From a virus, in IMG/VR virus record IMGVR_UViG_3300021224_000010, positions 1-51,590 of that record: a DNA stretch of 51,590 nt, one strand, 5' to 3'. The number at the start of each line of letters is the position of its first letter. Within the stretch, counting starts at the first letter, position 1. Of the stretch, positions 1 to 51,590 are shown in pieces. The notes beneath the pieces were generated by a model. It was not told where the DNA came from and did no database searches. It was given only the letters and a program-made list of their open reading frames with translations. Both the position numbers and the translations under genes were made by a program.

Positions 1-1116
1 CTACCCAGTGATTTCACTGATATTCAGGTCCGGAATTGCTTCGGACCAGATGATTTCCTCGTGGTCTCGCTGGTAGTTTTTGGTCATGCCCTCGCTCGCA
101 TGGCCTGCGATCTTTTGCCCATCTTTTCCGGCTTTCTTGTAAAGGTGCAGGGATAGCGCCCGCACTTCGTGAAAGCCTGGCATCTCCTCTTCTTTCCATC
201 CTGCGTAGCAGTTCGCTGCCTCTCTGGCCTCCTTGAATGCCCGCGTCAAATACCGCTCCTCAACCTTCGTCCAGTGATCCTTGGTCTGGGCCTGTTTTTG
301 TTTTAGGCGGTCAGGCTTTCGGTGTACCAGGTAAGGCGAGACGACATCGTCTCGGCACCGGCTGATGACTGTTTGCAGTTCCGGCGTCACTTGAAAGCGA
401 ATCCACGCTGTGTCGCTGGCCTTGGCCGTCTTCTTCTGCACCACGTAGAGAAACCCATCCCGAACCCCATCGAATCGCATATCCAGGATGTCTGTGCGCC
501 TCTGGGCGGTGATCAGTGCCAGGTCGATTGCATTCTGCAGCCAAACCGGCGCTTTCTCGCGGATAGCCTTCAGCCCATCGACGGTATGGCGCCTACGCAG
601 TTTCTTCTCGATCCGATTGATCGTGCTCGCTGCTGGGTTATCCGGGCACAGGCCTTTTGCTGCCGCATGGTTGAAAATGTCCGTCAGGAGCGCCCTGCAC
701 TGGTTGGCCGTGCGGGGCGTGAGCGCATCTAACATTTCAGCGACCATGCGAATGGATATTTGGCCGACCCCCTTTCCCTCGAACTGCCGGCGGAAGCGCC
801 TGAAATGCACCGCGTACAGACTGAGCGTGCCTGCGGCCAGCTCGCGCGGCGGTAGGACGTCTCGCTCGTAGGTGTCGAGGAAGCCAGCGAATGACTCAGA
901 CGATGCCGACATTACAGCGCCGACCAAGTCAGCGCCGCGCATGAACTCCAGGTTCAGCTGTTTGGCAGCGTCGATCGCTTTGATGCGGTCGACGCCGAAT
1001 TGGAACCACTTCCCGTCGGTGGGCCGGCGATAGCGATAAGTCGACCGTCGCGCATCGAAGTACAGGTTCTGCGGTAGGTTCTTGTTCGCTTTGTTTCGCG
1101 GCCGAGGGACCATCAT
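1..1116 (-). CDS. int: Phage integrase, lambda-type tyrosine recombinase
   Basis: Site-specific recombinase that would integrate and excise the prophage. The 371-residue protein has an N-terminal arm-binding domain (NLPQNLYF near residues 13-20, like lambda Int), a core-binding domain, and a catalytic domain with R206, K229, H316, R319, H339 and nucleophile Y348, spaced as in lambda Int. The start is the first of two ATGs behind AAAGGAG and overlaps the excisionase stop (ATGA). The stop codon lies on the first bases of the window, so the gene is complete but attP is not seen. Family assignment is firm; the integration site is unknown. Confidence 0.96.
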   Translation of the reverse strand: MMVPRPRNKANKNLPQNLYFDARRSTYRYRRPTDGKWFQFGVDRIKAIDAAKQLNLEFMRGADLVGAVMSASSESFAGFLDTYERDVLPPRELAAGTLSLYAVHFRRFRRQFEGKGVGQISIRMVAEMLDALTPRTANQCRALLTDIFNHAAAKGLCPDNPAASTINRIEKKLRRRHTVDGLKAIREKAPVWLQNAIDLALITAQRRTDILDMRFDGVRDGFLYVVQKKTAKASDTAWIRFQVTPELQTVISRCRDDVVSPYLVHRKPDRLKQKQAQTKDHWTKVEERYLTRAFKEAREAANCYAGWKEEEMPGFHEVRALSLHLYKKAGKDGQKIAGHASEGMTKNYQRDHEEIIWSEAIPDLNISEITG

Positions 1117-1325
1117 GCAGCTCCTTTCAATACCATCGCCACGAGGTCGTTGCCGTCAGAGCGGGAGAAGGCGGTCCAATCAACGTACCAGAGTTTCCCG
1201 ATCTGCTCGCCAGGCACGGCACCGTTACGGATGTGGTTGCGGATTGCTTGAGGGCACTGCGGTGTGCCGTTTTCCCCCCAGCGCCGCCGCTGAAACTCGC
1301 TGATCTTGATCAGTTCTTTTCGCAT
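1113..1325 (-). CDS. xis: Excisionase-like small DNA-binding protein
   Basis: A 70-residue protein directly upstream of int and overlapping it by 4 bp. The N-terminal half (KISEFQRRRWGENGTPQC) and the following SQAIR-like helix followed by a GKLWYVDW wing look like a winged-helix excisionase of the kind that bends DNA at att sites to direct excision. It starts at ATG after GGAGGTAAAT. Position and size strongly suggest Xis; the sequence is divergent, so the role is inferred from context and fold pattern rather than from a diagnostic motif. Confidence 0.78.
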   Translation of the reverse strand: MRKELIKISEFQRRRWGENGTPQCPQAIRNHIRNGAVPGEQIGKLWYVDWTAFSRSDGNDLVAMVLKGAA

Positions 1326-1327
1326 AT

Positions 1328-1549
1328 TTACCTCCCGGCGCCCGCTGCGGGCCGCGCTGTCCTGATGATGTGGATGATGAAACCGAAGGTGATGAGCACC
1401 CAGGTCATGAAGCCGGCAAAGGCGCCGATGATGTCTAGCACCTCGCCGGAGCTGAGCAGGGCGGGCAGGCCTACGGCGAACCCAACGGCAGTGCCGATCA
1501 GGTACAGCAAGGCGCCCAGTACAATTAGGGTAAGTTTCATTGCGAACAT
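1328..1549 (-). CDS. Small two-TM membrane protein, unknown function
   Basis: A 73-residue protein made almost entirely of two hydrophobic helices (about residues 5-28 and 38-63) with a short charged C-terminus, so it should sit in the inner membrane. It ends 2 bp before xis starts and is in the same leftward operon. The upstream ATG (1549) is chosen because AAGGA lies six bases before it; a second in-frame ATG follows at 1540. A GC-rich inverted repeat (1561-1575) lies directly before the ribosome site. No family recognised. Confidence 0.7.
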   Translation of the reverse strand: MFAMKLTLIVLGALLYLIGTAVGFAVGLPALLSSGEVLDIIGAFAGFMTWVLITFGFIIHIIRTARPAAGAGR

Positions 1550-1591
1550 GTGGTGTCCTTGCCGCGCTGGGCGGCAGAAGGTGGGTTAGTG

Positions 1592-2128
1592 TTACATTCC
1601 GATCTTGGCGAGGGCTGCGCGGGCAACAGCCATTGCGGCTAGCGCATCGTCTACGTAGGCAGGATCGAACCCGCCGGCGAGATGAATGGTTGCCTGACAG
1701 GCGCGCAGGTTCTCAGTGGTCAGCTTCAGTGCATCGGTGAGTTCTTCGACAGTGGTCAAATGCTCTCGGCCGATATCCCAGAAGTACCGGCCCCAGTGAT
1801 CGGCTGGTGGTGGGTTGAGATCCTGGGCGCCGAGGATCACCGCGGCCGAGATGACATCACACAGATCTCGCTTGTAGGCGTTGTCACCGTCGATGCTGGC
1901 GCCCATCCTGCGAAGATTGTTCAGGGTCACATCGAAGTCTTCTCGGGTGGAATCGATAACGTTCTTATTGAGCACCGCCACTTCTGCCGACAGCCTGGTG
2001 ATCTCCGCCAGTGACTGGGTGTGGAGCGCCAGATCGGTAACTAGAGGGTCGACTGTGACCCCGGTGTACTTTTCGATTCTTGCTTGCAGGCGCGCCGAGA
2101 GCGGCCTGTTGTCGAGAGCATGAGACAT
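1592..2128 (-). CDS. Hypothetical phage protein, 178 aa
   Basis: Soluble, mostly helical, acidic protein of 178 residues with no recognised domain. A longer in-frame reading exists up to 2275, but it runs into the methyltransferase gene and lacks a ribosome site. The ATG at 2128 is preceded by GAGGTATT and gives a sensible N-terminus (MSHALDNRPLSARLQ). The middle (LSAEVAVLNKNVIDSTREDF) is predicted coiled or helical. It belongs to the leftward early operon between the N4/N6 methyltransferase and the small membrane gene. Its role is unknown. Confidence 0.7.
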   Translation of the reverse strand: MSHALDNRPLSARLQARIEKYTGVTVDPLVTDLALHTQSLAEITRLSAEVAVLNKNVIDSTREDFDVTLNNLRRMGASIDGDNAYKRDLCDVISAAVILGAQDLNPPPADHWGRYFWDIGREHLTTVEELTDALKLTTENLRACQATIHLAGGFDPAYVDDALAAMAVARAALAKIGM

Positions 2129-2177
2129 AGGAATACCTCGCCCGCCGCTCACCGGCAGGCATTTAGGGGGATTGGGA

Positions 2178-3311
2178 TTAGGCTGCTGGGTGTTGCGCGG
2201 TGTCGCGGAAAACATCCATCTGCGCCGCGCCATCGAGCCAAGCCGCAGCAATCCGGCGCTCGGCCATTGCGGCATATTCCGGGTTCAGTTCGCACAGAAT
2301 GGATTTGCGACCTTCCTGCATGGCGACGACCGCGGTGGTGCCGGCACCTCCGAAAGGGTCAAGCACGACGCCGCCGAGTGGCGCGCCGGCCAGAATGCAA
2401 GGTCTAATCAGGTCGGGGGGGAAGGTGGCGAAGTGGGCGCCCTTGAAACTGTGGGTCGGCACTGTCCATACGCTGCGCTTGTTTCGCTCGGTGGGCATAA
2501 CTGCAAGGGCGGAGTTCATAGAATCGTTGTCCTTGATACGGCCCCGCGCTCTTTCTTCTCCGTCGGTACCGTAACCCCAGCCCACGCCGTTTGACTTCCT
2601 GGCCACCGCCTTCATGTTGCCGTTGCTCTTGGCCCCGCCGTTGGCGCGCTCACTCCCGATCTGCGAGAGAACGTCTTGTGAGAGGCGGTTGTGGGTGTTG
2701 GGTGAGCATGGTTCAAGGATTGGCGTCTGGTCGTAGTAGTACTTCGCCGACTTGCTCAGCAAAAAAATGTACTCGTGGGCCTTAGTGCAGCGGTCGCGGA
2801 CACTGTCCGGCATTGGATTTGGCTTATGCCAAATGATGTCTTGGCGCAGATACCAGCCATCGTCCTGCAGGGCAAAGGCCAAGCGCCAGGGCATTCCCAT
2901 CATGTCCTTGGGCTTGAACCCAGGTACGGCGTAGTCACTGCGCGGAACGCTTTCATTATCCCTACGGCGGGAGGCAACTGTGCGGCGGGCCTTGGCGGCT
3001 GTAACGCTTTCATCGCGCCCGACGCCGGTAATTGACTGACTATTGCCACCGCAGCGGGAGCCGGCATAGCTATCACCCATATTCACCCAGGCCGTTCCAT
3101 CATCGCTGAGTACTCGGCGCACCTCGCGGAACACTTCGACCAGGCGCCCGATGAACTCGGCCGGCGTTTCCTCCAGGCCTATCTGGCCGTCGACGCCGTA
3201 ATCCCGCAGGCCGTAGTAGGGCGGGCTGGTAACGCACATTTGAACCGATTTATCCGGTAGCGTCCGCATCGACTCAATGCAGTCGCCGATCAAGACGCGA
3301 TGCTGTTTCAT
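2178..3311 (-). CDS. DNA methyltransferase, N4-cytosine or N6-adenine, beta-type order
   Basis: A 377-residue amino-methyltransferase of the DNA N4/N6 methylase family. Catalytic motif IV, SPPYYGLRDYG, is at residues 29-39 and the AdoMet-binding motif I, DPFGGAGTT, is near residue 318, so the order is IV then I (beta class). SPPY is commonest in N4-cytosine enzymes but also occurs in N6-adenine ones, so the target base is open. No partner endonuclease is adjacent, so it is probably an orphan that protects phage DNA from host restriction. The start overlaps the 18-codon ORF upstream (ATGA) and has AAGGGG upstream. Confidence 0.93.
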   Translation of the reverse strand: MKQHRVLIGDCIESMRTLPDKSVQMCVTSPPYYGLRDYGVDGQIGLEETPAEFIGRLVEVFREVRRVLSDDGTAWVNMGDSYAGSRCGGNSQSITGVGRDESVTAAKARRTVASRRRDNESVPRSDYAVPGFKPKDMMGMPWRLAFALQDDGWYLRQDIIWHKPNPMPDSVRDRCTKAHEYIFLLSKSAKYYYDQTPILEPCSPNTHNRLSQDVLSQIGSERANGGAKSNGNMKAVARKSNGVGWGYGTDGEERARGRIKDNDSMNSALAVMPTERNKRSVWTVPTHSFKGAHFATFPPDLIRPCILAGAPLGGVVLDPFGGAGTTAVVAMQEGRKSILCELNPEYAAMAERRIAAAWLDGAAQMDVFRDTAQHPAA

Positions 3312-3364
3312 GGCCTGGGCCCCTTGTAGATGAAGACGTAGGCGAACCAGAGGGTGGCGATCAT
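3308..3364 (-). CDS. 18-residue hydrophobic mini-ORF coupled on both sides
   Basis: The reading frame MIATLWFAYVFIYKGPRP starts in an ATGA overlap with the upstream ASCH-like gene and ends in an ATGA overlap with the methyltransferase start. It would form a single short hydrophobic helix with a basic tail. Double ATGA coupling is the normal packing of real genes in this operon, so it may be translated, or it may act as a translational bridge that carries ribosomes into the methyltransferase gene. No known family. Confidence 0.45.
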   Translation of the reverse strand: MIATLWFAYVFIYKGPRP

Positions 3365-4029
3365 GGCGTCACCCGCTTGAACTCCATCACCCAGACCCAC
3401 GGGTTGGCATCCCAGTCGCCGCCGGTACCGATCCAAAGGTCTTGGAACGCAAAGGCAGGTGACTTGAATCCGAACTGATGCCAGTCATCAACGTTGCTCG
3501 GATCATGCGGATGCCAGTGCCAGCCACCACGGACGTGAGGAATGATTCCCTCGGCCAGCGCCTGCTCTTCGCTGATGCCCTGCAACCGCTCAACGCGCAC
3601 GCCGGTGACCTCCAGCAGGATGCGGCTGACCCAGCGCGGCATATGGATTGAAGGCCGAATTTTCCCTGGCTTGATCATCGCGCAACCGGTTTGCCTGACA
3701 GCCCCATCTGCTGGGTAATGGATTGGTTCGCCTTGACTCAGGTCTCGCGGCGCTACCGCATCAACCTGTGCGTCTGCCATCCAGGTCTCGCGCACCCACA
3801 GCCGATCACCTGGTTTTCCGTAGGGGCAGCAGCCGTTGACGAAGTGCTTGGTCACAGGGTTGCCGTAACCGTCCTGGCCGTAGTTGGAGCTGCCTACGCA
3901 GAAATTGCCACTGGCATCGATATGCGGCTGAACCTTGATTGCCCGCCGCGTGACCGTCTTCCGGCCTTCCAGGATGGCGCGCACCATTGGCGCCGAGAAC
4001 AGGATGGGACGTTCTTTGACCTGGCTCAC
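3361..4029 (-). CDS. ASCH/PUA-like phage protein
   Basis: A 222-residue protein beginning (V/M)SQVKERPILFSAPMVRAI and carrying GRKTVTRR near residues 23-30, which fits the G-x-K-x-x-x-x-R signature of ASCH-domain (PUA-like RNA-binding) proteins. This type is common in early operons of phages of Gram-negative bacteria, with no settled function. GTG at 4029 is taken as start because GAGAGGTGG precedes it and it makes a GTGA overlap with the upstream stop; an ATG at 4053 would overlap the upstream gene by 28 bp. Tryptophan-rich C-terminal part. Confidence 0.75.
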   Translation of the reverse strand: MSQVKERPILFSAPMVRAILEGRKTVTRRAIKVQPHIDASGNFCVGSSNYGQDGYGNPVTKHFVNGCCPYGKPGDRLWVRETWMADAQVDAVAPRDLSQGEPIHYPADGAVRQTGCAMIKPGKIRPSIHMPRWVSRILLEVTGVRVERLQGISEEQALAEGIIPHVRGGWHWHPHDPSNVDDWHQFGFKSPAFAFQDLWIGTGGDWDANPWVWVMEFKRVTP

Positions 4030-4454
4030 GGGGCCACCTCTCGGCGTGCCCACTGCACATAGGGGCCGTCATCCGTATCGAAGATCCCCATCAGGAACCA
4101 CTCGGGCCCTGGCGATTCTGGATTCCAGGCGGTGCACGCAGCATCCTCGTCAGGTAGATCCTCGATCTCGTCGCCAGAGTGCCAGCCTTTCAGCTCCAGT
4201 CCCTGCTCCTTGGTCCAGGAAATGTAGGGCGCCGGGTCTTCGCCTTCGCCAAAGCTCGGAATGTTCGGGTGATACCACCAGCCGTCTGCATCGCGCTTCA
4301 CCTCGACCGGCCCGAACGGCTTGCTGCCGCTGTGCGCCTCGCAGGGAGTGACGTAAAGCACGTCGGAGTAGTGACCGCCGCCAGAGCTGAATTCCATCTT
4401 GCAGCCGCACTTGGCGGGCTCGCTGTTTACGAACGTAATCTTTTGTTCAGGCAT
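4026..4454 (-). CDS. Hypothetical phage protein, 142 aa
   Basis: Acidic 142-residue protein with an early C-x-C (KCGCKM, residues 15-20) and further cysteines, aromatic-rich (GWWYHPN, GPEWFLMG). No membrane segment and no recognised domain. ATG at 4454 follows AAGGACG, and a perfect 14-bp palindrome (4467-4480) lies just upstream of that ribosome site. It is the first gene after a 287-bp gap in the leftward operon, so it may have its own promoter or be reached by read-through. Confidence 0.72.
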   Translation of the reverse strand: MPEQKITFVNSEPAKCGCKMEFSSGGGHYSDVLYVTPCEAHSGSKPFGPVEVKRDADGWWYHPNIPSFGEGEDPAPYISWTKEQGLELKGWHSGDEIEDLPDEDAACTAWNPESPGPEWFLMGIFDTDDGPYVQWARREVAP

Positions 4455-4741
4455 GACTTCGTCCTTGCCGCTATAGCGGCTGACTTTGAAGGGGGGATTT
4501 ATTTGAAAACGACCCTAGACGAGGCCGAGGGTTGTTGCTAGAAATGACATGTCGCGCATGCATTTCAGATATTCTTGGTTGAGCTGGATGCACGACTGAC
4601 GCTCTATAACGTCGTTGGAGCGCGTCCTTTAGATGTGGGCAGTGATCGGTAGGTCGTCGCTTTTTGTTGCGAGTTAATCAACTCCCTTCCTCTGGGCTAC
4701 TAACTCAATGCTTTGACTTGCCGGTCTTCTCTTCTAGGTCG
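4455..4741. other. 287-bp gap without a convincing gene
   Basis: Between the leftward genes at 4742-5056 and 4026-4454. It holds the perfect palindrome GCCGCTATAGCGGC (4467-4480) next to the ribosome site of the downstream gene, and only tiny reading frames of 16-22 codons without good ribosome sites. No clear terminator or promoter could be fixed by eye. Confidence 0.5.
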
Positions 4742-5056
4742 TCATCTGGCAGCCTCCCTCGTTACCAGATCATGGGCATTCACAACCGTCATGCCGAGGC
4801 GTTCGGCGATCAGGACTTCCAGTCGGGCCCCCTTTGAATGCTCCCAGCCGGGCAGGGTGGCCACGGTGTCGCAGTCCATCAGGGCGGCAATGTCGCGGCG
4901 CATGCAGTCGTTCCAGGTGCCGCCGTCGGGGTTGAGTTCAGCTGGGTTGGTGACGGTGTGGCCGCCGGCGCGCAGGTTGGTGGTCATGGCGTGGAAGGCG
5001 GCGAAGTTGAGGCCGGGCAGGCCGGTCATGGGCCCGCTGAGGTAGATGCGCTTCAT
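4742..5056 (-). CDS. DUF4406 protein, nucleoside 2-deoxyribosyltransferase-like
   Basis: A 104-residue protein starting MKRIYLSGPMTGLPGLNF, the hallmark start of DUF4406, a Rossmann-like family related to nucleoside 2-deoxyribosyltransferases. A second conserved region, MRRDIAALMDCDTVATLPGW, follows near residue 52, and the C-terminus has EVLIAERLGM. Such proteins may work on nucleotides or modified bases during phage infection, but the activity is inferred from the fold. ATGA overlap with the upstream gene; near family length. Confidence 0.88.
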   Translation of the reverse strand: MKRIYLSGPMTGLPGLNFAAFHAMTTNLRAGGHTVTNPAELNPDGGTWNDCMRRDIAALMDCDTVATLPGWEHSKGARLEVLIAERLGMTVVNAHDLVTREAAR

Positions 5057-5694
5057 GCGGCCACCTGCTGCTGTTCCTGGCGCAGCGCGTCCTGAACGGC
5101 CTCAACGACGCGACGCAGGTATGTGAATTCGTGGTTTTCCTCGATCGCCTTGTCGTCGACCGGGTAATGCCATTCATCTCCGAACAGTTCCGTCAGCAGC
5201 TTGCTGTGATGCCAGCACTCGTTTGGCGACTCCACGCTGGTCAGAGCCTCGATGTCCTGCCATAGCTCGCGGGCCTCGCTCTTGCTCAGCTCGCCAAGCT
5301 CCCAGTCGTGCCGCCCGGTCTGTTGCCGGCGGCGCTGGACGATGCACTTCTTGGCGAAGGCATGGAGCGCGGCCCCGCTGAATCGCGTGCTACTGATCCC
5401 GCGATCCAGGCAGTTCAGAACATAGGGCCAATCGCACTTGGCCACGAACTCGGCAACCGTGCGAGGTCCCATTCCACCCCAGTAGGCGTTCCAGCTCTTG
5501 TCCCAGCAGTTGATCGTGATCTTGCCCTGGGCAGTCTGGTAGTTCTGGTCGGATTCAATCGGGCAGTCGCGCCGGCCGAAGTCCTCGAGGAACACGGTTA
5601 TCGCATCGAGCCGCACCGCGCCGGTGATCACCAGCTTCGTTACTGTCGAGCGCTCCACCTGCAGCGGCGCGTCGACTTTGTTTTCTGTAGGCAT
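5053..5694 (-). CDS. Hypothetical phage protein, 213 aa
   Basis: Soluble 213-residue protein, rich in Trp and Cys in the middle (INCWDKSWNAYWGGMGPRT, about residues 63-81), with a helical C-terminal half. No recognised catalytic motif. The frame stays open to 5784, but ATG at 5694 follows GGCAAGGACTCCCC and is preferred; a GC-rich inverted repeat (5706-5723) precedes that ribosome site. It overlaps the DUF4406 gene by ATGA, so the two are translationally coupled. Function unknown. Confidence 0.72.
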   Translation of the reverse strand: MPTENKVDAPLQVERSTVTKLVITGAVRLDAITVFLEDFGRRDCPIESDQNYQTAQGKITINCWDKSWNAYWGGMGPRTVAEFVAKCDWPYVLNCLDRGISSTRFSGAALHAFAKKCIVQRRRQQTGRHDWELGELSKSEARELWQDIEALTSVESPNECWHHSKLLTELFGDEWHYPVDDKAIEENHEFTYLRRVVEAVQDALRQEQQQVAA

Positions 5695-5822
5695 GGGGAG
5701 TCCTTGCCGGCCGTCACGACCGGATGTGATGTCAAGGGGGGGTAGGCGTGAGAGAAAGTTTCGACTTGTACTAAGGCTTTTCACAACTTTCCCGCCTACA
5801 AATCAGGAGCGGTTCTCATGGA

Positions 5823-5855
5823 ATCTGGAATCTCCTAATAGAGGGTTTTCCAGAT
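5823..5855 (+). promoter_or_regulatory. Hairpin that could hide the start of the 31-aa peptide
   Basis: ATCTGGAA (5823-5830) and TTCCAGAT (5848-5855) form a perfect 8-bp stem. The loop holds GAGGG, the likely ribosome site, and the 3' arm includes the A and U of the AUG at 5854. The structure would limit translation initiation unless opened. Seen directly; the regulatory role is inferred. Confidence 0.45.
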
Positions 5856-5949
5856 GGCTAAATTAGATAAAGTTGTTGAGTTACTTAATCTGCTTGTTCA
5901 GCTGCTTTCGTTCTTAATCGAACTATTGAAGTTATGCGGCTGCTGCTGA
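5854..5949 (+). CDS. 31-residue leucine-rich amphipathic peptide
   Basis: A rightward small gene of 31 codons inside a leftward operon. After MAKLDKVVE the peptide is nearly all Leu, Val, Ile and Phe with occasional Asn, Gln and Glu, ending KLCGCC: a single amphipathic or membrane helix, as in small toxic or membrane-active peptides of type I toxin systems. A GAGGG ribosome site lies 8 bases upstream within a hairpin loop. The DNA is AT-rich compared with its neighbours. The 3' end overlaps the end of the convergent C5 methyltransferase gene by 18 bp. No homology is claimed. Confidence 0.45.
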   Translation: MAKLDKVVELLNLLVQLLSFLIELLKLCGCC

Positions 5950-7971
5950 ATGAAACTCTACTAATTTCCAGGGATCGTTAGCCCTGGCCAGCGCAGCCAT
6001 CGGCGGCGGGCTGACGCTGTTGCCGCACATGTGGACCTGCTGAGTCTTGGTGAAAGGCTTGCCGTCGGCACCATGGCTGATGATGTAGTCGGCCGGGAAG
6101 CCCTGGGCCTTGTACAGCTCGGCGGGTTTCAGCATCCGCAGGCAGATGTCGACGATCACGTAGGGCGTGCCCTTGACCATAACGGTGACCATGGCCAAGC
6201 GGTCTTTGGTGGTAATGGTCGGCGCCGGGGAGTCGCAAGCGCTGATGTTCTCGGTGCCGTAGTAGCTGATCAGGAAGGCGGCGACGCGCAGGGCACCGGC
6301 TTCGTGTTCAGGCGACAGGGTGAGCGAAACAAGCGAGCTCTTGCCACCGCCGCCGGCTGTGATGGTCGGCGCCGGTTCTTCAAGGCCCTGGCCGACGCTG
6401 CCGCCGAATGCCCGCTCCATGAATGCGCTGGCCAGTCCGTGGTGCTGGCCGCCGGCGCTGATGGTGTGCAGCGGGTCGTTGACGTCCCGTGCATCGCAGT
6501 TGCCCCGCAAGTGCACCAGGTTCGCCGCTACCAGCTGCTGCTGGCTGCCGGTGTTGGTCACCGTCGTCATCGGGTCTTCGATGCTCTTGGCGTCCGTGGC
6601 GTTGAAGCCGCCATTCATTTGGGCCATGAATGCCATCGCAATGCCGTACTTTCCGCCAGAGGCCATGATTGTTCCCAGCGGCTGGCCAAGGTCGGCGCTG
6701 CGCGGTGCCGACCGAGGCTTGTCACCGTTCCCGAGCTGGACAAGCGCCGCAGCGGCGATAGCGCGGTGATTCTGGGTCATCAAGGTGCCGGTAGGCTGGT
6801 CCACGCTCACCGGCTTGCCGGAATACTCAGGACCACCGGCCCCCACCATCAGCGGACTGATCAGCGTCAACTCGCCTCGGTTTGCGCAGGTCACTGTCGG
6901 CGGCGGTTCGAGTGGGTCATTGATTCGGTCGCTGCCCTGGTGGGTAGCTGGGGCAATGATCGGGCTGACCACCGAGAAGGCGCCGCCCTTTGGGTAGGAG
7001 GTGATTGTGCGCAGCGGTTCATCTGCGGACTGGACTGCCTCGCCGGACCAATTGGCAATCGGCACAATGAAGGGCGCCGCGCTGTCGATGACGAACTTCT
7101 TCATGCCCTTGGCAACGCGCCGCAGGGTGGCCGGGGCCAAGTCTTTCTTGCGGCCGAAGATGCTTTTGCCCAAGTCGGTGAAGTCGATGCAGTCAGCGGC
7201 TGTTTTCCACTTCTGCTGGCCTTTGACGGGGTTCTTGGCATGGGTTGGCTCCGGCCACACGATTGGCTGGCCGTCGCACCGCGCAATCATGAACAGGCGT
7301 TCCCGGCTGGTCGGCGCGCCGAAGTCGCAGGCCTTGATCACCTTCCATTCAACGACATAGCCCATGCCTTCCAGAAGGGCCACGAAGCGACGCCAGGTCC
7401 GGCCGCGCTGCTTGGGGTCGGGAATCAGGAACTGCTCGCCCACCGGCACAACCTCACCAGGTGCAGCAACTTCACCGGAGAGTTTTACCACGCGACCGGT
7501 GGCCTTATCTCGCTTGGCGATCAGTCGGCCCCACTGCAGGATCTGCTTTACGTTCTCCAAGCTGATCACCCGGGGCCGTTTCATGCCTGCCCACTTGAGA
7601 CCGATCCACGAAAGGTTGCAGATCTCGCGCTTGCGCGGCTGGCCGCCGGCGGCCTGGCTGTGGTGGGTACAGTCTGGCGACATGTGAAACCAACCCACGG
7701 CCTTGCCGCCGCATTCGGTGTCCGGGTCACCCTCGAACACGTCGGTGGTGAAGTGCTGCGCGCCGGGGTGGTTCATGGTGTGCATGCTGATCGCTTGGGG
7801 GCTATGGTTCTTCGCGACGTTAACCGCGCGGCCCAGGCCAATCTCCAGGCCGGTACCGGCACCACCACCACCGCAGAAGAAGTCGACAACGATCTCATCG
7901 TCCTGAGGGTTGAAGCCGAGTCCATATTGGGTTTTAAAATCGAAGGGGTGTTTCTTCTGTTGTGCGGACAT
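5932..7971 (-). CDS. DNA cytosine-5 methyltransferase with a long repeat-built recognition region
   Basis: A 679-residue C5 DNA methyltransferase, long for the family (usually 300-450). Motif I (DFFCGGGGAGTG, residues 30-41), motif IV with catalytic C101 in the variant SPDCTHHS rather than PPCQ, motif VI (LENV, 138-141), motif VIII (APTSRERLFMIAR, 219-231) and motif X (CGNSVSPPPM, 649-658) are all present. Between motifs VIII and X, residues about 317-590 hold eight degenerate copies of a unit beginning P-x-x-T-(I/V/L). No partner nuclease is adjacent, so protection from host restriction is the likely role. ATG follows GAGGATCCCCT. Confidence 0.93.
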   Translation of the reverse strand: MSAQQKKHPFDFKTQYGLGFNPQDDEIVVDFFCGGGGAGTGLEIGLGRAVNVAKNHSPQAISMHTMNHPGAQHFTTDVFEGDPDTECGGKAVGWFHMSPDCTHHSQAAGGQPRKREICNLSWIGLKWAGMKRPRVISLENVKQILQWGRLIAKRDKATGRVVKLSGEVAAPGEVVPVGEQFLIPDPKQRGRTWRRFVALLEGMGYVVEWKVIKACDFGAPTSRERLFMIARCDGQPIVWPEPTHAKNPVKGQQKWKTAADCIDFTDLGKSIFGRKKDLAPATLRRVAKGMKKFVIDSAAPFIVPIANWSGEAVQSADEPLRTITSYPKGGAFSVVSPIIAPATHQGSDRINDPLEPPPTVTCANRGELTLISPLMVGAGGPEYSGKPVSVDQPTGTLMTQNHRAIAAAALVQLGNGDKPRSAPRSADLGQPLGTIMASGGKYGIAMAFMAQMNGGFNATDAKSIEDPMTTVTNTGSQQQLVAANLVHLRGNCDARDVNDPLHTISAGGQHHGLASAFMERAFGGSVGQGLEEPAPTITAGGGGKSSLVSLTLSPEHEAGALRVAAFLISYYGTENISACDSPAPTITTKDRLAMVTVMVKGTPYVIVDICLRMLKPAELYKAQGFPADYIISHGADGKPFTKTQQVHMCGNSVSPPPMAALARANDPWKLVEFHSAAAA

Positions 7972-8025
7972 AGGGGATCCTCGCCGGGTATATTTACCGG
8001 ATAAACGTCAAGGTGGGAGTTAGGG

Positions 8026-8646
8026 ATGCTTAACGATTACGGAAAGAGCCTGTTTGAACCGCTGCTATCGGTTCCGAACATAGTTCTTGGTTTGTCGGTA
8101 CTTTTTGTCGCAGTTTTAGTGATTGCTCAAGTCGACCTGAACAGTAGTGAGTGGGCCAGTTGGGTGCAGGCAATTGGCTCTATCACTGCAATCTGGGGCG
8201 CTTTTCGCATTAGTAATAAGCAGGTCAACAAACAGGATGAAGAGAGAAAATTATTGGAGCGCAAAAGCTCGAACTCGAGACTTTCGGTCGTGAGGAACGC
8301 CGCGGCTTATGCTCAAGCACTTGGCCAATACGTAGACAAAGATCCTAGCCCAAGCGAGTTTATAGAAATGTGGAATGGCGCAATGAGTGTGTCAGTTGCC
8401 CACGCTTTCGACTCGTTGAGGGCGTTGCCATTGCTTGAGTTGAGCTCCTATAAACAGGTTCTTCTCTACAATGAAATTCTCGGTGCGATTTCAACGATCC
8501 GTTCGGCCGCAACGAGATTTGTTGAGGCTGAGGGTGATCTGGATTCAAAAGCTTCTGAAATTTACACGGCTATTAAGGTACAAGCGGTGATGATTGAGGG
8601 GCACTGGTATGATTTCAAATTAGACTCGGATTTAACGAGTCATTAA
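8026..8646 (+). CDS. Membrane-anchored cargo protein, unknown function
   Basis: A 206-residue protein on the opposite strand to its operon and clearly poorer in GC, which fits a moron (cargo gene). Hydrophobic segments at about residues 17-36 and 46-62 are followed by a charged stretch (NKQVNKQDEERKLLERK) and a helical cytoplasmic domain of about 130 residues. No signal peptide cleavage motif. GGGAG lies before the ATG. Divergent from the C5 methyltransferase gene with 54 bp between them. Membrane topology is predicted; a role such as superinfection exclusion is only a guess from context. Confidence 0.7.
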   Translation: MLNDYGKSLFEPLLSVPNIVLGLSVLFVAVLVIAQVDLNSSEWASWVQAIGSITAIWGAFRISNKQVNKQDEERKLLERKSSNSRLSVVRNAAAYAQALGQYVDKDPSPSEFIEMWNGAMSVSVAHAFDSLRALPLLELSSYKQVLLYNEILGAISTIRSAATRFVEAEGDLDSKASEIYTAIKVQAVMIEGHWYDFKLDSDLTSH

Positions 8647-8657
8647 GTTTTGAAACT

Positions 8658-8723
8658 TTAGTCGCCGCAGAAGCAGGCAATGGCCTTGTCGTGCTCGGCG
8701 AACAGGTCGATTGCTGTGGTCAT
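8658..8723 (-). CDS. Possible 21-residue peptide gene
   Basis: A short leftward reading frame, MTTAIDLFAEHDKAIACFCG plus one Asp, between two larger genes. Its ATG is preceded by GGCGAG, and directly upstream is a perfect GCCGGCCGGC palindrome (8735-8744), the same arrangement seen before several real genes of this operon. The CFC near the C-terminus is notable. It is too short to be sure of, and its function is unknown. Confidence 0.4.
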   Translation of the reverse strand: MTTAIDLFAEHDKAIACFCGD

Positions 8724-8789
8724 GATTCATACTCGCCGGCCGGCGTGATTTTTTGATATGGGAAGGCGCTGACGGACGGCGCCGGAGGG

Positions 8790-9545
8790 TCAGGCCATCT
8801 CTATAAGAGGTAGCGGCACCTGGGCGAGATCGGCACCGGCAGGGCGAACCGTGTTGAACCCTGTTTCTACCGCTGCCAGAGTCGCAATCCAATGGCTTTC
8901 CCGCTGAGTGATGTAGGCCGCTCGATTGGTGCAACCCTCGGGATAGGCGATCACCTCGATCACAGAGAATTCCCAGTCGGTGATGTCTGAGCTGCCCAGT
9001 GCCGAGTGGAATTTGCAACTTGTGGGGTTGCTCAGGTGCTGCCACCACCGCAGCGTGAATGGCTGGGTGGTCTGTCCTACGTAGACCCGCCCGGTGGAAC
9101 TCTGTCTAACTTGATAGATCACGGCCGGTGGCCTGCCTTCATTTACTAGGCGGAATTCCTGCACGTCGCGGAACTTGGCGGCCTGCTTGCAAGCCTCCGT
9201 GCAGTAGTCATGGCTGGTCGTTTCGGTGTTCGGATCGTTGTACTTGTCGATCAGCTTGAACACGGAACCGCACTCTTTGCAGGCGGTGTCCTCGAATCGG
9301 CGCAGCAGGTATGTATCGTGCTGGCCCAACTCCTGGATATGCAGGAGGTAGGCGTGATCGGTCATGTCTGAGCGCAGAACCCGAAGCGGAAATTGTCGCT
9401 CGTACAGATCATCGATCTGGGCTTTTGCTAGCTTCCGGGTTTCCGCCTCGACCATACCGCTGAATACAGGAGGCCAAGCCCATTCTGCGTCTCGGTTAGG
9501 CCCGGCCGGCTGCCGACCCTTGATCTGGTAGTAGAACTTCGCCAT
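8790..9545 (-). CDS. GIY-YIG endonuclease-domain protein with zinc-binding cysteines
   Basis: A 251-residue protein. Residues about 89-119 carry C89-x2-C92 and C115-x3-C119, a likely zinc site, and residues about 142-235 match the GIY-YIG nuclease fold: VIYQV (142-146) in place of GIY, VYVGQT (154-159), R166, E216 and N231. It could nick or cut DNA, as homing or phage nucleases do. ATG at 9545 is chosen since GGAG lies six bases before it; METAMAK at 9557 is an alternative. It is part of the leftward operon, with a divergent cargo gene upstream. Confidence 0.82.
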   Translation of the reverse strand: MAKFYYQIKGRQPAGPNRDAEWAWPPVFSGMVEAETRKLAKAQIDDLYERQFPLRVLRSDMTDHAYLLHIQELGQHDTYLLRRFEDTACKECGSVFKLIDKYNDPNTETTSHDYCTEACKQAAKFRDVQEFRLVNEGRPPAVIYQVRQSSTGRVYVGQTTQPFTLRWWQHLSNPTSCKFHSALGSSDITDWEFSVIEVIAYPEGCTNRAAYITQRESHWIATLAAVETGFNTVRPAGADLAQVPLPLIEMA

Positions 9546-9654
9546 GGCTGTCTCCATGCATGCGACGCCCTCCGTGCTTGTGTCGGCATGGTGGCAATTT
9601 GGTTTGGGTTGGGGTATTACGGGTGACCGGCATGGAGCCGGATAGGGGAAAAAA

Positions 9655-10557
9655 ATGGCCGTGGATTTCAATAGTGCTGCGGATAGAGCAGCAGCAAGCT
9701 TTGCAAAAATGAGCGATCAAGAAATCGATTCATGGAATGACATGAATGATGCAGAGCACTTAGCGCAGCACGAAAAATTCATTGAGGGCTATCAAGTAGA
9801 GCACTGTTATCTTTGCAGCAAGGACTTCAAAACTATAAGCAAAGAAGAACCGTGCGTTCATTGGCTGCTGAGGCGCGGCAAATTTAAAAATAAAGACATT
9901 GTTTTAATTGCTAAAAAATTTGGGTATCACAATATTTGTTCTTATCTTCGATGGTGTGCTAACGCCGAGCGTATGGCTGCAAATATTAATGATCTAAAAG
10001 ATGAAGCACCTGACGGAAAGGTTTTAAGCTCGACCATCAAATGGAAAAATATCGAGTGGTCTTTCGACTGCTCTCCCAATGATTTGGCAGGGCATGGCGG
10101 CTCCCATTCAAATTTTCCACACTACCACTTTCAAATGCGAATAGATGGCAGGCAGTTTATCAATTTCAATGATTACCACTTGCCATTCAGTGATATTGAT
10201 CTCTTTACGATGAAACTCTCTGAAAAGCCAGGAATAAACTATGGTTATGGCGTTCGCGGTCTGGGCATGCAGGACGCGATGAGTATAGATCTTAATGAAA
10301 TAGTTGATCATACTTCGCCGACAGACAGTGAAGGAGAGGCAGTTTTCAATATTCAAACTATGATCGCTTCCCCCAATAAGCCAATGAAGGGGGAAGATAT
10401 TTATGCAGCCTTTGAAGAGAGTAAGCGCACAGGTCGAACTATGGCCTCGATATTTAGGGAGAAATTCGAAGGGGATGACGTTTACATAGAAACTATTGTC
10501 AGCCCTTCTGAGACGGTCCCTAAAATAACACCGAGAACTGAGCACAAGCCCCGTTGA
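9655..10557 (+). CDS. Cargo protein with Cys/His metal-site pattern, unknown function
   Basis: A 300-residue AT-rich gene facing against the surrounding operon. The protein has C51-x2-C54 and C67-x-H69, which fit a zinc finger, then a histidine cluster H147, H151, H156, H158 (GGSHSNFPHYHFQMRIDG), and a charged C-terminal tail. No membrane segment. AGGGG precedes the ATG. Low GC, lone orientation and a private intergenic region point to a horizontally acquired moron, possibly a defence or exclusion effector, but no family is recognised. Confidence 0.72.
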   Translation: MAVDFNSAADRAAASFAKMSDQEIDSWNDMNDAEHLAQHEKFIEGYQVEHCYLCSKDFKTISKEEPCVHWLLRRGKFKNKDIVLIAKKFGYHNICSYLRWCANAERMAANINDLKDEAPDGKVLSSTIKWKNIEWSFDCSPNDLAGHGGSHSNFPHYHFQMRIDGRQFINFNDYHLPFSDIDLFTMKLSEKPGINYGYGVRGLGMQDAMSIDLNEIVDHTSPTDSEGEAVFNIQTMIASPNKPMKGEDIYAAFEESKRTGRTMASIFREKFEGDDVYIETIVSPSETVPKITPRTEHKPR

Positions 10558-10589
10558 GAAATTGCGGGGAAATATAACTTAGGCATGTC

Positions 10590-10606
10590 GTTAGCCCCTA
10601 GCTAAG
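10590..10606. promoter_or_regulatory. Outlying copy of the repressor operator, in a convergent gap
   Basis: GTTAGCCCCTAGCTAAG matches the phage operator TTTAGC-N5-GCTAAA at 5 of 6 positions in each half-site with the same 5-bp spacer. It lies between the 3' ends of the cargo gene (stop 10557) and ndpA (stop 10635), where no promoter is expected, and is enclosed by GCGGGGA (10564-10570) and TCCCCGC (10623-10629). It may be a remote repressor site, or only the dyad of a bidirectional terminator. Confidence 0.4.
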
Positions 10607-10634
10607 GGGGAGCGATACCTTGTCCCCGCCACCC

Positions 10635-11642
10635 TCAAACAGCGGCGCGCTTTAGCTGTTCCGTGAGATGAGTTGGCAGGTTTCGGAGCGTCAGCGTGCC
10701 GCCTGCTTCGTTGAACTCGATTTTGTCGCCCAGCAGGTGCGCCTCGAAGCTGATCGACATACCCTCGGCCCGGCCGGTGAATCGCCGGAATTTGTTAATG
10801 GTCTTCTTGTCCGGCGGCAGGGTTTCGGAAATCCCGTAGTGCTTCGTCTTTATGAAGTCGTAGAAGTTCTTTGGCCGGTCTTCGTCGATCAGGCTCGACA
10901 GCTCATCGAGCGTGATCGGCTCACCCAGCTTTGCCTGGGCCATCGAGTAACTGACCAGGGTGTGCGACTTCTCGCGTGCCGCATCTTCGACCATGTCCTC
11001 GCTTTCAACGAAGTCACTGAACGCCTTCAGCAGCGTGCGCGTTTCGCTCGGTGCGTCGATACCTTCCTGGCAGCCAATGAAGTCGCGGAAGTACTCGTTG
11101 ATCCGGCGACCCTGCTTGCCCTTGAGGTACGAGATGTACTGCTTCGACTGAGGGTTGCTCTTCCACTCGGTAATGTTGATGCGCGCAGCCAGGCGGATGT
11201 GGTCCAGATCCAGGCGCTTCACCGTCATCAGGTGCAACTCTTCGGTCATGGTCACCGCTTCGGTTTCCTGCATCAGGGCAATGACCAGGTAATCGGTTAG
11301 GCCTTGCTGGTAGTGACAGAAGAGGGCGTGCCCGCCGGTGGTGAGGTTCGACTCTTCCATCAGCTTGGTCAGGTGTTCGACGGCGGTGGTGCTGAAGGCC
11401 AGGAAGTCGGTTGCGCCGGCCAGGTACTTGCCGAGCCATCCGCTGAATGGGTGAGCGCCCGATTCAGCATGGAAGAAGCCCCAGGCCTTTCCGGTCGTGG
11501 CGTTGTAGCTTTCGTTGAGTTGGCTCATCAGGTCGTCACGGGCACCGCTTTCGTCCTGCTCGGCGCCGGCGAGGTGAAGAGCTGCTGGTGTTCCGTCGGG
11601 CTTCTTGTCGATCTTGTGGATGACACTGTGGCGAATGGGCAT
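10635..11642 (-). CDS. ndpA: Nucleoid-associated protein NdpA/YejK
   Basis: A 335-residue protein matching the NdpA/YejK family along its whole length, including [20 protein letters not shown] at the start, [20 protein letters not shown] near residue 52, [32 protein letters not shown], and a C-terminal [20 protein letters not shown]. The cellular protein binds the nucleoid. A phage-encoded copy may tune prophage or host chromatin or oppose host nucleoid silencing; that is inference. The start follows GAGGTAAACGC. It is in the leftward operon, convergent with the upstream cargo gene. Confidence 0.95.
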
Positions 11643-11749
11643 TGCGTTTACCTCGGGTAGGCGCCGCCCTCCGTGATCGGTGGTGGCGAGATTTGAGTTT
11701 GTGGACTATTGATTGATGATCTGGCGTTGGGCCAGAAAGAGGAGTGGAT

Positions 11750-11947
11750 ATGCCGAATTCACCTAGCGTTATGGCGTGCCCCAGGTGTGGGACAGAGATG
11801 GAGCACTCACCTGCGAAGCCGAAGGGATTCGCGGAATTAGCAGTGTTTGAGTGTCCGGCATGCGGACATAAATCTACTGTAGACGACTTGGTAGCCAAAG
11901 CCCGCGCAGTGATCGATGAGGTCACGAACGCAAGAAATAAGTCCTAG
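11750..11947 (+). CDS. Small zinc-ribbon protein
   Basis: A 65-residue protein with two C-x2-C knuckles (CPRCG, CPACG) 25 residues apart, a typical zinc ribbon, followed by a helix rich in Ala and Val (DDLVAKARAVIDEVTNA). It could bind nucleic acid or a protein partner. ATG at 11750 is chosen since GAGGAG lies before it; a GTG six bases earlier is less well placed. It is rightward, inserted in the leftward operon, and ends 5 bp from the convergent gene at 11953. Confidence 0.72.
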   Translation: MPNSPSVMACPRCGTEMEHSPAKPKGFAELAVFECPACGHKSTVDDLVAKARAVIDEVTNARNKS

Positions 11948-11952
11948 TAGCA

Positions 11953-12330
11953 TCATTCGATGGGATGATTGAGTCGAACGATTTCGTCTTCTGGTTCGCC
12001 GGGGCCATCGGCAAGCTGCCGATGGCATGCCTCATCGAATGCTCGCGACACCTTTTCGCTAACAGCAAAAGGTGTCGTGACACACTGGAGCATCTGCGCC
12101 GCCGTTTCGAAGTCGGCGACGATTACGTTGCGCAGCAGGTTTTGGAACACTTCCTGCTGATTGTTGAAGCCGTGCTTCTTCATCAGTCGCTTGAGGTCAG
12201 CCTTGAACACGCCGGCAACCTCAACCGTAAATTTCTCGACGCCCAATGCAGCGTCCTTCACTGATGCCTTCTCGCGCTTGCGGCGCTGCTTCAAGGCTTC
12301 CGCCGTCGGCTGTTGCTCTTCCTCGGCCAT
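11953..12330 (-). CDS. Hypothetical phage protein, possible small DNA-binding protein
   Basis: A 125-residue protein with a highly charged N-terminus (residues 1-25, KQRRKREKAS) and a compact section KFTVEVAGVFKADLKRLMKK followed by HGFNNQQEVFQNLLRNVI, a strand and two helices with some resemblance to ribbon-helix-helix proteins. The C-terminal tail is acidic. ATG follows GAAGAGGTAGGCC. It lies in the leftward operon next to two further small regulators. DNA binding is a suggestion from shape, not from a recognised family. Confidence 0.68.
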   Translation of the reverse strand: MAEEEQQPTAEALKQRRKREKASVKDAALGVEKFTVEVAGVFKADLKRLMKKHGFNNQQEVFQNLLRNVIVADFETAAQMLQCVTTPFAVSEKVSRAFDEACHRQLADGPGEPEDEIVRLNHPIE

Positions 12331-12411
12331 GGCCTACCTCTTCGATTTCATGTGCTGGCAAATCAAACCATGCCTGCCGCCGGCGTTGTCGCACCTGGTT
12401 GTTGATGCGCT

Positions 12412-12726
12412 TCACAGGCTGTCGGCGAACTTGAAGCCGTTTTCCTGAGCGATAAGCCTGGCCCGCTTGCTGTCGGTGCCGAACTCTTTGGCGGCCTCGA
12501 TAGCAGTCAGGCCTGCTTCAGCCAGTTCCTTCAACCTGGGCGAATCCTTGTCGCGGGCAGCCTTCAGCTTGATGCTGCGGGTGCTCTTGATCGGGCCGCC
12601 GACGTCACCGGTGACGCCGCTTTCGATCTGCTTAGCCTTGTTGCCGGCGCCGAAGAAAGCATCCAGCTGTCGGTTCAGTTCCTCGCTGATCGTGTCCCGA
12701 GGGTTGGCCATCGGCACGCCGATCAT
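12412..12726 (-). CDS. Small protein with a C-terminal helix-turn-helix pattern
   Basis: A 104-residue protein. The C-terminal third (LKELAEAGLTAIEAAKEFGT then DSKRARLIAQENG) reads as a helix-turn-helix, with the preceding region basic and probably flexible (KSTRSIKLKAARDK). It starts at ATG 12726, overlapping the upstream stop (ATGA); ATG at 12711 (MANPRDT) is a plausible alternative start. The longer open frame up to 12810 is ignored because it overlaps the upstream gene. A regulatory role in the early operon is likely but unproved. Confidence 0.7.
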   Translation of the reverse strand: MIGVPMANPRDTISEELNRQLDAFFGAGNKAKQIESGVTGDVGGPIKSTRSIKLKAARDKDSPRLKELAEAGLTAIEAAKEFGTDSKRARLIAQENGFKFADSL

Positions 12727-13085
12727 TGCTGCGCACCGTAGTAGGCGAACACCACCAGCAGCGCAGTGAAGCCGATCGTCCAGCGAAGAAGGCGAGCACC
12801 GAAGCGGCACGACGTTGCTTTGGCCGCGCCCAAGAAGTCAGCGTTGCGCTCGAGCTGGTCAGCGTACTGGCAGGCGCCGTCGTGGCCGGTGCGGGCACCG
12901 CGAGAAACCCCGGTGGAGCGTTCGATTACGTCAAACAGGTTCTTGCCGAGCGGCACCACGTTGAAACGCGGCACTTTCACTGGCTCTTCGCGACCGATCA
13001 TCACGTACATCTCCGAGGTGGACAGTGCAAACCGATCCCGCAACGCCTGCAGGACCGCTTGTTTTTGGCGAATTGTTTGGTTCAT
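12723..13085 (-). CDS. Hypothetical protein with a C-terminal membrane anchor
   Basis: A 120-residue protein: helical N-terminus (QKQAVLQALRDRFALSTSEM), a central part, and one hydrophobic segment near the C-terminus (LRWTIGFTALLVVFAYYG, about residues 99-116), so probably tail-anchored in the inner membrane. ATG at 13085 follows AAGGAATCGTG. It leads the pair with the helix-turn-helix gene (ATGA coupling). No known family; the ordering after the LuxR-like gene and a terminator suggests a separately controlled unit. Confidence 0.7.
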   Translation of the reverse strand: MNQTIRQKQAVLQALRDRFALSTSEMYVMIGREEPVKVPRFNVVPLGKNLFDVIERSTGVSRGARTGHDGACQYADQLERNADFLGAAKATSCRFGARLLRWTIGFTALLVVFAYYGAQQ

Positions 13086-13187
13086 CACGATTCCTTATGG
13101 TGGATTGCGTCTATTCGTCAGCAGCCTGACCACCTGCTGTGTGCCGTTGGGCGCAGGGGAGGGTGCTGACGGATAAAGGCGAGCCGT

Positions 13188-13217
13188 AAAAAAGCCCAGT
13201 CGAAACCGGGCTTTTTC
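13188..13217 (-). terminator. Intrinsic terminator, symmetric
   Basis: AAAAAAGCCC, then a short loop, then CCGGGCTTTTT: stem GCCC/GGGC with A and T tracts on the two sides, so it could work in both directions. It lies just after the leftward LuxR-like gene (13337-13720), separating it from the genes beyond. Confidence 0.8.
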
Positions 13218-13336
13218 CTCTTTACGTAACAAGCCAGCGGGGCCATCTGGGCTGCGCTGGTATCTGTGCGTTTACATGGCTGCCAATCTTCCGTGCGGGG
13301 TTTCAACTGCGGGAAAGTCCACGGGCAGTTGGTGAG

Positions 13337-13720
13337 TTAAGCGAGCAGCGGCGGTGGTTCCGCGCGGCGCATCATCCTTACTTGAGCTGTACGGCGTTCC
13401 GGCACCCGGCGATCACGTCGCATCGAGTCATCACCGATCATTGCGTGCATGGCGATCAGCGCCGCCAGGACGAAGCACATCGGCGAAATGATCTGGCGGC
13501 GCATGGCCTCGGCGATCATCGCGGTCTGGCGGGTGACGCCGAGCTTGAACATGGCGCAGGAAAGGCGCTTGGCCACCGTGCATGCCGCCACATCGAACTG
13601 ACGGGCAATCTCTTTGGCCGTCATGCCCTGGGCGGTGGCCAGTAGGTACTGAAGTTCTTTGGGCGCAAGGCCTCGACCGAGGTGACCCTTCCATGCGCCG
13701 CTGATGATTGTTGCTTCCAT
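13337..13720 (-). CDS. LuxR-type helix-turn-helix protein with a C-terminal TM segment
   Basis: A 127-residue protein. Residues about 16-75 match the LuxR/GerE DNA-binding domain (GLAPKELQYLLATAQGMTAK then EIARQFDVAACTVAKRL, then MFKLGVTRQTAMIAEAM). It is followed by one hydrophobic segment (MCFVLAALIAMHAMIG), so the regulator may be membrane-tethered, and a basic tail. ATG 13720 follows GGGAGTCACAGCG; the longer frame to 13834 lacks a ribosome site. It is the first gene of the leftward operon behind the left promoter, where lambda has N, so it may control early leftward transcription. Confidence 0.78.
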   Translation of the reverse strand: MEATIISGAWKGHLGRGLAPKELQYLLATAQGMTAKEIARQFDVAACTVAKRLSCAMFKLGVTRQTAMIAEAMRRQIISPMCFVLAALIAMHAMIGDDSMRRDRRVPERRTAQVRMMRRAEPPPLLA

Positions 13721-14028
13721 CGCTGTGACTCCCGGTTGTTTTCCCGCTGCACCCGTCACCAGGTGCAGAAGTGAAAATGTCCGTTTCTCCACCACGCGCA
13801 TCGCCCGATTCATATCTCTGGCCAGGTCACACATTTCGTGGACGGTGTTCTTCCTGGCTGGCTTGCGTGGTTTCGCGTACTCACATGTGGCAGTACGGCA
13901 GCTATCCAGAGGCTGCTTGGGCGGCGATTTAGCTTCTTCCGACCCAGGTAGTGGCCTGGGTACGTCGCGGTGGTCACGTCAGACTTTTAAAGAGCGGTTC
14001 GCATGGGTGTATCGCTGCGATGGGTGTA

Positions 14029-14057
14029 AATTTAGCCACAAGCTAAATATTCGTCAA
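14029..14057 (-). promoter_or_regulatory. Leftward early promoter (PL equivalent)
   Basis: On the minus strand TTGACG (-35, 14057-14052) is followed after exactly 17 bp by TAAATT (-10, 14034-14029). The spacer contains a full repressor operator. It would drive the operon that runs from the LuxR-like gene to int. The same design (operator in the spacer, -10 TAAATT) is seen at the rightward promoter. Confidence 0.82.
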
Positions 14058-14093
14058 TAGCTCAAAGCTAAATAAATTTAGCCGCACGAAAAA
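14031..14093. promoter_or_regulatory. Left operator cluster (OL equivalent)
   Basis: Three sites of the 17-bp pattern TTTAGC-N5-GCTAAA: TTTAGCCACAAGCTAAA (14031-14047, perfect halves), AATAGCTCAAAGCTAAA (14056-14072, one half degenerate), and a third with only the first half conserved (14077-14093). The pattern is the same as next to cI and cro, so CI and Cro should bind here to control the leftward promoter. Confidence 0.85.
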
Positions 14094-14113
14094 AAACCAG
14101 AACGGGCCTGGTT
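14088..14113 (-). terminator. Leftward terminator closing the immunity region
   Basis: Reading the minus strand: AACCAG, 7-base loop, CTGGTT followed by a T run (14096-14088). It would stop leftward transcripts from the cI/beta-protein side before they enter the left operator and promoter, keeping lysogen transcription apart from the early operon. Confidence 0.8.
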
Positions 14114-14169
14114 GACTAGGTGCGTAGTGCGATTCGGATTTGGGTGTGAGAATTTCCGCGCCTAAAGCC

Positions 14170-14199
14170 TTTACCTCTCGTTTAGCACTACGCTATGCT
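14170..14199 (+). promoter_or_regulatory. Promoter of the DUF1654 gene with a weak operator
   Basis: TTTACC (14170-14175), 18-bp spacer, TATGCT (14194-14199). The spacer contains TTTAGCACTACGCTATG (14181-14197), which has one perfect and one partial half of the phage operator, so the repressor might touch this promoter as well. The LexA box lies just downstream of the expected start of transcription. Confidence 0.6.
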
Positions 14200-14209
14200 C
14201 GACCATAAG

Positions 14210-14225
14210 CTGTACGTACATACAG
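14210..14225 (+). promoter_or_regulatory. LexA (SOS) box before DUF1654
   Basis: CTGTACGTACATACAG is a perfect CTGT-N8-ACAG LexA site with an AT-alternating core. It lies 17 bp before the GTG start of the DUF1654 gene, so that gene should be repressed by LexA and induced by DNA damage. Confidence 0.9.
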
Positions 14226-14242
14226 TATTAAAGGAGCGGGTA

Positions 14243-14557
14243 GTGTCTACGTCGAAAGCACAAACACAAAAGAAGAATGCGGCCCCGTCAGGTCTTGAGC
14301 GGCTTGGTTTAAGGGTGTCAGAGATGATCAATCACCCCGTAGCGCAGGCGCAGCGCAGGGTAACGATTCATCGCCTGGATACGGACGGGGATCGAGAGTG
14401 GGAGGAGGTGCTGAGCGTGATCGCTGATACCGACGAGCTTGAGCTGACACTCAATGACGACGGCAGCGTGACGGTGAGGTGGGAGCAGCAGGAAATCGAG
14501 GTGGCGGGGAGGGTAGAGGCTGAGCTTGAGTTCGAGGAGGAAACGGCGCCCTTCTAG
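14243..14557 (+). CDS. DUF1654 protein, SOS-controlled
   Basis: A 104-residue protein of the DUF1654 family, known mainly from pseudomonads and their phages. Recognised by GLERLGLRVSEMINHPVAQ (residues 17-35), the HRLDTD stretch, and the closing LNDDGSVTVRWE. It is strongly acidic at the C-terminus. The GTG at 14243 is taken as start since AAGGAG is well spaced before it; ATG at 14195 lies upstream of the LexA box and in the promoter. It should be expressed after DNA damage even in the lysogen. Molecular role unknown. Confidence 0.87.
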   Translation: MSTSKAQTQKKNAAPSGLERLGLRVSEMINHPVAQAQRRVTIHRLDTDGDREWEEVLSVIADTDELELTLNDDGSVTVRWEQQEIEVAGRVEAELEFEEETAPF

Positions 14558-14681
14558 CGGAGTTGCCGAGAACGGCTACTCTTAGGTAACTATAAATGTG
14601 ATAATAGCGAGCAAGGTTGATGGCGCCAAGCCATCATCGAGTTGAGTTTCAGATGTTTCTAATTTTAGGAGTCTCTGCTCA

Positions 14682-15503
14682 GTGTTTTCCGAGAAAGAGA
14701 TAAAAGCGGTTCTTATTGACTGGCTTTTTGACAAGGGCATGGTTAATGACGCGGTTATTGTTAACGAGATGGTTGTAGCCAACTGGTCTCGACGAGCGGA
14801 CATCGCCGTTGCTAATGGTCGCCTGTATGGCTTTGAGATAAAAAGTCATTTTGATACTTTGAAGAGGTTACCAGGTCAAGTAGAGTCTTTTCAGGCGCAT
14901 TTTGATAAAGTCGTTATCGTTGCCGCGACCAAATTTATTGGCTCGATACAACGGGACTATCCTTCAGAAATTGGAATACTCGAGGTTTACGACGCATCGG
15001 GTCGTGCAAAAATTCGTCAAGTTCGACCTGGCCGTATATGCGAAGTTAAGGATATCTCAAAGCTCACAAGCCTAATAACCAAGTCAGAGCTGGAAAGGTT
15101 TTTAAGGCAGAGTGGCGTACCATTTCAGGCAGGAATGCTTAGGTCCGATCTAGTCAGCGCCTGCGGCTTCAGAGCTTCCAAACAGCTACGATCATATGTT
15201 TTAGACTGCATCAAGCAACGGTATAGTGGTTCATTCAAGAATTTCTTAAATGAACGACAGGTCTGTACGACTGAGGCGTGTCTTGATCTGCTCAGCAAAA
15301 GCGCAACAATTCGGGTTAATCTCGAGCGTCAGGTCGCTATGTATAGCGAAGGGTACCGTCCCGCTCAGCGCGCTGAAAAGAAGATAGACTTCAGCATGTT
15401 GGGTGAAGGGATTGAGGCTCTCGAACTTGAGATGCCTCAATCAGTGTTGATACGTCGAAGGACTCAGAAATCAAAGTCGTCGAAGTCTTCTTCGTCAGAC
15501 TGA
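14682..15503 (+). CDS. sce7726-family protein, PD-(D/E)XK nuclease-like
   Basis: A 273-residue protein. The N-terminal domain carries E29, RRADIAVANG (D40) and FEIKSHFDTLKRLPGQV (E52-x-K54), i.e. D-x11-E-x-K, the restriction-endonuclease-like core typical of the sce7726 family. The C-terminal half is helical and ends in a Lys/Ser low-complexity tail (SKSSKSSSSD). sce7726 proteins occur with sce7725 or beta-like partners; here the partner-type gene is the convergent beta protein, overlapping by 40 bp. GTG start, AGGAG 10 bases upstream. AT-rich DNA. DNA-cleaving activity is inferred from the motif. Confidence 0.85.
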   Translation: MFSEKEIKAVLIDWLFDKGMVNDAVIVNEMVVANWSRRADIAVANGRLYGFEIKSHFDTLKRLPGQVESFQAHFDKVVIVAATKFIGSIQRDYPSEIGILEVYDASGRAKIRQVRPGRICEVKDISKLTSLITKSELERFLRQSGVPFQAGMLRSDLVSACGFRASKQLRSYVLDCIKQRYSGSFKNFLNERQVCTTEACLDLLSKSATIRVNLERQVAMYSEGYRPAQRAEKKIDFSMLGEGIEALELEMPQSVLIRRRTQKSKSSKSSSSD

Positions 15504-16540
15504 CTTTTGCTGTTCAAGTCTATCTGTCGACTAATATGCATGTTAACTCGGGCGGCGATCCATGACGCGGGAGTTTTCATGTTGTCGATCTCACCTTGTG
15601 CTGCTTTCATAATTTTCTTCGCTCCCCATGTTTCATCATCTGCTATTTCAGGAAATGCATCGATAATATCCTCGGCCGCTGAAATGTACCCTTGTGAATT
15701 GGTGTCTGAGCGCCGCTCAAACACCCAAGCATCGTTTAGAGGGTAATCAATTCGAGCGATAAATCTCCCGCCGGAAGTTGTATATACTCTTGAGTGGATA
15801 GATCCATGGTCGCCATAAATTACAGCCTCTCTGCCTATCGCGGCATGGAGTTTCGTCTCCATGATGTCAATTACTCCGGTTTTTCCCTTGCTATTGACAT
15901 CTATAAATGGCATGACGGAGGATGGAAAGCTAGTTGATGCGACGCTTATAATTGCGCTATCTACTTCGTCCCTGATGGAGTTTATCAAGGTCACAGTTCC
16001 GGCAAGCGAAGCGTGAAGGGTATCTCTAATATAACCTGCATCAATTATTACAAGTGCATTGTCCGAAGAGTCAAGCGCTGACAGTGCCGCAATTACGTTA
16101 TTTGTCTGGTTGCTAAAACTACTAATCTTAAAAACAATTTTTCCTAACCCAGCATTTTCAAAGGCGCGAGCCTGTCGGATCACTTGAGATATTTTTGAGT
16201 CATCAGTTATTTGAATTACTGGAATTATCGGGTAATCAATTTTGCTAACGAAATTCCTCCAGTTTTTAAAATCTGAATCTGGGTTTCTAAGCTCAAAGAT
16301 ATCCTTGGTTAGGTAGCTCGGGTCTGTGGTCAGATCCAAAGCAAAAGGCCTACCGTTACAAGCTGAAATGACTTCTCTTAGGGATGTGACAGTATCAGTT
16401 TGTCGTGGCCACACACCAAGAGTGAACAGAGGGATTACGGCATCTTTACATGAGTCAGAAAGTTCCCCGAAACCTTTTACTTCAGCTGGCCGGCTTCGCA
16501 GGTTTGGATAATAGGTGTAATCGTTAAAGTCAATTTTCAT
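15464..16540 (-). CDS. Beta-family protein, partner of the sce7726 gene
   Basis: A 358-residue protein resembling the beta-protein family (PF14350): an N-terminal YYPNLRSRPAEVKGFGEL block, VIPLFTLGVWPRQT, then strands typed PIIPVIQI, GKIVFKIS and ALVIIDAG as in a TIM-barrel-like fold, and ending in an acidic tail (SDEEDFDDFDF). ATG 16540 follows GAGGATATGATTG and overlaps the upstream two-TM gene by 11 bp, so the two are coupled. Families of this type sit in defence and prophage loci without a settled function. AT-rich and probably acquired as a cassette. Confidence 0.82.
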   Translation of the reverse strand: MKIDFNDYTYYPNLRSRPAEVKGFGELSDSCKDAVIPLFTLGVWPRQTDTVTSLREVISACNGRPFALDLTTDPSYLTKDIFELRNPDSDFKNWRNFVSKIDYPIIPVIQITDDSKISQVIRQARAFENAGLGKIVFKISSFSNQTNNVIAALSALDSSDNALVIIDAGYIRDTLHASLAGTVTLINSIRDEVDSAIISVASTSFPSSVMPFIDVNSKGKTGVIDIMETKLHAAIGREAVIYGDHGSIHSRVYTTSGGRFIARIDYPLNDAWVFERRSDTNSQGYISAAEDIIDAFPEIADDETWGAKKIMKAAQGEIDNMKTPASWIAARVNMHISRQIDLNSKSQSDEEDFDDFDF

Positions 16541-16988
16541 CAATCATATCCTCAGATTCAATCCTTTGCTCTTTGGGAGAGTGCCCTGAAGCTTTTTTAG
16601 AGCCTGGGGTTACGCGTTGTCGAGGTTTGACGGCACTCTTCGAAGCTGTAGCTATCACATATGATCCAATTTCAGTAAGTCTGTCGTTTGCATATTCCAG
16701 TTCGCCAACTCTCGCCGCTAGTTCTATTGAATTTTGCGCTTGCTCAGCAGCGGTGTGGCTTAATACTCCATTTATCTCAATTAACTTGAAACAGAGACGG
16801 GTCAGAAATGTGCCTATGAGAATTGCCGATATCCACCCAGAAAGACTTAGCCATAAATTTTTCTCCCCGGAATTTGAGTAGTAGACAGACAAAGCGATAC
16901 CTGCGGCGCCCAAAAAAGTACCAGATACGCCGTAGTAAAACCCTGCGAGCGAGATGCTATCGGAATGTGATTTTTTTTGATCTGCCAC
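16530..16988 (-). CDS. Two-TM membrane protein of the immunity-region cassette
   Basis: A 152-residue protein with hydrophobic segments at about residues 14-35 and 47-67, a coiled-coil-like stretch (SIELAARVGELEYANDRL), and a charged C-terminal tail that ends in the beta-protein start. GTG start directly behind GGAGGGTCACA. It is the first gene of the leftward pair with the beta protein. A membrane component next to a nuclease-like protein and a beta protein invites comparison with membrane-effector exclusion systems such as RexB, but there is no sequence evidence of shared ancestry. Confidence 0.75.
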   Translation of the reverse strand: MADQKKSHSDSISLAGFYYGVSGTFLGAAGIALSVYYSNSGEKNLWLSLSGWISAILIGTFLTRLCFKLIEINGVLSHTAAEQAQNSIELAARVGELEYANDRLTEIGSYVIATASKSAVKPRQRVTPGSKKASGHSPKEQRIESEDMIDEN

Positions 16989-17240
16989 TGTGACCCTCCA
17001 TGCTCTAAATCTCCATGAATTACAATCGGCTAAACTCTTCGCTCATTACGGATTAATAGAACTACGTGCGACGGCAACCCTGGCGAAATTATTTTTTTTT
17101 GACCGATAGGGGGCATAACTCTTCTGGGCTGGTGCTCCGCATCCAGATAGCGCTTTTTTTGGAGCCAAAAGACGACTTGAGCCGGGCTGCAGAGTCTTTA
17201 GGATCGTGACTGTTGGCTGGGACTATCGTGGGGTATGGCG

Positions 17241-18059
17241 TCATACCGGCTGTCCGTTCCATACGTAAAGCACCCGAGCCAGGAGATGGGTGTCATCCAC
17301 TCGGATTTCCTCGGGGTCGTGGTGCTTGTTGTCCGAAATCATTTTGAAGCGATCCTTGCCTTTCTTCTGCAGGCGCTTCACGTACAGCATCTCGTCGTGG
17401 GAGAAGAGGTAGATACCGTCGCCTGTGAACTCCCGGATCGTGATGTCCACGAGCAATGGGTCGCGATCCTTGATCGTCGGCGCCATCGACTGTCCCCAAC
17501 CAGTGATCATCTTGAGGTGGAAGTGCTCTTTGAAGGTGACGCCCAGGTCGCGCAGATGCTTGGGGCTGACCCTTATGTCCTGAAGCATTTCTGGGTATTC
17601 ATGCGGGATCTGCCCGCCACCCATTGCTGCGCGCACGTCGTAATGCGCGATCCACACCTCGTCACCGACCTGGCCAGGGCGAGAGAAGTCGACGGTGACT
17701 ACGTTGCTCGCTGCATCGGCCGCGGCAACGATTCGGTCTCGAACTTCGCTTGAAAGCCCTTTGACCCTGGCAAGCATTTGTTTCACCTGGTCAGCGGCAG
17801 AGCCAACCAAAGCATCACTTGCTGGATGCTTCGGGCTGGCTTCTTCTCCAGTCGGAATCGAATCGAACCAACCTCTTGGCAGTCCTTCGATGGCCTCAAT
17901 TCGCCGGGCTACATCATCGCCCAGATTCTTCGCAGTCTTGTCCGAAAGGATTTGGCTTAAGTGTGCTGGCGCCATATTCCAGCGCTCGGCGCAGGAGCCT
18001 TTCTTTTGGCTGCCGATCAGCTTGACCAACTGGTGTTTGCGAATTGCATAGATATCCAT
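17241..18059 (-). CDS. cI: CI-type prophage repressor with S24 self-cleavage domain
   Basis: A 272-residue repressor. Residues about 5-65 form a helix-turn-helix (QLVKLIGSQKKG, then MAPAHLSQILS), and residues about 130-270 a LexA/S24-type peptidase domain with catalytic S191 (GWGQSMAPTI) and K228 (LYVKRL). The cleavage site should lie near residues 144-149 (AAMGGG), without a classic Ala-Gly context fixed. ATG 18059 is preferred; the open frame reaches a TTG at 18104, inside the operators. It has no clear ribosome site. Divergent from cro, with three operators between. RecA-stimulated cleavage should link induction to DNA damage. Confidence 0.93.
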   Translation of the reverse strand: MDIYAIRKHQLVKLIGSQKKGSCAERWNMAPAHLSQILSDKTAKNLGDDVARRIEAIEGLPRGWFDSIPTGEEASPKHPASDALVGSAADQVKQMLARVKGLSSEVRDRIVAAADAASNVVTVDFSRPGQVGDEVWIAHYDVRAAMGGGQIPHEYPEMLQDIRVSPKHLRDLGVTFKEHFHLKMITGWGQSMAPTIKDRDPLLVDITIREFTGDGIYLFSHDEMLYVKRLQKKGKDRFKMISDNKHHDPEEIRVDDTHLLARVLYVWNGQPV

Positions 18060-18078
18060 GCGCGCAAGAATGCCAGCG

Positions 18079-18144
18079 TTTAGCTCAATGCTAAATGTGC
18101 TCAAAGCTAAATATTCCTTGCCATTAAATTAGCCCTAAGCTAAA
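18079..18144. promoter_or_regulatory. Right operator cluster (OR equivalent)
   Basis: Three 17-bp sites: TTTAGCTCAATGCTAAA (18079-18095, perfect halves), ATGTGCTCAAAGCTAAA (18095-18111, one degenerate half, sharing one base with the first) and ATTAGCCCTAAGCTAAA (18128-18144). They lie between divergent cI and cro and match the left cluster, so they are the CI/Cro sites. Confidence 0.9.
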
Positions 18145-18146
18145 TT
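18118..18146 (+). promoter_or_regulatory. Rightward early promoter (PR equivalent)
   Basis: TTGCCA (18118-18123), exactly 17 bp, TAAATT (18141-18146). One operator (18128-18144) fills the spacer and overlaps the -10, so bound repressor would block polymerase. It drives cro and the replication genes. Confidence 0.8.
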
Positions 18147-18171
18147 TTATCTATGTGTAAGGAGAACTCCC

Positions 18172-18408
18172 ATGAATGACCATCTGCGCGACTGGCTAGC
18201 CAGTACTCCAAATGACAGGCGCCAGGCTGTAGCGGCTGCCGCTAAAACCACTGTGGGACATCTATGGCAGTTGGCAGGTGGTCATCGAAAGGCGTCCGCC
18301 GAACTCGCCACCCGACTGCAAGACGCTTCTGACGATGAGATCACGATTGCCGGTCTTCGCCCAGATCTTCTCGATTTGGCGCACAAGGTTCTGCGTGGCG
18401 CCGCCTGA
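18172..18408 (+). CDS. cro: Cro-like regulator
   Basis: A 78-residue protein, divergent from cI. QAVAAAAKTTVGHLWQLAGG followed by HRKASAELATRLQDAS is the YdaS/Cro type helix-turn-helix of small phage regulators. It begins at ATG after AAGGAGAACTCCC, 26 bp beyond the rightward -10. Position, size and fold make it the Cro protein that competes for the shared operators and shifts the phage to lytic growth. Confidence 0.85.
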   Translation: MNDHLRDWLASTPNDRRQAVAAAAKTTVGHLWQLAGGHRKASAELATRLQDASDDEITIAGLRPDLLDLAHKVLRGAA

Positions 18409-18478
18409 CATCCATGCCCGCCAATCCATGTAGCCAGTATCGGCGGCGTGCGGGCATCCGGATAGAGATATGAATTGG

Positions 18479-18494
18479 CTGTTAATTCATACAG
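18479..18494 (+). promoter_or_regulatory. LexA (SOS) box after cro
   Basis: CTGTTAATTCATACAG is another CTGT-N8-ACAG site, between cro and the gene at 18515, 20 bp before its start. It suggests that this gene, though in the rightward operon, has its own SOS-induced transcript. Confidence 0.8.
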
Positions 18495-18514
18495 TGCGCA
18501 GTAAGGAGATATAG

Positions 18515-19036
18515 ATGGAATACAAGAAAGAAGAAATCAGCATTCCAGCAAGTGATGCCGAACGCTTCGATCAGCGCACATTCCCGGGGGCTGAAATGTT
18601 TCTTGGCTCGCGGCCGATTCTTACGCCCCAAGAGCGAGAAATCGCGATCGAGGCTTTAGGGCGCAAGTTATCCGGCAGTGGTGCGCCAGCTGCCGCGGCG
18701 GATCTTCTTGCAGGTATTGCTGTTCTCGATGGCGCTCACAGGCCTGTCCTGATCTGGCCAACAGATATGAGCCTCGAAGAGAAGGCCGCCTGGCATGAGC
18801 GAGAGGCGAGCGACCTCAAAGAGCGCGTCCTCCGGTTTCAAGAGCGCATGAAGGCTTCTACTCCCAGTGTCGAGAAAAAACCTCAAGCGCAGACGGGCTT
18901 GATTCAAATGTCTGGCGAATTGGCTCCGATTCTTCCTGCGTTAGCTTCATCTGCGCCAGTTCCTCTCGAAGCAGGTACAGATAGTCGCTCTCCTCAAGCC
19001 CATGAACGGACGCCAGGTTCCAGTGATGCTTGTTGA
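18515..19036 (+). CDS. Hypothetical SOS-boxed gene in the cII position
   Basis: A 173-residue protein. Residues 1-115 look like a normal folded protein (TPQEREIAIEALGRKL, LEEKAAWHEREASDLKERVL), while residues after about 120 are Pro/Ser/Ala-rich and low in complexity. The last 179 bp of the gene are antisense to the gene at 18858-19268. AAGGAGATATAG gives a strong ribosome site. It sits where lambda has cII but shows no DNA-binding motif. Controlled by the rightward promoter and probably LexA. Function unknown. Confidence 0.7.
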   Translation: MEYKKEEISIPASDAERFDQRTFPGAEMFLGSRPILTPQEREIAIEALGRKLSGSGAPAAAADLLAGIAVLDGAHRPVLIWPTDMSLEEKAAWHEREASDLKERVLRFQERMKASTPSVEKKPQAQTGLIQMSGELAPILPALASSAPVPLEAGTDSRSPQAHERTPGSSDAC

Positions 19037-19268
19037 TCAGATAAAGCCGCAACGCATCGATCCATTCGAGGTGTGTCCAGGCAGCGAGAGGATTCTTGCC
19101 GATCCTTTCGGCGAAGCAATGGAGCTTGTATGTGCCGAGAGCTTGCATTTCGGCCTGGTCTCTACTGCTACCCGGCCAGCGCAAGTTCGTGTCATTGCGC
19201 AGCGCGGTTTCAAACGTGCCCACCAAGTCATGCCAATGCGCCTTGTAGTTCATCTGACTGAGTTTCAT
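18858..19268 (-). CDS. Leftward hypothetical gene antisense to the cII-position gene
   Basis: A 136-residue protein starting MKLSQMNYKAHWHDLVGTFE, rich in Trp, His and Leu, with helical blocks (AWTHLEWIDALRLYLINKHH, DYLYLLREELAQM), which looks like a genuine folded protein. ATG 19268 follows GGAGG; the open frame to 19355 has no ribosome site. It is transcribed against the rightward operon and overlaps the end of the 18515 gene by 179 bp, so its mRNA is antisense to that gene, recalling OOP and cII of lambda. No family name is known to me. Confidence 0.65.
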   Translation of the reverse strand: MKLSQMNYKAHWHDLVGTFETALRNDTNLRWPGSSRDQAEMQALGTYKLHCFAERIGKNPLAAWTHLEWIDALRLYLINKHHWNLASVHGLEESDYLYLLREELAQMKLTQEESEPIRQTFESSPSALEVFSRHWE

Positions 19269-19358
19269 ATGTCCGGCCTCCGATGGCCTTTTCGTGTGGA
19301 AGCAAAAAGCTACCACGGATGCGCCGGGCACCCATAACGCCTGATTCGTGGGCATAAA

Positions 19359-19386
19359 AAAACCGCCTGGCAGGGCGGTCCTTTCA
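19359..19386 (-). terminator. Leftward terminator upstream of the antirepressor gene
   Basis: ACCGCC, loop TGGCAG, GGCGGT (19367-19384), with a run of A on the left that reads as T7 on the minus strand. It would stop leftward antisense transcription from the antirepressor side; for rightward transcription the T tract is poor, so the rightward operon should pass. Confidence 0.65.
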
Positions 19387-19414
19387 ACAAATCGTAAAAC
19401 ACTGTGGGGCCATT

Positions 19415-20113
19415 ATGAACACACTTATTGCTCCAAGCAATACGGTCAGTATGTCGAGCCGGGAGATCGCCGATCTCACTGGCAAACATCATCACCATGT
19501 CGTGCGCGACATCAAACGCGACCTTGGCTTAATGAATGTCGATGTATCCAGATTTGGATGCATCTATTTGGACGGTGCAGGCCGTAAGCAGACCGAGTAC
19601 ATGCTCGCGCCTGATCTGGTCCTGACCGTTCTCGCCGGCTACAGCGTACCGCTTCGCCATCGGGTCGTGACACGTTTAATGGAGCTTGAAAAGGTGTCGC
19701 GACACACCGTGTCGATGCCTTCGAACTTCGCCGAAGCACTCCAACTTGCTGCGGATCAAGCCAAGCAGAACGCGTCACTGCAGCAGGTCATTCAGCAGCA
19801 GGAGCCAAAGGTTCAAGCACTTGAGCGCCTGGCCCGCACCCACGGATCGATCTGCATCACCTCGGCTGCCAAGCAGCTTGGTGTTGGCCCGCTGAAGCTC
19901 TTCAAGTGGCTCAGCGACAACCGCTGGATATACCGCCGCACATCCTTCGCTGCCTGGTCTGCATATCAGCCGCGCCTTACATCCGGCCTTCTGGAACACA
20001 AGCTGGTCCGGGTAGGGAAGGGTGCTGATGAAGAGCTCAAGGTTGTTGAGCAGGTCATGGTCACCCGCAAAGGCATCACTCATCTCGCAACAGTCCTTCA
20101 GGAGGCTTTGTAA
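19415..20113 (+). CDS. Rha/KilAC antirepressor-type regulator
   Basis: A 232-residue two-domain phage regulator. The N-terminal part (MSSREIADLTGKHHHHVVRD, residues 13-32; then TEYMLAPDLVLTVLAGYSVP) is the Rha-family domain. After a coiled linker, the C-terminal part from about residue 135 (ITSAAKQLGVGPLKLFKWLS, YQPRLTSGLLEHKLV, VTRKGITHLATVL) is the KilA-C/ANT DNA-binding domain of phage antirepressors. It would help break repression during induction, or act in early regulation. It ends in TAATG with the replication gene. Confidence 0.88.
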   Translation: MNTLIAPSNTVSMSSREIADLTGKHHHHVVRDIKRDLGLMNVDVSRFGCIYLDGAGRKQTEYMLAPDLVLTVLAGYSVPLRHRVVTRLMELEKVSRHTVSMPSNFAEALQLAADQAKQNASLQQVIQQQEPKVQALERLARTHGSICITSAAKQLGVGPLKLFKWLSDNRWIYRRTSFAAWSAYQPRLTSGLLEHKLVRVGKGADEELKVVEQVMVTRKGITHLATVLQEAL

Positions 20114-20862
20114 TGGCCGGCGACTGGATCAAATTTGAACTCACGACCCTGGACAAACCTGAGGTTTGCCAGATCGCCGACCTGGCCGATATCGACCCTG
20201 ACGCTGTCGTCGGCAAGCTGATGCGTGTGTGGGGTTGGTTCGACCAACAAACCGAAAATGGTAACGCTCCGAGCGTTAGCAAAAAGTTACTTGATCGTAT
20301 CGTCGGCGTTATCGGTTTCTGCGAGCACATGAAATCGGTCGCATGGATGATTGAGGTCGACGGTGTGATCAGTCTCCCGCATTTCGATCGGCACAATGGG
20401 AAGACCGCCAAGAATAGGCTTCTCACTGCAAAGCGCGTAGCAAACCACAAGGCTAGTAACGGTAAAAGTAACGCTCCGAGCGTTAGCGGCGCGTTACCTA
20501 AAGAAGATGTAGAGAAGAATAAAAACCCTATCTCTGCGCACGAGCCAGTCGATCCTCGCATGCCCAGCGAAATGACCCTCGACTGGGTGCCAGATCAAAA
20601 GCTGCTGACCACCTATGCGTTTCACCGGGGCCTGGATCTGGAATTGTTTACCGAGGAAGTCCGGGTTGCCTTCACTGCGTATTACGAGCCACAGCACCAG
20701 GTAAACACCGAGGCCGAATGGGTGAGCATGTTGGTCAAGTGGGTGAACAGCGACAAGGTTCGCGCCGCAGCCAACAACGTCACGCCTATCCGCCAAAAAC
20801 CGCCGGCCGCGTCTGAGTTTGATGACGACAGCACCGACTGGCAGAACGGAGTGCAGTCGTGA
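20113..20862 (+). CDS. Replication initiation protein, O-like with a DnaT-type domain
   Basis: A 249-residue protein. The N-terminus (MAGDWIKFELTTLDKPEVCQ, then VVGKLMRVWGWFDQQT) is the DNA-binding domain of phage replication proteins. Residues about 155-220 (LDWVPDQKLLTTYAFHRGLD, AFTAYYEPQHQVNTEAEW) match the DnaT ssDNA-binding domain. It takes the place of lambda O and probably loads the replisome with the P-like partner. Two exact 20-bp palindromic repeats lie inside the gene. AGGAGG precedes ATG; it overlaps both neighbours. Confidence 0.85.
   Translation: MAGDWIKFELTTLDKPEVCQIADLADIDPDAVVGKLMRVWGWFDQQTENGNAPSVSKKLLDRIVGVIGFCEHMKSVAWMIEVDGVISLPHFDRHNGKTAKNRLLTAKRVANHKASNGKSNAPSVSGALPKEDVEKNKNPISAHEPVDPRMPSEMTLDWVPDQKLLTTYAFHRGLDLELFTEEVRVAFTAYYEPQHQVNTEAEWVSMLVKWVNSDKVRAAANNVTPIRQKPPAASEFDDDSTDWQNGVQS
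20261..20487 (+). repeat. Two exact 20-bp palindromic repeats, possible origin iterons
   Basis: The 20-mer GTAACGCTCCGAGCGTTAGC occurs at 20261-20280 and 20468-20487. Its core AACGCTC-C-GAGCGTT is a perfect dyad. Further GTAACG-like pieces flank the second copy (about 20457 and, inverted, 20490-20496). Both encode the same residues, NAPSVS, in one frame. Lambda and relatives carry their origin inside the O gene, so these may be initiator sites. Confidence 0.5.
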
Positions 20863-21545
20863 TGAAGCAGGTAGCCGCAGTAACCCAGGGCCTATGGGCC
20901 AATGCCAAGGCTGGCGAGTTCATTTCGGCAGATGAGGCGCAGGCTCCACAGGACGAAGGCCGCCGCCAGATGGCCGTGGCAATCAACGATCTGTTCATCG
21001 AGCTCCGACTGATTCGATCAGCATGGCGCCAGGCATGGCCGGACAAGGAGACCTATCGCGCCGCCAAGGTCCAGTGGATGCAAGCTTTCCTCGACGAGGG
21101 TATCCGCACGCAGGGCCAGATCGAGTTCGGCATGATCAAGGCGCGCAAGCAGGTTTCCGATTTCATTCCGAGCCCGGGCCAGTTCATTGAGTGGTGCAAA
21201 CCGACCCCTGAAATGCTCGGCTTGCCATCTTTGCCCGCAGCTCACCGCGAAGCAGTGCGCAACGCTCATCCAGGCATGGCGGGACAGGGAAAGTGGTCGC
21301 ACGATGCGGTTTGGCACACGGCCAAGGAATGCGGGTTCGAGAGTCTGAACAAGCTTGATTCCGCGCTCAGCCTGAAGCTGTTTGACCGGAACTACGCGAT
21401 CACCATCCGCCGGCTGATGGCTGGATTGCCGCTTCAGACAATGCCCAAAGCATTGCCATCGAAGGTCGATGGTCGGATTACCCCGGAAGTCGGAAAGGGC
21501 GCCATCGCGGAGTTGCGCGCTCGCCTGGCAGGTGGGTCTCGATGA
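20859..21545 (+). CDS. Replication protein P-like helicase loader
   Basis: A 228-residue protein with the hallmarks of phage replication protein P: a region where QVSDFIPSPGQFIEWCKPTP (about residues 98-117) sits before LPSLPAAHREA and a C-terminal helical part. It would bring host DnaB to the phage origin with the O-like protein. GTG at 20859 makes a GTGA overlap with the upstream stop and is well spaced from GGAG; ATG at 20862 is equally possible. The downstream gene overlaps by ATGA. Confidence 0.87.
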   Translation: MMKQVAAVTQGLWANAKAGEFISADEAQAPQDEGRRQMAVAINDLFIELRLIRSAWRQAWPDKETYRAAKVQWMQAFLDEGIRTQGQIEFGMIKARKQVSDFIPSPGQFIEWCKPTPEMLGLPSLPAAHREAVRNAHPGMAGQGKWSHDAVWHTAKECGFESLNKLDSALSLKLFDRNYAITIRRLMAGLPLQTMPKALPSKVDGRITPEVGKGAIAELRARLAGGSR

Positions 21546-21838
21546 GCAAGCTCACCAATGCAGCACGTGATCGCGACTGCCAGGTTCGGTTCCCGGGGTG
21601 TGGCTGCGAATCATCCACAACGGTCCTGGCTCACTACCGGCTTTCCGGCACTTGCGGCGTCGGCATGAAACCCAACGATTTTCAGGGCGCCTGGGCCTGC
21701 GGTTACTGCCATGACATCGCAGATGGCCGGCTCCGCGCGCCGGTGCAGTTGACCCGCGAAGAGGTCCGGCTGTACCTCGCAGAGGGTGTCATGCGCACTC
21801 AAGACATTCTGATTCGTGAAGGGAAGGTGAAGCTTTGA
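21542..21838 (+). CDS. DUF1364 protein, likely HNH-type nuclease related to Ref
   Basis: A 98-residue cysteine-rich protein of the DUF1364 family found in the nin region of lambdoid phages. RDCQVRFPGCGC (residues 11-22), AHYRLSG, and ACGYCHDIADGR give the Cys/His pattern of a zinc-stabilised HNH-like fold, as in the RecA-dependent nuclease Ref. It may process recombination intermediates. ATGA coupling with the P-like gene. The nuclease role is a family inference. Confidence 0.83.
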   Translation: MSKLTNAARDRDCQVRFPGCGCESSTTVLAHYRLSGTCGVGMKPNDFQGAWACGYCHDIADGRLRAPVQLTREEVRLYLAEGVMRTQDILIREGKVKL

Positions 21839-22266
21839 GACTGTTCCCCCTAAAGCCAGTGAGCCCAGCGCCGAAGCGCGCCAAGGGCGTTGACCGGGAA
21901 GGTATGGAGCAAGCTGCCCTGATGAGAGAAATCAGCGTGCGCTACCCGGCCGCTGCGAAGCTGATCTACCACGTCCCGAACGGCGGCTACCGCCACAAAC
22001 TGGTGGCGATCAAGCTCAAAGAGCAGGGCGTGAAGGCCGGCGTTCCCGACCTGGTGCTGCCGATGGCCCGCGGTGGGTATTTCGGGCTGTACATCGAATT
22101 TAAGGCCCGGGCGCCGTATGACGCAGCCGTCTCCCCGGCCCAGGACGCATACCTGCAGGCGCTGACCGATCAGGGTTATTTGGCCATCGTCTGCCGTGGG
22201 CACGTCGACGCCATTGAGGCGATCCGCGCCTACCTACTTCAACCACAAACGAGGGCGGCCGCATGA
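21835..22266 (+). CDS. VRR-NUC domain nuclease
   Basis: A 143-residue protein of the VRR-NUC type. After a basic N-terminus it shows EQAALMREISVRYPAAAKLI, HVPNGGYR, then KAGVPDLVLPMARGGYFGLY and IEFKARA: E, D and E-x-K of a PD-(D/E)XK core. Such small phage proteins can act as structure-specific (Holliday-junction-like) nucleases. The start is TTG in a TTGA overlap; no better start is present. The cluster with DUF1364 looks like a DNA-processing set. Confidence 0.88.
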   Translation: MRLFPLKPVSPAPKRAKGVDREGMEQAALMREISVRYPAAAKLIYHVPNGGYRHKLVAIKLKEQGVKAGVPDLVLPMARGGYFGLYIEFKARAPYDAAVSPAQDAYLQALTDQGYLAIVCRGHVDAIEAIRAYLLQPQTRAAA

Positions 22267-22535
22267 GCCATAACTTCAAGCCGGGCGATCTGGCGCTGGT
22301 TATCAATCACACCTTCCCACCAGTGATCGGCACGTGCGTCGAGCTGATAAGCCGCCATATGGTGAGTCCGGTGGATCGCAAAGACCCAATGGACCCAGGG
22401 GTGTATGAGCAAGAAGGTGGTGATCCGGTATGGGTCGTGAGCGAGGACAAAGCCATCGTTTGGGAGAAGTGGCTGATGCCCCTGCGCGGTGACTTCGCTC
22501 CCGAGCAGCAGAAGTCGCGGGAGGTGATCTCGTGA
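22263..22535 (+). CDS. Hypothetical protein, possible SH3-like barrel
   Basis: A 90-residue protein that starts MSHNFKPGDLALVINHTFPP and goes on as alternating short strands (DPVWVVSEDKAIVWEKWLMP), a pattern often seen in small SH3-like or beta-barrel proteins. No active-site motif. It overlaps both neighbours by 4 bp in the tightly packed nin-like region, which supports expression. Function unknown. Confidence 0.72.
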   Translation: MSHNFKPGDLALVINHTFPPVIGTCVELISRHMVSPVDRKDPMDPGVYEQEGGDPVWVVSEDKAIVWEKWLMPLRGDFAPEQQKSREVIS

Positions 22536-23812
22536 CGACCGCTGCTGTGAAGATCACCGACGCTGAAATCAAGCGGCAGGCCGCCGGTGCCGCACGCGAT
22601 CTTCGGGACGTCGAGGCCCGAGGCCTTTACCTGCGCTTCGCGAAAGATCGCGTCCGGGGCTCCTGGTACCTGGTGGTAAAGGGAGAGTGGAAGCTGATCG
22701 GCCGGCACCCAGACCTCAGTGCCAAGCAGGTCGCCGCAGCATTGCCAGGCATCCGCTTGCGCCTGGATGCCGGGGAAGGTTCCAACCTGTCCAAGTGGCT
22801 GCTGGTGGACGAGCTGCTGGACTGGTACGCCGATCGCATGGCCCGGGACCGGAGCCTTTCGAGCAAGCGCAAGAAGACAGGTGCCTCATTGATCAAGTGC
22901 CACCTGAAGCCACTGCTCGGCGCTGTGCCGCTGGCCTCGGTTGATAAGTCCACCCTGGATGACCGGTTCATGTGGCCGGCCCAAGAATCCATCGGCATCG
23001 ACTACGTGCGCTCGGCGTTCCAGTTGCTGGCCCTGGCCTTCCGCCAGGCATTCAAGCTGCGCCTGATCACCAGCAACCCGATGAAGGACGTGAAATTCAG
23101 CGATTTCTCCAAGGCCAAGGTCGGGGTCAAGCCGTCGCGGCTGCGTGTCACCCAGCTCCAGGACCTGCTGACCCTGCTGCGCGACTCAATGGTCAGCACC
23201 CCGGCTGACGCCATGCTGGCCCTGATGATGCTGTGCCACGGCACTCGGATCGGCGAGACCCGTCAGGCGCAGTGGTCGCACGTCAGCTTGGCTGAGCGCG
23301 AGTGGTTCATCCCGGCCGAGAACACCAAGACCGGCGTCGAGAACCACCTGCCACTGACCGACCAAGTTCGTCAGCTGCTGATCACCTACCGCGACATTCA
23401 GTGGGCCGGTGGCTATGACGGCCAGTTCCTGTTTCCGTCCCGCAAAGGCAAGTCGCTCAGTGAAGGCCAGGCCAGCGCCGTGTTCGCGCGCCTGGGCGAG
23501 GGTGAATGGACGAGCCACGACCTGCGCAAGGTGGCCCGGACCGGTTGGGCAGACATCGGCATCGACCACCTAATCGGTGAGCTGCTGATCAACCACGCCA
23601 TGGGCCACAACGTGAAGGTGTACATCCAGTCGGACGTGATGGCCCGCAAGCGTGATGCCTTGGATCGGTGGTGTGCGTATCTAGACGCGAAGGGTTTCAG
23701 GCGCATTCATGACTTGACCGGCTTTAGATTGGGAGATTCCGGTAATGCCCCAGAAGCCGCAGAGAACAAGGGCTGCGAGCCCATTCAAGAAACAACCATA
23801 GGCGAGGTTTAA
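22532..23812 (+). CDS. Second tyrosine recombinase, in the replication region
   Basis: A 426-residue integrase-like protein of the type with a DUF4102-like N-terminal arm (residues about 1-90) and a catalytic domain with R239 (GTRIGETR), K266 (TKTGVENHLP), H329 and R332 (SHDLRKVARTGW), H355 and Y364 (KVYIQSD). All catalytic residues are present, so it is probably active. It is not next to an excisionase or an att-like site; it lies between small nin genes, coupled by ATGA. It may resolve multimers, act at another site, or be a relic of another element. GTG start. Confidence 0.9.
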   Translation: MTTAAVKITDAEIKRQAAGAARDLRDVEARGLYLRFAKDRVRGSWYLVVKGEWKLIGRHPDLSAKQVAAALPGIRLRLDAGEGSNLSKWLLVDELLDWYADRMARDRSLSSKRKKTGASLIKCHLKPLLGAVPLASVDKSTLDDRFMWPAQESIGIDYVRSAFQLLALAFRQAFKLRLITSNPMKDVKFSDFSKAKVGVKPSRLRVTQLQDLLTLLRDSMVSTPADAMLALMMLCHGTRIGETRQAQWSHVSLAEREWFIPAENTKTGVENHLPLTDQVRQLLITYRDIQWAGGYDGQFLFPSRKGKSLSEGQASAVFARLGEGEWTSHDLRKVARTGWADIGIDHLIGELLINHAMGHNVKVYIQSDVMARKRDALDRWCAYLDAKGFRRIHDLTGFRLGDSGNAPEAAENKGCEPIQETTIGEV

Positions 23813-23814
23813 AA

Positions 23815-24069
23815 ATGGAAAATCTGACGTATTTGTCACTCGTCCACGACCGGGATCAGCGTGTAACAGTTCGGTATCGGGTCGGTGGTGTGCTGGTCAA
23901 AACGGAGGTTCTCGACGAGATGCCGGCTAAGTTCGACGACCAGGAATTGAACGGAGTCGTGTACACGCCTTTCGTGACCGTAGGTGTAGAGAAGGGCATG
24001 CATGATGTTGGCGGTGCACTCATCCCTGCCGCGTGTGATGTGCATCTGCGCAAGGTGGCAGCCAAATGA
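23815..24069 (+). CDS. Hypothetical nin-region protein, 84 aa
   Basis: An 84-residue protein of predicted all-beta nature (VTVRYRVGGVLVKTEVL, GVVYTPFVTVGVE). It starts 2 bp after the second integrase with ATG, and its stop overlaps the next gene by ATGA. The ribosome site GAGG lies in the end of the integrase gene. No recognised domain; conserved-looking but unnamed. Confidence 0.68.
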   Translation: MENLTYLSLVHDRDQRVTVRYRVGGVLVKTEVLDEMPAKFDDQELNGVVYTPFVTVGVEKGMHDVGGALIPAACDVHLRKVAAK

Positions 24070-24383
24070 AGAAGTCCCACGGCCCAGCATTCCGCGCCGC
24101 TCAGTTGGACCTGGCCAAGTGCCCGGCCTGTCGTGGTCGGGCGGTGATCAAGGGCGTTTTCCACGAACTAGCCTGCGTGCAGTGCAACGCCTCGGGCTGG
24201 GTCACCGCCGGAACCGGTGACGCGCTGCCGCTGGAGGTGCTGGTGACACAGTTGAGCATTCGTCTTCAGGCTGCCGAGAACCAGATCGCACAGTTCAACT
24301 GCTTCAAGCCTGCCGGTGCTGAAGCGCAATACAACGAGAACAACCGCCGTGGCCCTGGTGCCACCAACTTCACAGGGGATTGA
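24066..24383 (+). CDS. Zinc-finger-like nin-region protein
   Basis: A 105-residue protein with C-x2-C (CPACRGRAVIKG, residues 19-30) and C-x2-C (CVQCNASGW), a DnaJ-like or ribbon zinc knuckle, then a helical section (LEVLVTQLSIRLQAAENQIA). Typical of small phage proteins before Q. ATGA overlap with the upstream gene and 3 bp from the antiterminator gene. The zinc site is seen in the sequence; the partner or nucleic acid it binds is unknown. Confidence 0.72.
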   Translation: MKKSHGPAFRAAQLDLAKCPACRGRAVIKGVFHELACVQCNASGWVTAGTGDALPLEVLVTQLSIRLQAAENQIAQFNCFKPAGAEAQYNENNRRGPGATNFTGD

Positions 24384-24386
24384 GCC

Positions 24387-24740
24387 ATGGCCTTCACACC
24401 GACCTTTAAAGAACGCACCGCCGAGGATCTTCTAGAGCATTGGGGCCGCTGGGTTGTCCTGGGCTCGGGCGTGTCCTGCTGCGCCTCCCGCGAGAACACA
24501 GTGCTTTCCCCGATCATCACGGATGACGACGCGCTGCTGATCGATGGGCTGATGGGTCGCCTACTTAAGCGCTACCCCGAATGTGGCCAGGTTGTCATGA
24601 AGTACTACACCAGTCGGGACACCTCGCTGATGGAGGTTGGCAAGAAAATGAAGTTCGGCGAGGAGAAGACGCGCGGTCTCTGGAAGGCGGGTATTGCATG
24701 GATTGATGGGGCGTTAGATATTCGTCGTCAGGCCGCTTGA
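24387..24740 (+). CDS. Q: Antiterminator Q-like late regulator
   Basis: A 117-residue protein of the short Q-antiterminator family. The C-terminal part (TSLMEVGKKMKFGEEKTRGL then WKAGIAWIDGAL) is a helix-turn-helix like sigma region 4, and the N-terminus has LLEHWGRWVV. It is the last gene of the rightward early operon and is followed immediately by the presumed late promoter and a terminator, exactly where lambda has Q, pR' and tR'. It should let polymerase read through the late-operon terminators. Confidence 0.85.
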   Translation: MAFTPTFKERTAEDLLEHWGRWVVLGSGVSCCASRENTVLSPIITDDDALLIDGLMGRLLKRYPECGQVVMKYYTSRDTSLMEVGKKMKFGEEKTRGLWKAGIAWIDGALDIRRQAA

Positions 24741-24763
24741 CAGGCCCGGGGATGATATATAGA
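24737..24763 (+). promoter_or_regulatory. Probable late promoter (pR' equivalent)
   Basis: TTGACA (24737-24742) overlaps the end of Q; TATATA/TATAGA follows at 24756-24763 with a short spacer of 13-15 bp. The GC-rich spacer and a terminator 30-50 bp downstream fit a Q-utilising late promoter with a pause and terminator. The -10 assignment is uncertain. Confidence 0.55.
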
Positions 24764-24790
24764 TTTCAGTTACTTTGCGGTTTTTCCGCG

Positions 24791-24824
24791 AGCAAAGCCC
24801 GACCATAGAGTTGGGCTTTTTGCT
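24791..24824 (+). terminator. Terminator behind the late promoter (tR' equivalent)
   Basis: AGCAAAGCCC (24791-24800), 12-base loop, GGGCTTTTTGCT (24813-24824): a strong stem with a T run. It would make the late transcript abortive until Q is present. Confidence 0.82.
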
Positions 24825-24875
24825 ATCTGTCATTTGTGAGAGTATTTCCCTTTACCTTTAACTGAGGGAATAGTT

Positions 24876-25130
24876 GTGGTTAAACAAAATTACAGTGATG
24901 AAATACAGAAGTTGATCAGCTACATAACAGATCAAGTTGCGCGCCATTTCGGTGATCCCTTGATGAATGAGCCGTTTGAAAGGGACTTCGATCGTGGCGA
25001 CGAGGCGATTGAGCATTCACGTTATGTCGGTGAAGGTGCCAGGCTGGGTCTTAGCGAAGATCTCCATCCCATGCGTGTGAGCGTCACGGTCGATGAGGAT
25101 GCTTACCGGTTCAAGGTAGAGCGCCACTAA
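24876..25130 (+). CDS. Hypothetical late-operon leader gene, 84 aa
   Basis: An 84-residue, charged, soluble protein (YITDQVARHFGDPLMNEPFE; GEGARLGLSEDLHPMRV). GTG at 24876 lies behind GAGGGAATAGTT. It stands alone between two terminators (24791-24824 and 25173-25199), which marks it as a separate insertion or a gene of the late leader. Lower GC than the holin and terminase genes. No known domain. Confidence 0.62.
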   Translation: MVKQNYSDEIQKLISYITDQVARHFGDPLMNEPFERDFDRGDEAIEHSRYVGEGARLGLSEDLHPMRVSVTVDEDAYRFKVERH

Positions 25131-25172
25131 CTTCTGTCGGCAACAATCTAAAAATACGTTTTTCTATCCGTA

Positions 25173-25199
25173 AAGCCCCAGTAAATGCTGGGGCTTTTT
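25173..25199 (+). terminator. Intrinsic terminator before the holin gene
   Basis: AAGCCCCAG, loop TAAATG, CTGGGGCTTTTT: 7-9 bp GC-rich stem with a T run. It lies between the 84-aa gene and the holin, so holin and all late genes would need antitermination. Confidence 0.87.
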
Positions 25200-25231
25200 C
25201 ATTTGCGCTCCCCGAAAGGGAGGACTCGAGA

Positions 25232-25561
25232 ATGCCGAACATGCCAGATAAGCCAGACACCTGGGCATTGATGCTTGCGTGGCTGAGCCAGCATGCGCCG
25301 ATCCTTTACCCGGCAGGGCTGTCCTTCGCCATGGCTGTGTTGCGGATCACCTATGGTGGTGGCTCGCGCCGACAGATGCTGGTGGAAGGCGTGATGTGTG
25401 GCGGCTTGACCCTGACCATCATTAGCGGTCTTGAGTTCTTCGGGCTGCCACAGAGCATGGCCACCTTCGTCGGCGGCTGGGTTGGCTTCCTCGGTGTGGA
25501 GAAGATCCGGTCGATAGCGGACCGGGTGACTGACTTCAAGCTCCCCAACAGGACGCCATAA
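25232..25561 (+). CDS. Holin, lambda-type family
   Basis: A 109-residue membrane protein with three hydrophobic segments (about residues 12-36, 50-68 and 75-91) and a charged C-terminal tail (KIRSIADRVTDFKLPNRTP), matching the phage holin family that includes lambda-type S. It starts DKPDTWALMLAWLSQHAP. GGAGG lies well placed before ATG. It permeabilises the inner membrane to release endolysin, which lies 23 kb away after the tail genes, so the lysis functions are split. Confidence 0.85.
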   Translation: MPNMPDKPDTWALMLAWLSQHAPILYPAGLSFAMAVLRITYGGGSRRQMLVEGVMCGGLTLTIISGLEFFGLPQSMATFVGGWVGFLGVEKIRSIADRVTDFKLPNRTP

Positions 25562-25563
25562 CT

Positions 25564-25761
25564 GTGGCCTGTGGTGGATGTTCCGACAGGCGCGAATGGA
25601 TCATCAAGATGGCGAGGCTGGCATATGAGCGGGCGAGCGAATTGTTTAATGGTCGAGATGCTGACCGAACTGAAGAAGCAAACCGCGCTGCTGGAGCGGA
25701 TGGAGGCGCACCAGGCGCTGCTGATCCAAGTGCTGGCAGAGGAGCAGGACCAAGACCCTGA
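25564..25761 (+). CDS. Possible small gene overlapping the coiled-coil gene
   Basis: GTG at 25564, 2 bp after the holin stop and with AGGA eight bases upstream, opens a frame whose first 28 residues (ACGGCSDRREWIIKMARL, then AYERASELF) look protein-like. The rest is Gly/Ala/Pro-rich and overlaps the coiled-coil gene in another frame. In a third frame TAA falls at the TAATG before MVEMLTELKKQ, which would be a natural end, so a small frameshift may have extended it. Uncertain. Confidence 0.35.
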   Translation: MACGGCSDRREWIIKMARLAYERASELFNGRDADRTEEANRAAGADGGAPGAADPSAGRGAGPRP

Positions 25762-25804
25762 TGCCATGCCGATGACTTACATGGATGGGAGTAGCGTGAC
25801 CTAA
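25625..25804 (+). CDS. Small coiled-coil phage protein
   Basis: A 59-residue protein with a heptad-rich helix (MLTELKKQTALLERMEAHQA) followed by LLIQVLAEEQDQDPDAMPMT, a type often found between holin and HNH genes in Pseudomonas phages. ATG 25625 has GAGG seven bases upstream; ATG at 25649 (MVEMLTEL) is another possible start. Ends in TAATG with the HNH gene. Function unknown; an adaptor or lysis accessory role is possible. Confidence 0.65.
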   Translation: MSGRANCLMVEMLTELKKQTALLERMEAHQALLIQVLAEEQDQDPDAMPMTYMDGSSVT

Positions 25805-26130
25805 TGGGCAGGCTATCTACCATCAAGCCGCGCATGAGTGCAGCGGAAGGCAGGCCGTTCGCTGTGCCTGTTGCTACCGAAGGATCAGAAGGGTGGGGAT
25901 CAGGCCGGGGTGGTCGTCCATGGAGGCGTATTCGTGCCGCCATCCTCCTGCGTGACAACTACACATGTCAGGCCTGCGGCCTCATCACACAGAAGCTTGA
26001 GGTGGACCACATCGTCAATCGCGCACTGGGCGGCTCCGACGATGATTGCAACCTCCAAGCTCTTTGTATCCCTTGCCACAAGCTGAAGACGGCCGCCGAG
26101 TCGGCTCAGGGTGCAGGTCGCGTGGTCTGA
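25804..26130 (+). CDS. HNH endonuclease next to terminase
   Basis: A 108-residue HNH nuclease. The motif runs RAAILLRDNYTCQACG (about residues 44-59), then LEVDHIVNRALGG and NLQALCIPCHKLKT, giving the paired C-x2-C zinc ligands and the catalytic His of the D-H pair. HNH proteins beside the terminase genes of HK97/phi-type cos phages take part in cos cleavage and packaging, so a role with the terminase is likely. Overlap TAATG with the previous gene. Confidence 0.92.
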   Translation: MGRLSTIKPRMSAAEGRPFAVPVATEGSEGWGSGRGGRPWRRIRAAILLRDNYTCQACGLITQKLEVDHIVNRALGGSDDDCNLQALCIPCHKLKTAAESAQGAGRVV

Positions 26131-26285
26131 TCGTCGGGCGGACGGGTAAATGAGAAGAATTTTCATTTGATCGACTGCGGCACGCCAGTGCCCCGGGGGC
26201 GGTTCGAAACCATGGAGCCTTTTCTGTAGGACACCGCCCCCGATCTCATTTAGAGATTTTTTCCCCCCTCACAGGTTTTTTGTTA
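26131..26285. other. Probable cos region
   Basis: Between HNH and small terminase. It holds two inverted repeats, AAATGA/TCATTT near 26147-26167 and CGGGGGCGGT (26194-26203) with ACCGCCCCCG (26233-26242), enclosing 29 bp. A weaker hairpin ATCTC-ATTTA-GAGAT with T run follows (26243-26262). The position and the GC-rich dyad suit a cohesive-end site and terminase binding region, but the cut points cannot be read from sequence alone. Confidence 0.5.
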
Positions 26286-26774
26286 ATGGCTTTAACAACC
26301 AAACAGCGCGCATTTATCGAGTCTGTTAGGAGGGGTGCGTCCAATCGTGACGCAGCGATAGCCGCAGGATACGCAGCCTCCAGCGCTTCGGCCGCAGGTT
26401 CAAGGCTGGCAAAACATCCAATGGTGATTGCCGCGTTGGCCGGCGCACCCATTAACAAAAATGTTAAAGCCGGCGCGCCTGCTCGGCTGCCCAGGCAGGC
26501 TCCTCTTGATCTGGAGGAGGGCGCCGAAGAGTTCTCGTTCGATGCTGCCAAGGTCTTGTCTTTCTCCGACCCGAAAGACTTTCTTCTGGCCACCATGAAC
26601 GACTTCAGCACTGAGCCGAAGTTGAGAGTTGATGCCGCCAAGGCCTTGATGCCTTTCGTACACCAGCGCAAAGGCGAGGGCGGGAAGAAGGAAGAAAAGG
26701 ACCAGGCCGCCAAATCAGCGAGCAAGGGTAAGTTCGGTGCTGCCGCACCGCCTCAACTGAGATCGGTGAAATAA
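26286..26774 (+). CDS. terS: Terminase small subunit
   Basis: A 162-residue protein of the Terminase_2 family. LTTKQRAFIESVRRGASNRD then AAIAAGYAASSASAAGSRLA is the typical N-terminal DNA-binding domain that recognises the packaging site. The middle (FSDPKDFLLATMNDFS, LRVDAAKALMPFVH) is helical and the C-terminus is basic. ATG 26286 is used rather than the TTG at 26280. It is directly followed by the large subunit. Confidence 0.92.
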   Translation: MALTTKQRAFIESVRRGASNRDAAIAAGYAASSASAAGSRLAKHPMVIAALAGAPINKNVKAGAPARLPRQAPLDLEEGAEEFSFDAAKVLSFSDPKDFLLATMNDFSTEPKLRVDAAKALMPFVHQRKGEGGKKEEKDQAAKSASKGKFGAAAPPQLRSVK

Positions 26775-28463
26775 ATGAGCGAACCCGTCTGGAGTACCAG
26801 TTGCCCAGATTGGGAAACGAAGATTGTGAATCGCCAGTCGCTCGTGCCCTTTGCTCCGCTGTTTCCTGAAGAAGCGCGGGCTTGTATGCAGGTCATGGGC
26901 GACCTTCGCATTGTGGATGCGCCAGGTAGTCCGCTGATCAGTGAGTCATGCGCCCCTTGGATCGATGATCTGGGGAGCGCCATCTTTGGTGCATACAACG
27001 CCGATACCGGGGAGCGGCTCATCAAGGAGTTCTTCCTGCTCATCAGCAAAAAGAACGCAAAAAGCACGATTGCCGCTGCAATCATGCTGACCGTATTGAT
27101 CCGCAACTGGCGGCAGTCCGCAGAGTTCATCATTTTGGCACCCACCATTGAGGTGGCAAATAATGCGTATGCCCCAGCCCGGGACATGGTCAAGCATGAT
27201 GAGGAGCTGAGCGCGCTTTTGCATGTTCAGGATCACGTCCGAACGATCACACACCGCGAGTCGGGAGCGACCTTGAAAGTGGTTGCTGCTGACCAGAATA
27301 CAGTTGGCGGTAAGAAGGCGGCTGTTGTCCTGGTCGACGAGTTGCACCTGTTCGGCAAGAACCCGCACGCAGCGAACATGCTTCGAGAAGCGACTGGTGG
27401 ATTGGCTTCTCGGCCAGAAGGTTTCGTGATTTACCTCACGACCCAGTCGGACCAACCGCCGGCGGGTGTTTTCCGTGAAAAGCTGATGTACGCCCGTGGC
27501 GTGCGCGACGGCACGATTGTTGACCCGAACTTTCTTCCGATCATCTATGAGTTCCCGAAGCGGATGCTCGATGCCGGAACCCATCGGTCGCCCGAGAACT
27601 TCTACGTCACCAATCCGAATATGGGTTACTCGGTCAGTGAAAAATTCCTGATTCGTGAGATGGGCAAGGCTGAGGAGGCGGGAGAGGCCGAGGTGCTTGG
27701 GTTTATGTCCAAGCATTTGAACGTTGAAATCGGTCTTGCGCTGCGCTCTGACCGCTGGGCTGGTGCTGATTTTTGGGCTGCGGCGGCTATCCCAGTTTTG
27801 ACCTTGGACAAGCTGATCGAAATGTCCGAGGTGATTGCGGTGGGGATCGATGGTGGGGGGCTTGATGACCTTCTTGGATTTGCTGCCGTGGGCCGTGACA
27901 AGCGAACCCGCGATTGGCTGGTCTGGACTCATGCCTGGGCTCACCCGTCAGTGCTTGAGCGGCGAAAGGCAGAGGCTCCACGCTTCAGGGATTTCGAGAA
28001 GGACGGGAATCTGACGTTGTCTGAGCGCATTGGCGACGATGTTGCCGACGTGGCTGACCTGGTGGAGCAGGTAGAGGCGTCTGGTCTCCTTGATAAGGTT
28101 GGCTGCGACCCGGTCGGCATTGGGGCGATTTATGACGCAATGATTGAGCGAGAGATACCCCCGGAAAAGATTGTTGCGATCAGTCAGGGCTGGAAGCTAG
28201 GCGGGGCGATCAAGACCGCTGAGCGCAAGCTTGCCGAGGGCGGCATGAAGCACGGGGGCCAGGCAATGATGGCCTGGTGCGTGAGTAACGCAAAGGTTGA
28301 GCCCAGAGCCAACTCCATCTTAATCACCAAACAAGCCAGCGGGTCGGCCAAGATCGACCCCTTAATGGCTCTATTTAACGCTGTGACCCTGATATCTCTG
28401 AACCCTGAAGGCCGGGGCAATGACGACTTCATGGCTGCCATTCGGAACCCGATAATTGTATGA
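26775..28463 (+). CDS. terL: Terminase large subunit
   Basis: A 562-residue ATPase-nuclease that packages DNA into the prohead. The Walker A variant is SKKNAKST (residues 91-98), Walker B with catalytic Glu is VVLVDELH (184-191), and a nuclease domain begins near VIAVGIDGGGLDDLLG. The length and motifs fit the HK97-type Terminase_1 family. It abuts the small subunit and overlaps a small membrane gene by ATGA. Confidence 0.95.
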   Translation: MSEPVWSTSCPDWETKIVNRQSLVPFAPLFPEEARACMQVMGDLRIVDAPGSPLISESCAPWIDDLGSAIFGAYNADTGERLIKEFFLLISKKNAKSTIAAAIMLTVLIRNWRQSAEFIILAPTIEVANNAYAPARDMVKHDEELSALLHVQDHVRTITHRESGATLKVVAADQNTVGGKKAAVVLVDELHLFGKNPHAANMLREATGGLASRPEGFVIYLTTQSDQPPAGVFREKLMYARGVRDGTIVDPNFLPIIYEFPKRMLDAGTHRSPENFYVTNPNMGYSVSEKFLIREMGKAEEAGEAEVLGFMSKHLNVEIGLALRSDRWAGADFWAAAAIPVLTLDKLIEMSEVIAVGIDGGGLDDLLGFAAVGRDKRTRDWLVWTHAWAHPSVLERRKAEAPRFRDFEKDGNLTLSERIGDDVADVADLVEQVEASGLLDKVGCDPVGIGAIYDAMIEREIPPEKIVAISQGWKLGGAIKTAERKLAEGGMKHGGQAMMAWCVSNAKVEPRANSILITKQASGSAKIDPLMALFNAVTLISLNPEGRGNDDFMAAIRNPIIV

Positions 28464-28621
28464 ATCCATTGCACGTATTTGTAGCCGCTGCTCTGTGCGG
28501 GTTCGCCCTGGCCGTGGCGGGGGTCTACGTTCTTGCCGGCTTAGGCTGGTCACTGCTGGCGGGATCGGTGTCCTTGCTTCTCATCGCTGGTTTCGTGCGC
28601 AAGGGGCTAACAGATGGCTAA
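28460..28621 (+). CDS. 53-residue two-TM protein between terminase and portal
   Basis: A small gene that overlaps terL by ATGA and the portal gene by 8 bp. MNPLHVFVAAALCGFALAVA then GVYVLAGLGWSLLAGSV: nearly wholly hydrophobic, two membrane helices, ending FVRKGLTDG. Its double overlap with two certain genes supports that it is real. Small hydrophobic proteins at this place occur in HK97-like modules without assigned function. Confidence 0.75.
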   Translation: MNPLHVFVAAALCGFALAVAGVYVLAGLGWSLLAGSVSLLLIAGFVRKGLTDG

Positions 28622-29915
28622 GACTCTTTCGTCAGTCATTGGCAGTGCAGCGCGCAAGCCAAGTGCCTCGGTTGCTGACTGGATCGGCAAGACGATTAAG
28701 TTGACGGATGGCGGCTTCTGGGGGCAGTTCCTTGGTGGCCAATCCAGTTCTGGCAAGACAGTAACGGTCGATAACGCGATGCATCTGTCGGCTGTCTGGG
28801 CGTGCGTTCGTATCATCTCCACCTCCGTTGCTGGTCTGCCTCTAGGGGTGTATCAGAGGGATGCTGATGGAGGGAGGAAGGACGCCCGGGACTTCGCCAT
28901 TTATGACGTTATTCATAACAGCCCCAACGAGGATATGACGGCCTTTCAGTTCTGGCAGGCCATGGTTTCTGCAATGCTGCTGCGGGGAAATGCCTACGCA
29001 GAAGTTTTGCGAATCGGCGGCCGGGTGGTTGCTCTGGATTTTCTATTGCCTTCGAGGGTCGATTTGGATCTGGATGGCGATGGCAGAATTGAGTATTGGT
29101 ACACGCCTCGCAAAGGGCCGCGCCGCAAAATTGAACGCGCCGATATGCTGCACATTCCAGCATTCAGCCTTGATGGCCGGGTGGGGCTTTCGGCAATTCG
29201 TTACGGGGCCGATGTATTCGGTTCAGCAATGTCAGCTGATGACGCTGCCAACGGTACCTTCAAAAACGGTTTGCTTCCCGCGGTCGCGTTTAAGATCGAT
29301 CGGACATTGAAGCCTGAACAGCGCGAAGAGTTTCGCGATTACGTCAAGCAGGTGTCTGGCGCCCTAAACGCCGGCAGATCGCCTGTGCTTGAGCAAGGCA
29401 TCACGCCAGAAACGATCGGCATCAATCCTGTGGATGCGCAGCTCCTGGAGTCGAGGGCCTACAGCACTGAGGAAATCTGCCGATGGTTTGGTGTTCCGCC
29501 CTGGATGGTTGGTAAGACTGATTCGGGCAGCAACTGGGGGACCGGTCTTGAGCAACAGATGATTGCATTCCTCACGTTTAGCATCAGTTCGATCACCAAC
29601 CAAATTCAGCAATGCATCAACAAGAGGCTATTGACACCGGTCGAGCGCCGCACCTATTACTCCGAGTATGCGCTGGAGGCCTTCCTGAAGGCTGACAGTG
29701 CAGGGCGGGCTGAGTGGTACAGCAAGATGACTCAGAACGGCGTAATGACCCGAGATGAGTGCAGGGTCAAAGAGAACCTGCCTCGCCACGGAGGAAACGC
29801 CGCCGTGCTTACGGTGCAAACCAACTTGGCGCCGATTGATCAACTCGGCAAGACAACCGATGGCCAGGCCGCGCAGGCCGCCTTAAAAAGCTGGCTCGGC
29901 CAGAGCGAGGAGTAA
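28614..29915 (+). CDS. Portal protein, HK97 family
   Basis: A 433-residue portal that forms the dodecameric DNA gate at one capsid vertex. Family marks include SAVWACVRIISTSVAGLPLG (about residues 60-79), FWQAMVSAMLLRGNAYAEV, and IPAFSLDGRVGLSAIRYG, and the C-terminal part around EEICRWFGVPPWMVG. Length is normal for HK97-type portals. It precedes the ClpP-like protease and capsid gene as expected. Confidence 0.95.
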   Translation: MAKTLSSVIGSAARKPSASVADWIGKTIKLTDGGFWGQFLGGQSSSGKTVTVDNAMHLSAVWACVRIISTSVAGLPLGVYQRDADGGRKDARDFAIYDVIHNSPNEDMTAFQFWQAMVSAMLLRGNAYAEVLRIGGRVVALDFLLPSRVDLDLDGDGRIEYWYTPRKGPRRKIERADMLHIPAFSLDGRVGLSAIRYGADVFGSAMSADDAANGTFKNGLLPAVAFKIDRTLKPEQREEFRDYVKQVSGALNAGRSPVLEQGITPETIGINPVDAQLLESRAYSTEEICRWFGVPPWMVGKTDSGSNWGTGLEQQMIAFLTFSISSITNQIQQCINKRLLTPVERRTYYSEYALEAFLKADSAGRAEWYSKMTQNGVMTRDECRVKENLPRHGGNAAVLTVQTNLAPIDQLGKTTDGQAAQAALKSWLGQSEE

Positions 29916-29917
29916 AA

Positions 29918-30781
29918 ATGCCGAAAGACATCAAGGCGAACAGTATGCGCTGTGAGATCACGCCGCGGGCACTTGAGTTGTGGAACCCAGGCATTCAAGC
30001 CGCTCTTGAGGCCGACACAGACACCATCACCATCTATGGAGTCATTGGTGAAGACTGGTGGGGCGAGGGCAATACCGTAAAGCGTGTCGACGCGGCACTT
30101 CGTGCCATCGGTGACCAGCCTGTCACCGTATACATCAACTCCCCTGGCGGCGATATGTTCGAGGGGATCGCGATTTACAACCGGCTGATGGAGCATTCTC
30201 AGGAGGTCACCACCAAAGTGCTAGGGCTTGCTGCCTCTGCCGCCTCGGTGGTTGCAATGGCCGGCGCAAAGCGGGAAATCGCCAAGAGCGCTTTCTTGAT
30301 GATCCATAACTGCTGGACCTACTACGCCGGTAATCGCCACGCGATCCGCGAGCTCGCCGACACCATGGAGGAGTTCGACCAGGCGATGATTGGCGTGTAC
30401 GCCGATACCAGTGGGCAGGACGAGAAAGATATCGAGAAGATGCTCGATGCCGAAACCTACATGAACGGCACTACGGCTGTTGAAAAGGGATTTGCCACCG
30501 GATTGTTTTCCGCCTCCGAGGTCAAGGAGGCTGATGACGACACGCAGTCGCAAGCTCAGGCTGCTCGCCGGCTGGATGCGGCACTGGCGAAATCCGGCAT
30601 GCCGCGTAGTGAACGTCGCAAACTTATTTCTGAAATCAAGACCGGCACGCCTAGCGCTGCCGGCGGCGACACGCCTCGCGCTGTCGTGCCGGGTATGCCT
30701 CGCGCTGCCCTTGATGTATCCGCGTTTGAAGAGACCGCAACCCAGGCGTCTGCGCTACGGAGCCTTATCCCAACCCGATAG
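29918..30781 (+). CDS. ClpP-like prohead maturation protease
   Basis: A 287-residue S14-type serine protease. The fold signature VTVYINSPGGDMFEGIAIYN (residues 69-88) is followed by the nucleophile S107 in GLAASAAS, H130 in LMIHN, and D177 in DAETYMNG. It would trim the delta domain of the capsid protein and scaffold during maturation. The C-terminal region (after about 215) is Ala-rich and variable and may act as a scaffold. It is followed by a terminator and the capsid gene. Confidence 0.94.
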   Translation: MPKDIKANSMRCEITPRALELWNPGIQAALEADTDTITIYGVIGEDWWGEGNTVKRVDAALRAIGDQPVTVYINSPGGDMFEGIAIYNRLMEHSQEVTTKVLGLAASAASVVAMAGAKREIAKSAFLMIHNCWTYYAGNRHAIRELADTMEEFDQAMIGVYADTSGQDEKDIEKMLDAETYMNGTTAVEKGFATGLFSASEVKEADDDTQSQAQAARRLDAALAKSGMPRSERRKLISEIKTGTPSAAGGDTPRAVVPGMPRAALDVSAFEETATQASALRSLIPTR

Positions 30782-30808
30782 ACGACTGAATCAGCAGCCC
30801 GATTAGTA

Positions 30809-30831
30809 ACCGCCCAAGTGGCGGTTTTTTC
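30809..30831 (+). terminator. Intrinsic terminator between protease and capsid genes
   Basis: AACCGCC, CAAG, TGGCGGTT followed by TTTTT. It stands in front of the major capsid gene within the late operon, so full late expression should need Q-modified polymerase, or it may process or protect mRNA ends. Confidence 0.8.
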
Positions 30832-30851
30832 ATTTCTAAGGAAACCAAATC

Positions 30852-32048
30852 ATGCCTCAAGACCTTTCGCAAATCGAAGCTTCTCAGAAGCAAACCCAGG
30901 CCGACTTGAAAGCTGTCGGCGATCAAATCAAAACTTATGCAGAGCGCACCGAGAAGGAAATCAGAGCCTCTGGGGAGATGCAGGCCGAAACTCGGGCAAA
31001 GGTCGACGAGTTGCTGACAGCGCAAGGCGACTTGCAGGCGCGCGTTCGGGAGGCCGAACAGAAACTGGTTAATGCGGGCAAGCAGCATGAGCCGGAAATT
31101 CAGCAGTCTGCCGGCCAAATGGTTGCAGCCAAAATGCAGGAGGAGGGCGTAAGCAGTTCTTTCCGTGGGTCTCGACGTGTCGAGGTTCCTCGCGCCGCAA
31201 TCACTTCGGCCCCAGCTTCCGGCGGCGCTTTGGTCGCTCCTGACCGTGTCGGCGTGATCTTGGCTCCCCAGCGCCGGCTGACTATCCGCGATCTGGTTGC
31301 ACCTGGTACGACTGGTGCGAACGCTGTTGAGTACGTTCGTGAGACTGGCTTTACCAACAACGCTGCCATCGTTGGTGAAGGCTTGGCCAAGCCTTACAGC
31401 GAACTGACTTTTGGTCTCGAAAACGCGAACGTGCGCACTATTGCCCACTTGTTCAAAGGCAGCCGTCAGATTCTTGATGATGCGGCGGCTCTGCAGAGCT
31501 ACATCGATGCGCGCGCTCGTTACGGCTTGCTGCTGGCTGAAGAGGCGCAGCTGCTTTACGGCAACGGTACCGGTAACAACCTGCACGGCATCATTCCGCA
31601 AGCACAGGCCTACGTGACGCCTTCGGGCATCATTGTTGAAGCCGAGCAACGCATTGACCGTATTCGCTTGGCGTTGCTGCAAGCGACTCTGGCCGAGTTT
31701 CCTTCCACGGGCATTGTGCTCAACCCGATTGATTGGGCCGCCATCGAACTGCTGAAGGATGGGGAAAACCGTTACATCATCGGCAAACCACAGGAAGGCA
31801 CCTCGCCACGCCTGTGGAACCTGCCGGTGGTGGAAACGCAGGCCATCGTCCAGGGGCAGTTCCTTACCGGCGCCTTCAGCCTTGCAGCACAGATCTTTGA
31901 TCGCATGGGTATCGAAGTCCTCGTCTCGACTGAGAACGACAAGGACTTTGAGAACAACATGGTCACCATTCGCGCGGAGGAGCGACTTGCATTTGCGGTG
32001 TACCGCCCTGAAGCGTTCGTGACCGGCCCGCTGGTCGCTGCTCCGTAA
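30852..32048 (+). CDS. Major capsid protein, HK97 fold
   Basis: A 398-residue capsid protein. Residues 1-95 form a coiled-coil delta (scaffold) domain (DLSQIEASQKQTQADLKAVG, VREAEQKLVNAG) that the upstream protease should remove. The HK97 fold starts about residue 115 (SAPASGGALVAPDRVGVILA), with the P-domain regions, and closes with MVTIRAEERLAFAVYRPEAF. ATG follows AAGGAAACC. A GC-rich hairpin follows the gene. Confidence 0.95.
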   Translation: MPQDLSQIEASQKQTQADLKAVGDQIKTYAERTEKEIRASGEMQAETRAKVDELLTAQGDLQARVREAEQKLVNAGKQHEPEIQQSAGQMVAAKMQEEGVSSSFRGSRRVEVPRAAITSAPASGGALVAPDRVGVILAPQRRLTIRDLVAPGTTGANAVEYVRETGFTNNAAIVGEGLAKPYSELTFGLENANVRTIAHLFKGSRQILDDAAALQSYIDARARYGLLLAEEAQLLYGNGTGNNLHGIIPQAQAYVTPSGIIVEAEQRIDRIRLALLQATLAEFPSTGIVLNPIDWAAIELLKDGENRYIIGKPQEGTSPRLWNLPVVETQAIVQGQFLTGAFSLAAQIFDRMGIEVLVSTENDKDFENNMVTIRAEERLAFAVYRPEAFVTGPLVAAP

Positions 32049-32066
32049 GTCCAGCCCTCAAGTAAG

Positions 32067-32086
32067 TGGCCGTCAACCGACGGCCA
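32067..32086 (+). terminator. Stem-loop after the capsid gene
   Basis: TGGCCGTC-AACC-GACGGCCA is a perfect 8-bp stem followed by only TTT. It may be a weak terminator or an mRNA-stabilising structure that sets the capsid gene's expression above that of the genes after it. Confidence 0.6.
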
Positions 32087-32108
32087 TTTCCATATAGGAG
32101 AGACGCAA

Positions 32109-32525
32109 ATGTCCCGTGGAAGCAAATCAAAGCTTGAAGCACCCCAGCCTGCAGCCTCGGCAGATGCTTCGGACGCCATCGCCGACGCTGGCGATTCGTC
32201 AGTGATTATTTCTGATTCGACGGTTGCATTGACGACGACAGGCGCCCCAGCATTTGACGCTGACGCTGACGCTGACGCTGACGCTGACGCTGACGCTGAC
32301 GCTGACGCTGACGCTGACGCTGACGCTGAGGCTGACGCTGAGGCTGACGCTGAGGCTGACGCTGACGCTGATCCAAGTAACCTGCTTTTGATCTACCCAG
32401 TTCGTAGCTATCTGGACGGCAAAGAAATCCGACAGGCTGGTGGGGCCGCATACCGATCTCCGAAGCATGAAGCGCTCTTGTTGATCGCGAAGGGCTTGGC
32501 GACTGAAACCGACCCAAAGGCCTGA
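32109..32525 (+). CDS. Head-region protein with a long Asp-Ala repeat
   Basis: A 138-residue protein. Residues 50-87 are Asp-Ala and Glu-Ala dipeptides encoded by 19 tandem hexanucleotides; the N-terminus is Ser/Ala-rich and the C-terminal 48 residues (LLLIYPVRSYLDGKEIRQAG then GAAYRSPKHEALLLIAKGLA) look like a small folded domain often seen between capsid and connector genes. The polyanionic stretch could be a spacer or DNA mimic, and its length may vary. AGGAG precedes the ATG. Not a known enzyme. Confidence 0.8.
   Translation: MSRGSKSKLEAPQPAASADASDAIADAGDSSVIISDSTVALTTTGAPAFDADADADADADADADADADADADAEADAEADAEADADADPSNLLLIYPVRSYLDGKEIRQAGGAAYRSPKHEALLLIAKGLATETDPKA
32256..32369 (+). repeat. 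Hexanucleotide tandem repeat (GACGCT)
   Basis: Nineteen consecutive 6-bp units: twelve perfect GACGCT, then alternating GAGGCT and GACGCT (three GAGGCT in all), ending with two GACGCT. Unit length is a multiple of three, so copy-number change by slippage keeps the frame and changes the length of the Asp-Ala segment. The perfect 5' block looks recently expanded. Confidence 0.95.
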
Positions 32526-32526
32526 C

Positions 32527-32868
32527 ATGAACATCATTCCGACCGATGAGGCTATGCGACATCTGCGTGCTGAAGACGATGACGTGGCTGATGTCGAGTT
32601 GTACCTTTCCGCCGCGGAAGATAGCGCTGCTCAGTTCCTGAATCGAAAGATCTTCGCTGATCAGGCTGCGCTTGATGAGGCTGTCGCAGAGGGGGTGGCG
32701 GGCGACCGCCCGGTGCTGATAAACCCCTCTATCCGCGCTGCATGTCTGCTCATCCTGGGAAATCTCTTTGAAAACCGCGAGGACACGGTCGTTGGCACCA
32801 TCTCATCTGAGTTGCCTTTCGGGTCGCGATCCTTGCTCACACCCTATCGAATTGGGTTGGGGGTTTGA
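32527..32868 (+). CDS. Head-tail connector protein (gp6-like)
   Basis: A 113-residue protein of the phage head-tail connector type (HK97 gp6-like). DVELYLSAAEDSAAQFLNRK (about residues 24-43), then INPSIRAACLLILGNLFENR and the ending FGSRSLLTPYR are typical. It would form the ring beneath the portal. It ends in a TGATG overlap with the head closure gene. Confidence 0.9.
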   Translation: MNIIPTDEAMRHLRAEDDDVADVELYLSAAEDSAAQFLNRKIFADQAALDEAVAEGVAGDRPVLINPSIRAACLLILGNLFENREDTVVGTISSELPFGSRSLLTPYRIGLGV

Positions 32869-33200
32869 TGAGATCTGGACGATTGCGGAATCGCTGCATC
32901 TTGCAAAAGCCGGAGCGAGTCAAAAACGAAACGGGCGGTTTTGATGTTACCTGGGTCGAGGTGGGGAAGCTTTGGGCTGAAATTGCAATGCCTTCGGGTC
33001 GCACATCTCCCATGGCAGAAAAAATTGTCACAGTCGTGATTGCCGAGATACGCATTCGCCCCCGAGTTGATGCGCTCGCAGGGAACCGCCTTGTGCACGC
33101 ATCGAAGGGCATAAGTACCACATACCAAATCGAGGCGGCGCTGCTCGACAATAAGAACACCATGCTTCGGCTGCTGTGTTCAAACGTACCCAATCCATAG
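32868..33200 (+). CDS. Head closure protein (head-tail joining)
   Basis: A 110-residue protein that fits the SPP1 gp16/HK97 head-closure family: it begins MRSGRLRNRCILQKPERVKN, followed by GGFDVTWVEVGKLWAEI and a beta-rich remainder. It caps the connector after packaging. ATG at 32868 overlaps the previous stop; an in-frame TTG lies just before. The order connector, closure, gp10-like, tail completion is the standard head-tail module. Confidence 0.9.
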   Translation: MRSGRLRNRCILQKPERVKNETGGFDVTWVEVGKLWAEIAMPSGRTSPMAEKIVTVVIAEIRIRPRVDALAGNRLVHASKGISTTYQIEAALLDNKNTMLRLLCSNVPNP

Positions 33201-33210
33201 AGGTGAATCA

Positions 33211-33381
33211 TGAAAGTTATTGCCCTGGGCATTTTGTCCGGCGCCACCGGTGACCGGGAAAAGGGTGAAGCGTTTACGGTCGAAGCCAGGCTTGGCGCCG
33301 ACCTAGTGGCGCGGGGCCTGGTAGAACCAGTTCCCGAGATTGTTCCTACCGCTGATAAGGTCGCTAAGGCCAAGGAGTAGG
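33211..33381 (+). CDS. Small 56-residue protein of the head-tail module
   Basis: A 56-codon gene with GAGGTGAATC before its ATG and only 2 bp before the next gene. It reads MKVIALGILSGATGDREKGE, then FTVEARLGADLVARGLVEPV and a Lys-rich end. Compact, possibly a small beta-alpha domain. The tight fit between two certain genes and a good ribosome site make it a real gene. Function unknown. Confidence 0.75.
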
Positions 33382-33383
33382 CC

Positions 33384-33887
33384 GTGGCCGCACGCCGATC
33401 ACGTATGTCCGGCGACTTCAAGCTGCGTAAGACGTTGCGCAGCATCCACGAAAAGATGGATAACGAACTGGCGCCGGCGATGAAAGATTCTGCTGAACGC
33501 ATACTTTCCTCTATGCGTCAGTTGATCCCGAAGGATACCGGGGCAGCTGCCGCTGCCTTGACGGTATTTGTATCCAGCAGCGGATTGGATGCGCAAATCG
33601 GTATTCGTGGGAAAAAGAACAAGCGAAGATTCTACTATCTCCGTTTCGTTGAGTATGGAACCAAGGGCTATGACGGTGGAAAGCGCGCAGGCAATCGGAA
33701 TCGGCGTGCCTCCAACAAGAGTGACGGTACACACTTCTTTGGCAAATACCCGGACATCCCGCGCCGGCCCGCGCACCCTTGGCTTCGGCCAGCAAAGGAC
33801 GTTAACAGGGAGTACGTGGTGGCCAACATCAAGGCCGCCATTGCGCGCACGCTGAGCAAGGCAAGCAAGGGGCTCAACAATGGCTGA
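33384..33887 (+). CDS. HK97 gp10-like tail/neck protein
   Basis: A 167-residue protein of the HK97-gp10 family: helical N-terminus with AMKDSAERILSSMRQLIPKD, TGAAAAALTVFVSSSG, then RFYYLRFVEYGTKGYDG and the ending RPAHPWLRPAKDVNREYV. It has a role at the neck or tail terminator interface. GTG start in a packed context; its end overlaps the next gene by 8 bp. Confidence 0.9.
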   Translation: MAARRSRMSGDFKLRKTLRSIHEKMDNELAPAMKDSAERILSSMRQLIPKDTGAAAAALTVFVSSSGLDAQIGIRGKKNKRRFYYLRFVEYGTKGYDGGKRAGNRNRRASNKSDGTHFFGKYPDIPRRPAHPWLRPAKDVNREYVVANIKAAIARTLSKASKGLNNG

Positions 33888-34266
33888 TCCATCGGTTGCA
33901 TTGCAGGAGGCGATGTACGCCAGGCTGGAAGCCGAGGTGTCGTGTCCGGTCTACGACGGCGCGCCAATAGATACCCCCATGCCTTACGTTTCGTTTGACC
34001 GGGAGATATCCACCAACATCTCGCCCATCGCCGGTAGGAAGCGTCAGCAGCGCCTGATCTATCTGTCGGTCTGGTCGGATGCCCACGGCCAGGCTGAAGT
34101 GAAACGGATTCTCGGCGAGGTTGTGACGGCCCTGGATGAGCGCCGATTGCCGTTGACTGTTGGCCGCACTGTATCGGTCCGGGTCGAGCAGGCCGACGCC
34201 CATCGCGATGCTGACGGCGTCACGTATCAGGGATCGATCACGGTCCGCGTTATCACCACCCACTAA
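33880..34266 (+). CDS. DUF3168 tail completion protein
   Basis: A 128-residue protein of the DUF3168 type (tail terminator/completion, similar to gpU-like proteins): VALQEAMYARLEAEVSCPVY, then MPYVSFDREI, RLIYLSVWSDAHGQAEVKRI, and a strand-rich end. It would finish the tail tube and join it to the head. It overlaps the previous gene by 8 bp and is followed by the tail tube gene. Confidence 0.9.
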   Translation: MADPSVALQEAMYARLEAEVSCPVYDGAPIDTPMPYVSFDREISTNISPIAGRKRQQRLIYLSVWSDAHGQAEVKRILGEVVTALDERRLPLTVGRTVSVRVEQADAHRDADGVTYQGSITVRVITTH

Positions 34267-34321
34267 ACCCAACACCCTGCCGCCCTGCGGCTTTATCCAA
34301 TGTGCCCTTGGAGGAATCCCC

Positions 34322-34822
34322 ATGGCCGAAGACAACCTCAATACAGCCGCCGGCTGCCGGATCGGTATCGGTAGTAAGAACGGCGCGGACACTGAAGCGC
34401 TCTACAAGGCAGACACCTACGTCGATATCGGCGAGGTGGAGGACCTAGGCGAGTTCGGCGACACCTTCAGTTCCGTAACCTTCACCTCGCTGCGCAACGG
34501 CCGAGTACGCAAGTACAAAGGCACTGCTGACGCGGGCGATCTGACCGTAACTGTCGGCCTCGACAACGGCGACCTGGGCCAGGCGAAGCTGAAGATCGCT
34601 CACAAGGATCGCAGCAAGGGCGACTACAACATCAAGATCACGCTGAACGATGGCGATCCTGATGCCACCCCAGCGCTGCTGCCGACCACGTTCTTCATGC
34701 GCGGGAAAGTGATGAACAATACCGTCGCTGCCGGTGCTGCTGACAACGTTGTCCGCCGCAACGTCACGATCGGTATTAACTCCGACGTCTTTGAAATCGA
34801 GCCGGAAGCGGCCACAGCCTAA
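34322..34822 (+). CDS. Major tail tube protein
   Basis: A 166-residue protein, largely beta (DTYVDIGEVEDLGEFGDTFS, FTSLRNGRVRKYKGT, DLTVTVGLDNGDLGQAKLKI), the typical pattern of the siphophage tail tube protein family with a gpV-like fold. ATG 34322 has GGAGGAATCCCC upstream; the longer open frame starting at 34160 overlaps the tail completion gene and is rejected. It is placed directly before the tail chaperones, as expected. Confidence 0.9.
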   Translation: MAEDNLNTAAGCRIGIGSKNGADTEALYKADTYVDIGEVEDLGEFGDTFSSVTFTSLRNGRVRKYKGTADAGDLTVTVGLDNGDLGQAKLKIAHKDRSKGDYNIKITLNDGDPDATPALLPTTFFMRGKVMNNTVAAGAADNVVRRNVTIGINSDVFEIEPEAATA

Positions 34823-34860
34823 CCTGCGGGGCTTCGGCCCCGACACTCAAGGATCGATAC

Positions 34861-35190
34861 ATGAGCAAAACCCTTCACGGTACCGTCGACATCTCGCTCG
34901 ATGGCGAGACCTACACCCTGAAGCCAACGCTCGCCGCTGTGCGGGCTATTGAGGCGTACTTCGGCGGCTTGCGCGGTGCGTCCCAGGCCATTAACGCCCT
35001 GAGCGTCGATGGTTGTGCGGTGATCATCGCAGGCGGCGCAGGTCTCAAAGGAAAGGCCGCCGAGGCAGTGGCCGAGCAGGTGTGGCAGGCCGGTGTGCTG
35101 GAAGTGTCCGTGCAGCTCAATGCCTACCTGGTGGCGCTGTACAACCCGAAAGGCCCCGACGCGGGAAAGACTCAGCCAGCGGCGGCGTAA
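34861..35190 (+). CDS. Tail assembly chaperone, G-like product
   Basis: A 109-residue protein similar to the short tail assembly chaperones of siphophages (TVDISLDGETYTLKPTLAAV, IEAYFGGLRGASQAIN). It is made by normal termination at TAA 35188-35190. A fraction of ribosomes should shift -1 at GGGAAAG (35163-35169) and make the longer fusion. The chaperone coats the tape measure during tail assembly. Confidence 0.88.
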   Translation: MSKTLHGTVDISLDGETYTLKPTLAAVRAIEAYFGGLRGASQAINALSVDGCAVIIAGGAGLKGKAAEAVAEQVWQAGVLEVSVQLNAYLVALYNPKGPDAGKTQPAAA

Positions 35191-35441
35191 GTGCTATAGA
35201 GGACGGCAGCTATGTCGACCGGCTGTACGCGATGGCCACCGGCTGGCTTGGATGGCCGCCCGATCTGGCCTGGGTCACTCCGCTGCCTGAGCTGTTCCTG
35301 GCGATGGATGCCCGGGTCGAGTGGGCGCAGATGACCAACCCCTTCGGCGGTGGCAAGACGGCCTCGAAGAAATGCAAGCCGGCGCCTTCGGATGTGGCGG
35401 CGAAGCTAAGACAGGCTTTGACCGGGCGTCAAGCCGCGTAA
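34861..35441 (+). CDS. Tail assembly chaperone GT-like frameshift fusion
   Basis: After 103 codons of the G-like frame, a -1 shift at GGGAAAG brings ribosomes into the frame that reads DSASGGVSAIEDGSYVDRLY and ends at 35441, giving about 193 residues. The downstream domain (ATGWLGWPPDLAWVTPLPEL, then VEWAQMTNPFGGGK) has no start of its own and matches the T-like part of such fusions. The frame relation and slippery site are seen directly; the rate of shifting is unknown. Confidence 0.87.
35163..35169 (+). promoter_or_regulatory. Slippery heptamer GGGAAAG for -1 frameshifting
   Basis: The heptamer is in the right phase (G GGA AAG) of the G-like frame, seven codons before its stop. The same sequence is used in lambda G/GT. 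Confidence 0.9.
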
Positions 35442-35492
35442 TACGAGTAGCTTCTGGTACATTGCACGCTCAAAAGGAGAAGTGGCAAGGTC

Positions 35493-35798
35493 ATGAAAAA
35501 GATGTTCATTGTGGTACTAGCATGCGTATTGGCCGCCTGTAGCACCTATGGAAAGCCTGTCACGCAGGCGCAACTGGATCAAATTAAACAGGGTGTTACG
35601 ACGAAGGATGACCTGCTGAGCAGTTTCGGAAAACCCCTAGTGACTGCGCGTAATTCAGACGGTACACAGGTGATGTCCTGGGGGTACGCCAAGGTTGGGT
35701 TTGCCGGGTCTAGTTATACGAACCAGGCACTGAGTGTTGTGCTGGATTCCTCCGGTAAGGTGGCGAGCTTCACGACCACGGATACAGCGACGCCTTAG
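35493..35798 (+). CDS. BamE/SmpA-like lipoprotein cargo gene
   Basis: A 101-residue lipoprotein. Signal MKKMFIVVLACVLAACS with lipobox LAAC (Cys16), followed by a SmpA/OmlA-like fold: LDQIKQGVTTKDDLLSSFGK (start of the domain), MSWGYAKVG and LSVVLDSSGKVASF. It should sit in the outer membrane or periplasm. It interrupts the tail module between chaperone and tape measure, with AAAAGGAG upstream and a strong terminator directly behind, which is the build of a moron expressed in the lysogen. Superinfection exclusion or surface change is a likely but untested role. Confidence 0.88.
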   Translation: MKKMFIVVLACVLAACSTYGKPVTQAQLDQIKQGVTTKDDLLSSFGKPLVTARNSDGTQVMSWGYAKVGFAGSSYTNQALSVVLDSSGKVASFTTTDTATP

Positions 35799-35825
35799 AA
35801 ATTAATTTAATCGCAGAAACGCATA

Positions 35826-35851
35826 AAACCCAGCCGCAGCTGGGTTTTTTT
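35826..35851 (+). terminator. Intrinsic terminator after the lipoprotein gene
   Basis: AAACCCAGC, loop CGCA, GCTGGGTTT and a T run: a 9-bp stem. It closes the lipoprotein cassette; tape measure expression then depends on read-through. The ribosome site of the next gene follows within 20 bp. Confidence 0.9.
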
Positions 35852-35867
35852 ATGTCTGGAGAAAAGC

Positions 35868-38800
35868 ATGGCCGATACCGACGTACAGGGGATGCTCGTC
35901 CGCATTGAGGCCACCACGGCGCAGCTGCGTCAGGAGATGGCTCGGGCAGATTCCACCGTCGGTCAGTCGGCTGGCAAGATCGACAAGAGTTTGGGCCGTA
36001 TCGATACGGCATTTGATCGTGCGGGAGAGAGCGCCCAGAGCGCTGCAGGACTGATCAAAAGCGCCCTGGCAGTAGCGGTTGGTGCCGCCTCCGTCGGCAA
36101 GATCATTGAGGCAGCTGACTCATTTAGTCAGATGTCCGATCGCATCGGCATGGCCACCGGCAGCGTAAACGAATACAACCTGGTGCAGGATCGCTTGCTC
36201 GACACGGCCAAGCGCACATATCGACCGCTAGCCGAGGCCCAAGAGTTGTACATCCGGACGGCGGACAGTCTGAAGTCGATGGGTTACAACACCAGCCAGG
36301 CGCTGGACGTGATGGACAGCTTCAGCTTTCTGCTGGTGACCAACTCGGCATCGGCGGAGAAAGCCAGTGGGGCAATTGATGCCTACTCTAAAGCGCTCCA
36401 GACCGGCAAGGTCGAGGCTGATGGTTGGCAGTCCGTCCTCGCCGCTATGCCGACTGTGGTTGAAACCATCGCCAAGTCCACCGGGAAGACCGCGGAAGAA
36501 ATTCGTAGTCTCGGGGCTCAAGGGAAGCTGAGTCTCGATATCCTGACCGAGGGTTTGCAAAAGTCCGCTGAGGCCAACGGCCTGCTGGCGGACAGTATGG
36601 GCGTTGCGGTTCGCGATGCTATGCAAAACCTCAATAACGCCTTTTCGGTATACGTTGGGCGCCTGAACGAGACCACCGACGGCACTGGCGTTCTTGCCAA
36701 AGGCATCGGCACGCTCGGGAACAACTTCGAAACCCTAGCGGACATCGCTGGGGTGGTCGCGGTCGGTGCACTGGCAGGTTATGGACGTCAACTCGCTGGG
36801 TCGGCTGCAGCCTCGGTTTCCGCGACCAGAACTGCCGTCGCTGATGCGGTAGCGCGCAAGGCCCAGGCCAGCGCCGTTCTGCTTGCCGCTCAGGCCGAGC
36901 AACAAAAAGCCCAGACTTCCGTTTTTCTTGCGCAGAAAGAGGCAATTGCTGCGCGCGGCACCGCCGTGCAAACGCAGATGTCGCTGCAGCTCGCCGAAGC
37001 TAGGATGGTGGAGACCCGGGCTACCAACGCGGTGGCTGCAGCTCAGACGGCGGCAAGTCGCGCATCGCTTGGGGTAATGGGGGTTCTTGGCGGGCCTGCG
37101 GGTATTGCTGTTCTGGCTATTGGTGCCGCCACTGCGTTTCTCACGCTACGCGACAACACCAGCGTGCTCGAGAAGAAGCTTGGCGACCTCGGCGATCCCA
37201 TTGATAAGTTGGTTGAGCGATTCAACAAGCTCAACAGGGCCACGCAGTCTGTCACCCTCCGGGAGTTGAAGGCTTCGATTGAGGCTGCTGAAAAGGACCT
37301 GACTACCGCAGCAGGCTCAATCGCCTTTGAGTTTCAGAGCAGCCTGACAAACGCCGGCCTCGCTGGTGCATCCGGTTTCATGGGGGGCATCGCTCCGTTG
37401 CCGGCTGAGTTCAAGTCGGCAATGGATGTCATCAAGAAGGCATCTGCCGATCAGTCAGCCGGGATGGTCGTTGACTGGAAGGCTGTGGCCGACCAGGTGC
37501 GGGAAGTTCCTGGCGCCACAGCTGAAATGGCCAACGCCCTTGAGAAGAGCGGCGGCGCGGCAGCCGAGAAGGCTGAGATTATTGCCAAGCTCAAAACAGC
37601 GATGGCAGAGCTTACCGGGGAGACAGACGAAAATACCAGGGCGGAGCGTGAGAACGCAGCAGCTCGCGCTGGTGCCGCTCAGGCTGGACAGAAGTACCTG
37701 GACCAGGTGCTGAAGCAGCTTGCAACTGCTCAAGATAAAACGAACCTCGAAGCGGCGAATCGATTTATTGCAGAGAACACCCTCCTAACTAAGGAGATGA
37801 TCGTCGCGATTCGTTCTGCAGCATCAGCTAAAGATGCCCAGAAAGCTGCCGACGACGCAGCGACCAAGGCCAAACAAAAGAACACCAGTGCCATCGAGTC
37901 TGCCGCGAAGAAGCAGGCAAAGGACTTCGCCACCACCGAGGAAGGCTACAAGCGCCAGGTCGAACTGATCAACACCACCGGCGACAAGCAGAAAGACGCC
38001 ACTGAGGTAATGAAGCTTTCTTTCGAGCTGCAGGAGGGCAAGCTTGGCAAGCTGAGCGAGGCGCAAAAGAAAAAGCTTATGGGCATGGCTGCCGAGCTGG
38101 ACGCGCTGAACAAGCTGAAGAAGGCCAACGAAGATGACCTGAAGCTGACGGCGTTCAAGAATGCCCAAGCGCTCACGACTCAAACCACAAAGGACGGGTT
38201 TGAACACGAGTTGGCCGGTGTTGGGATGGGCGGCAAGGCCCGCGACCGGATGCGGGCAGATCTTGCGATGCGGCAGAAGTATGCTGCCGACGTGAATGAG
38301 CTGGTCAAGCAGCGCAACAGCGGGGAGATTGCGCCGGAGCTTTACCAAAGTGAAACAGCAGTTTTGCAGGAAGAGCTCGACAAGCGCCTTCAGGCTCAGC
38401 AGGACTTTTACGCGGCGACGGATGAGCAGCAAACCAACTGGATGAATGGCGTTAATGAGGCATGGGCCAACTATGCCGAAGCCGCGCGTGACTATTCAGC
38501 TCAGGCAGCAGACCTCACAAGCAACGCGTTGGGCAGCGCAACTAGCGGCCTCGGGTCTTTTTTCTCTGACGTAGCGACAGGCGCCAAGGATGCCGATGAC
38601 GCGTTAATGAACATGGTCATCAACTTTGGAAAGTCGATGATCAGTACGCTATCTGATATGGCTGCGCAGTGGTTGATCTATCAGGGCGTACAAATGTTGG
38701 TTGGCAAGACCACTCAGGCCGGCGCTGCGGGCGTGATGAGTGCCAATGCCTCGGCGACATCTCTGCAAGCAGGCCTTGCGGCGTATGCGTCGACAGCAGC

Positions 38801-39299
38801 AATTCCAATCGTTGGCCCACTGGCCGCGCCTGCGGCAATGGCAACGGCCCTTGCTGTCACCGGCCCGCTCGCGTCAGCTGTTGGGATGACTGCTATGGCC
38901 GGCGCGGTTGGTGGTTTCCAGCAAGGTGGGTACACAGGGAATCTCGGAGTCAGCCAGGTGGCAGGCGTTGTCCACGGTCAGGAGTATGTGTTTGATGCGG
39001 AAGCAACAGCGCGTATTGGGGTCGGCACTCTTGAAGCAATGAGTAATGGCCGACCAGCCTTTGCCAATCAACCTTCAGGTGGATCTAGCTTAGGTTATGG
39101 CGGAGATTCAGCATCTGCTCCAGTTGCCCCTGCTCCGATATTTAATCTCATTGAGGACTCGAGTAGGGCAGGCCAAAACCAGTCTAGCCAAGTGGATGGT
39201 CGTTGGGTGATAGATCAGTTCGTAGCCAACATTCGTGATAATGGGAAGGGCGCAAAAGCTATCCAAGAAATGCTTGGCATGGGGAGGGCAGCCAGATGA
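35868..39299 (+). CDS. Tape measure protein
   Basis: The longest gene of the window, 1143 residues. The N-terminus (VRIEATTAQLRQEMARADST, residues 11-30) and the domain around IIEAADSFSQMSDRIGMATG are those of lambda/GTA-type tape measure proteins. Long coiled-coil stretches and hydrophobic segments (about 285-300, 405-425, and a Gly/Ala-rich membrane-like region near 930-1050) follow. It sets tail length and probably helps genome entry. It follows the tail chaperones apart from the inserted lipoprotein gene. Confidence 0.95.
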   Translation: MADTDVQGMLVRIEATTAQLRQEMARADSTVGQSAGKIDKSLGRIDTAFDRAGESAQSAAGLIKSALAVAVGAASVGKIIEAADSFSQMSDRIGMATGSVNEYNLVQDRLLDTAKRTYRPLAEAQELYIRTADSLKSMGYNTSQALDVMDSFSFLLVTNSASAEKASGAIDAYSKALQTGKVEADGWQSVLAAMPTVVETIAKSTGKTAEEIRSLGAQGKLSLDILTEGLQKSAEANGLLADSMGVAVRDAMQNLNNAFSVYVGRLNETTDGTGVLAKGIGTLGNNFETLADIAGVVAVGALAGYGRQLAGSAAASVSATRTAVADAVARKAQASAVLLAAQAEQQKAQTSVFLAQKEAIAARGTAVQTQMSLQLAEARMVETRATNAVAAAQTAASRASLGVMGVLGGPAGIAVLAIGAATAFLTLRDNTSVLEKKLGDLGDPIDKLVERFNKLNRATQSVTLRELKASIEAAEKDLTTAAGSIAFEFQSSLTNAGLAGASGFMGGIAPLPAEFKSAMDVIKKASADQSAGMVVDWKAVADQVREVPGATAEMANALEKSGGAAAEKAEIIAKLKTAMAELTGETDENTRAERENAAARAGAAQAGQKYLDQVLKQLATAQDKTNLEAANRFIAENTLLTKEMIVAIRSAASAKDAQKAADDAATKAKQKNTSAIESAAKKQAKDFATTEEGYKRQVELINTTGDKQKDATEVMKLSFELQEGKLGKLSEAQKKKLMGMAAELDALNKLKKANEDDLKLTAFKNAQALTTQTTKDGFEHELAGVGMGGKARDRMRADLAMRQKYAADVNELVKQRNSGEIAPELYQSETAVLQEELDKRLQAQQDFYAATDEQQTNWMNGVNEAWANYAEAARDYSAQAADLTSNALGSATSGLGSFFSDVATGAKDADDALMNMVINFGKSMISTLSDMAAQWLIYQGVQMLVGKTTQAGAAGVMSANASATSLQAGLAAYASTAAIPIVGPLAAPAAMATALAVTGPLASAVGMTAMAGAVGGFQQGGYTGNLGVSQVAGVVHGQEYVFDAEATARIGVGTLEAMSNGRPAFANQPSGGSSLGYGGDSASAPVAPAPIFNLIEDSSRAGQNQSSQVDGRWVIDQFVANIRDNGKGAKAIQEMLGMGRAAR

Positions 39300-39745
39300 A
39301 AAAATACCCTGATGAACTGCCATTGCCAGTCGCTGATGGCTATGGTTTTAAACCGGTAAGTCCTTTCACACGAACAAAAATGAACACTGGCCGTGCACGG
39401 CAGCGTCGGGCTTACGCTTCGGTACCTACCGAACTGGCGGCCAGCTTTTTTTTTGATGACCTGGAAGCTCAGCTTTTCGAGGCTTGGTACGAGGAGGTTC
39501 TTTTATCAGGGGTCGAGTGGTTCGAGTGCGAACTGAAGACGCCCCAGGGTGTTCAAGCCTACAAGGCCCGATTCACTGACATCTACGAAGGACCAACTCT
39601 GGACGGCGGCTACTGGAGATTTCGGGCGCCGCTTGAGCTGTGGGAGCGACCAATCCTCACAGATGGATGGGCCATCTATGCGCCGGAGTACATCCTTGGC
39701 ATGGATATTCTAGACGTGGCGCTAAACAAGGATTGGCCACAATGA
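39296..39745 (+). CDS. Minor tail protein (gpM-like position)
   Basis: A 149-residue protein with YPDELPLPVADGYGFKPVSP at the start and a beta-rich, aromatic remainder (WFECELKTPQGVQAYKARFT, YWRFRAPLELWERP). Its position just after the tape measure, before DUF1833 and NlpC/P60 genes, is that of the small distal tail proteins of lambdoid siphophages. It overlaps both neighbours by 4 bp. No exact family name is claimed. Confidence 0.8.
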   Translation: MKKYPDELPLPVADGYGFKPVSPFTRTKMNTGRARQRRAYASVPTELAASFFFDDLEAQLFEAWYEEVLLSGVEWFECELKTPQGVQAYKARFTDIYEGPTLDGGYWRFRAPLELWERPILTDGWAIYAPEYILGMDILDVALNKDWPQ

Positions 39746-40224
39746 CAAGCTTCGTACTGAATCGACTCTATTCCAGTGGTGGTCCGGAGATCTTGCACGG
39801 CACACTTGAAATAACAGACGGTGTCGCGCGTCACTTCCTCACTGACGGATACGATGATTTGGAGGTCGGTCTGGAGACTGGCGGACTCGCGACCTTCCTG
39901 GCGTGCGGGATCACTATCGCGCTCCCCAAAAGAGGCAGTGACGGTAAGCAGGATCTAAAGTTTGCCCTGTGCAACATCGACGGGAGCGTGTCTGGCTTCC
40001 TGCGGGCTGCACTGAGGGTTGGTCGAGAAATCAACCTATTTTACAGGGAGTACATCAGCACTGATCTGGCCTATCCATCGAAGATCCTGCGCTACAAGGT
40101 GAAGAGCGGATCCGCCACTGCCACCGAAGCCCAGATCGTCGCTGGTTACTTCAACCTGCTCGAAACGCTCTGGCTTCGCCACAACTACACCGGCAATTTC
40201 GCCCCAGGTATGCGGTATCAATAA
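39742..40224 (+). CDS. DUF1833 minor tail protein
   Basis: A 160-residue protein of the DUF1833 type found in the tail tip of lambdoid phages: MTSFVLNRLYSSGGPEILHG, FLACGITIALPKRGSDGKQD, FALCNIDGSVSGFLRA, then YREYISTDLAYPSKILRYKV. It probably corresponds in position to gpL-like proteins. ATG at 39742 makes an ATGA overlap; the open frame from 39640 is upstream extension only. It ends 1 bp into the next gene. Confidence 0.88.
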   Translation: MTSFVLNRLYSSGGPEILHGTLEITDGVARHFLTDGYDDLEVGLETGGLATFLACGITIALPKRGSDGKQDLKFALCNIDGSVSGFLRAALRVGREINLFYREYISTDLAYPSKILRYKVKSGSATATEAQIVAGYFNLLETLWLRHNYTGNFAPGMRYQ

Positions 40225-40604
40225 TGTTTGATCACAACAAATACCTCGCGGGCAAGTACCTCGAGGGTGGGCGAGTGTGGCCGTTCGTTGACTGCTACGG
40301 CCTGGTGCTAGAGGTCCGTCGCGACCTCGGTTTGCCGGACTGGCCAGAGTGGGCAGACATCCGCGCCGGAGACGGCTCAATGGTTGGGGTGGCGGGGAAG
40401 TGGTTCCCGTCGCTGACGCTGTGCGAGCCTCAGGAGGGCGCCCTGATTGCGCTCTACCAGGGAAGTGAAATGCGCCACGTCGGCGTGGTGGTTCGTTGTG
40501 GCGCATCCCTTGAAGCGATGGAAATCACCGAAAAGCAAAGCACTATCTGCCTGCCGTTGCACAGGCTCAAGCGCCGCTTCGTGCGGGTGGAGTACTACAA
40601 GTGA
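40224..40604 (+). CDS. NlpC/P60-type tail tip peptidase
   Basis: A 126-residue protein with the NlpC/P60 pattern: catalytic Cys in FVDCYGLVLEVRRDLG (about residues 21-36) and His in MRHVGVVVRC (about residue 91). Such gpK-like proteins sit at the tail tip and cut cell-wall peptide links during entry. It fits between DUF1833 and the J gene and overlaps each of them slightly. Shorter than full lambda K, with only the peptidase domain. Confidence 0.87.
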   Translation: MFDHNKYLAGKYLEGGRVWPFVDCYGLVLEVRRDLGLPDWPEWADIRAGDGSMVGVAGKWFPSLTLCEPQEGALIALYQGSEMRHVGVVVRCGASLEAMEITEKQSTICLPLHRLKRRFVRVEYYK

Positions 40605-43600
40605 TCGAAATTTACGCGTCCCGCATTGGCGTGAAGGAAGGCGATTGCGTTCCGCTGGAAATTCACCAGGTCAAGCAGTCCGTTTCCTTGTCCGGGTGGC
40701 TGTCGGAGAACGCCAAGGGCTTTGATATTGATTCCGTGCACCCTATCTGCATTGAGGTTCAAGGTGTCGTTGTTACTCCAGATCAATGGCATGGTTTTAT
40801 GATCGGCCCTGAATCGGACGTGAAGATATTTCCTGAGGCCCGCGCCTTTGCTGCGGTAGCCGCTTGGGTTGCAGTTGCCCTGGCTGCTATCTCGATCGTC
40901 ATGGTGCTGTCCATGCCCAAGGCGAAAGCCTCGAAGCAGCAGCAGGGTGATGATCTGGACATGGCGACCGCCACTGGCAACCATGCAAAGCTGAACTCGC
41001 CGATTCGCGAATTGCTGGGTATGGCCAAGGTTTATCCTGATCTGCTGGTGCAGCCGGTCTCGCGCTTCGTGGACAAGCGCTTGCTACGTACAAGTCTATG
41101 CCTTTGCGTGGGCCGCGGCCGGCATCTGCTGCCACCCGGTACACTAAAAATAGGTGATACCCCAGTGGCGGCGCTTGGTTCTGACGTCACCTACAGCATC
41201 TACGAGCCAGGTGCTTCGCTTGCCAACGACATCAGGGCGCAGAACTGGTACCGAGTCGGCGAGGTTGGTGGCACTAACGCTGGTACCGCGGGCTTGGATC
41301 TGGCCAGCACCGCGCCGTCGGAGTCTGCCGCTTTGGCGGATTCTATGCTGGTCAGTGGTGTCACGGTGTCCCTGCTAGGTAACAGTCCGCGCTTCCCAGA
41401 TCATTGGGCCGCCGGCACGCTGCTCACGCTGGTCACTCCTGACACGTACACAGTTTCAGCTGTTGGCGGATACAGCCGCATAGCCGGCGCGCTCACGGAC
41501 CTTTCGCCATTCGTTGGTATGGAGGTAACGTTGCGCAGTGATACCGATCTGGACCTGCGGGTGGCCAGCGTCTCACCCTATGTGCCGCCAGTGCCGGGCG
41601 TGGGCGGCTCTCCATCATCTGTGCAGGCAAGTGCGTCGCCGTCCACCTACGACTTCAGCGCAAGCGCCGTGGTTTGGACCGTGACATTCCAAGGCCTGAT
41701 CAGAAGCGTTTCGCTTAACTCCAACTACGGCAGCATGAGCGGCCTAGTGTCGATTATCACCTCGCAGCTTTCAGGGATCGGCCTGGTGGCCCAGGACAAC
41801 TCTGGCCGCCTGCGGCTGATTGAGCCACTAAGCCCCTACAAGGGCGGCGCAATTTCACAGACTGGCGCGCCGATTCCGATTTTCGGCACCGGGCCTACCT
41901 ATCTGGTGGGAACCGCCTCGACTGGCGGCGCGGCAGAGCAGCAGGCGTTCATCACGCTACAGTTCGATAACGGGACGCCGTTCACAGGTCTTGCCCTAGG
42001 CTCGCAACGCCTGGCGCTGGGATACCGCGATTTTCGCTACAGCGTGACGTCCATTGATGGTCTTACCGCCTCGGTTCGCCGCATCACCGATGCCGGTGCA
42101 ATCGACCTCATCTGGGCTGGGTTCACAGCTCGCACCCTGCTCGACTTTTCGCTCACTGGCTCCGGCGGCGCAGTCAACTGGATCGGCTCTTTTATGGGTT
42201 GCCCGGAGAATGAAGTGGCCACCGAGGCTGAGTACGACGTCTTCTTCAGCCAGGGACTCTGCTACTACAGCAAGCAGGGCAACATTAAAGTTTCGTCGAA
42301 ATCGATTGAGGTTAGGTGGAGGGATTCGGCGATTGGCGGGGCGTGGACAACCATCACCCACACTTACGTCGAGGCGACCCCCGACCAGATCGGCTTCACC
42401 CATAAGTTGGTGTTTCCGTACGCGCTACGCCCAGAGTTTCAGATGCGCCGTATGCAGCCTCTGATGGGTGGTCAGGCGCGGGAAGCGATTCAATGGTATG
42501 GCCTGCGCACGCTTCTGCCAGCGCCTTCCTCTTACCAAGGCGTGACCGTCATAACCATGGACGTGCGCGGCGGCGATCGCCTCAGCGCCCAGTCGGAGCG
42601 ACAGGTTAACTGCGTGCCAACCCGGATCTATGATGACGCGCCGATGCGATCAATCAAAGGGGCTGCTCTGCATGTTTGCCGAGGCCTCGGCATTGATGAA
42701 TCGCTGATCGACATCGATGCACTCAACTCGGTTGATCAGGATTACTGGACGCCGCGTGGCGAGCTGTACGACATGTCTCATGAGAAGGCGGCGCCAGTCA
42801 GGGAGGTGCTACAAGGAATCTTCACTGCTGGAATGTCCCACCTTTCGAATGGAAACGGCTTACTCAGCGTAAAGCGGGAAGGTGTTCAGCCACCGCGCGG
42901 GGTTATCACTCCGCACGAAATGACCAGCGAGCTGATCGCCAGCTTCACGGCGCCAAGTCCTGATGACTTCGACGGCGTCGACGTGGAGTACGTCGATCAG
43001 TTCACCAACCGTAAAGAGACCGTGCGGTGCCGGTTGCCTGGAAGCCTCGAGCTCAAGGTGGACAAGATTCAACTGGACGGGGTTTCAGATCGAACCCGGG
43101 CTTGGAGGATAGGCATGCGGCAGTTGCGCAAGTATCAGTTTTCGCGATGGGGCTACACCGTGGATACAGAACTGGACGCGCTAGTCTTTGATGATATCGA
43201 CCACATCACCCTGGCCGATGACATCCCTAACACCACCAGCAGCGCACTGATATTGGATGTTGAGGCGGAGGAGGGCGGGTACCTCCTTACACTGAGCGAA
43301 GAGATGGACTGGGCAATGGTTGCTCCTAGGGCAGTGATCCGCCGTCATGACGGCACGGTCACGAGCTTATTTGAGCCGAAGTACGCTGGCCTTCACCAGG
43401 TGCTGGTCCCGGCTACGGCCATTGATTTTGAAATCACCACCGATCTCAGCATCGAGCCGGCGCGCTTCCTGTTTGGATCGAGCGAGCAGGTGGGGTACCC
43501 GGCAATGATCACCGAGATAGCACCGAATCAGGACGGTACCTGTGCGGTTACTGCGACCGAATACTCAGTCGTGTTCTACGCGGACGACGACAAACAGCCG

Positions 43601-43615
43601 CCTGTAGCGGCGTAG
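40601..43615 (+). CDS. Tail tip host-specificity protein (J-like)
   Basis: A 1004-residue central fibre/tip protein. The N-terminus (residues 1-110) resembles the gpI part, with a hydrophobic segment near 80-105 (FAAVAAWVAVALAAISIVMV). The middle has the J/TipJ module (EAIQWYGLRTLLPAPSSYQG near 625; RSIKGAALHVCRGLGIDESL). It should contact the receptor. GTG start in a GTGA overlap. The gene ends before a terminator and the tailspike. Host range is expected to be set by this protein and the spike. Confidence 0.93.
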   Translation: MIEIYASRIGVKEGDCVPLEIHQVKQSVSLSGWLSENAKGFDIDSVHPICIEVQGVVVTPDQWHGFMIGPESDVKIFPEARAFAAVAAWVAVALAAISIVMVLSMPKAKASKQQQGDDLDMATATGNHAKLNSPIRELLGMAKVYPDLLVQPVSRFVDKRLLRTSLCLCVGRGRHLLPPGTLKIGDTPVAALGSDVTYSIYEPGASLANDIRAQNWYRVGEVGGTNAGTAGLDLASTAPSESAALADSMLVSGVTVSLLGNSPRFPDHWAAGTLLTLVTPDTYTVSAVGGYSRIAGALTDLSPFVGMEVTLRSDTDLDLRVASVSPYVPPVPGVGGSPSSVQASASPSTYDFSASAVVWTVTFQGLIRSVSLNSNYGSMSGLVSIITSQLSGIGLVAQDNSGRLRLIEPLSPYKGGAISQTGAPIPIFGTGPTYLVGTASTGGAAEQQAFITLQFDNGTPFTGLALGSQRLALGYRDFRYSVTSIDGLTASVRRITDAGAIDLIWAGFTARTLLDFSLTGSGGAVNWIGSFMGCPENEVATEAEYDVFFSQGLCYYSKQGNIKVSSKSIEVRWRDSAIGGAWTTITHTYVEATPDQIGFTHKLVFPYALRPEFQMRRMQPLMGGQAREAIQWYGLRTLLPAPSSYQGVTVITMDVRGGDRLSAQSERQVNCVPTRIYDDAPMRSIKGAALHVCRGLGIDESLIDIDALNSVDQDYWTPRGELYDMSHEKAAPVREVLQGIFTAGMSHLSNGNGLLSVKREGVQPPRGVITPHEMTSELIASFTAPSPDDFDGVDVEYVDQFTNRKETVRCRLPGSLELKVDKIQLDGVSDRTRAWRIGMRQLRKYQFSRWGYTVDTELDALVFDDIDHITLADDIPNTTSSALILDVEAEEGGYLLTLSEEMDWAMVAPRAVIRRHDGTVTSLFEPKYAGLHQVLVPATAIDFEITTDLSIEPARFLFGSSEQVGYPAMITEIAPNQDGTCAVTATEYSVVFYADDDKQPPVAA

Positions 43616-43635
43616 TAACTAAATCCTTTTCAAAG

Positions 43636-43657
43636 CCCGCCAAGCGCGGGTTTTTTT
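43636..43657 (+). terminator. Intrinsic terminator between J and tailspike
   Basis: CCCGC-CAAGC-GCGGG followed by TTTTTTT. The ribosome site of the tailspike gene lies directly behind, so spike expression probably depends on antitermination or on transcription starting at this junction. Confidence 0.82.
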
Positions 43658-43673
43658 ATACTTGGAGTTCGGC

Positions 43674-46154
43674 ATGACCACTTACGCCACTGGCAATCCG
43701 CTTGGTTCGACCAGTCCAAAGGATCTGAAAGACAACGCAGAAAACTTTGATAGGTTCGCCAATGGTCCCGCCGCCACTTACCCGGATCGTTTTGGCACTC
43801 TACGTAAGTCGATTCAGGGAATAAATGCCGGTTTCGACGCAGATCAAGCCTCTCGTACCCACATCTTCACAACCACCCAGTCTGAGAAGCAGCGTCAGTT
43901 CGATATTGCACAAGCGGTAAGGAAAGCTGCCTTCGATGCCTACATCCTTTCCTCTGGATATCAAGACATCGGAAGCTATGACGACGGCCCGTTACACCTG
44001 ACCGAGAGAAATCAGATATTCCTCAAGGGCGGAGAGCTTTGGAAGGCTGCGTCCTGGTTGGTGCTCCCCTACACTACCACTGGTATTTGGGCTGATGAAT
44101 CGAGTGGGTTTGTTTCGGTTGGTGATGCCGCTCTGCGCCAAGAGTTGGCTGCCCCGAACGGATCCGCCATGACAGGATTTATTCAGTTAAGCCCCGATGC
44201 AGTTCCGAGAACTTCTCAGGAAAAGTTGGGAGATGTCATGTCCGTCAAGGACTTTGGCGCTGTTTGCGACGGAGTCACGGATGACACGATTGCAGTGCAG
44301 CGAGCTATCACGGCAGCGGGCCAGGCCAAGAAGGCGCTCTATATTCCCGGCATCTGCGTGATTACAGCTGAGGTCTATTTTCGTGACTCGATCATGGTCT
44401 ACGGTGATGGGGCTGGTGCGGGCTACGGCGCGGCCGGCTTAACTAGTTATGTTCAGCGCAGCGGGTTCCTGGTCAAGGGGGCTGGTGTGCGCAGGGTTCG
44501 TACCAGAGTATTGCATCGAGCAACAGCGGCGGCACCCCAAGACAATCCGATTTCGACAGCACTAAACGTGCAGGCCGAGTTCGTGAGGTTCAAAGACTTT
44601 TGTGTGTTCCTCGACTTCGACAGTAGCGATCCGAGCCCTACGAACTTCGGCGCCGATTGGGATGTTGGTGTTTTTCTGGGGTGCCGCGTGCACTTCTCGA
44701 TGGAAAACGTACACGTCCTCGGTTACTGGCGGCAGGCGTCCGCCTGGCTTGATGTAACCCGTAGTGCGTTTACTAACGAGTTCTCCGACCCGACAGGCGT
44801 TCCATACAGCCCAGGTACCGTGGTTAATGGTGCCGATGGCTGTGTTTTCAACAAATGCTACTTCAGGGGGGGAAAGTGGGGAGTGAAAGTGCAGGGCGCA
44901 AAGCCGGCAGCAGGAAACGCCAGCTATGGTCCCGTCTACTATGACGAGCTGCAGGGATCTACCGTTCCTGATAGCCGTGGCAGCTTTGGTTTCTCCGACT
45001 TCAACCTGCTGGAGTGCTCGGTCTATGGTCCAGAGCACCACAGCCGCCGCAGACTTTTGGACACTGCCGGTAACTACTTGACTGATCCAGGTTGCGGCGC
45101 GATGACCATTGATGGCCTCGGCGGCGCATCAGCCGCAGTGCTCCAGGGCATGCGGTTCGTATCCACTCGGTTTACCTCTGGAGAGGCTTACCGGGTAAAG
45201 CTTGATGGCGTTAACCGTCCGTGCTTCATCGCCTGTCATATCGAGGTAAACGCATTCTCGACTTCAACCACTGGGGCCGCGCTTACCCCGTCTGACTTCT
45301 ACGGGCCGATTACAAGCACGCTCAGAACGCAGCGGCTGTATATCCAGAACCTAGGCGGATACACGCTCAACTACGCGTATATGGCGAACGTTGAAGAGGT
45401 CAACAATATTTGCCCGCATGCAACTGATGTGACTACCCGATTCGCCGGGTTCGTATCCAGTACGCGGGGTATCGCTACTGTATCAACGGATCTTTTGCTT
45501 GATGCGCCAACGGGTCAGTTAATCCGGCAGCGGGTGAACAGTGTCACCTGTGCGAGCGTGTCGCCGGATGAAATGGTGTTCTGGGGCGCCTCTCGCATTC
45601 GACCAGTTAGCGATAACGTTGTGTCACTGGGCAGATCAATAAACCGTTTCTCCGTCCTGTATGCCGGTACCGGGACAATCAACACATCAGATGCCAGGGA
45701 GAAGGGCGATATTCGTGCGCTTGAGGTTGCAGAGCTTGCTGCGGGCAGCCGTCTGGTGCGCGAGGTCGGCATCTATCAATGGATTGCATCGATCCAGCAG
45801 AAGGGCGATGACCAAGCGCGTCTGCACGTAGGCATGACGGTGCAAAAAGCCATCGAAATTCTGTCGGATGAGGGGCTAGACCCGTTCGACTATGGCCTTG
45901 TCTGCTATGACAAATGGGACGATCAGTACGAGACGTTTGATGAAGTGACGTGCGGTACCGGCGTTGCTGGTGAGGATGGGATGGAGTTGCGAGCAGTAGT
46001 CGAGCCGGCACAGACAAAGCTTATAAAGGCCGCTGGCGACCTTTACGGGTTCAGGGAGGGGGAATTGCACGCGCTTATGCTCAGGTCGCTGGCGATGGAG
46101 TTGGATGCTATTGGCGACCGGCTGGCAGCGCTTGAGGGTAGAGAAGCACCGTGA
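43674..46154 (+). CDS. Tailspike with pectate-lyase-like beta helix and S74 chaperone end
   Basis: An 826-residue spike. The N-terminus (MTTYATGNPLGSTSPKDLKD) is a virion-binding part shared by Pseudomonas phage fibres. From about residue 189, VKDFGAVCDGVTDDTIAVQR opens a pectate-lyase-type beta helix that probably binds or cuts surface polysaccharide. Residues about 672-826 (TSDAREKGDI...) match the peptidase S74 intramolecular chaperone, which cleaves itself off after trimer folding; the Ser of SDAREK is the expected nucleophile. ATG 43674 follows TTGGAG. Confidence 0.9.
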   Translation: MTTYATGNPLGSTSPKDLKDNAENFDRFANGPAATYPDRFGTLRKSIQGINAGFDADQASRTHIFTTTQSEKQRQFDIAQAVRKAAFDAYILSSGYQDIGSYDDGPLHLTERNQIFLKGGELWKAASWLVLPYTTTGIWADESSGFVSVGDAALRQELAAPNGSAMTGFIQLSPDAVPRTSQEKLGDVMSVKDFGAVCDGVTDDTIAVQRAITAAGQAKKALYIPGICVITAEVYFRDSIMVYGDGAGAGYGAAGLTSYVQRSGFLVKGAGVRRVRTRVLHRATAAAPQDNPISTALNVQAEFVRFKDFCVFLDFDSSDPSPTNFGADWDVGVFLGCRVHFSMENVHVLGYWRQASAWLDVTRSAFTNEFSDPTGVPYSPGTVVNGADGCVFNKCYFRGGKWGVKVQGAKPAAGNASYGPVYYDELQGSTVPDSRGSFGFSDFNLLECSVYGPEHHSRRRLLDTAGNYLTDPGCGAMTIDGLGGASAAVLQGMRFVSTRFTSGEAYRVKLDGVNRPCFIACHIEVNAFSTSTTGAALTPSDFYGPITSTLRTQRLYIQNLGGYTLNYAYMANVEEVNNICPHATDVTTRFAGFVSSTRGIATVSTDLLLDAPTGQLIRQRVNSVTCASVSPDEMVFWGASRIRPVSDNVVSLGRSINRFSVLYAGTGTINTSDAREKGDIRALEVAELAAGSRLVREVGIYQWIASIQQKGDDQARLHVGMTVQKAIEILSDEGLDPFDYGLVCYDKWDDQYETFDEVTCGTGVAGEDGMELRAVVEPAQTKLIKAAGDLYGFREGELHALMLRSLAMELDAIGDRLAALEGREAP

Positions 46155-46162
46155 AAACGTCA

Positions 46163-46181
46163 GGCCCTGGAGACCAGGGCC
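46163..46181. terminator. Hairpin between convergent tailspike and glycosyltransferase genes
   Basis: GGCCCTGG-AGA-CCAGGGCC, a perfect 8-bp stem; the T tract is short on both sides. It probably ends transcripts from both directions. Confidence 0.65.
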
Positions 46182-46189
46182 CTTTCAGA

Positions 46190-47848
46190 TTATGAAAGCA
46201 GGAACTGCATTTTCATGGATCCAGCAGGAATGGAACCGGTATAGGTTGAGCTGCCTTGCTTGATGTTGAACGCGTAATGACCTTGTTCAGCTTCATGTCG
46301 CAGGTTCATAACTTCATATGTTCCAACAGCAACAGCGTTGCTGTTATCCCTGAACTTTCGGGTTCGGTTTACTTCCAAAATCCGAACACGCTTTACTCGA
46401 TCTTCCTGGACTGAATCCAGTACAGCCTGATCAACGAACACATGCCCGAAAGCGCTGGACTTTAAATTGTCAGCGTTCAACAAGACGGCATCAGCATCCT
46501 TTTCTGTTCCGTCTTGAATGCTGCATACAAGGCCGGCCCACTTTTCCGCAATGTTGTTGTGGCCGAATCGCTTGACGTTTTCGGGGCCAGCGACTGTTGC
46601 TCCATCAAAGAATTCGTCATTGGTGAGAACCTCGATGACGCGCTCTACAAAGCTTTCATCATCGTCTACAACGAACCCGTCTTTGCCGTCACTGATAATT
46701 TCTTCGGGGCCGTAGTTGGTTCGGTATGAAACAACCGGTGTACCCATGGATAGGGACTCCATGAAGCTAAGCCCGAATCCTTCATGTTCCGATGCTGCAA
46801 GGCTTACGCGTGCGCGCCGGAAAGGGCCTGAAGGATTCGCCGTGTAGCCCATCATGGTCACTGACTCGCCAAGGCCAAGCAGATCGATCGCTTTTCTAAT
46901 TGGCGCGTCGTCGGCGCCAGACCCCCATATTTCAAGCTTTGCACCAGGTACGCGGTCGATGACCTTGCGGAAATTCCTGACGATTCTTGAAATGCCCTTG
47001 AGCGCATCCAGGCGACTGATCACAACAGCTAGGTTTTTATCCCGGCGAATCTCACCGACTGGCGAAAAGTTGGTAAGTGGGTTGCCGATGACATGGATTT
47101 TCGGGTTGTGCCCGTACTCCAGTTCAAGGTCCCGATGCTGGGCGCGTGTAAGAACGACCAGGGCATCACACCGCTTAAGGTTTTCAAGCACTTCGACGCT
47201 GCTGGCTTTTACAGCGGCACCGAACGAATAAGGCGGGTTCAGGTGATTGCTGTGCATCGTCAGGATTTTAAAAATCTGCTCGCCGCGCACGTTGACCACG
47301 ATATGGCTTGCCCGCCACGGGTCAGCAATCAGGACTGCTGGCAGGTTGTGGTTACTTATCTGCTCAAGCCAATAGCTCTGTGAATCAAACTTGGAGCTGA
47401 AGTGGACAGACTTTTTGCCGGGTAGAAATAGAGACGACGAAAGTACGTTTCGGTCGGCGTCTAATATTTCCTCTGCAAAAATGTATCCGGAGCCAATTGC
47501 ATAACGAACGATCTGCATGCCCGTCACGCCGATGAATTCGCTTGTTCGAATCACCGGCACATCCAGCATTGAGCCATTAATACCAACGGTATGACCTGGG
47601 TCAGTGTTGCCGGCCTGGGCGATGCTGGCGTAATAAGAGTAGAGGTTGACCACGATTACATCTGGCGAGAGGCGCCCGTCAGCACGCATGGTCCGGACTG
47701 AGGCAGCGATGCGAGTGTCATGCTCAAGCAGGGCGATAACTGCGGACTGTCCGTGTAAGGAAAGCATTTCTGCCCGACTTAAAGAGACCCGCGTGATTCC
47801 TCCAGCGTTAGGAGATAGCCGATTTAGGATTGAAATAACTTGTGACAC
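46190..47848 (-). CDS. GT4 glycosyltransferase, TagE/TarM-like, probable serotype conversion
   Basis: A 552-residue GT-B glycosyltransferase. MHSNHLNPPYSFGAAVK (198-214) and the GT4 motif E356-x7-E364 in EHEGFGLSFMESLSMGTPVV, preceded by VVISRLDALKGISRIVRNF, resemble the poly(glycerol-phosphate) glucosyltransferase TagE/TarM group. A beta-rich C-terminal part follows. It lies antisense within the late region beside the tailspike, so it is probably expressed in the lysogen to change the surface sugar that phages use. GTG start behind GAGGGCG, 2 bp after the small gene upstream. The exact acceptor is unknown. Confidence 0.87.
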   Translation of the reverse strand: MSQVISILNRLSPNAGGITRVSLSRAEMLSLHGQSAVIALLEHDTRIAASVRTMRADGRLSPDVIVVNLYSYYASIAQAGNTDPGHTVGINGSMLDVPVIRTSEFIGVTGMQIVRYAIGSGYIFAEEILDADRNVLSSSLFLPGKKSVHFSSKFDSQSYWLEQISNHNLPAVLIADPWRASHIVVNVRGEQIFKILTMHSNHLNPPYSFGAAVKASSVEVLENLKRCDALVVLTRAQHRDLELEYGHNPKIHVIGNPLTNFSPVGEIRRDKNLAVVISRLDALKGISRIVRNFRKVIDRVPGAKLEIWGSGADDAPIRKAIDLLGLGESVTMMGYTANPSGPFRRARVSLAASEHEGFGLSFMESLSMGTPVVSYRTNYGPEEIISDGKDGFVVDDDESFVERVIEVLTNDEFFDGATVAGPENVKRFGHNNIAEKWAGLVCSIQDGTEKDADAVLLNADNLKSSAFGHVFVDQAVLDSVQEDRVKRVRILEVNRTRKFRDNSNAVAVGTYEVMNLRHEAEQGHYAFNIKQGSSTYTGSIPAGSMKMQFLLS

Positions 47849-47850
47849 TT

Positions 47851-48021
47851 TTATTCGCCCTCAGGATCAAAGTCATCAGTTCTTTCTTCCTCAAGAACAT
47901 CCCTTACTAACTGTTTGATCCGGATTTCTTGCGCGGGTGTGAAGGCTTCGGCTACCGCAGCGCTAGAGGCTAGGCCTTTAGTTTGCAGGACGCTAACGCT
48001 CCCTTTGTGTTTCTTTTCCAT
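47851..48021 (-). CDS. Small 56-residue partner of the glycosyltransferase
   Basis: A leftward gene of 56 codons ending 2 bp before the glycosyltransferase start, so the two form an operon. It reads MEKKHKGSVSVLQTKGLASS, then AAVAEAFTPAQEIRIKQLVR and an acidic end (EEERTDDFDPEGE). ATG 48021 has AAGGA about 8 bases upstream; ATG at 48030 is too close to it. Amphipathic, no TM. It may help or regulate the transferase. Confidence 0.65.
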   Translation of the reverse strand: MEKKHKGSVSVLQTKGLASSAAVAEAFTPAQEIRIKQLVRDVLEEERTDDFDPEGE

Positions 48022-48090
48022 GTTGGACATCCTTGAACTAAGTACATCGATCGACCAGTGTACCGAGTTTTACCGTATGCACATTTATTG

Positions 48091-48111
48091 CCCGCCTTGA
48101 GCGGGTTTTTT
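48091..48111 (+). terminator. Intrinsic terminator before the endolysin gene
   Basis: CCCGC-CTTGA-GCGGG with TTTTTT. It stands 20 bp before the endolysin start, with the same hairpin-then-GGAGAAAAG layout as before the tape measure gene. Confidence 0.8.
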
Positions 48112-48131
48112 ATTGCCTGGAGAAAAGTGAT

Positions 48132-48641
48132 ATGCCGCGTATTTCTGAAGCCGCCGCGGGCGGCCGTAACGTATTGGCGACGCTCGATGCGATCGCCTGG
48201 GCCGAGCTTGGGTCTGATTACCTGAAGCGATCCGACGACGGCTACAACGTCATCGTGACGGGCATTGATGGCCGGCTTGAACTGTTCAACGACTATGCCG
48301 ACCATCCCTTCATTGGTGGGAGAAAGTCGAAAACGATCAACAGCAGAGGCCTGACCTCAAACGCATCGGGCCGCTACCAGCAGATGCTGAAGGACTGGCC
48401 GCACTACCGCGCCCAGTTGAAGCTGACGGACTTCGGGCCGATCAGCCAGGACAAGCTGGCCATCCAGCACATTCGCGAATGCCGTGCCCTTGAGGACGCG
48501 AAGGCGGGGCGTATTGAGCTGGCCCTGACCAAGTGCCGAAACATCTGGGCCAGCCTGCCGGGGGCCGGTTACGGGCAGCGCGAGCATCGCATGGACGATC
48601 TGCTGGCCCGCTACGTGTCGGCAGGCGGGGTGCTGGCATGA
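48132..48641 (+). CDS. R: Endolysin, lambda R-like transglycosylase (GH104)
   Basis: A 169-residue peptidoglycan-cutting enzyme that resembles lambda R throughout: LDAIAWAELGSDY with catalytic E25, NVIVTGIDG and FNDYADHP, SNASGRYQQMLKDWPHYRAQ, and ASLPGAGYGQREHRMDDLLA. It cleaves glycan strands by transglycosylation. There is no signal peptide, so it needs the holin at 25232. ATGA overlap with the spanin gene. GGAGAAAAG precedes the ATG. Confidence 0.95.
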   Translation: MPRISEAAAGGRNVLATLDAIAWAELGSDYLKRSDDGYNVIVTGIDGRLELFNDYADHPFIGGRKSKTINSRGLTSNASGRYQQMLKDWPHYRAQLKLTDFGPISQDKLAIQHIRECRALEDAKAGRIELALTKCRNIWASLPGAGYGQREHRMDDLLARYVSAGGVLA

Positions 48642-49009
48642 CTCTGGCTCAGAAGATCGCTGTCCTTGGCTTGGCGGCGGTTCTGCTGCTGGCCCTGGGA
48701 GCCGGCGGCGGGATGTGGCTGGCAAGCGGGCATTACCGCCCGCTGCTCGACGCGGCGAATATCGACCTGGCCAAGGCCACGTCGGCGCATGAACACCTTG
48801 AAGCGTTGGCGGGGGAGCAAGGCAGGAAGCTTGGCGAGTTGGTGCGGGCCGGCCAATTGCGGGAGCGGAATGCCGCGCAGGCCCAGGAGAAGGCGAGGCA
48901 AGAAGCTCAGCCAGACTACACCGCCGCTAACCAGTTGTTGCGGGAGCGAACTGGCGGTGACCCTGCCCAGGCTGCGGCCGCGATTATCGATCAGGAGTTG
49001 GGGCTATGA
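48638..49009 (+). CDS. Rz: Inner-membrane spanin (Rz-like)
   Basis: A 123-residue protein with a single N-terminal membrane anchor (AVLGLAAVLLLALGAGGGMW, about residues 8-27) and a periplasmic helical part (HEHLEALAGEQGRKLGELVR), the i-spanin build. It joins the outer-membrane partner and disrupts the outer membrane at lysis. ATG 48638 overlaps the endolysin stop; the open frame from 48533 is discarded. Rz1 overlaps by ATGA. Confidence 0.9.
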   Translation: MTLAQKIAVLGLAAVLLLALGAGGGMWLASGHYRPLLDAANIDLAKATSAHEHLEALAGEQGRKLGELVRAGQLRERNAAQAQEKARQEAQPDYTAANQLLRERTGGDPAQAAAAIIDQELGL

Positions 49010-49263
49010 GGTTTCTGCTGGTGGTGTTGGCGCTGTTACTGGCTGGATGCGCTGGTCGGCAGCCGGAAGTGCGCACCGTACGCGTTGAGGTGCCGGTGCA
49101 GGTTCCGTGCAAGACACAGGAAGTCGCTGTTCCGCCCTGGGCCGTCGATGGCTTGAAGAAGTCCGACAGCCTGGAGCTGAAAGTGCGGGCGCTTTTGGCT
49201 GATCGCCGGCAACGAATCGGCTATGAGCGGCAATTGGTTGCAACTGCGCGCGCGTGCAGGTAA
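49006..49263 (+). CDS. Rz1: Outer-membrane spanin lipoprotein (Rz1-like)
   Basis: An 85-residue lipoprotein: signal MRFLLVVLALLLAGC with lipobox Cys15, a Val/Pro-rich periplasmic stretch (VRVEVPVQVPCKTQEVAVPP) and a helical C-terminus. It starts in an ATGA overlap at the end of Rz rather than being nested in it, as lambda Rz1 is. It is the o-spanin partner. It is longer than lambda Rz1. Confidence 0.9.
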   Translation: MRFLLVVLALLLAGCAGRQPEVRTVRVEVPVQVPCKTQEVAVPPWAVDGLKKSDSLELKVRALLADRRQRIGYERQLVATARACR

Positions 49264-49348
49264 AGAATAATTCTGGACACCAAATCCCAATGGGCTGTGG
49301 AGTTCTACTGATACGGCTTTTACTACTTCGAGCAAAGGGTGAGTCGAC

Positions 49349-49783
49349 ATGGATTACGCTTACTGGAAAACTTTGTCTTTAGATCAAAAGGCTTATTTCA
49401 TTGGTGCTCTGAAAAAGTTTGACGCCATGATGAATGGCCTGATTTCTTCTGCGGCGGACGCGGCGGTCATGAAAAAGCCCACGGAGAAGCTGTCTACCAA
49501 TCTTGATTTCAAAAAAAAAGGAATGGCATATCTAGATCGCTTTGCTGATTACGTAGTTAAGGGCGGCATAAGTCGGGATTTTTTAACCAAAGCAATAGAG
49601 TTGGCGAGCTATGAAATTCAAGGCATCGTCGAAGGACAGCCTAGGCAATACGTCAGAGGCGCGATCAACCAGGCGCGCTGTGACGTGATCTATTCTTTTG
49701 AGCTGGCAGAGCGCCCCTTGATTGATTTTGTAAGCACACACCAAGACGTTCATGGTACTGCTCATAAAGGCGCTTTGGTGTGA
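49349..49783 (+). CDS. AT-rich cargo gene, unknown, beside an XRE regulator
   Basis: A 144-residue soluble, mostly helical protein (DYAYWKTLSLDQKAYFIGAL; RDFLTKAIELASYEIQGIVE). It has lower GC than the lysis genes. AAGGGTGAG lies upstream of the ATG. It is followed on the same strand by a small XRE-type regulator, an arrangement like anti-CRISPR genes with their aca regulators. No similarity to any known anti-CRISPR is claimed. Confidence 0.68.
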   Translation: MDYAYWKTLSLDQKAYFIGALKKFDAMMNGLISSAADAAVMKKPTEKLSTNLDFKKKGMAYLDRFADYVVKGGISRDFLTKAIELASYEIQGIVEGQPRQYVRGAINQARCDVIYSFELAERPLIDFVSTHQDVHGTAHKGALV

Positions 49784-49886
49784 TCGCTGAGCGTCTCAGT
49801 CTCCTCAATGCTAGCTGTTGGCTGATCTCTGAACTTATCTGTTCGGCCCAGCTCTCAACTTAACACTCACCCATTTGGATACACTC

Positions 49887-50174
49887 ATGAGCATTGGAGC
49901 AAGGTTGAAATCCGAGCGACTAAGGCTGGGTTTGTCTCAGGCTGCCGTTGGCACGATTGGCGGAGTTGAGGTGAACGCGCAGGGTCGATACGAGAATGGA
50001 GTGCGGCTTCCTCGAGCGGATTATCTGGCTTCTGTTGCAAAAGCCGGCATCGACATATTGTTTGTAGTCACAGGATCACGCGCTCAAAACGGTAACGCTG
50101 ATTCTGCTAAAGCCGTCGAGGCGCTCGACAGTGCGACGGAATGCCTTGAAAAGGCCAAAGAGCTCATCCACTAA
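49887..50174 (+). CDS. XRE-family helix-turn-helix regulator
   Basis: A 95-residue regulator. MSIGARLKSERLRLGLSQAA then VGTIGGVEVNAQGRYENGVR is a standard XRE domain (residues about 4-60), followed by an Ala-rich tail (AKAVEALDSATECLEKAKEL). ATG 49887 is preferred to the TTG 12 bases before. It probably controls itself and the gene upstream. The gap before it (49784-49886) contains a short dyad CTGAG-CGT-CTCAG (49787-49799). Confidence 0.82.
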   Translation: MSIGARLKSERLRLGLSQAAVGTIGGVEVNAQGRYENGVRLPRADYLASVAKAGIDILFVVTGSRAQNGNADSAKAVEALDSATECLEKAKELIH

Positions 50175-50253
50175 CTCGGTCATCTCCGACGAACCCCGGT
50201 GACCTGCCTATCGGAGTGGAAGACTCCTTAGTGACTGATGGGTTTCAGCTGAT

Positions 50254-50934
50254 TCAGCGGACTGGCCGGATCAACTCCTGCCCTTTGTTCCGCACGTTGC
50301 CCACGGCTGCGTCGACCTTGAACCACTCAAATGCTTCCGACAGTTCGCCCTGGTGCAGCACCATCTGCTCGGCGCGCTCCTTGGGCGTAGCTGGGTCTAG
50401 CCATTCCCTTGCAAGCTCCGGCGTCAGCACAACCGGCCGACGGTCGTGAATATCCACCATGCCGCCGGCGCTGTCGGCGGTGATGATCACAAAGCCGTCA
50501 TGCTCGCTCTGTTCTTCGCCGGCATCCGGCAGTTGACCAATGGCTACGCACAGCACTGGCGCGCCATCCCGCCTGCGGATCAGGTAGGGCTGCTTCTTCG
50601 GCCCGCCTTCGTCTACCCACTCAAACCAGTTGTTGATCGGCGTGATTGCCCGGTGCGGCCAGATCGCCCGGAAGAACGGGCCGTGTGCGACCTTCTCGAC
50701 GCGGGCATTGATCGGCGCCGCCCGGTCCTTGGCCCAATGCGGCCGCCATCCCCAGCGCAACAGGTCCGCGCGCAGAAGATCGCCTTGGAGGTGGAGCAGG
50801 GCGACTTGTGTCGTCGGCGCCACGTTGTAGCGCTCCAGCGGCGCATCACCCACGGAGTTCACCAGGGCATTGGGCATGCTCAATGCTGCAACGAAGTCGT
50901 GAATGCCGGTGTACTGTGAAAGTCTTCCGCACAT
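50254..50934 (-). CDS. SOS response-associated peptidase (YedK/HMCES, SRAP)
   Basis: A 226-residue SRAP-domain protein. After MCGRLSQY it bears Cys2, the nucleophile that links to abasic sites in ssDNA, YNVAPTTQVALL, the NNWFEW block (catalytic Glu) and DIHDRRPVVLTP (His). It protects abasic sites during DNA damage. ATG 50934 follows GAGGGCCTGGCT; the open frame beyond is extension only. It lies 28 bp behind the coiled-coil gene and probably shares its LexA-boxed transcript. Confidence 0.93.
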   Translation of the reverse strand: MCGRLSQYTGIHDFVAALSMPNALVNSVGDAPLERYNVAPTTQVALLHLQGDLLRADLLRWGWRPHWAKDRAAPINARVEKVAHGPFFRAIWPHRAITPINNWFEWVDEGGPKKQPYLIRRRDGAPVLCVAIGQLPDAGEEQSEHDGFVIITADSAGGMVDIHDRRPVVLTPELAREWLDPATPKERAEQMVLHQGELSEAFEWFKVDAAVGNVRNKGQELIRPVR

Positions 50935-50962
50935 AGCCAGGCCCTCTATCTGAAACTTGAGC

Positions 50963-51301
50963 TTAGACAATCGTTTTTGGCTGGGGCACCAAGTTGACAA
51001 GCATCTGGCGGAGCCTCTCTGCTTCGCGCTCACTGGCCCTGACGGACATTCCGAGCGAGTCGATCTGCTTGCGCATGGCAGCGACTTCGGCGCCTCTCTC
51101 GGCGAGGTATCCCCTGTACTCGCTTTTAACGGCCTCGGCGTCGGCCAGCATCTTGGTCAATCCGAAAATATCCTCTCTGGCTTTGCGCAGATGCAGGTTT
51201 AATTCCTGGATTTCGTTCTCCAGTAACAGGGCGTGCTGGTGGCACATTTCTAAGGGCGTGGGGCTGCCAAGCCACCAATCGGTGTCTTCATCGATGTTCA
51301 T
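50963..51301 (-). CDS. Coiled-coil protein under a LexA box
   Basis: A 112-residue protein whose residues about 25-100 are a long coiled coil (HALLLENEIQELNLHLRKAR; AVKSEYRGYLAERGAEVAAM). The start MNIDEDTDWWLGSPTPLEM at 51301 is chosen over ATG 51331, which lies inside the LexA box; GGAAAG is about 10 bases upstream, a weak ribosome site. It heads the leftward SRAP operon. Function unknown; an SOS-linked structural or DNA-related role fits the context. Confidence 0.7.
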   Translation of the reverse strand: MNIDEDTDWWLGSPTPLEMCHQHALLLENEIQELNLHLRKAREDIFGLTKMLADAEAVKSEYRGYLAERGAEVAAMRKQIDSLGMSVRASEREAERLRQMLVNLVPQPKTIV

Positions 51302-51319
51302 TGGGGTGCTTTCCGAGCG

Positions 51320-51335
51320 CTGTATGTGCATACAG
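51320..51335 (-). promoter_or_regulatory. LexA (SOS) box before the coiled-coil/SRAP operon
   Basis: CTGTATGTGCATACAG is a perfect CTGT-N8-ACAG dyad. On the minus strand TACTGT overlaps its start as a possible -10, as in many SOS promoters. It lies 19 bp before the ATG. Confidence 0.9.
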
Positions 51336-51380
51336 TAATCGAGGTTTACGCGATCTGCGATTTGAGGCGACGAGAGGCGA

Positions 51381-51590
51381 TCAATCAGGCGCCATGAGTA
51401 CGGCTAGGGTCAGCTTGATGAACTCTTCATTTCTGTCGAGGGTGTCCAAAGCTCCGCGCACGTTCTCAGCTACATCAGCAGACCCGCGCTGCTCCACCCA
51501 GTTAGATAGCTCCATGATGGAGGCTTCGAGAGCTAGTTGGTTTTCGTAGAGCTTTGACAGCAGGGAAGGGAGCAGGTCTGAGTTGGGCAT
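51381..51590 (-). CDS. Small helical phage protein at the window edge
   Basis: A 69-residue protein, MPNSDLLPSLLSKLYENQLA followed by LEASIMELSNWVEQRG and a second helix (LDTLDRNEEFIKLTLAVLM). Its ATG falls on the last three bases of the window, so an earlier start outside cannot be ruled out and the ribosome site is not seen. It is leftward, 46 bp upstream of the LexA box of the next operon. No known function. Confidence 0.65.
   Translation of the reverse strand: MPNSDLLPSLLSKLYENQLALEASIMELSNWVEQRGSADVAENVRGALDTLDRNEEFIKLTLAVLMAPD

Follow-up and report, generated by a model that had tools for sequence, protein, structure and literature searches.

A frame-preserving hexamer repeat in a gpFI-like post-capsid gene, and copy-number variation of such arrays among related phages

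This work describes a short tandem repeat in the head gene cluster of a virus genome, IMG/VR record IMGVR_UViG_3300021224_000010, which was analyzed over its positions 1 to 51,590 (referred to here as the window). The genome is of a temperate phage type, with an integrase that has a lambda-type arm-binding domain; two genes of the tyrosine integrase family are present, at 1 to 1116 on the minus strand and at 22532 to 23812 on the plus strand. All features of the head region discussed below lie on the plus strand. An HK97-type major capsid protein (MCP) is encoded at 30852 to 32048 (PF05065, E value of 7.7e-58), and a gp6-like head-tail connector is encoded at 32527 to 32868 (PF05135, E value of 3.2e-5; phrog_40, E value of 1.9e-24). 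Directly between the two, at 32109 to 32525, lies a gene for a 138-aa protein, with an ATG start codon and AGGAGA at 32096 to 32101. We refer to this gene as the slot gene; its relatives belong to phrog_26753 and phrog_7993 and include orf6.5 of Pseudomonas phage D3. Between the MCP gene and the slot gene, RNA folding gives a terminator- or attenuator-like hairpin (AAGTGGCCGTC-AACC-GACGGCCATTT, 32064 to 32089). In most relatives, in D3, N15, and lambda, and in a second phage group described below, a strong hairpin likewise follows the MCP gene; it is not evident in one locus (L251). The N15 and phi80 records carry an annotated terminator at this position, and the hairpin is probably a partial terminator that sets expression of the capsid protein above that of the slot gene product, a candidate packaging chaperone.

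The slot gene product begins with a short basic tip (MSRGSKSKLEAP, net charge of +2, 32109 to 32144), of which M(A/S)R is kept across the family (alignment A4), and ends in a candidate head-binding domain (LLLIYPVRSYLDGKEIRQAGG...AKGLATETDPKA, 32382 to 32522). This C-terminal domain holds all 23 invariant columns of the alignment except M1 and R3, and the conserved C-terminal portion of the protein comprises 46 residues. Tandem Repeats Finder (TRF) returned a single array for the whole 51.6-kb window, and it lies between these two parts (32255 to 32371; period 6, 19.5 copies, 94% matches, score of 213). When read unit by unit, the array consists of 19 units at 32256 to 32369—12 GACGCT units, three GAGGCT/GACGCT pairs, and one further GACGCT—that encode Asp-Ala and Glu-Ala in frame within the slot gene, which confirms the repeat noted in the original prediction, made from the sequence alone. 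The longest exact period-6 run in the gene is 75 bp, whereas shuffling its codons 2,000 times produced no run longer than 23 bp. AF2 gives pLDDT values below 50 across most of residues 35 to 81, and the linker is accordingly predicted to be disordered. The copy number in the window was read from one virus contig, in which the 114-bp array is close to the short-read length limit. Antisense frames reading (SV)n and (RQ)n at 32199 to 32562 were set aside as mere by-products of the array.

Relatives of the slot gene (the window family) were found both in Pseudomonas genomes and among IMG/VR contigs; the domain was present in 22 of 399 sampled Pseudomonas genomes, and in nearly all relatives the MCP gene lies directly upstream. 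From the M(A/S)R start to the conserved domain, these proteins are highly divergent, with 32 to 224 aa of N-terminal part and linker across the family. Their linkers have either no repeat, (DA)n encoded as GACGCT or GATGCT, (DAA)n encoded as GCTGACGCT, or, in one relative, (GDA)15 encoded as GGTGACGCT. A collagen-like reading was dropped, as G-X-Y units were found in L032 alone. All 41 distinct relatives have a linker with a net negative charge, while the first 12 residues have a positive net charge in 30 and a net charge of zero in 11. On the capsid-gene tree, the DA label requires four changes and the DAA label two; because several changes are needed, arrays have been gained or lost more than once. 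Copy number also differs between very similar loci. In one pair of Pseudomonas phages, L035 has 5 units and L039 has 7, and their flanks show a single mismatch over 5,025 bases; a second pair (L041 and L049) has 13 and ∼62 nine-bp units within flanks that are ∼99% identical.

The slot gene is located directly after the MCP gene and before the head-tail joining genes, as is the gene for gpFI in lambda, where the gene order is E-FI-FII and the DNA-packaging chaperone FI fills the post-capsid slot. gpFI bound to the prohead gpE lattice (PMC4856287), and its nonspecific DNA binding has been proposed to help form the DNA-terminase-prohead complex (PMC4856287); FI was scored as essential in lambda (PMC10695390). 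Lambda gpFI (PF14000; C-terminal domain, PDB entry 2LSM) and its N15 and phi80 homologues share with the window the slot, an acidic linker, the hairpin after the MCP gene, and a small C-terminal domain with a terminal A..L...GLA motif. A profile of 46 window-family domains matched a 6-member profile of the gpFI C-terminal domain with an hhalign score of 25.3 (probability of 65%, E value of 5.9e-5; maximum of 12.7 in 200 column shuffles), a match that spans only 20 to 23 columns. Against the single lambda gpFI sequence, the score was 18.7, which none of 300 shuffles reached. By its slot and its C-terminal profile, the slot gene product thus resembles gpFI. Membership in gpFI or PF14000 is not claimed, since the match is short, PF14000 gave no match in the window protein even at an E value of 1 (4.8e-59 for lambda FI itself), and no helical N-terminal domain is predicted (AF2, low confidence), with only the short basic tip in its place. 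PF14000 surveys in Gammaproteobacteria gave almost no matches. For the window protein, AF2 yields a poor model (mean pLDDT of 54) that is too uncertain for a fold search, and querying solved structures with the sequence of the window domain retrieved nothing. D3 orf6.5, which also directly follows the capsid gene, has a homologous domain (54% identity over 39 aa); unlike in the window protein, this domain is N-terminal and is followed by a C-terminal tail, and there is no array.

Arrays also occur in true gpFI genes. Those of N15, phi80, MStein-2023a, and Phi06_2987 carry 3 to 8 copies of CCGACAGCA (Asp-Ser-Thr) in the same linker; like the window array, these repeats are acidic and in frame, but the units are 9-bp DST rather than 6-bp DA, and lambda gpFI has no array. 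In complete E. coli genomes, N15/phi80-type gpFI genes have 3, 4, and 5 units in one set of loci (L315, L312, and L317) and 4, 5, and 6 units in another (L320, L313, and L314); within each set, the 2,275 flanking bases show no mismatch. Full-match lengths of this gene in 34 genomes, several of which represent one clone, are 408, 417, 426, 435, and 444 bp, in steps of 9; the arrays were read directly in ten. In a spread of 60 out of 3,195 records, the full-length array-free lambda-type gpFI genes measure 399 or 396 bp only.

High-purity units and copy differences between near-identical sequences mark the array type as a slippage-type variable-number tandem repeat (VNTR), the differences being those of relatives rather than of the window's own population. 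The original prediction had proposed that the array is slippage prone while keeping the frame and had named a copy-number survey of related phages as a check. The proposal held up: the 6-bp unit lies in an open reading frame, relatives differ by whole units, and copy number is not fixed among very close relatives (5 versus 7, 3/4/5, and 4/5/6). Among relatives, whole 6- or 9-bp units are gained or lost faster than point mutations build up, as would be expected of slippage or unequal exchange. Apart from the frame breaks described below, frame and negative charge are kept and length is not; judging from these comparisons, linker length in this slot protein is evolving unusually fast. Tandem units also change by slippage in bacterial contingency loci and VNTRs, but the term “contingency-type,” applied earlier to the window array, had to be abandoned. 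A 6-bp unit inside an open reading frame keeps the frame, so this is not a phase-variable contingency locus; with no frame switching, neither 6- nor 9-bp units can turn the gene on or off.

A survey of DA-coding arrays in IMG/VR found that such arrays are common and lie mostly outside this slot. Three of them occupy the same post-capsid slot in a different HK97-type group (the second group), whose capsid proteins are ∼19% identical to those of the window group. Second-group relatives found by domain rather than by repeat have (EQP)n, (PE)n, or no array, and four close relatives carry ∼2, 5, 6 to 7, and 21 AGCCTG units. Some members of the second-group slot have a HeH/LEM domain at the C terminus. 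The HeH/LEM post-capsid proteins of phages D14E and VW-6S (PF12949), which have repeat-bearing relatives with (DA)n, (EQP)n, and (PE)n, share with the window protein the slot and a build of small domain plus linker, but their domain order is reversed; the likeness claimed is one of slot and architecture. In other capsid families, a (PT)n linker was found in L068 (phrog_617), and short (DA)6 arrays were found in the post-capsid gene of L076 and L103 (phrog_29). Such a repeat had been expected to be rare; in-frame arrays instead recur in this slot gene across several unrelated phage groups. Across 108 loci (759 kb), which were gathered by domain scans rather than by the repeat survey (with the three repeat-survey loci excluded from the second set), all 15 arrays with a period of ≤9 fell inside the slot gene, or ∼5% of the sequence; the loci are not independent, and length-based probabilities overstate the significance. 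We discarded the general reading of DA arrays as markers of head genes, as (GAYGCN)n arrays turn up in viral contigs of many kinds. Perfect Asp-Ala arrays of this form are found in many unrelated IMG/VR viral proteins, such as those of L086, L111, L122, and L146.

Profile comparison of the second-group domain with the window domain gave no match, and homology between the C-terminal domains of the two groups is therefore not claimed; comparison of the second-group domain with gpFI likewise gave no match. A Foldseek search of the PDB with the second-group model returned nothing below an E value of 0.4. VIA-align gave weak similarity to 2LSM (Z score of 3.7) and to Bacillus subtilis YqbF (2HJQ; Z score of 4.0, rmsd of 10.5), neither better than unrelated rows, and a sequence search of solved structures gave chance-level matches only. 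In two second-group loci, L244/L134 and L250 (3191 to 3232), the reading frame is broken at the array or immediately ahead of it; in L244, translation of the slot gene past this point gives (MP)n and runs on into the connector gene. Such breaks may reflect genuine null alleles or faulty assembly.

Taken together, the array in the window is quite probably an in-frame VNTR in the disordered acidic linker of a gpFI-like packaging chaperone, where it would set the reach and the charge of a tether. In the mechanism we propose, the C-terminal domain would dock on the capsid protein lattice of the empty head, and the basic N-terminal tip, in whose place other phages have a helical domain or an HeH/LEM domain, would contact DNA or the terminase-DNA complex. 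Between them, the acidic linker would act as a flexible tether that separates the two ends, stays off the DNA, and tolerates large changes in length, such that repeat copy number would determine tether reach and charge. For the window protein and its relatives, binding to the capsid and to DNA is putative, as is activity in packaging.

How much of the copy-number variation matters to the phage is a separate matter. An even chance may be given to neutral slippage, whereby the linker need only be disordered, acidic, and in frame, and arrays could expand or contract with no consequence for fitness. The length range of the family, its many relatives with no array, and the several different unit types all fit this account, whereas the concentration of arrays in one gene of the regions examined and the acidic residue in nearly all unit types speak against it. 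The alternative, in which selection favors rapid changes in copy number because they act as a rheostat on packaging efficiency, appears unlikely: copy number does vary between otherwise identical prophages, and arrays do recur in the same gene slot of unrelated phages, but no phenotype is known, a preferred length is not apparent, and mere tolerance predicts the variation equally well. We thus advance only tentatively the broader idea that hypermutable microsatellites that keep the frame, placed in the tether of a packaging chaperone, serve phages time and again as a rheostat for length and charge, through which populations would explore packaging efficiency within a few generations. The earlier proposal that the array tunes linker length and negative charge accordingly stands insofar as the array changes both; selective tuning finds no support in a family with linkers this variable.

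The original prediction had placed the repeat in an exposed linker of a structural virion protein. The gene does lie within the head cluster, and a distant structural relative of the second group, from Achromobacter phage AchV4, is named “virion structural protein” (E value of 0.013). However, slot, architecture, and profile favor gpFI, and the paper on the D3 capsid structure makes no mention of gp6.5 or orf6.5, which leaves a head decoration or structural protein improbable. Least credible by far is an assembly artifact; although the window is a single contig with an array of about short-read length, arrays of the same kind, with orderly whole-unit differences, are present in isolate and complete genomes.

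In the open papers that we searched, we found no description of these repeats. They suggest a general pattern that can be tested: a small capsid-adjacent gene, probably for a packaging chaperone, in which an in-frame repeat evolves quickly in phages that are unrelated, among them the well-studied N15/phi80 type. Because E. coli prophage regions that are otherwise identical carry natural alleles of 3 to 6 copies, a role of tether length in packaging is directly testable. A function is also suggested for D3 orf6.5 and for many post-capsid genes annotated as “hypothetical” or “HeH/LEM.” Elsewhere in the window, a small lipoprotein-like open reading frame with a weak BamE match lies just ahead of the tape-measure gene (35493 to 35798) and may be a lysogenic-conversion gene. 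Further genes at 2178 to 3311, 5932 to 7971, 46190 to 47848, and 50254 to 51033, all on the minus strand, comprise two DNA methyltransferase genes, a glycosyltransferase gene past the tail genes, and an SRAP-domain gene.
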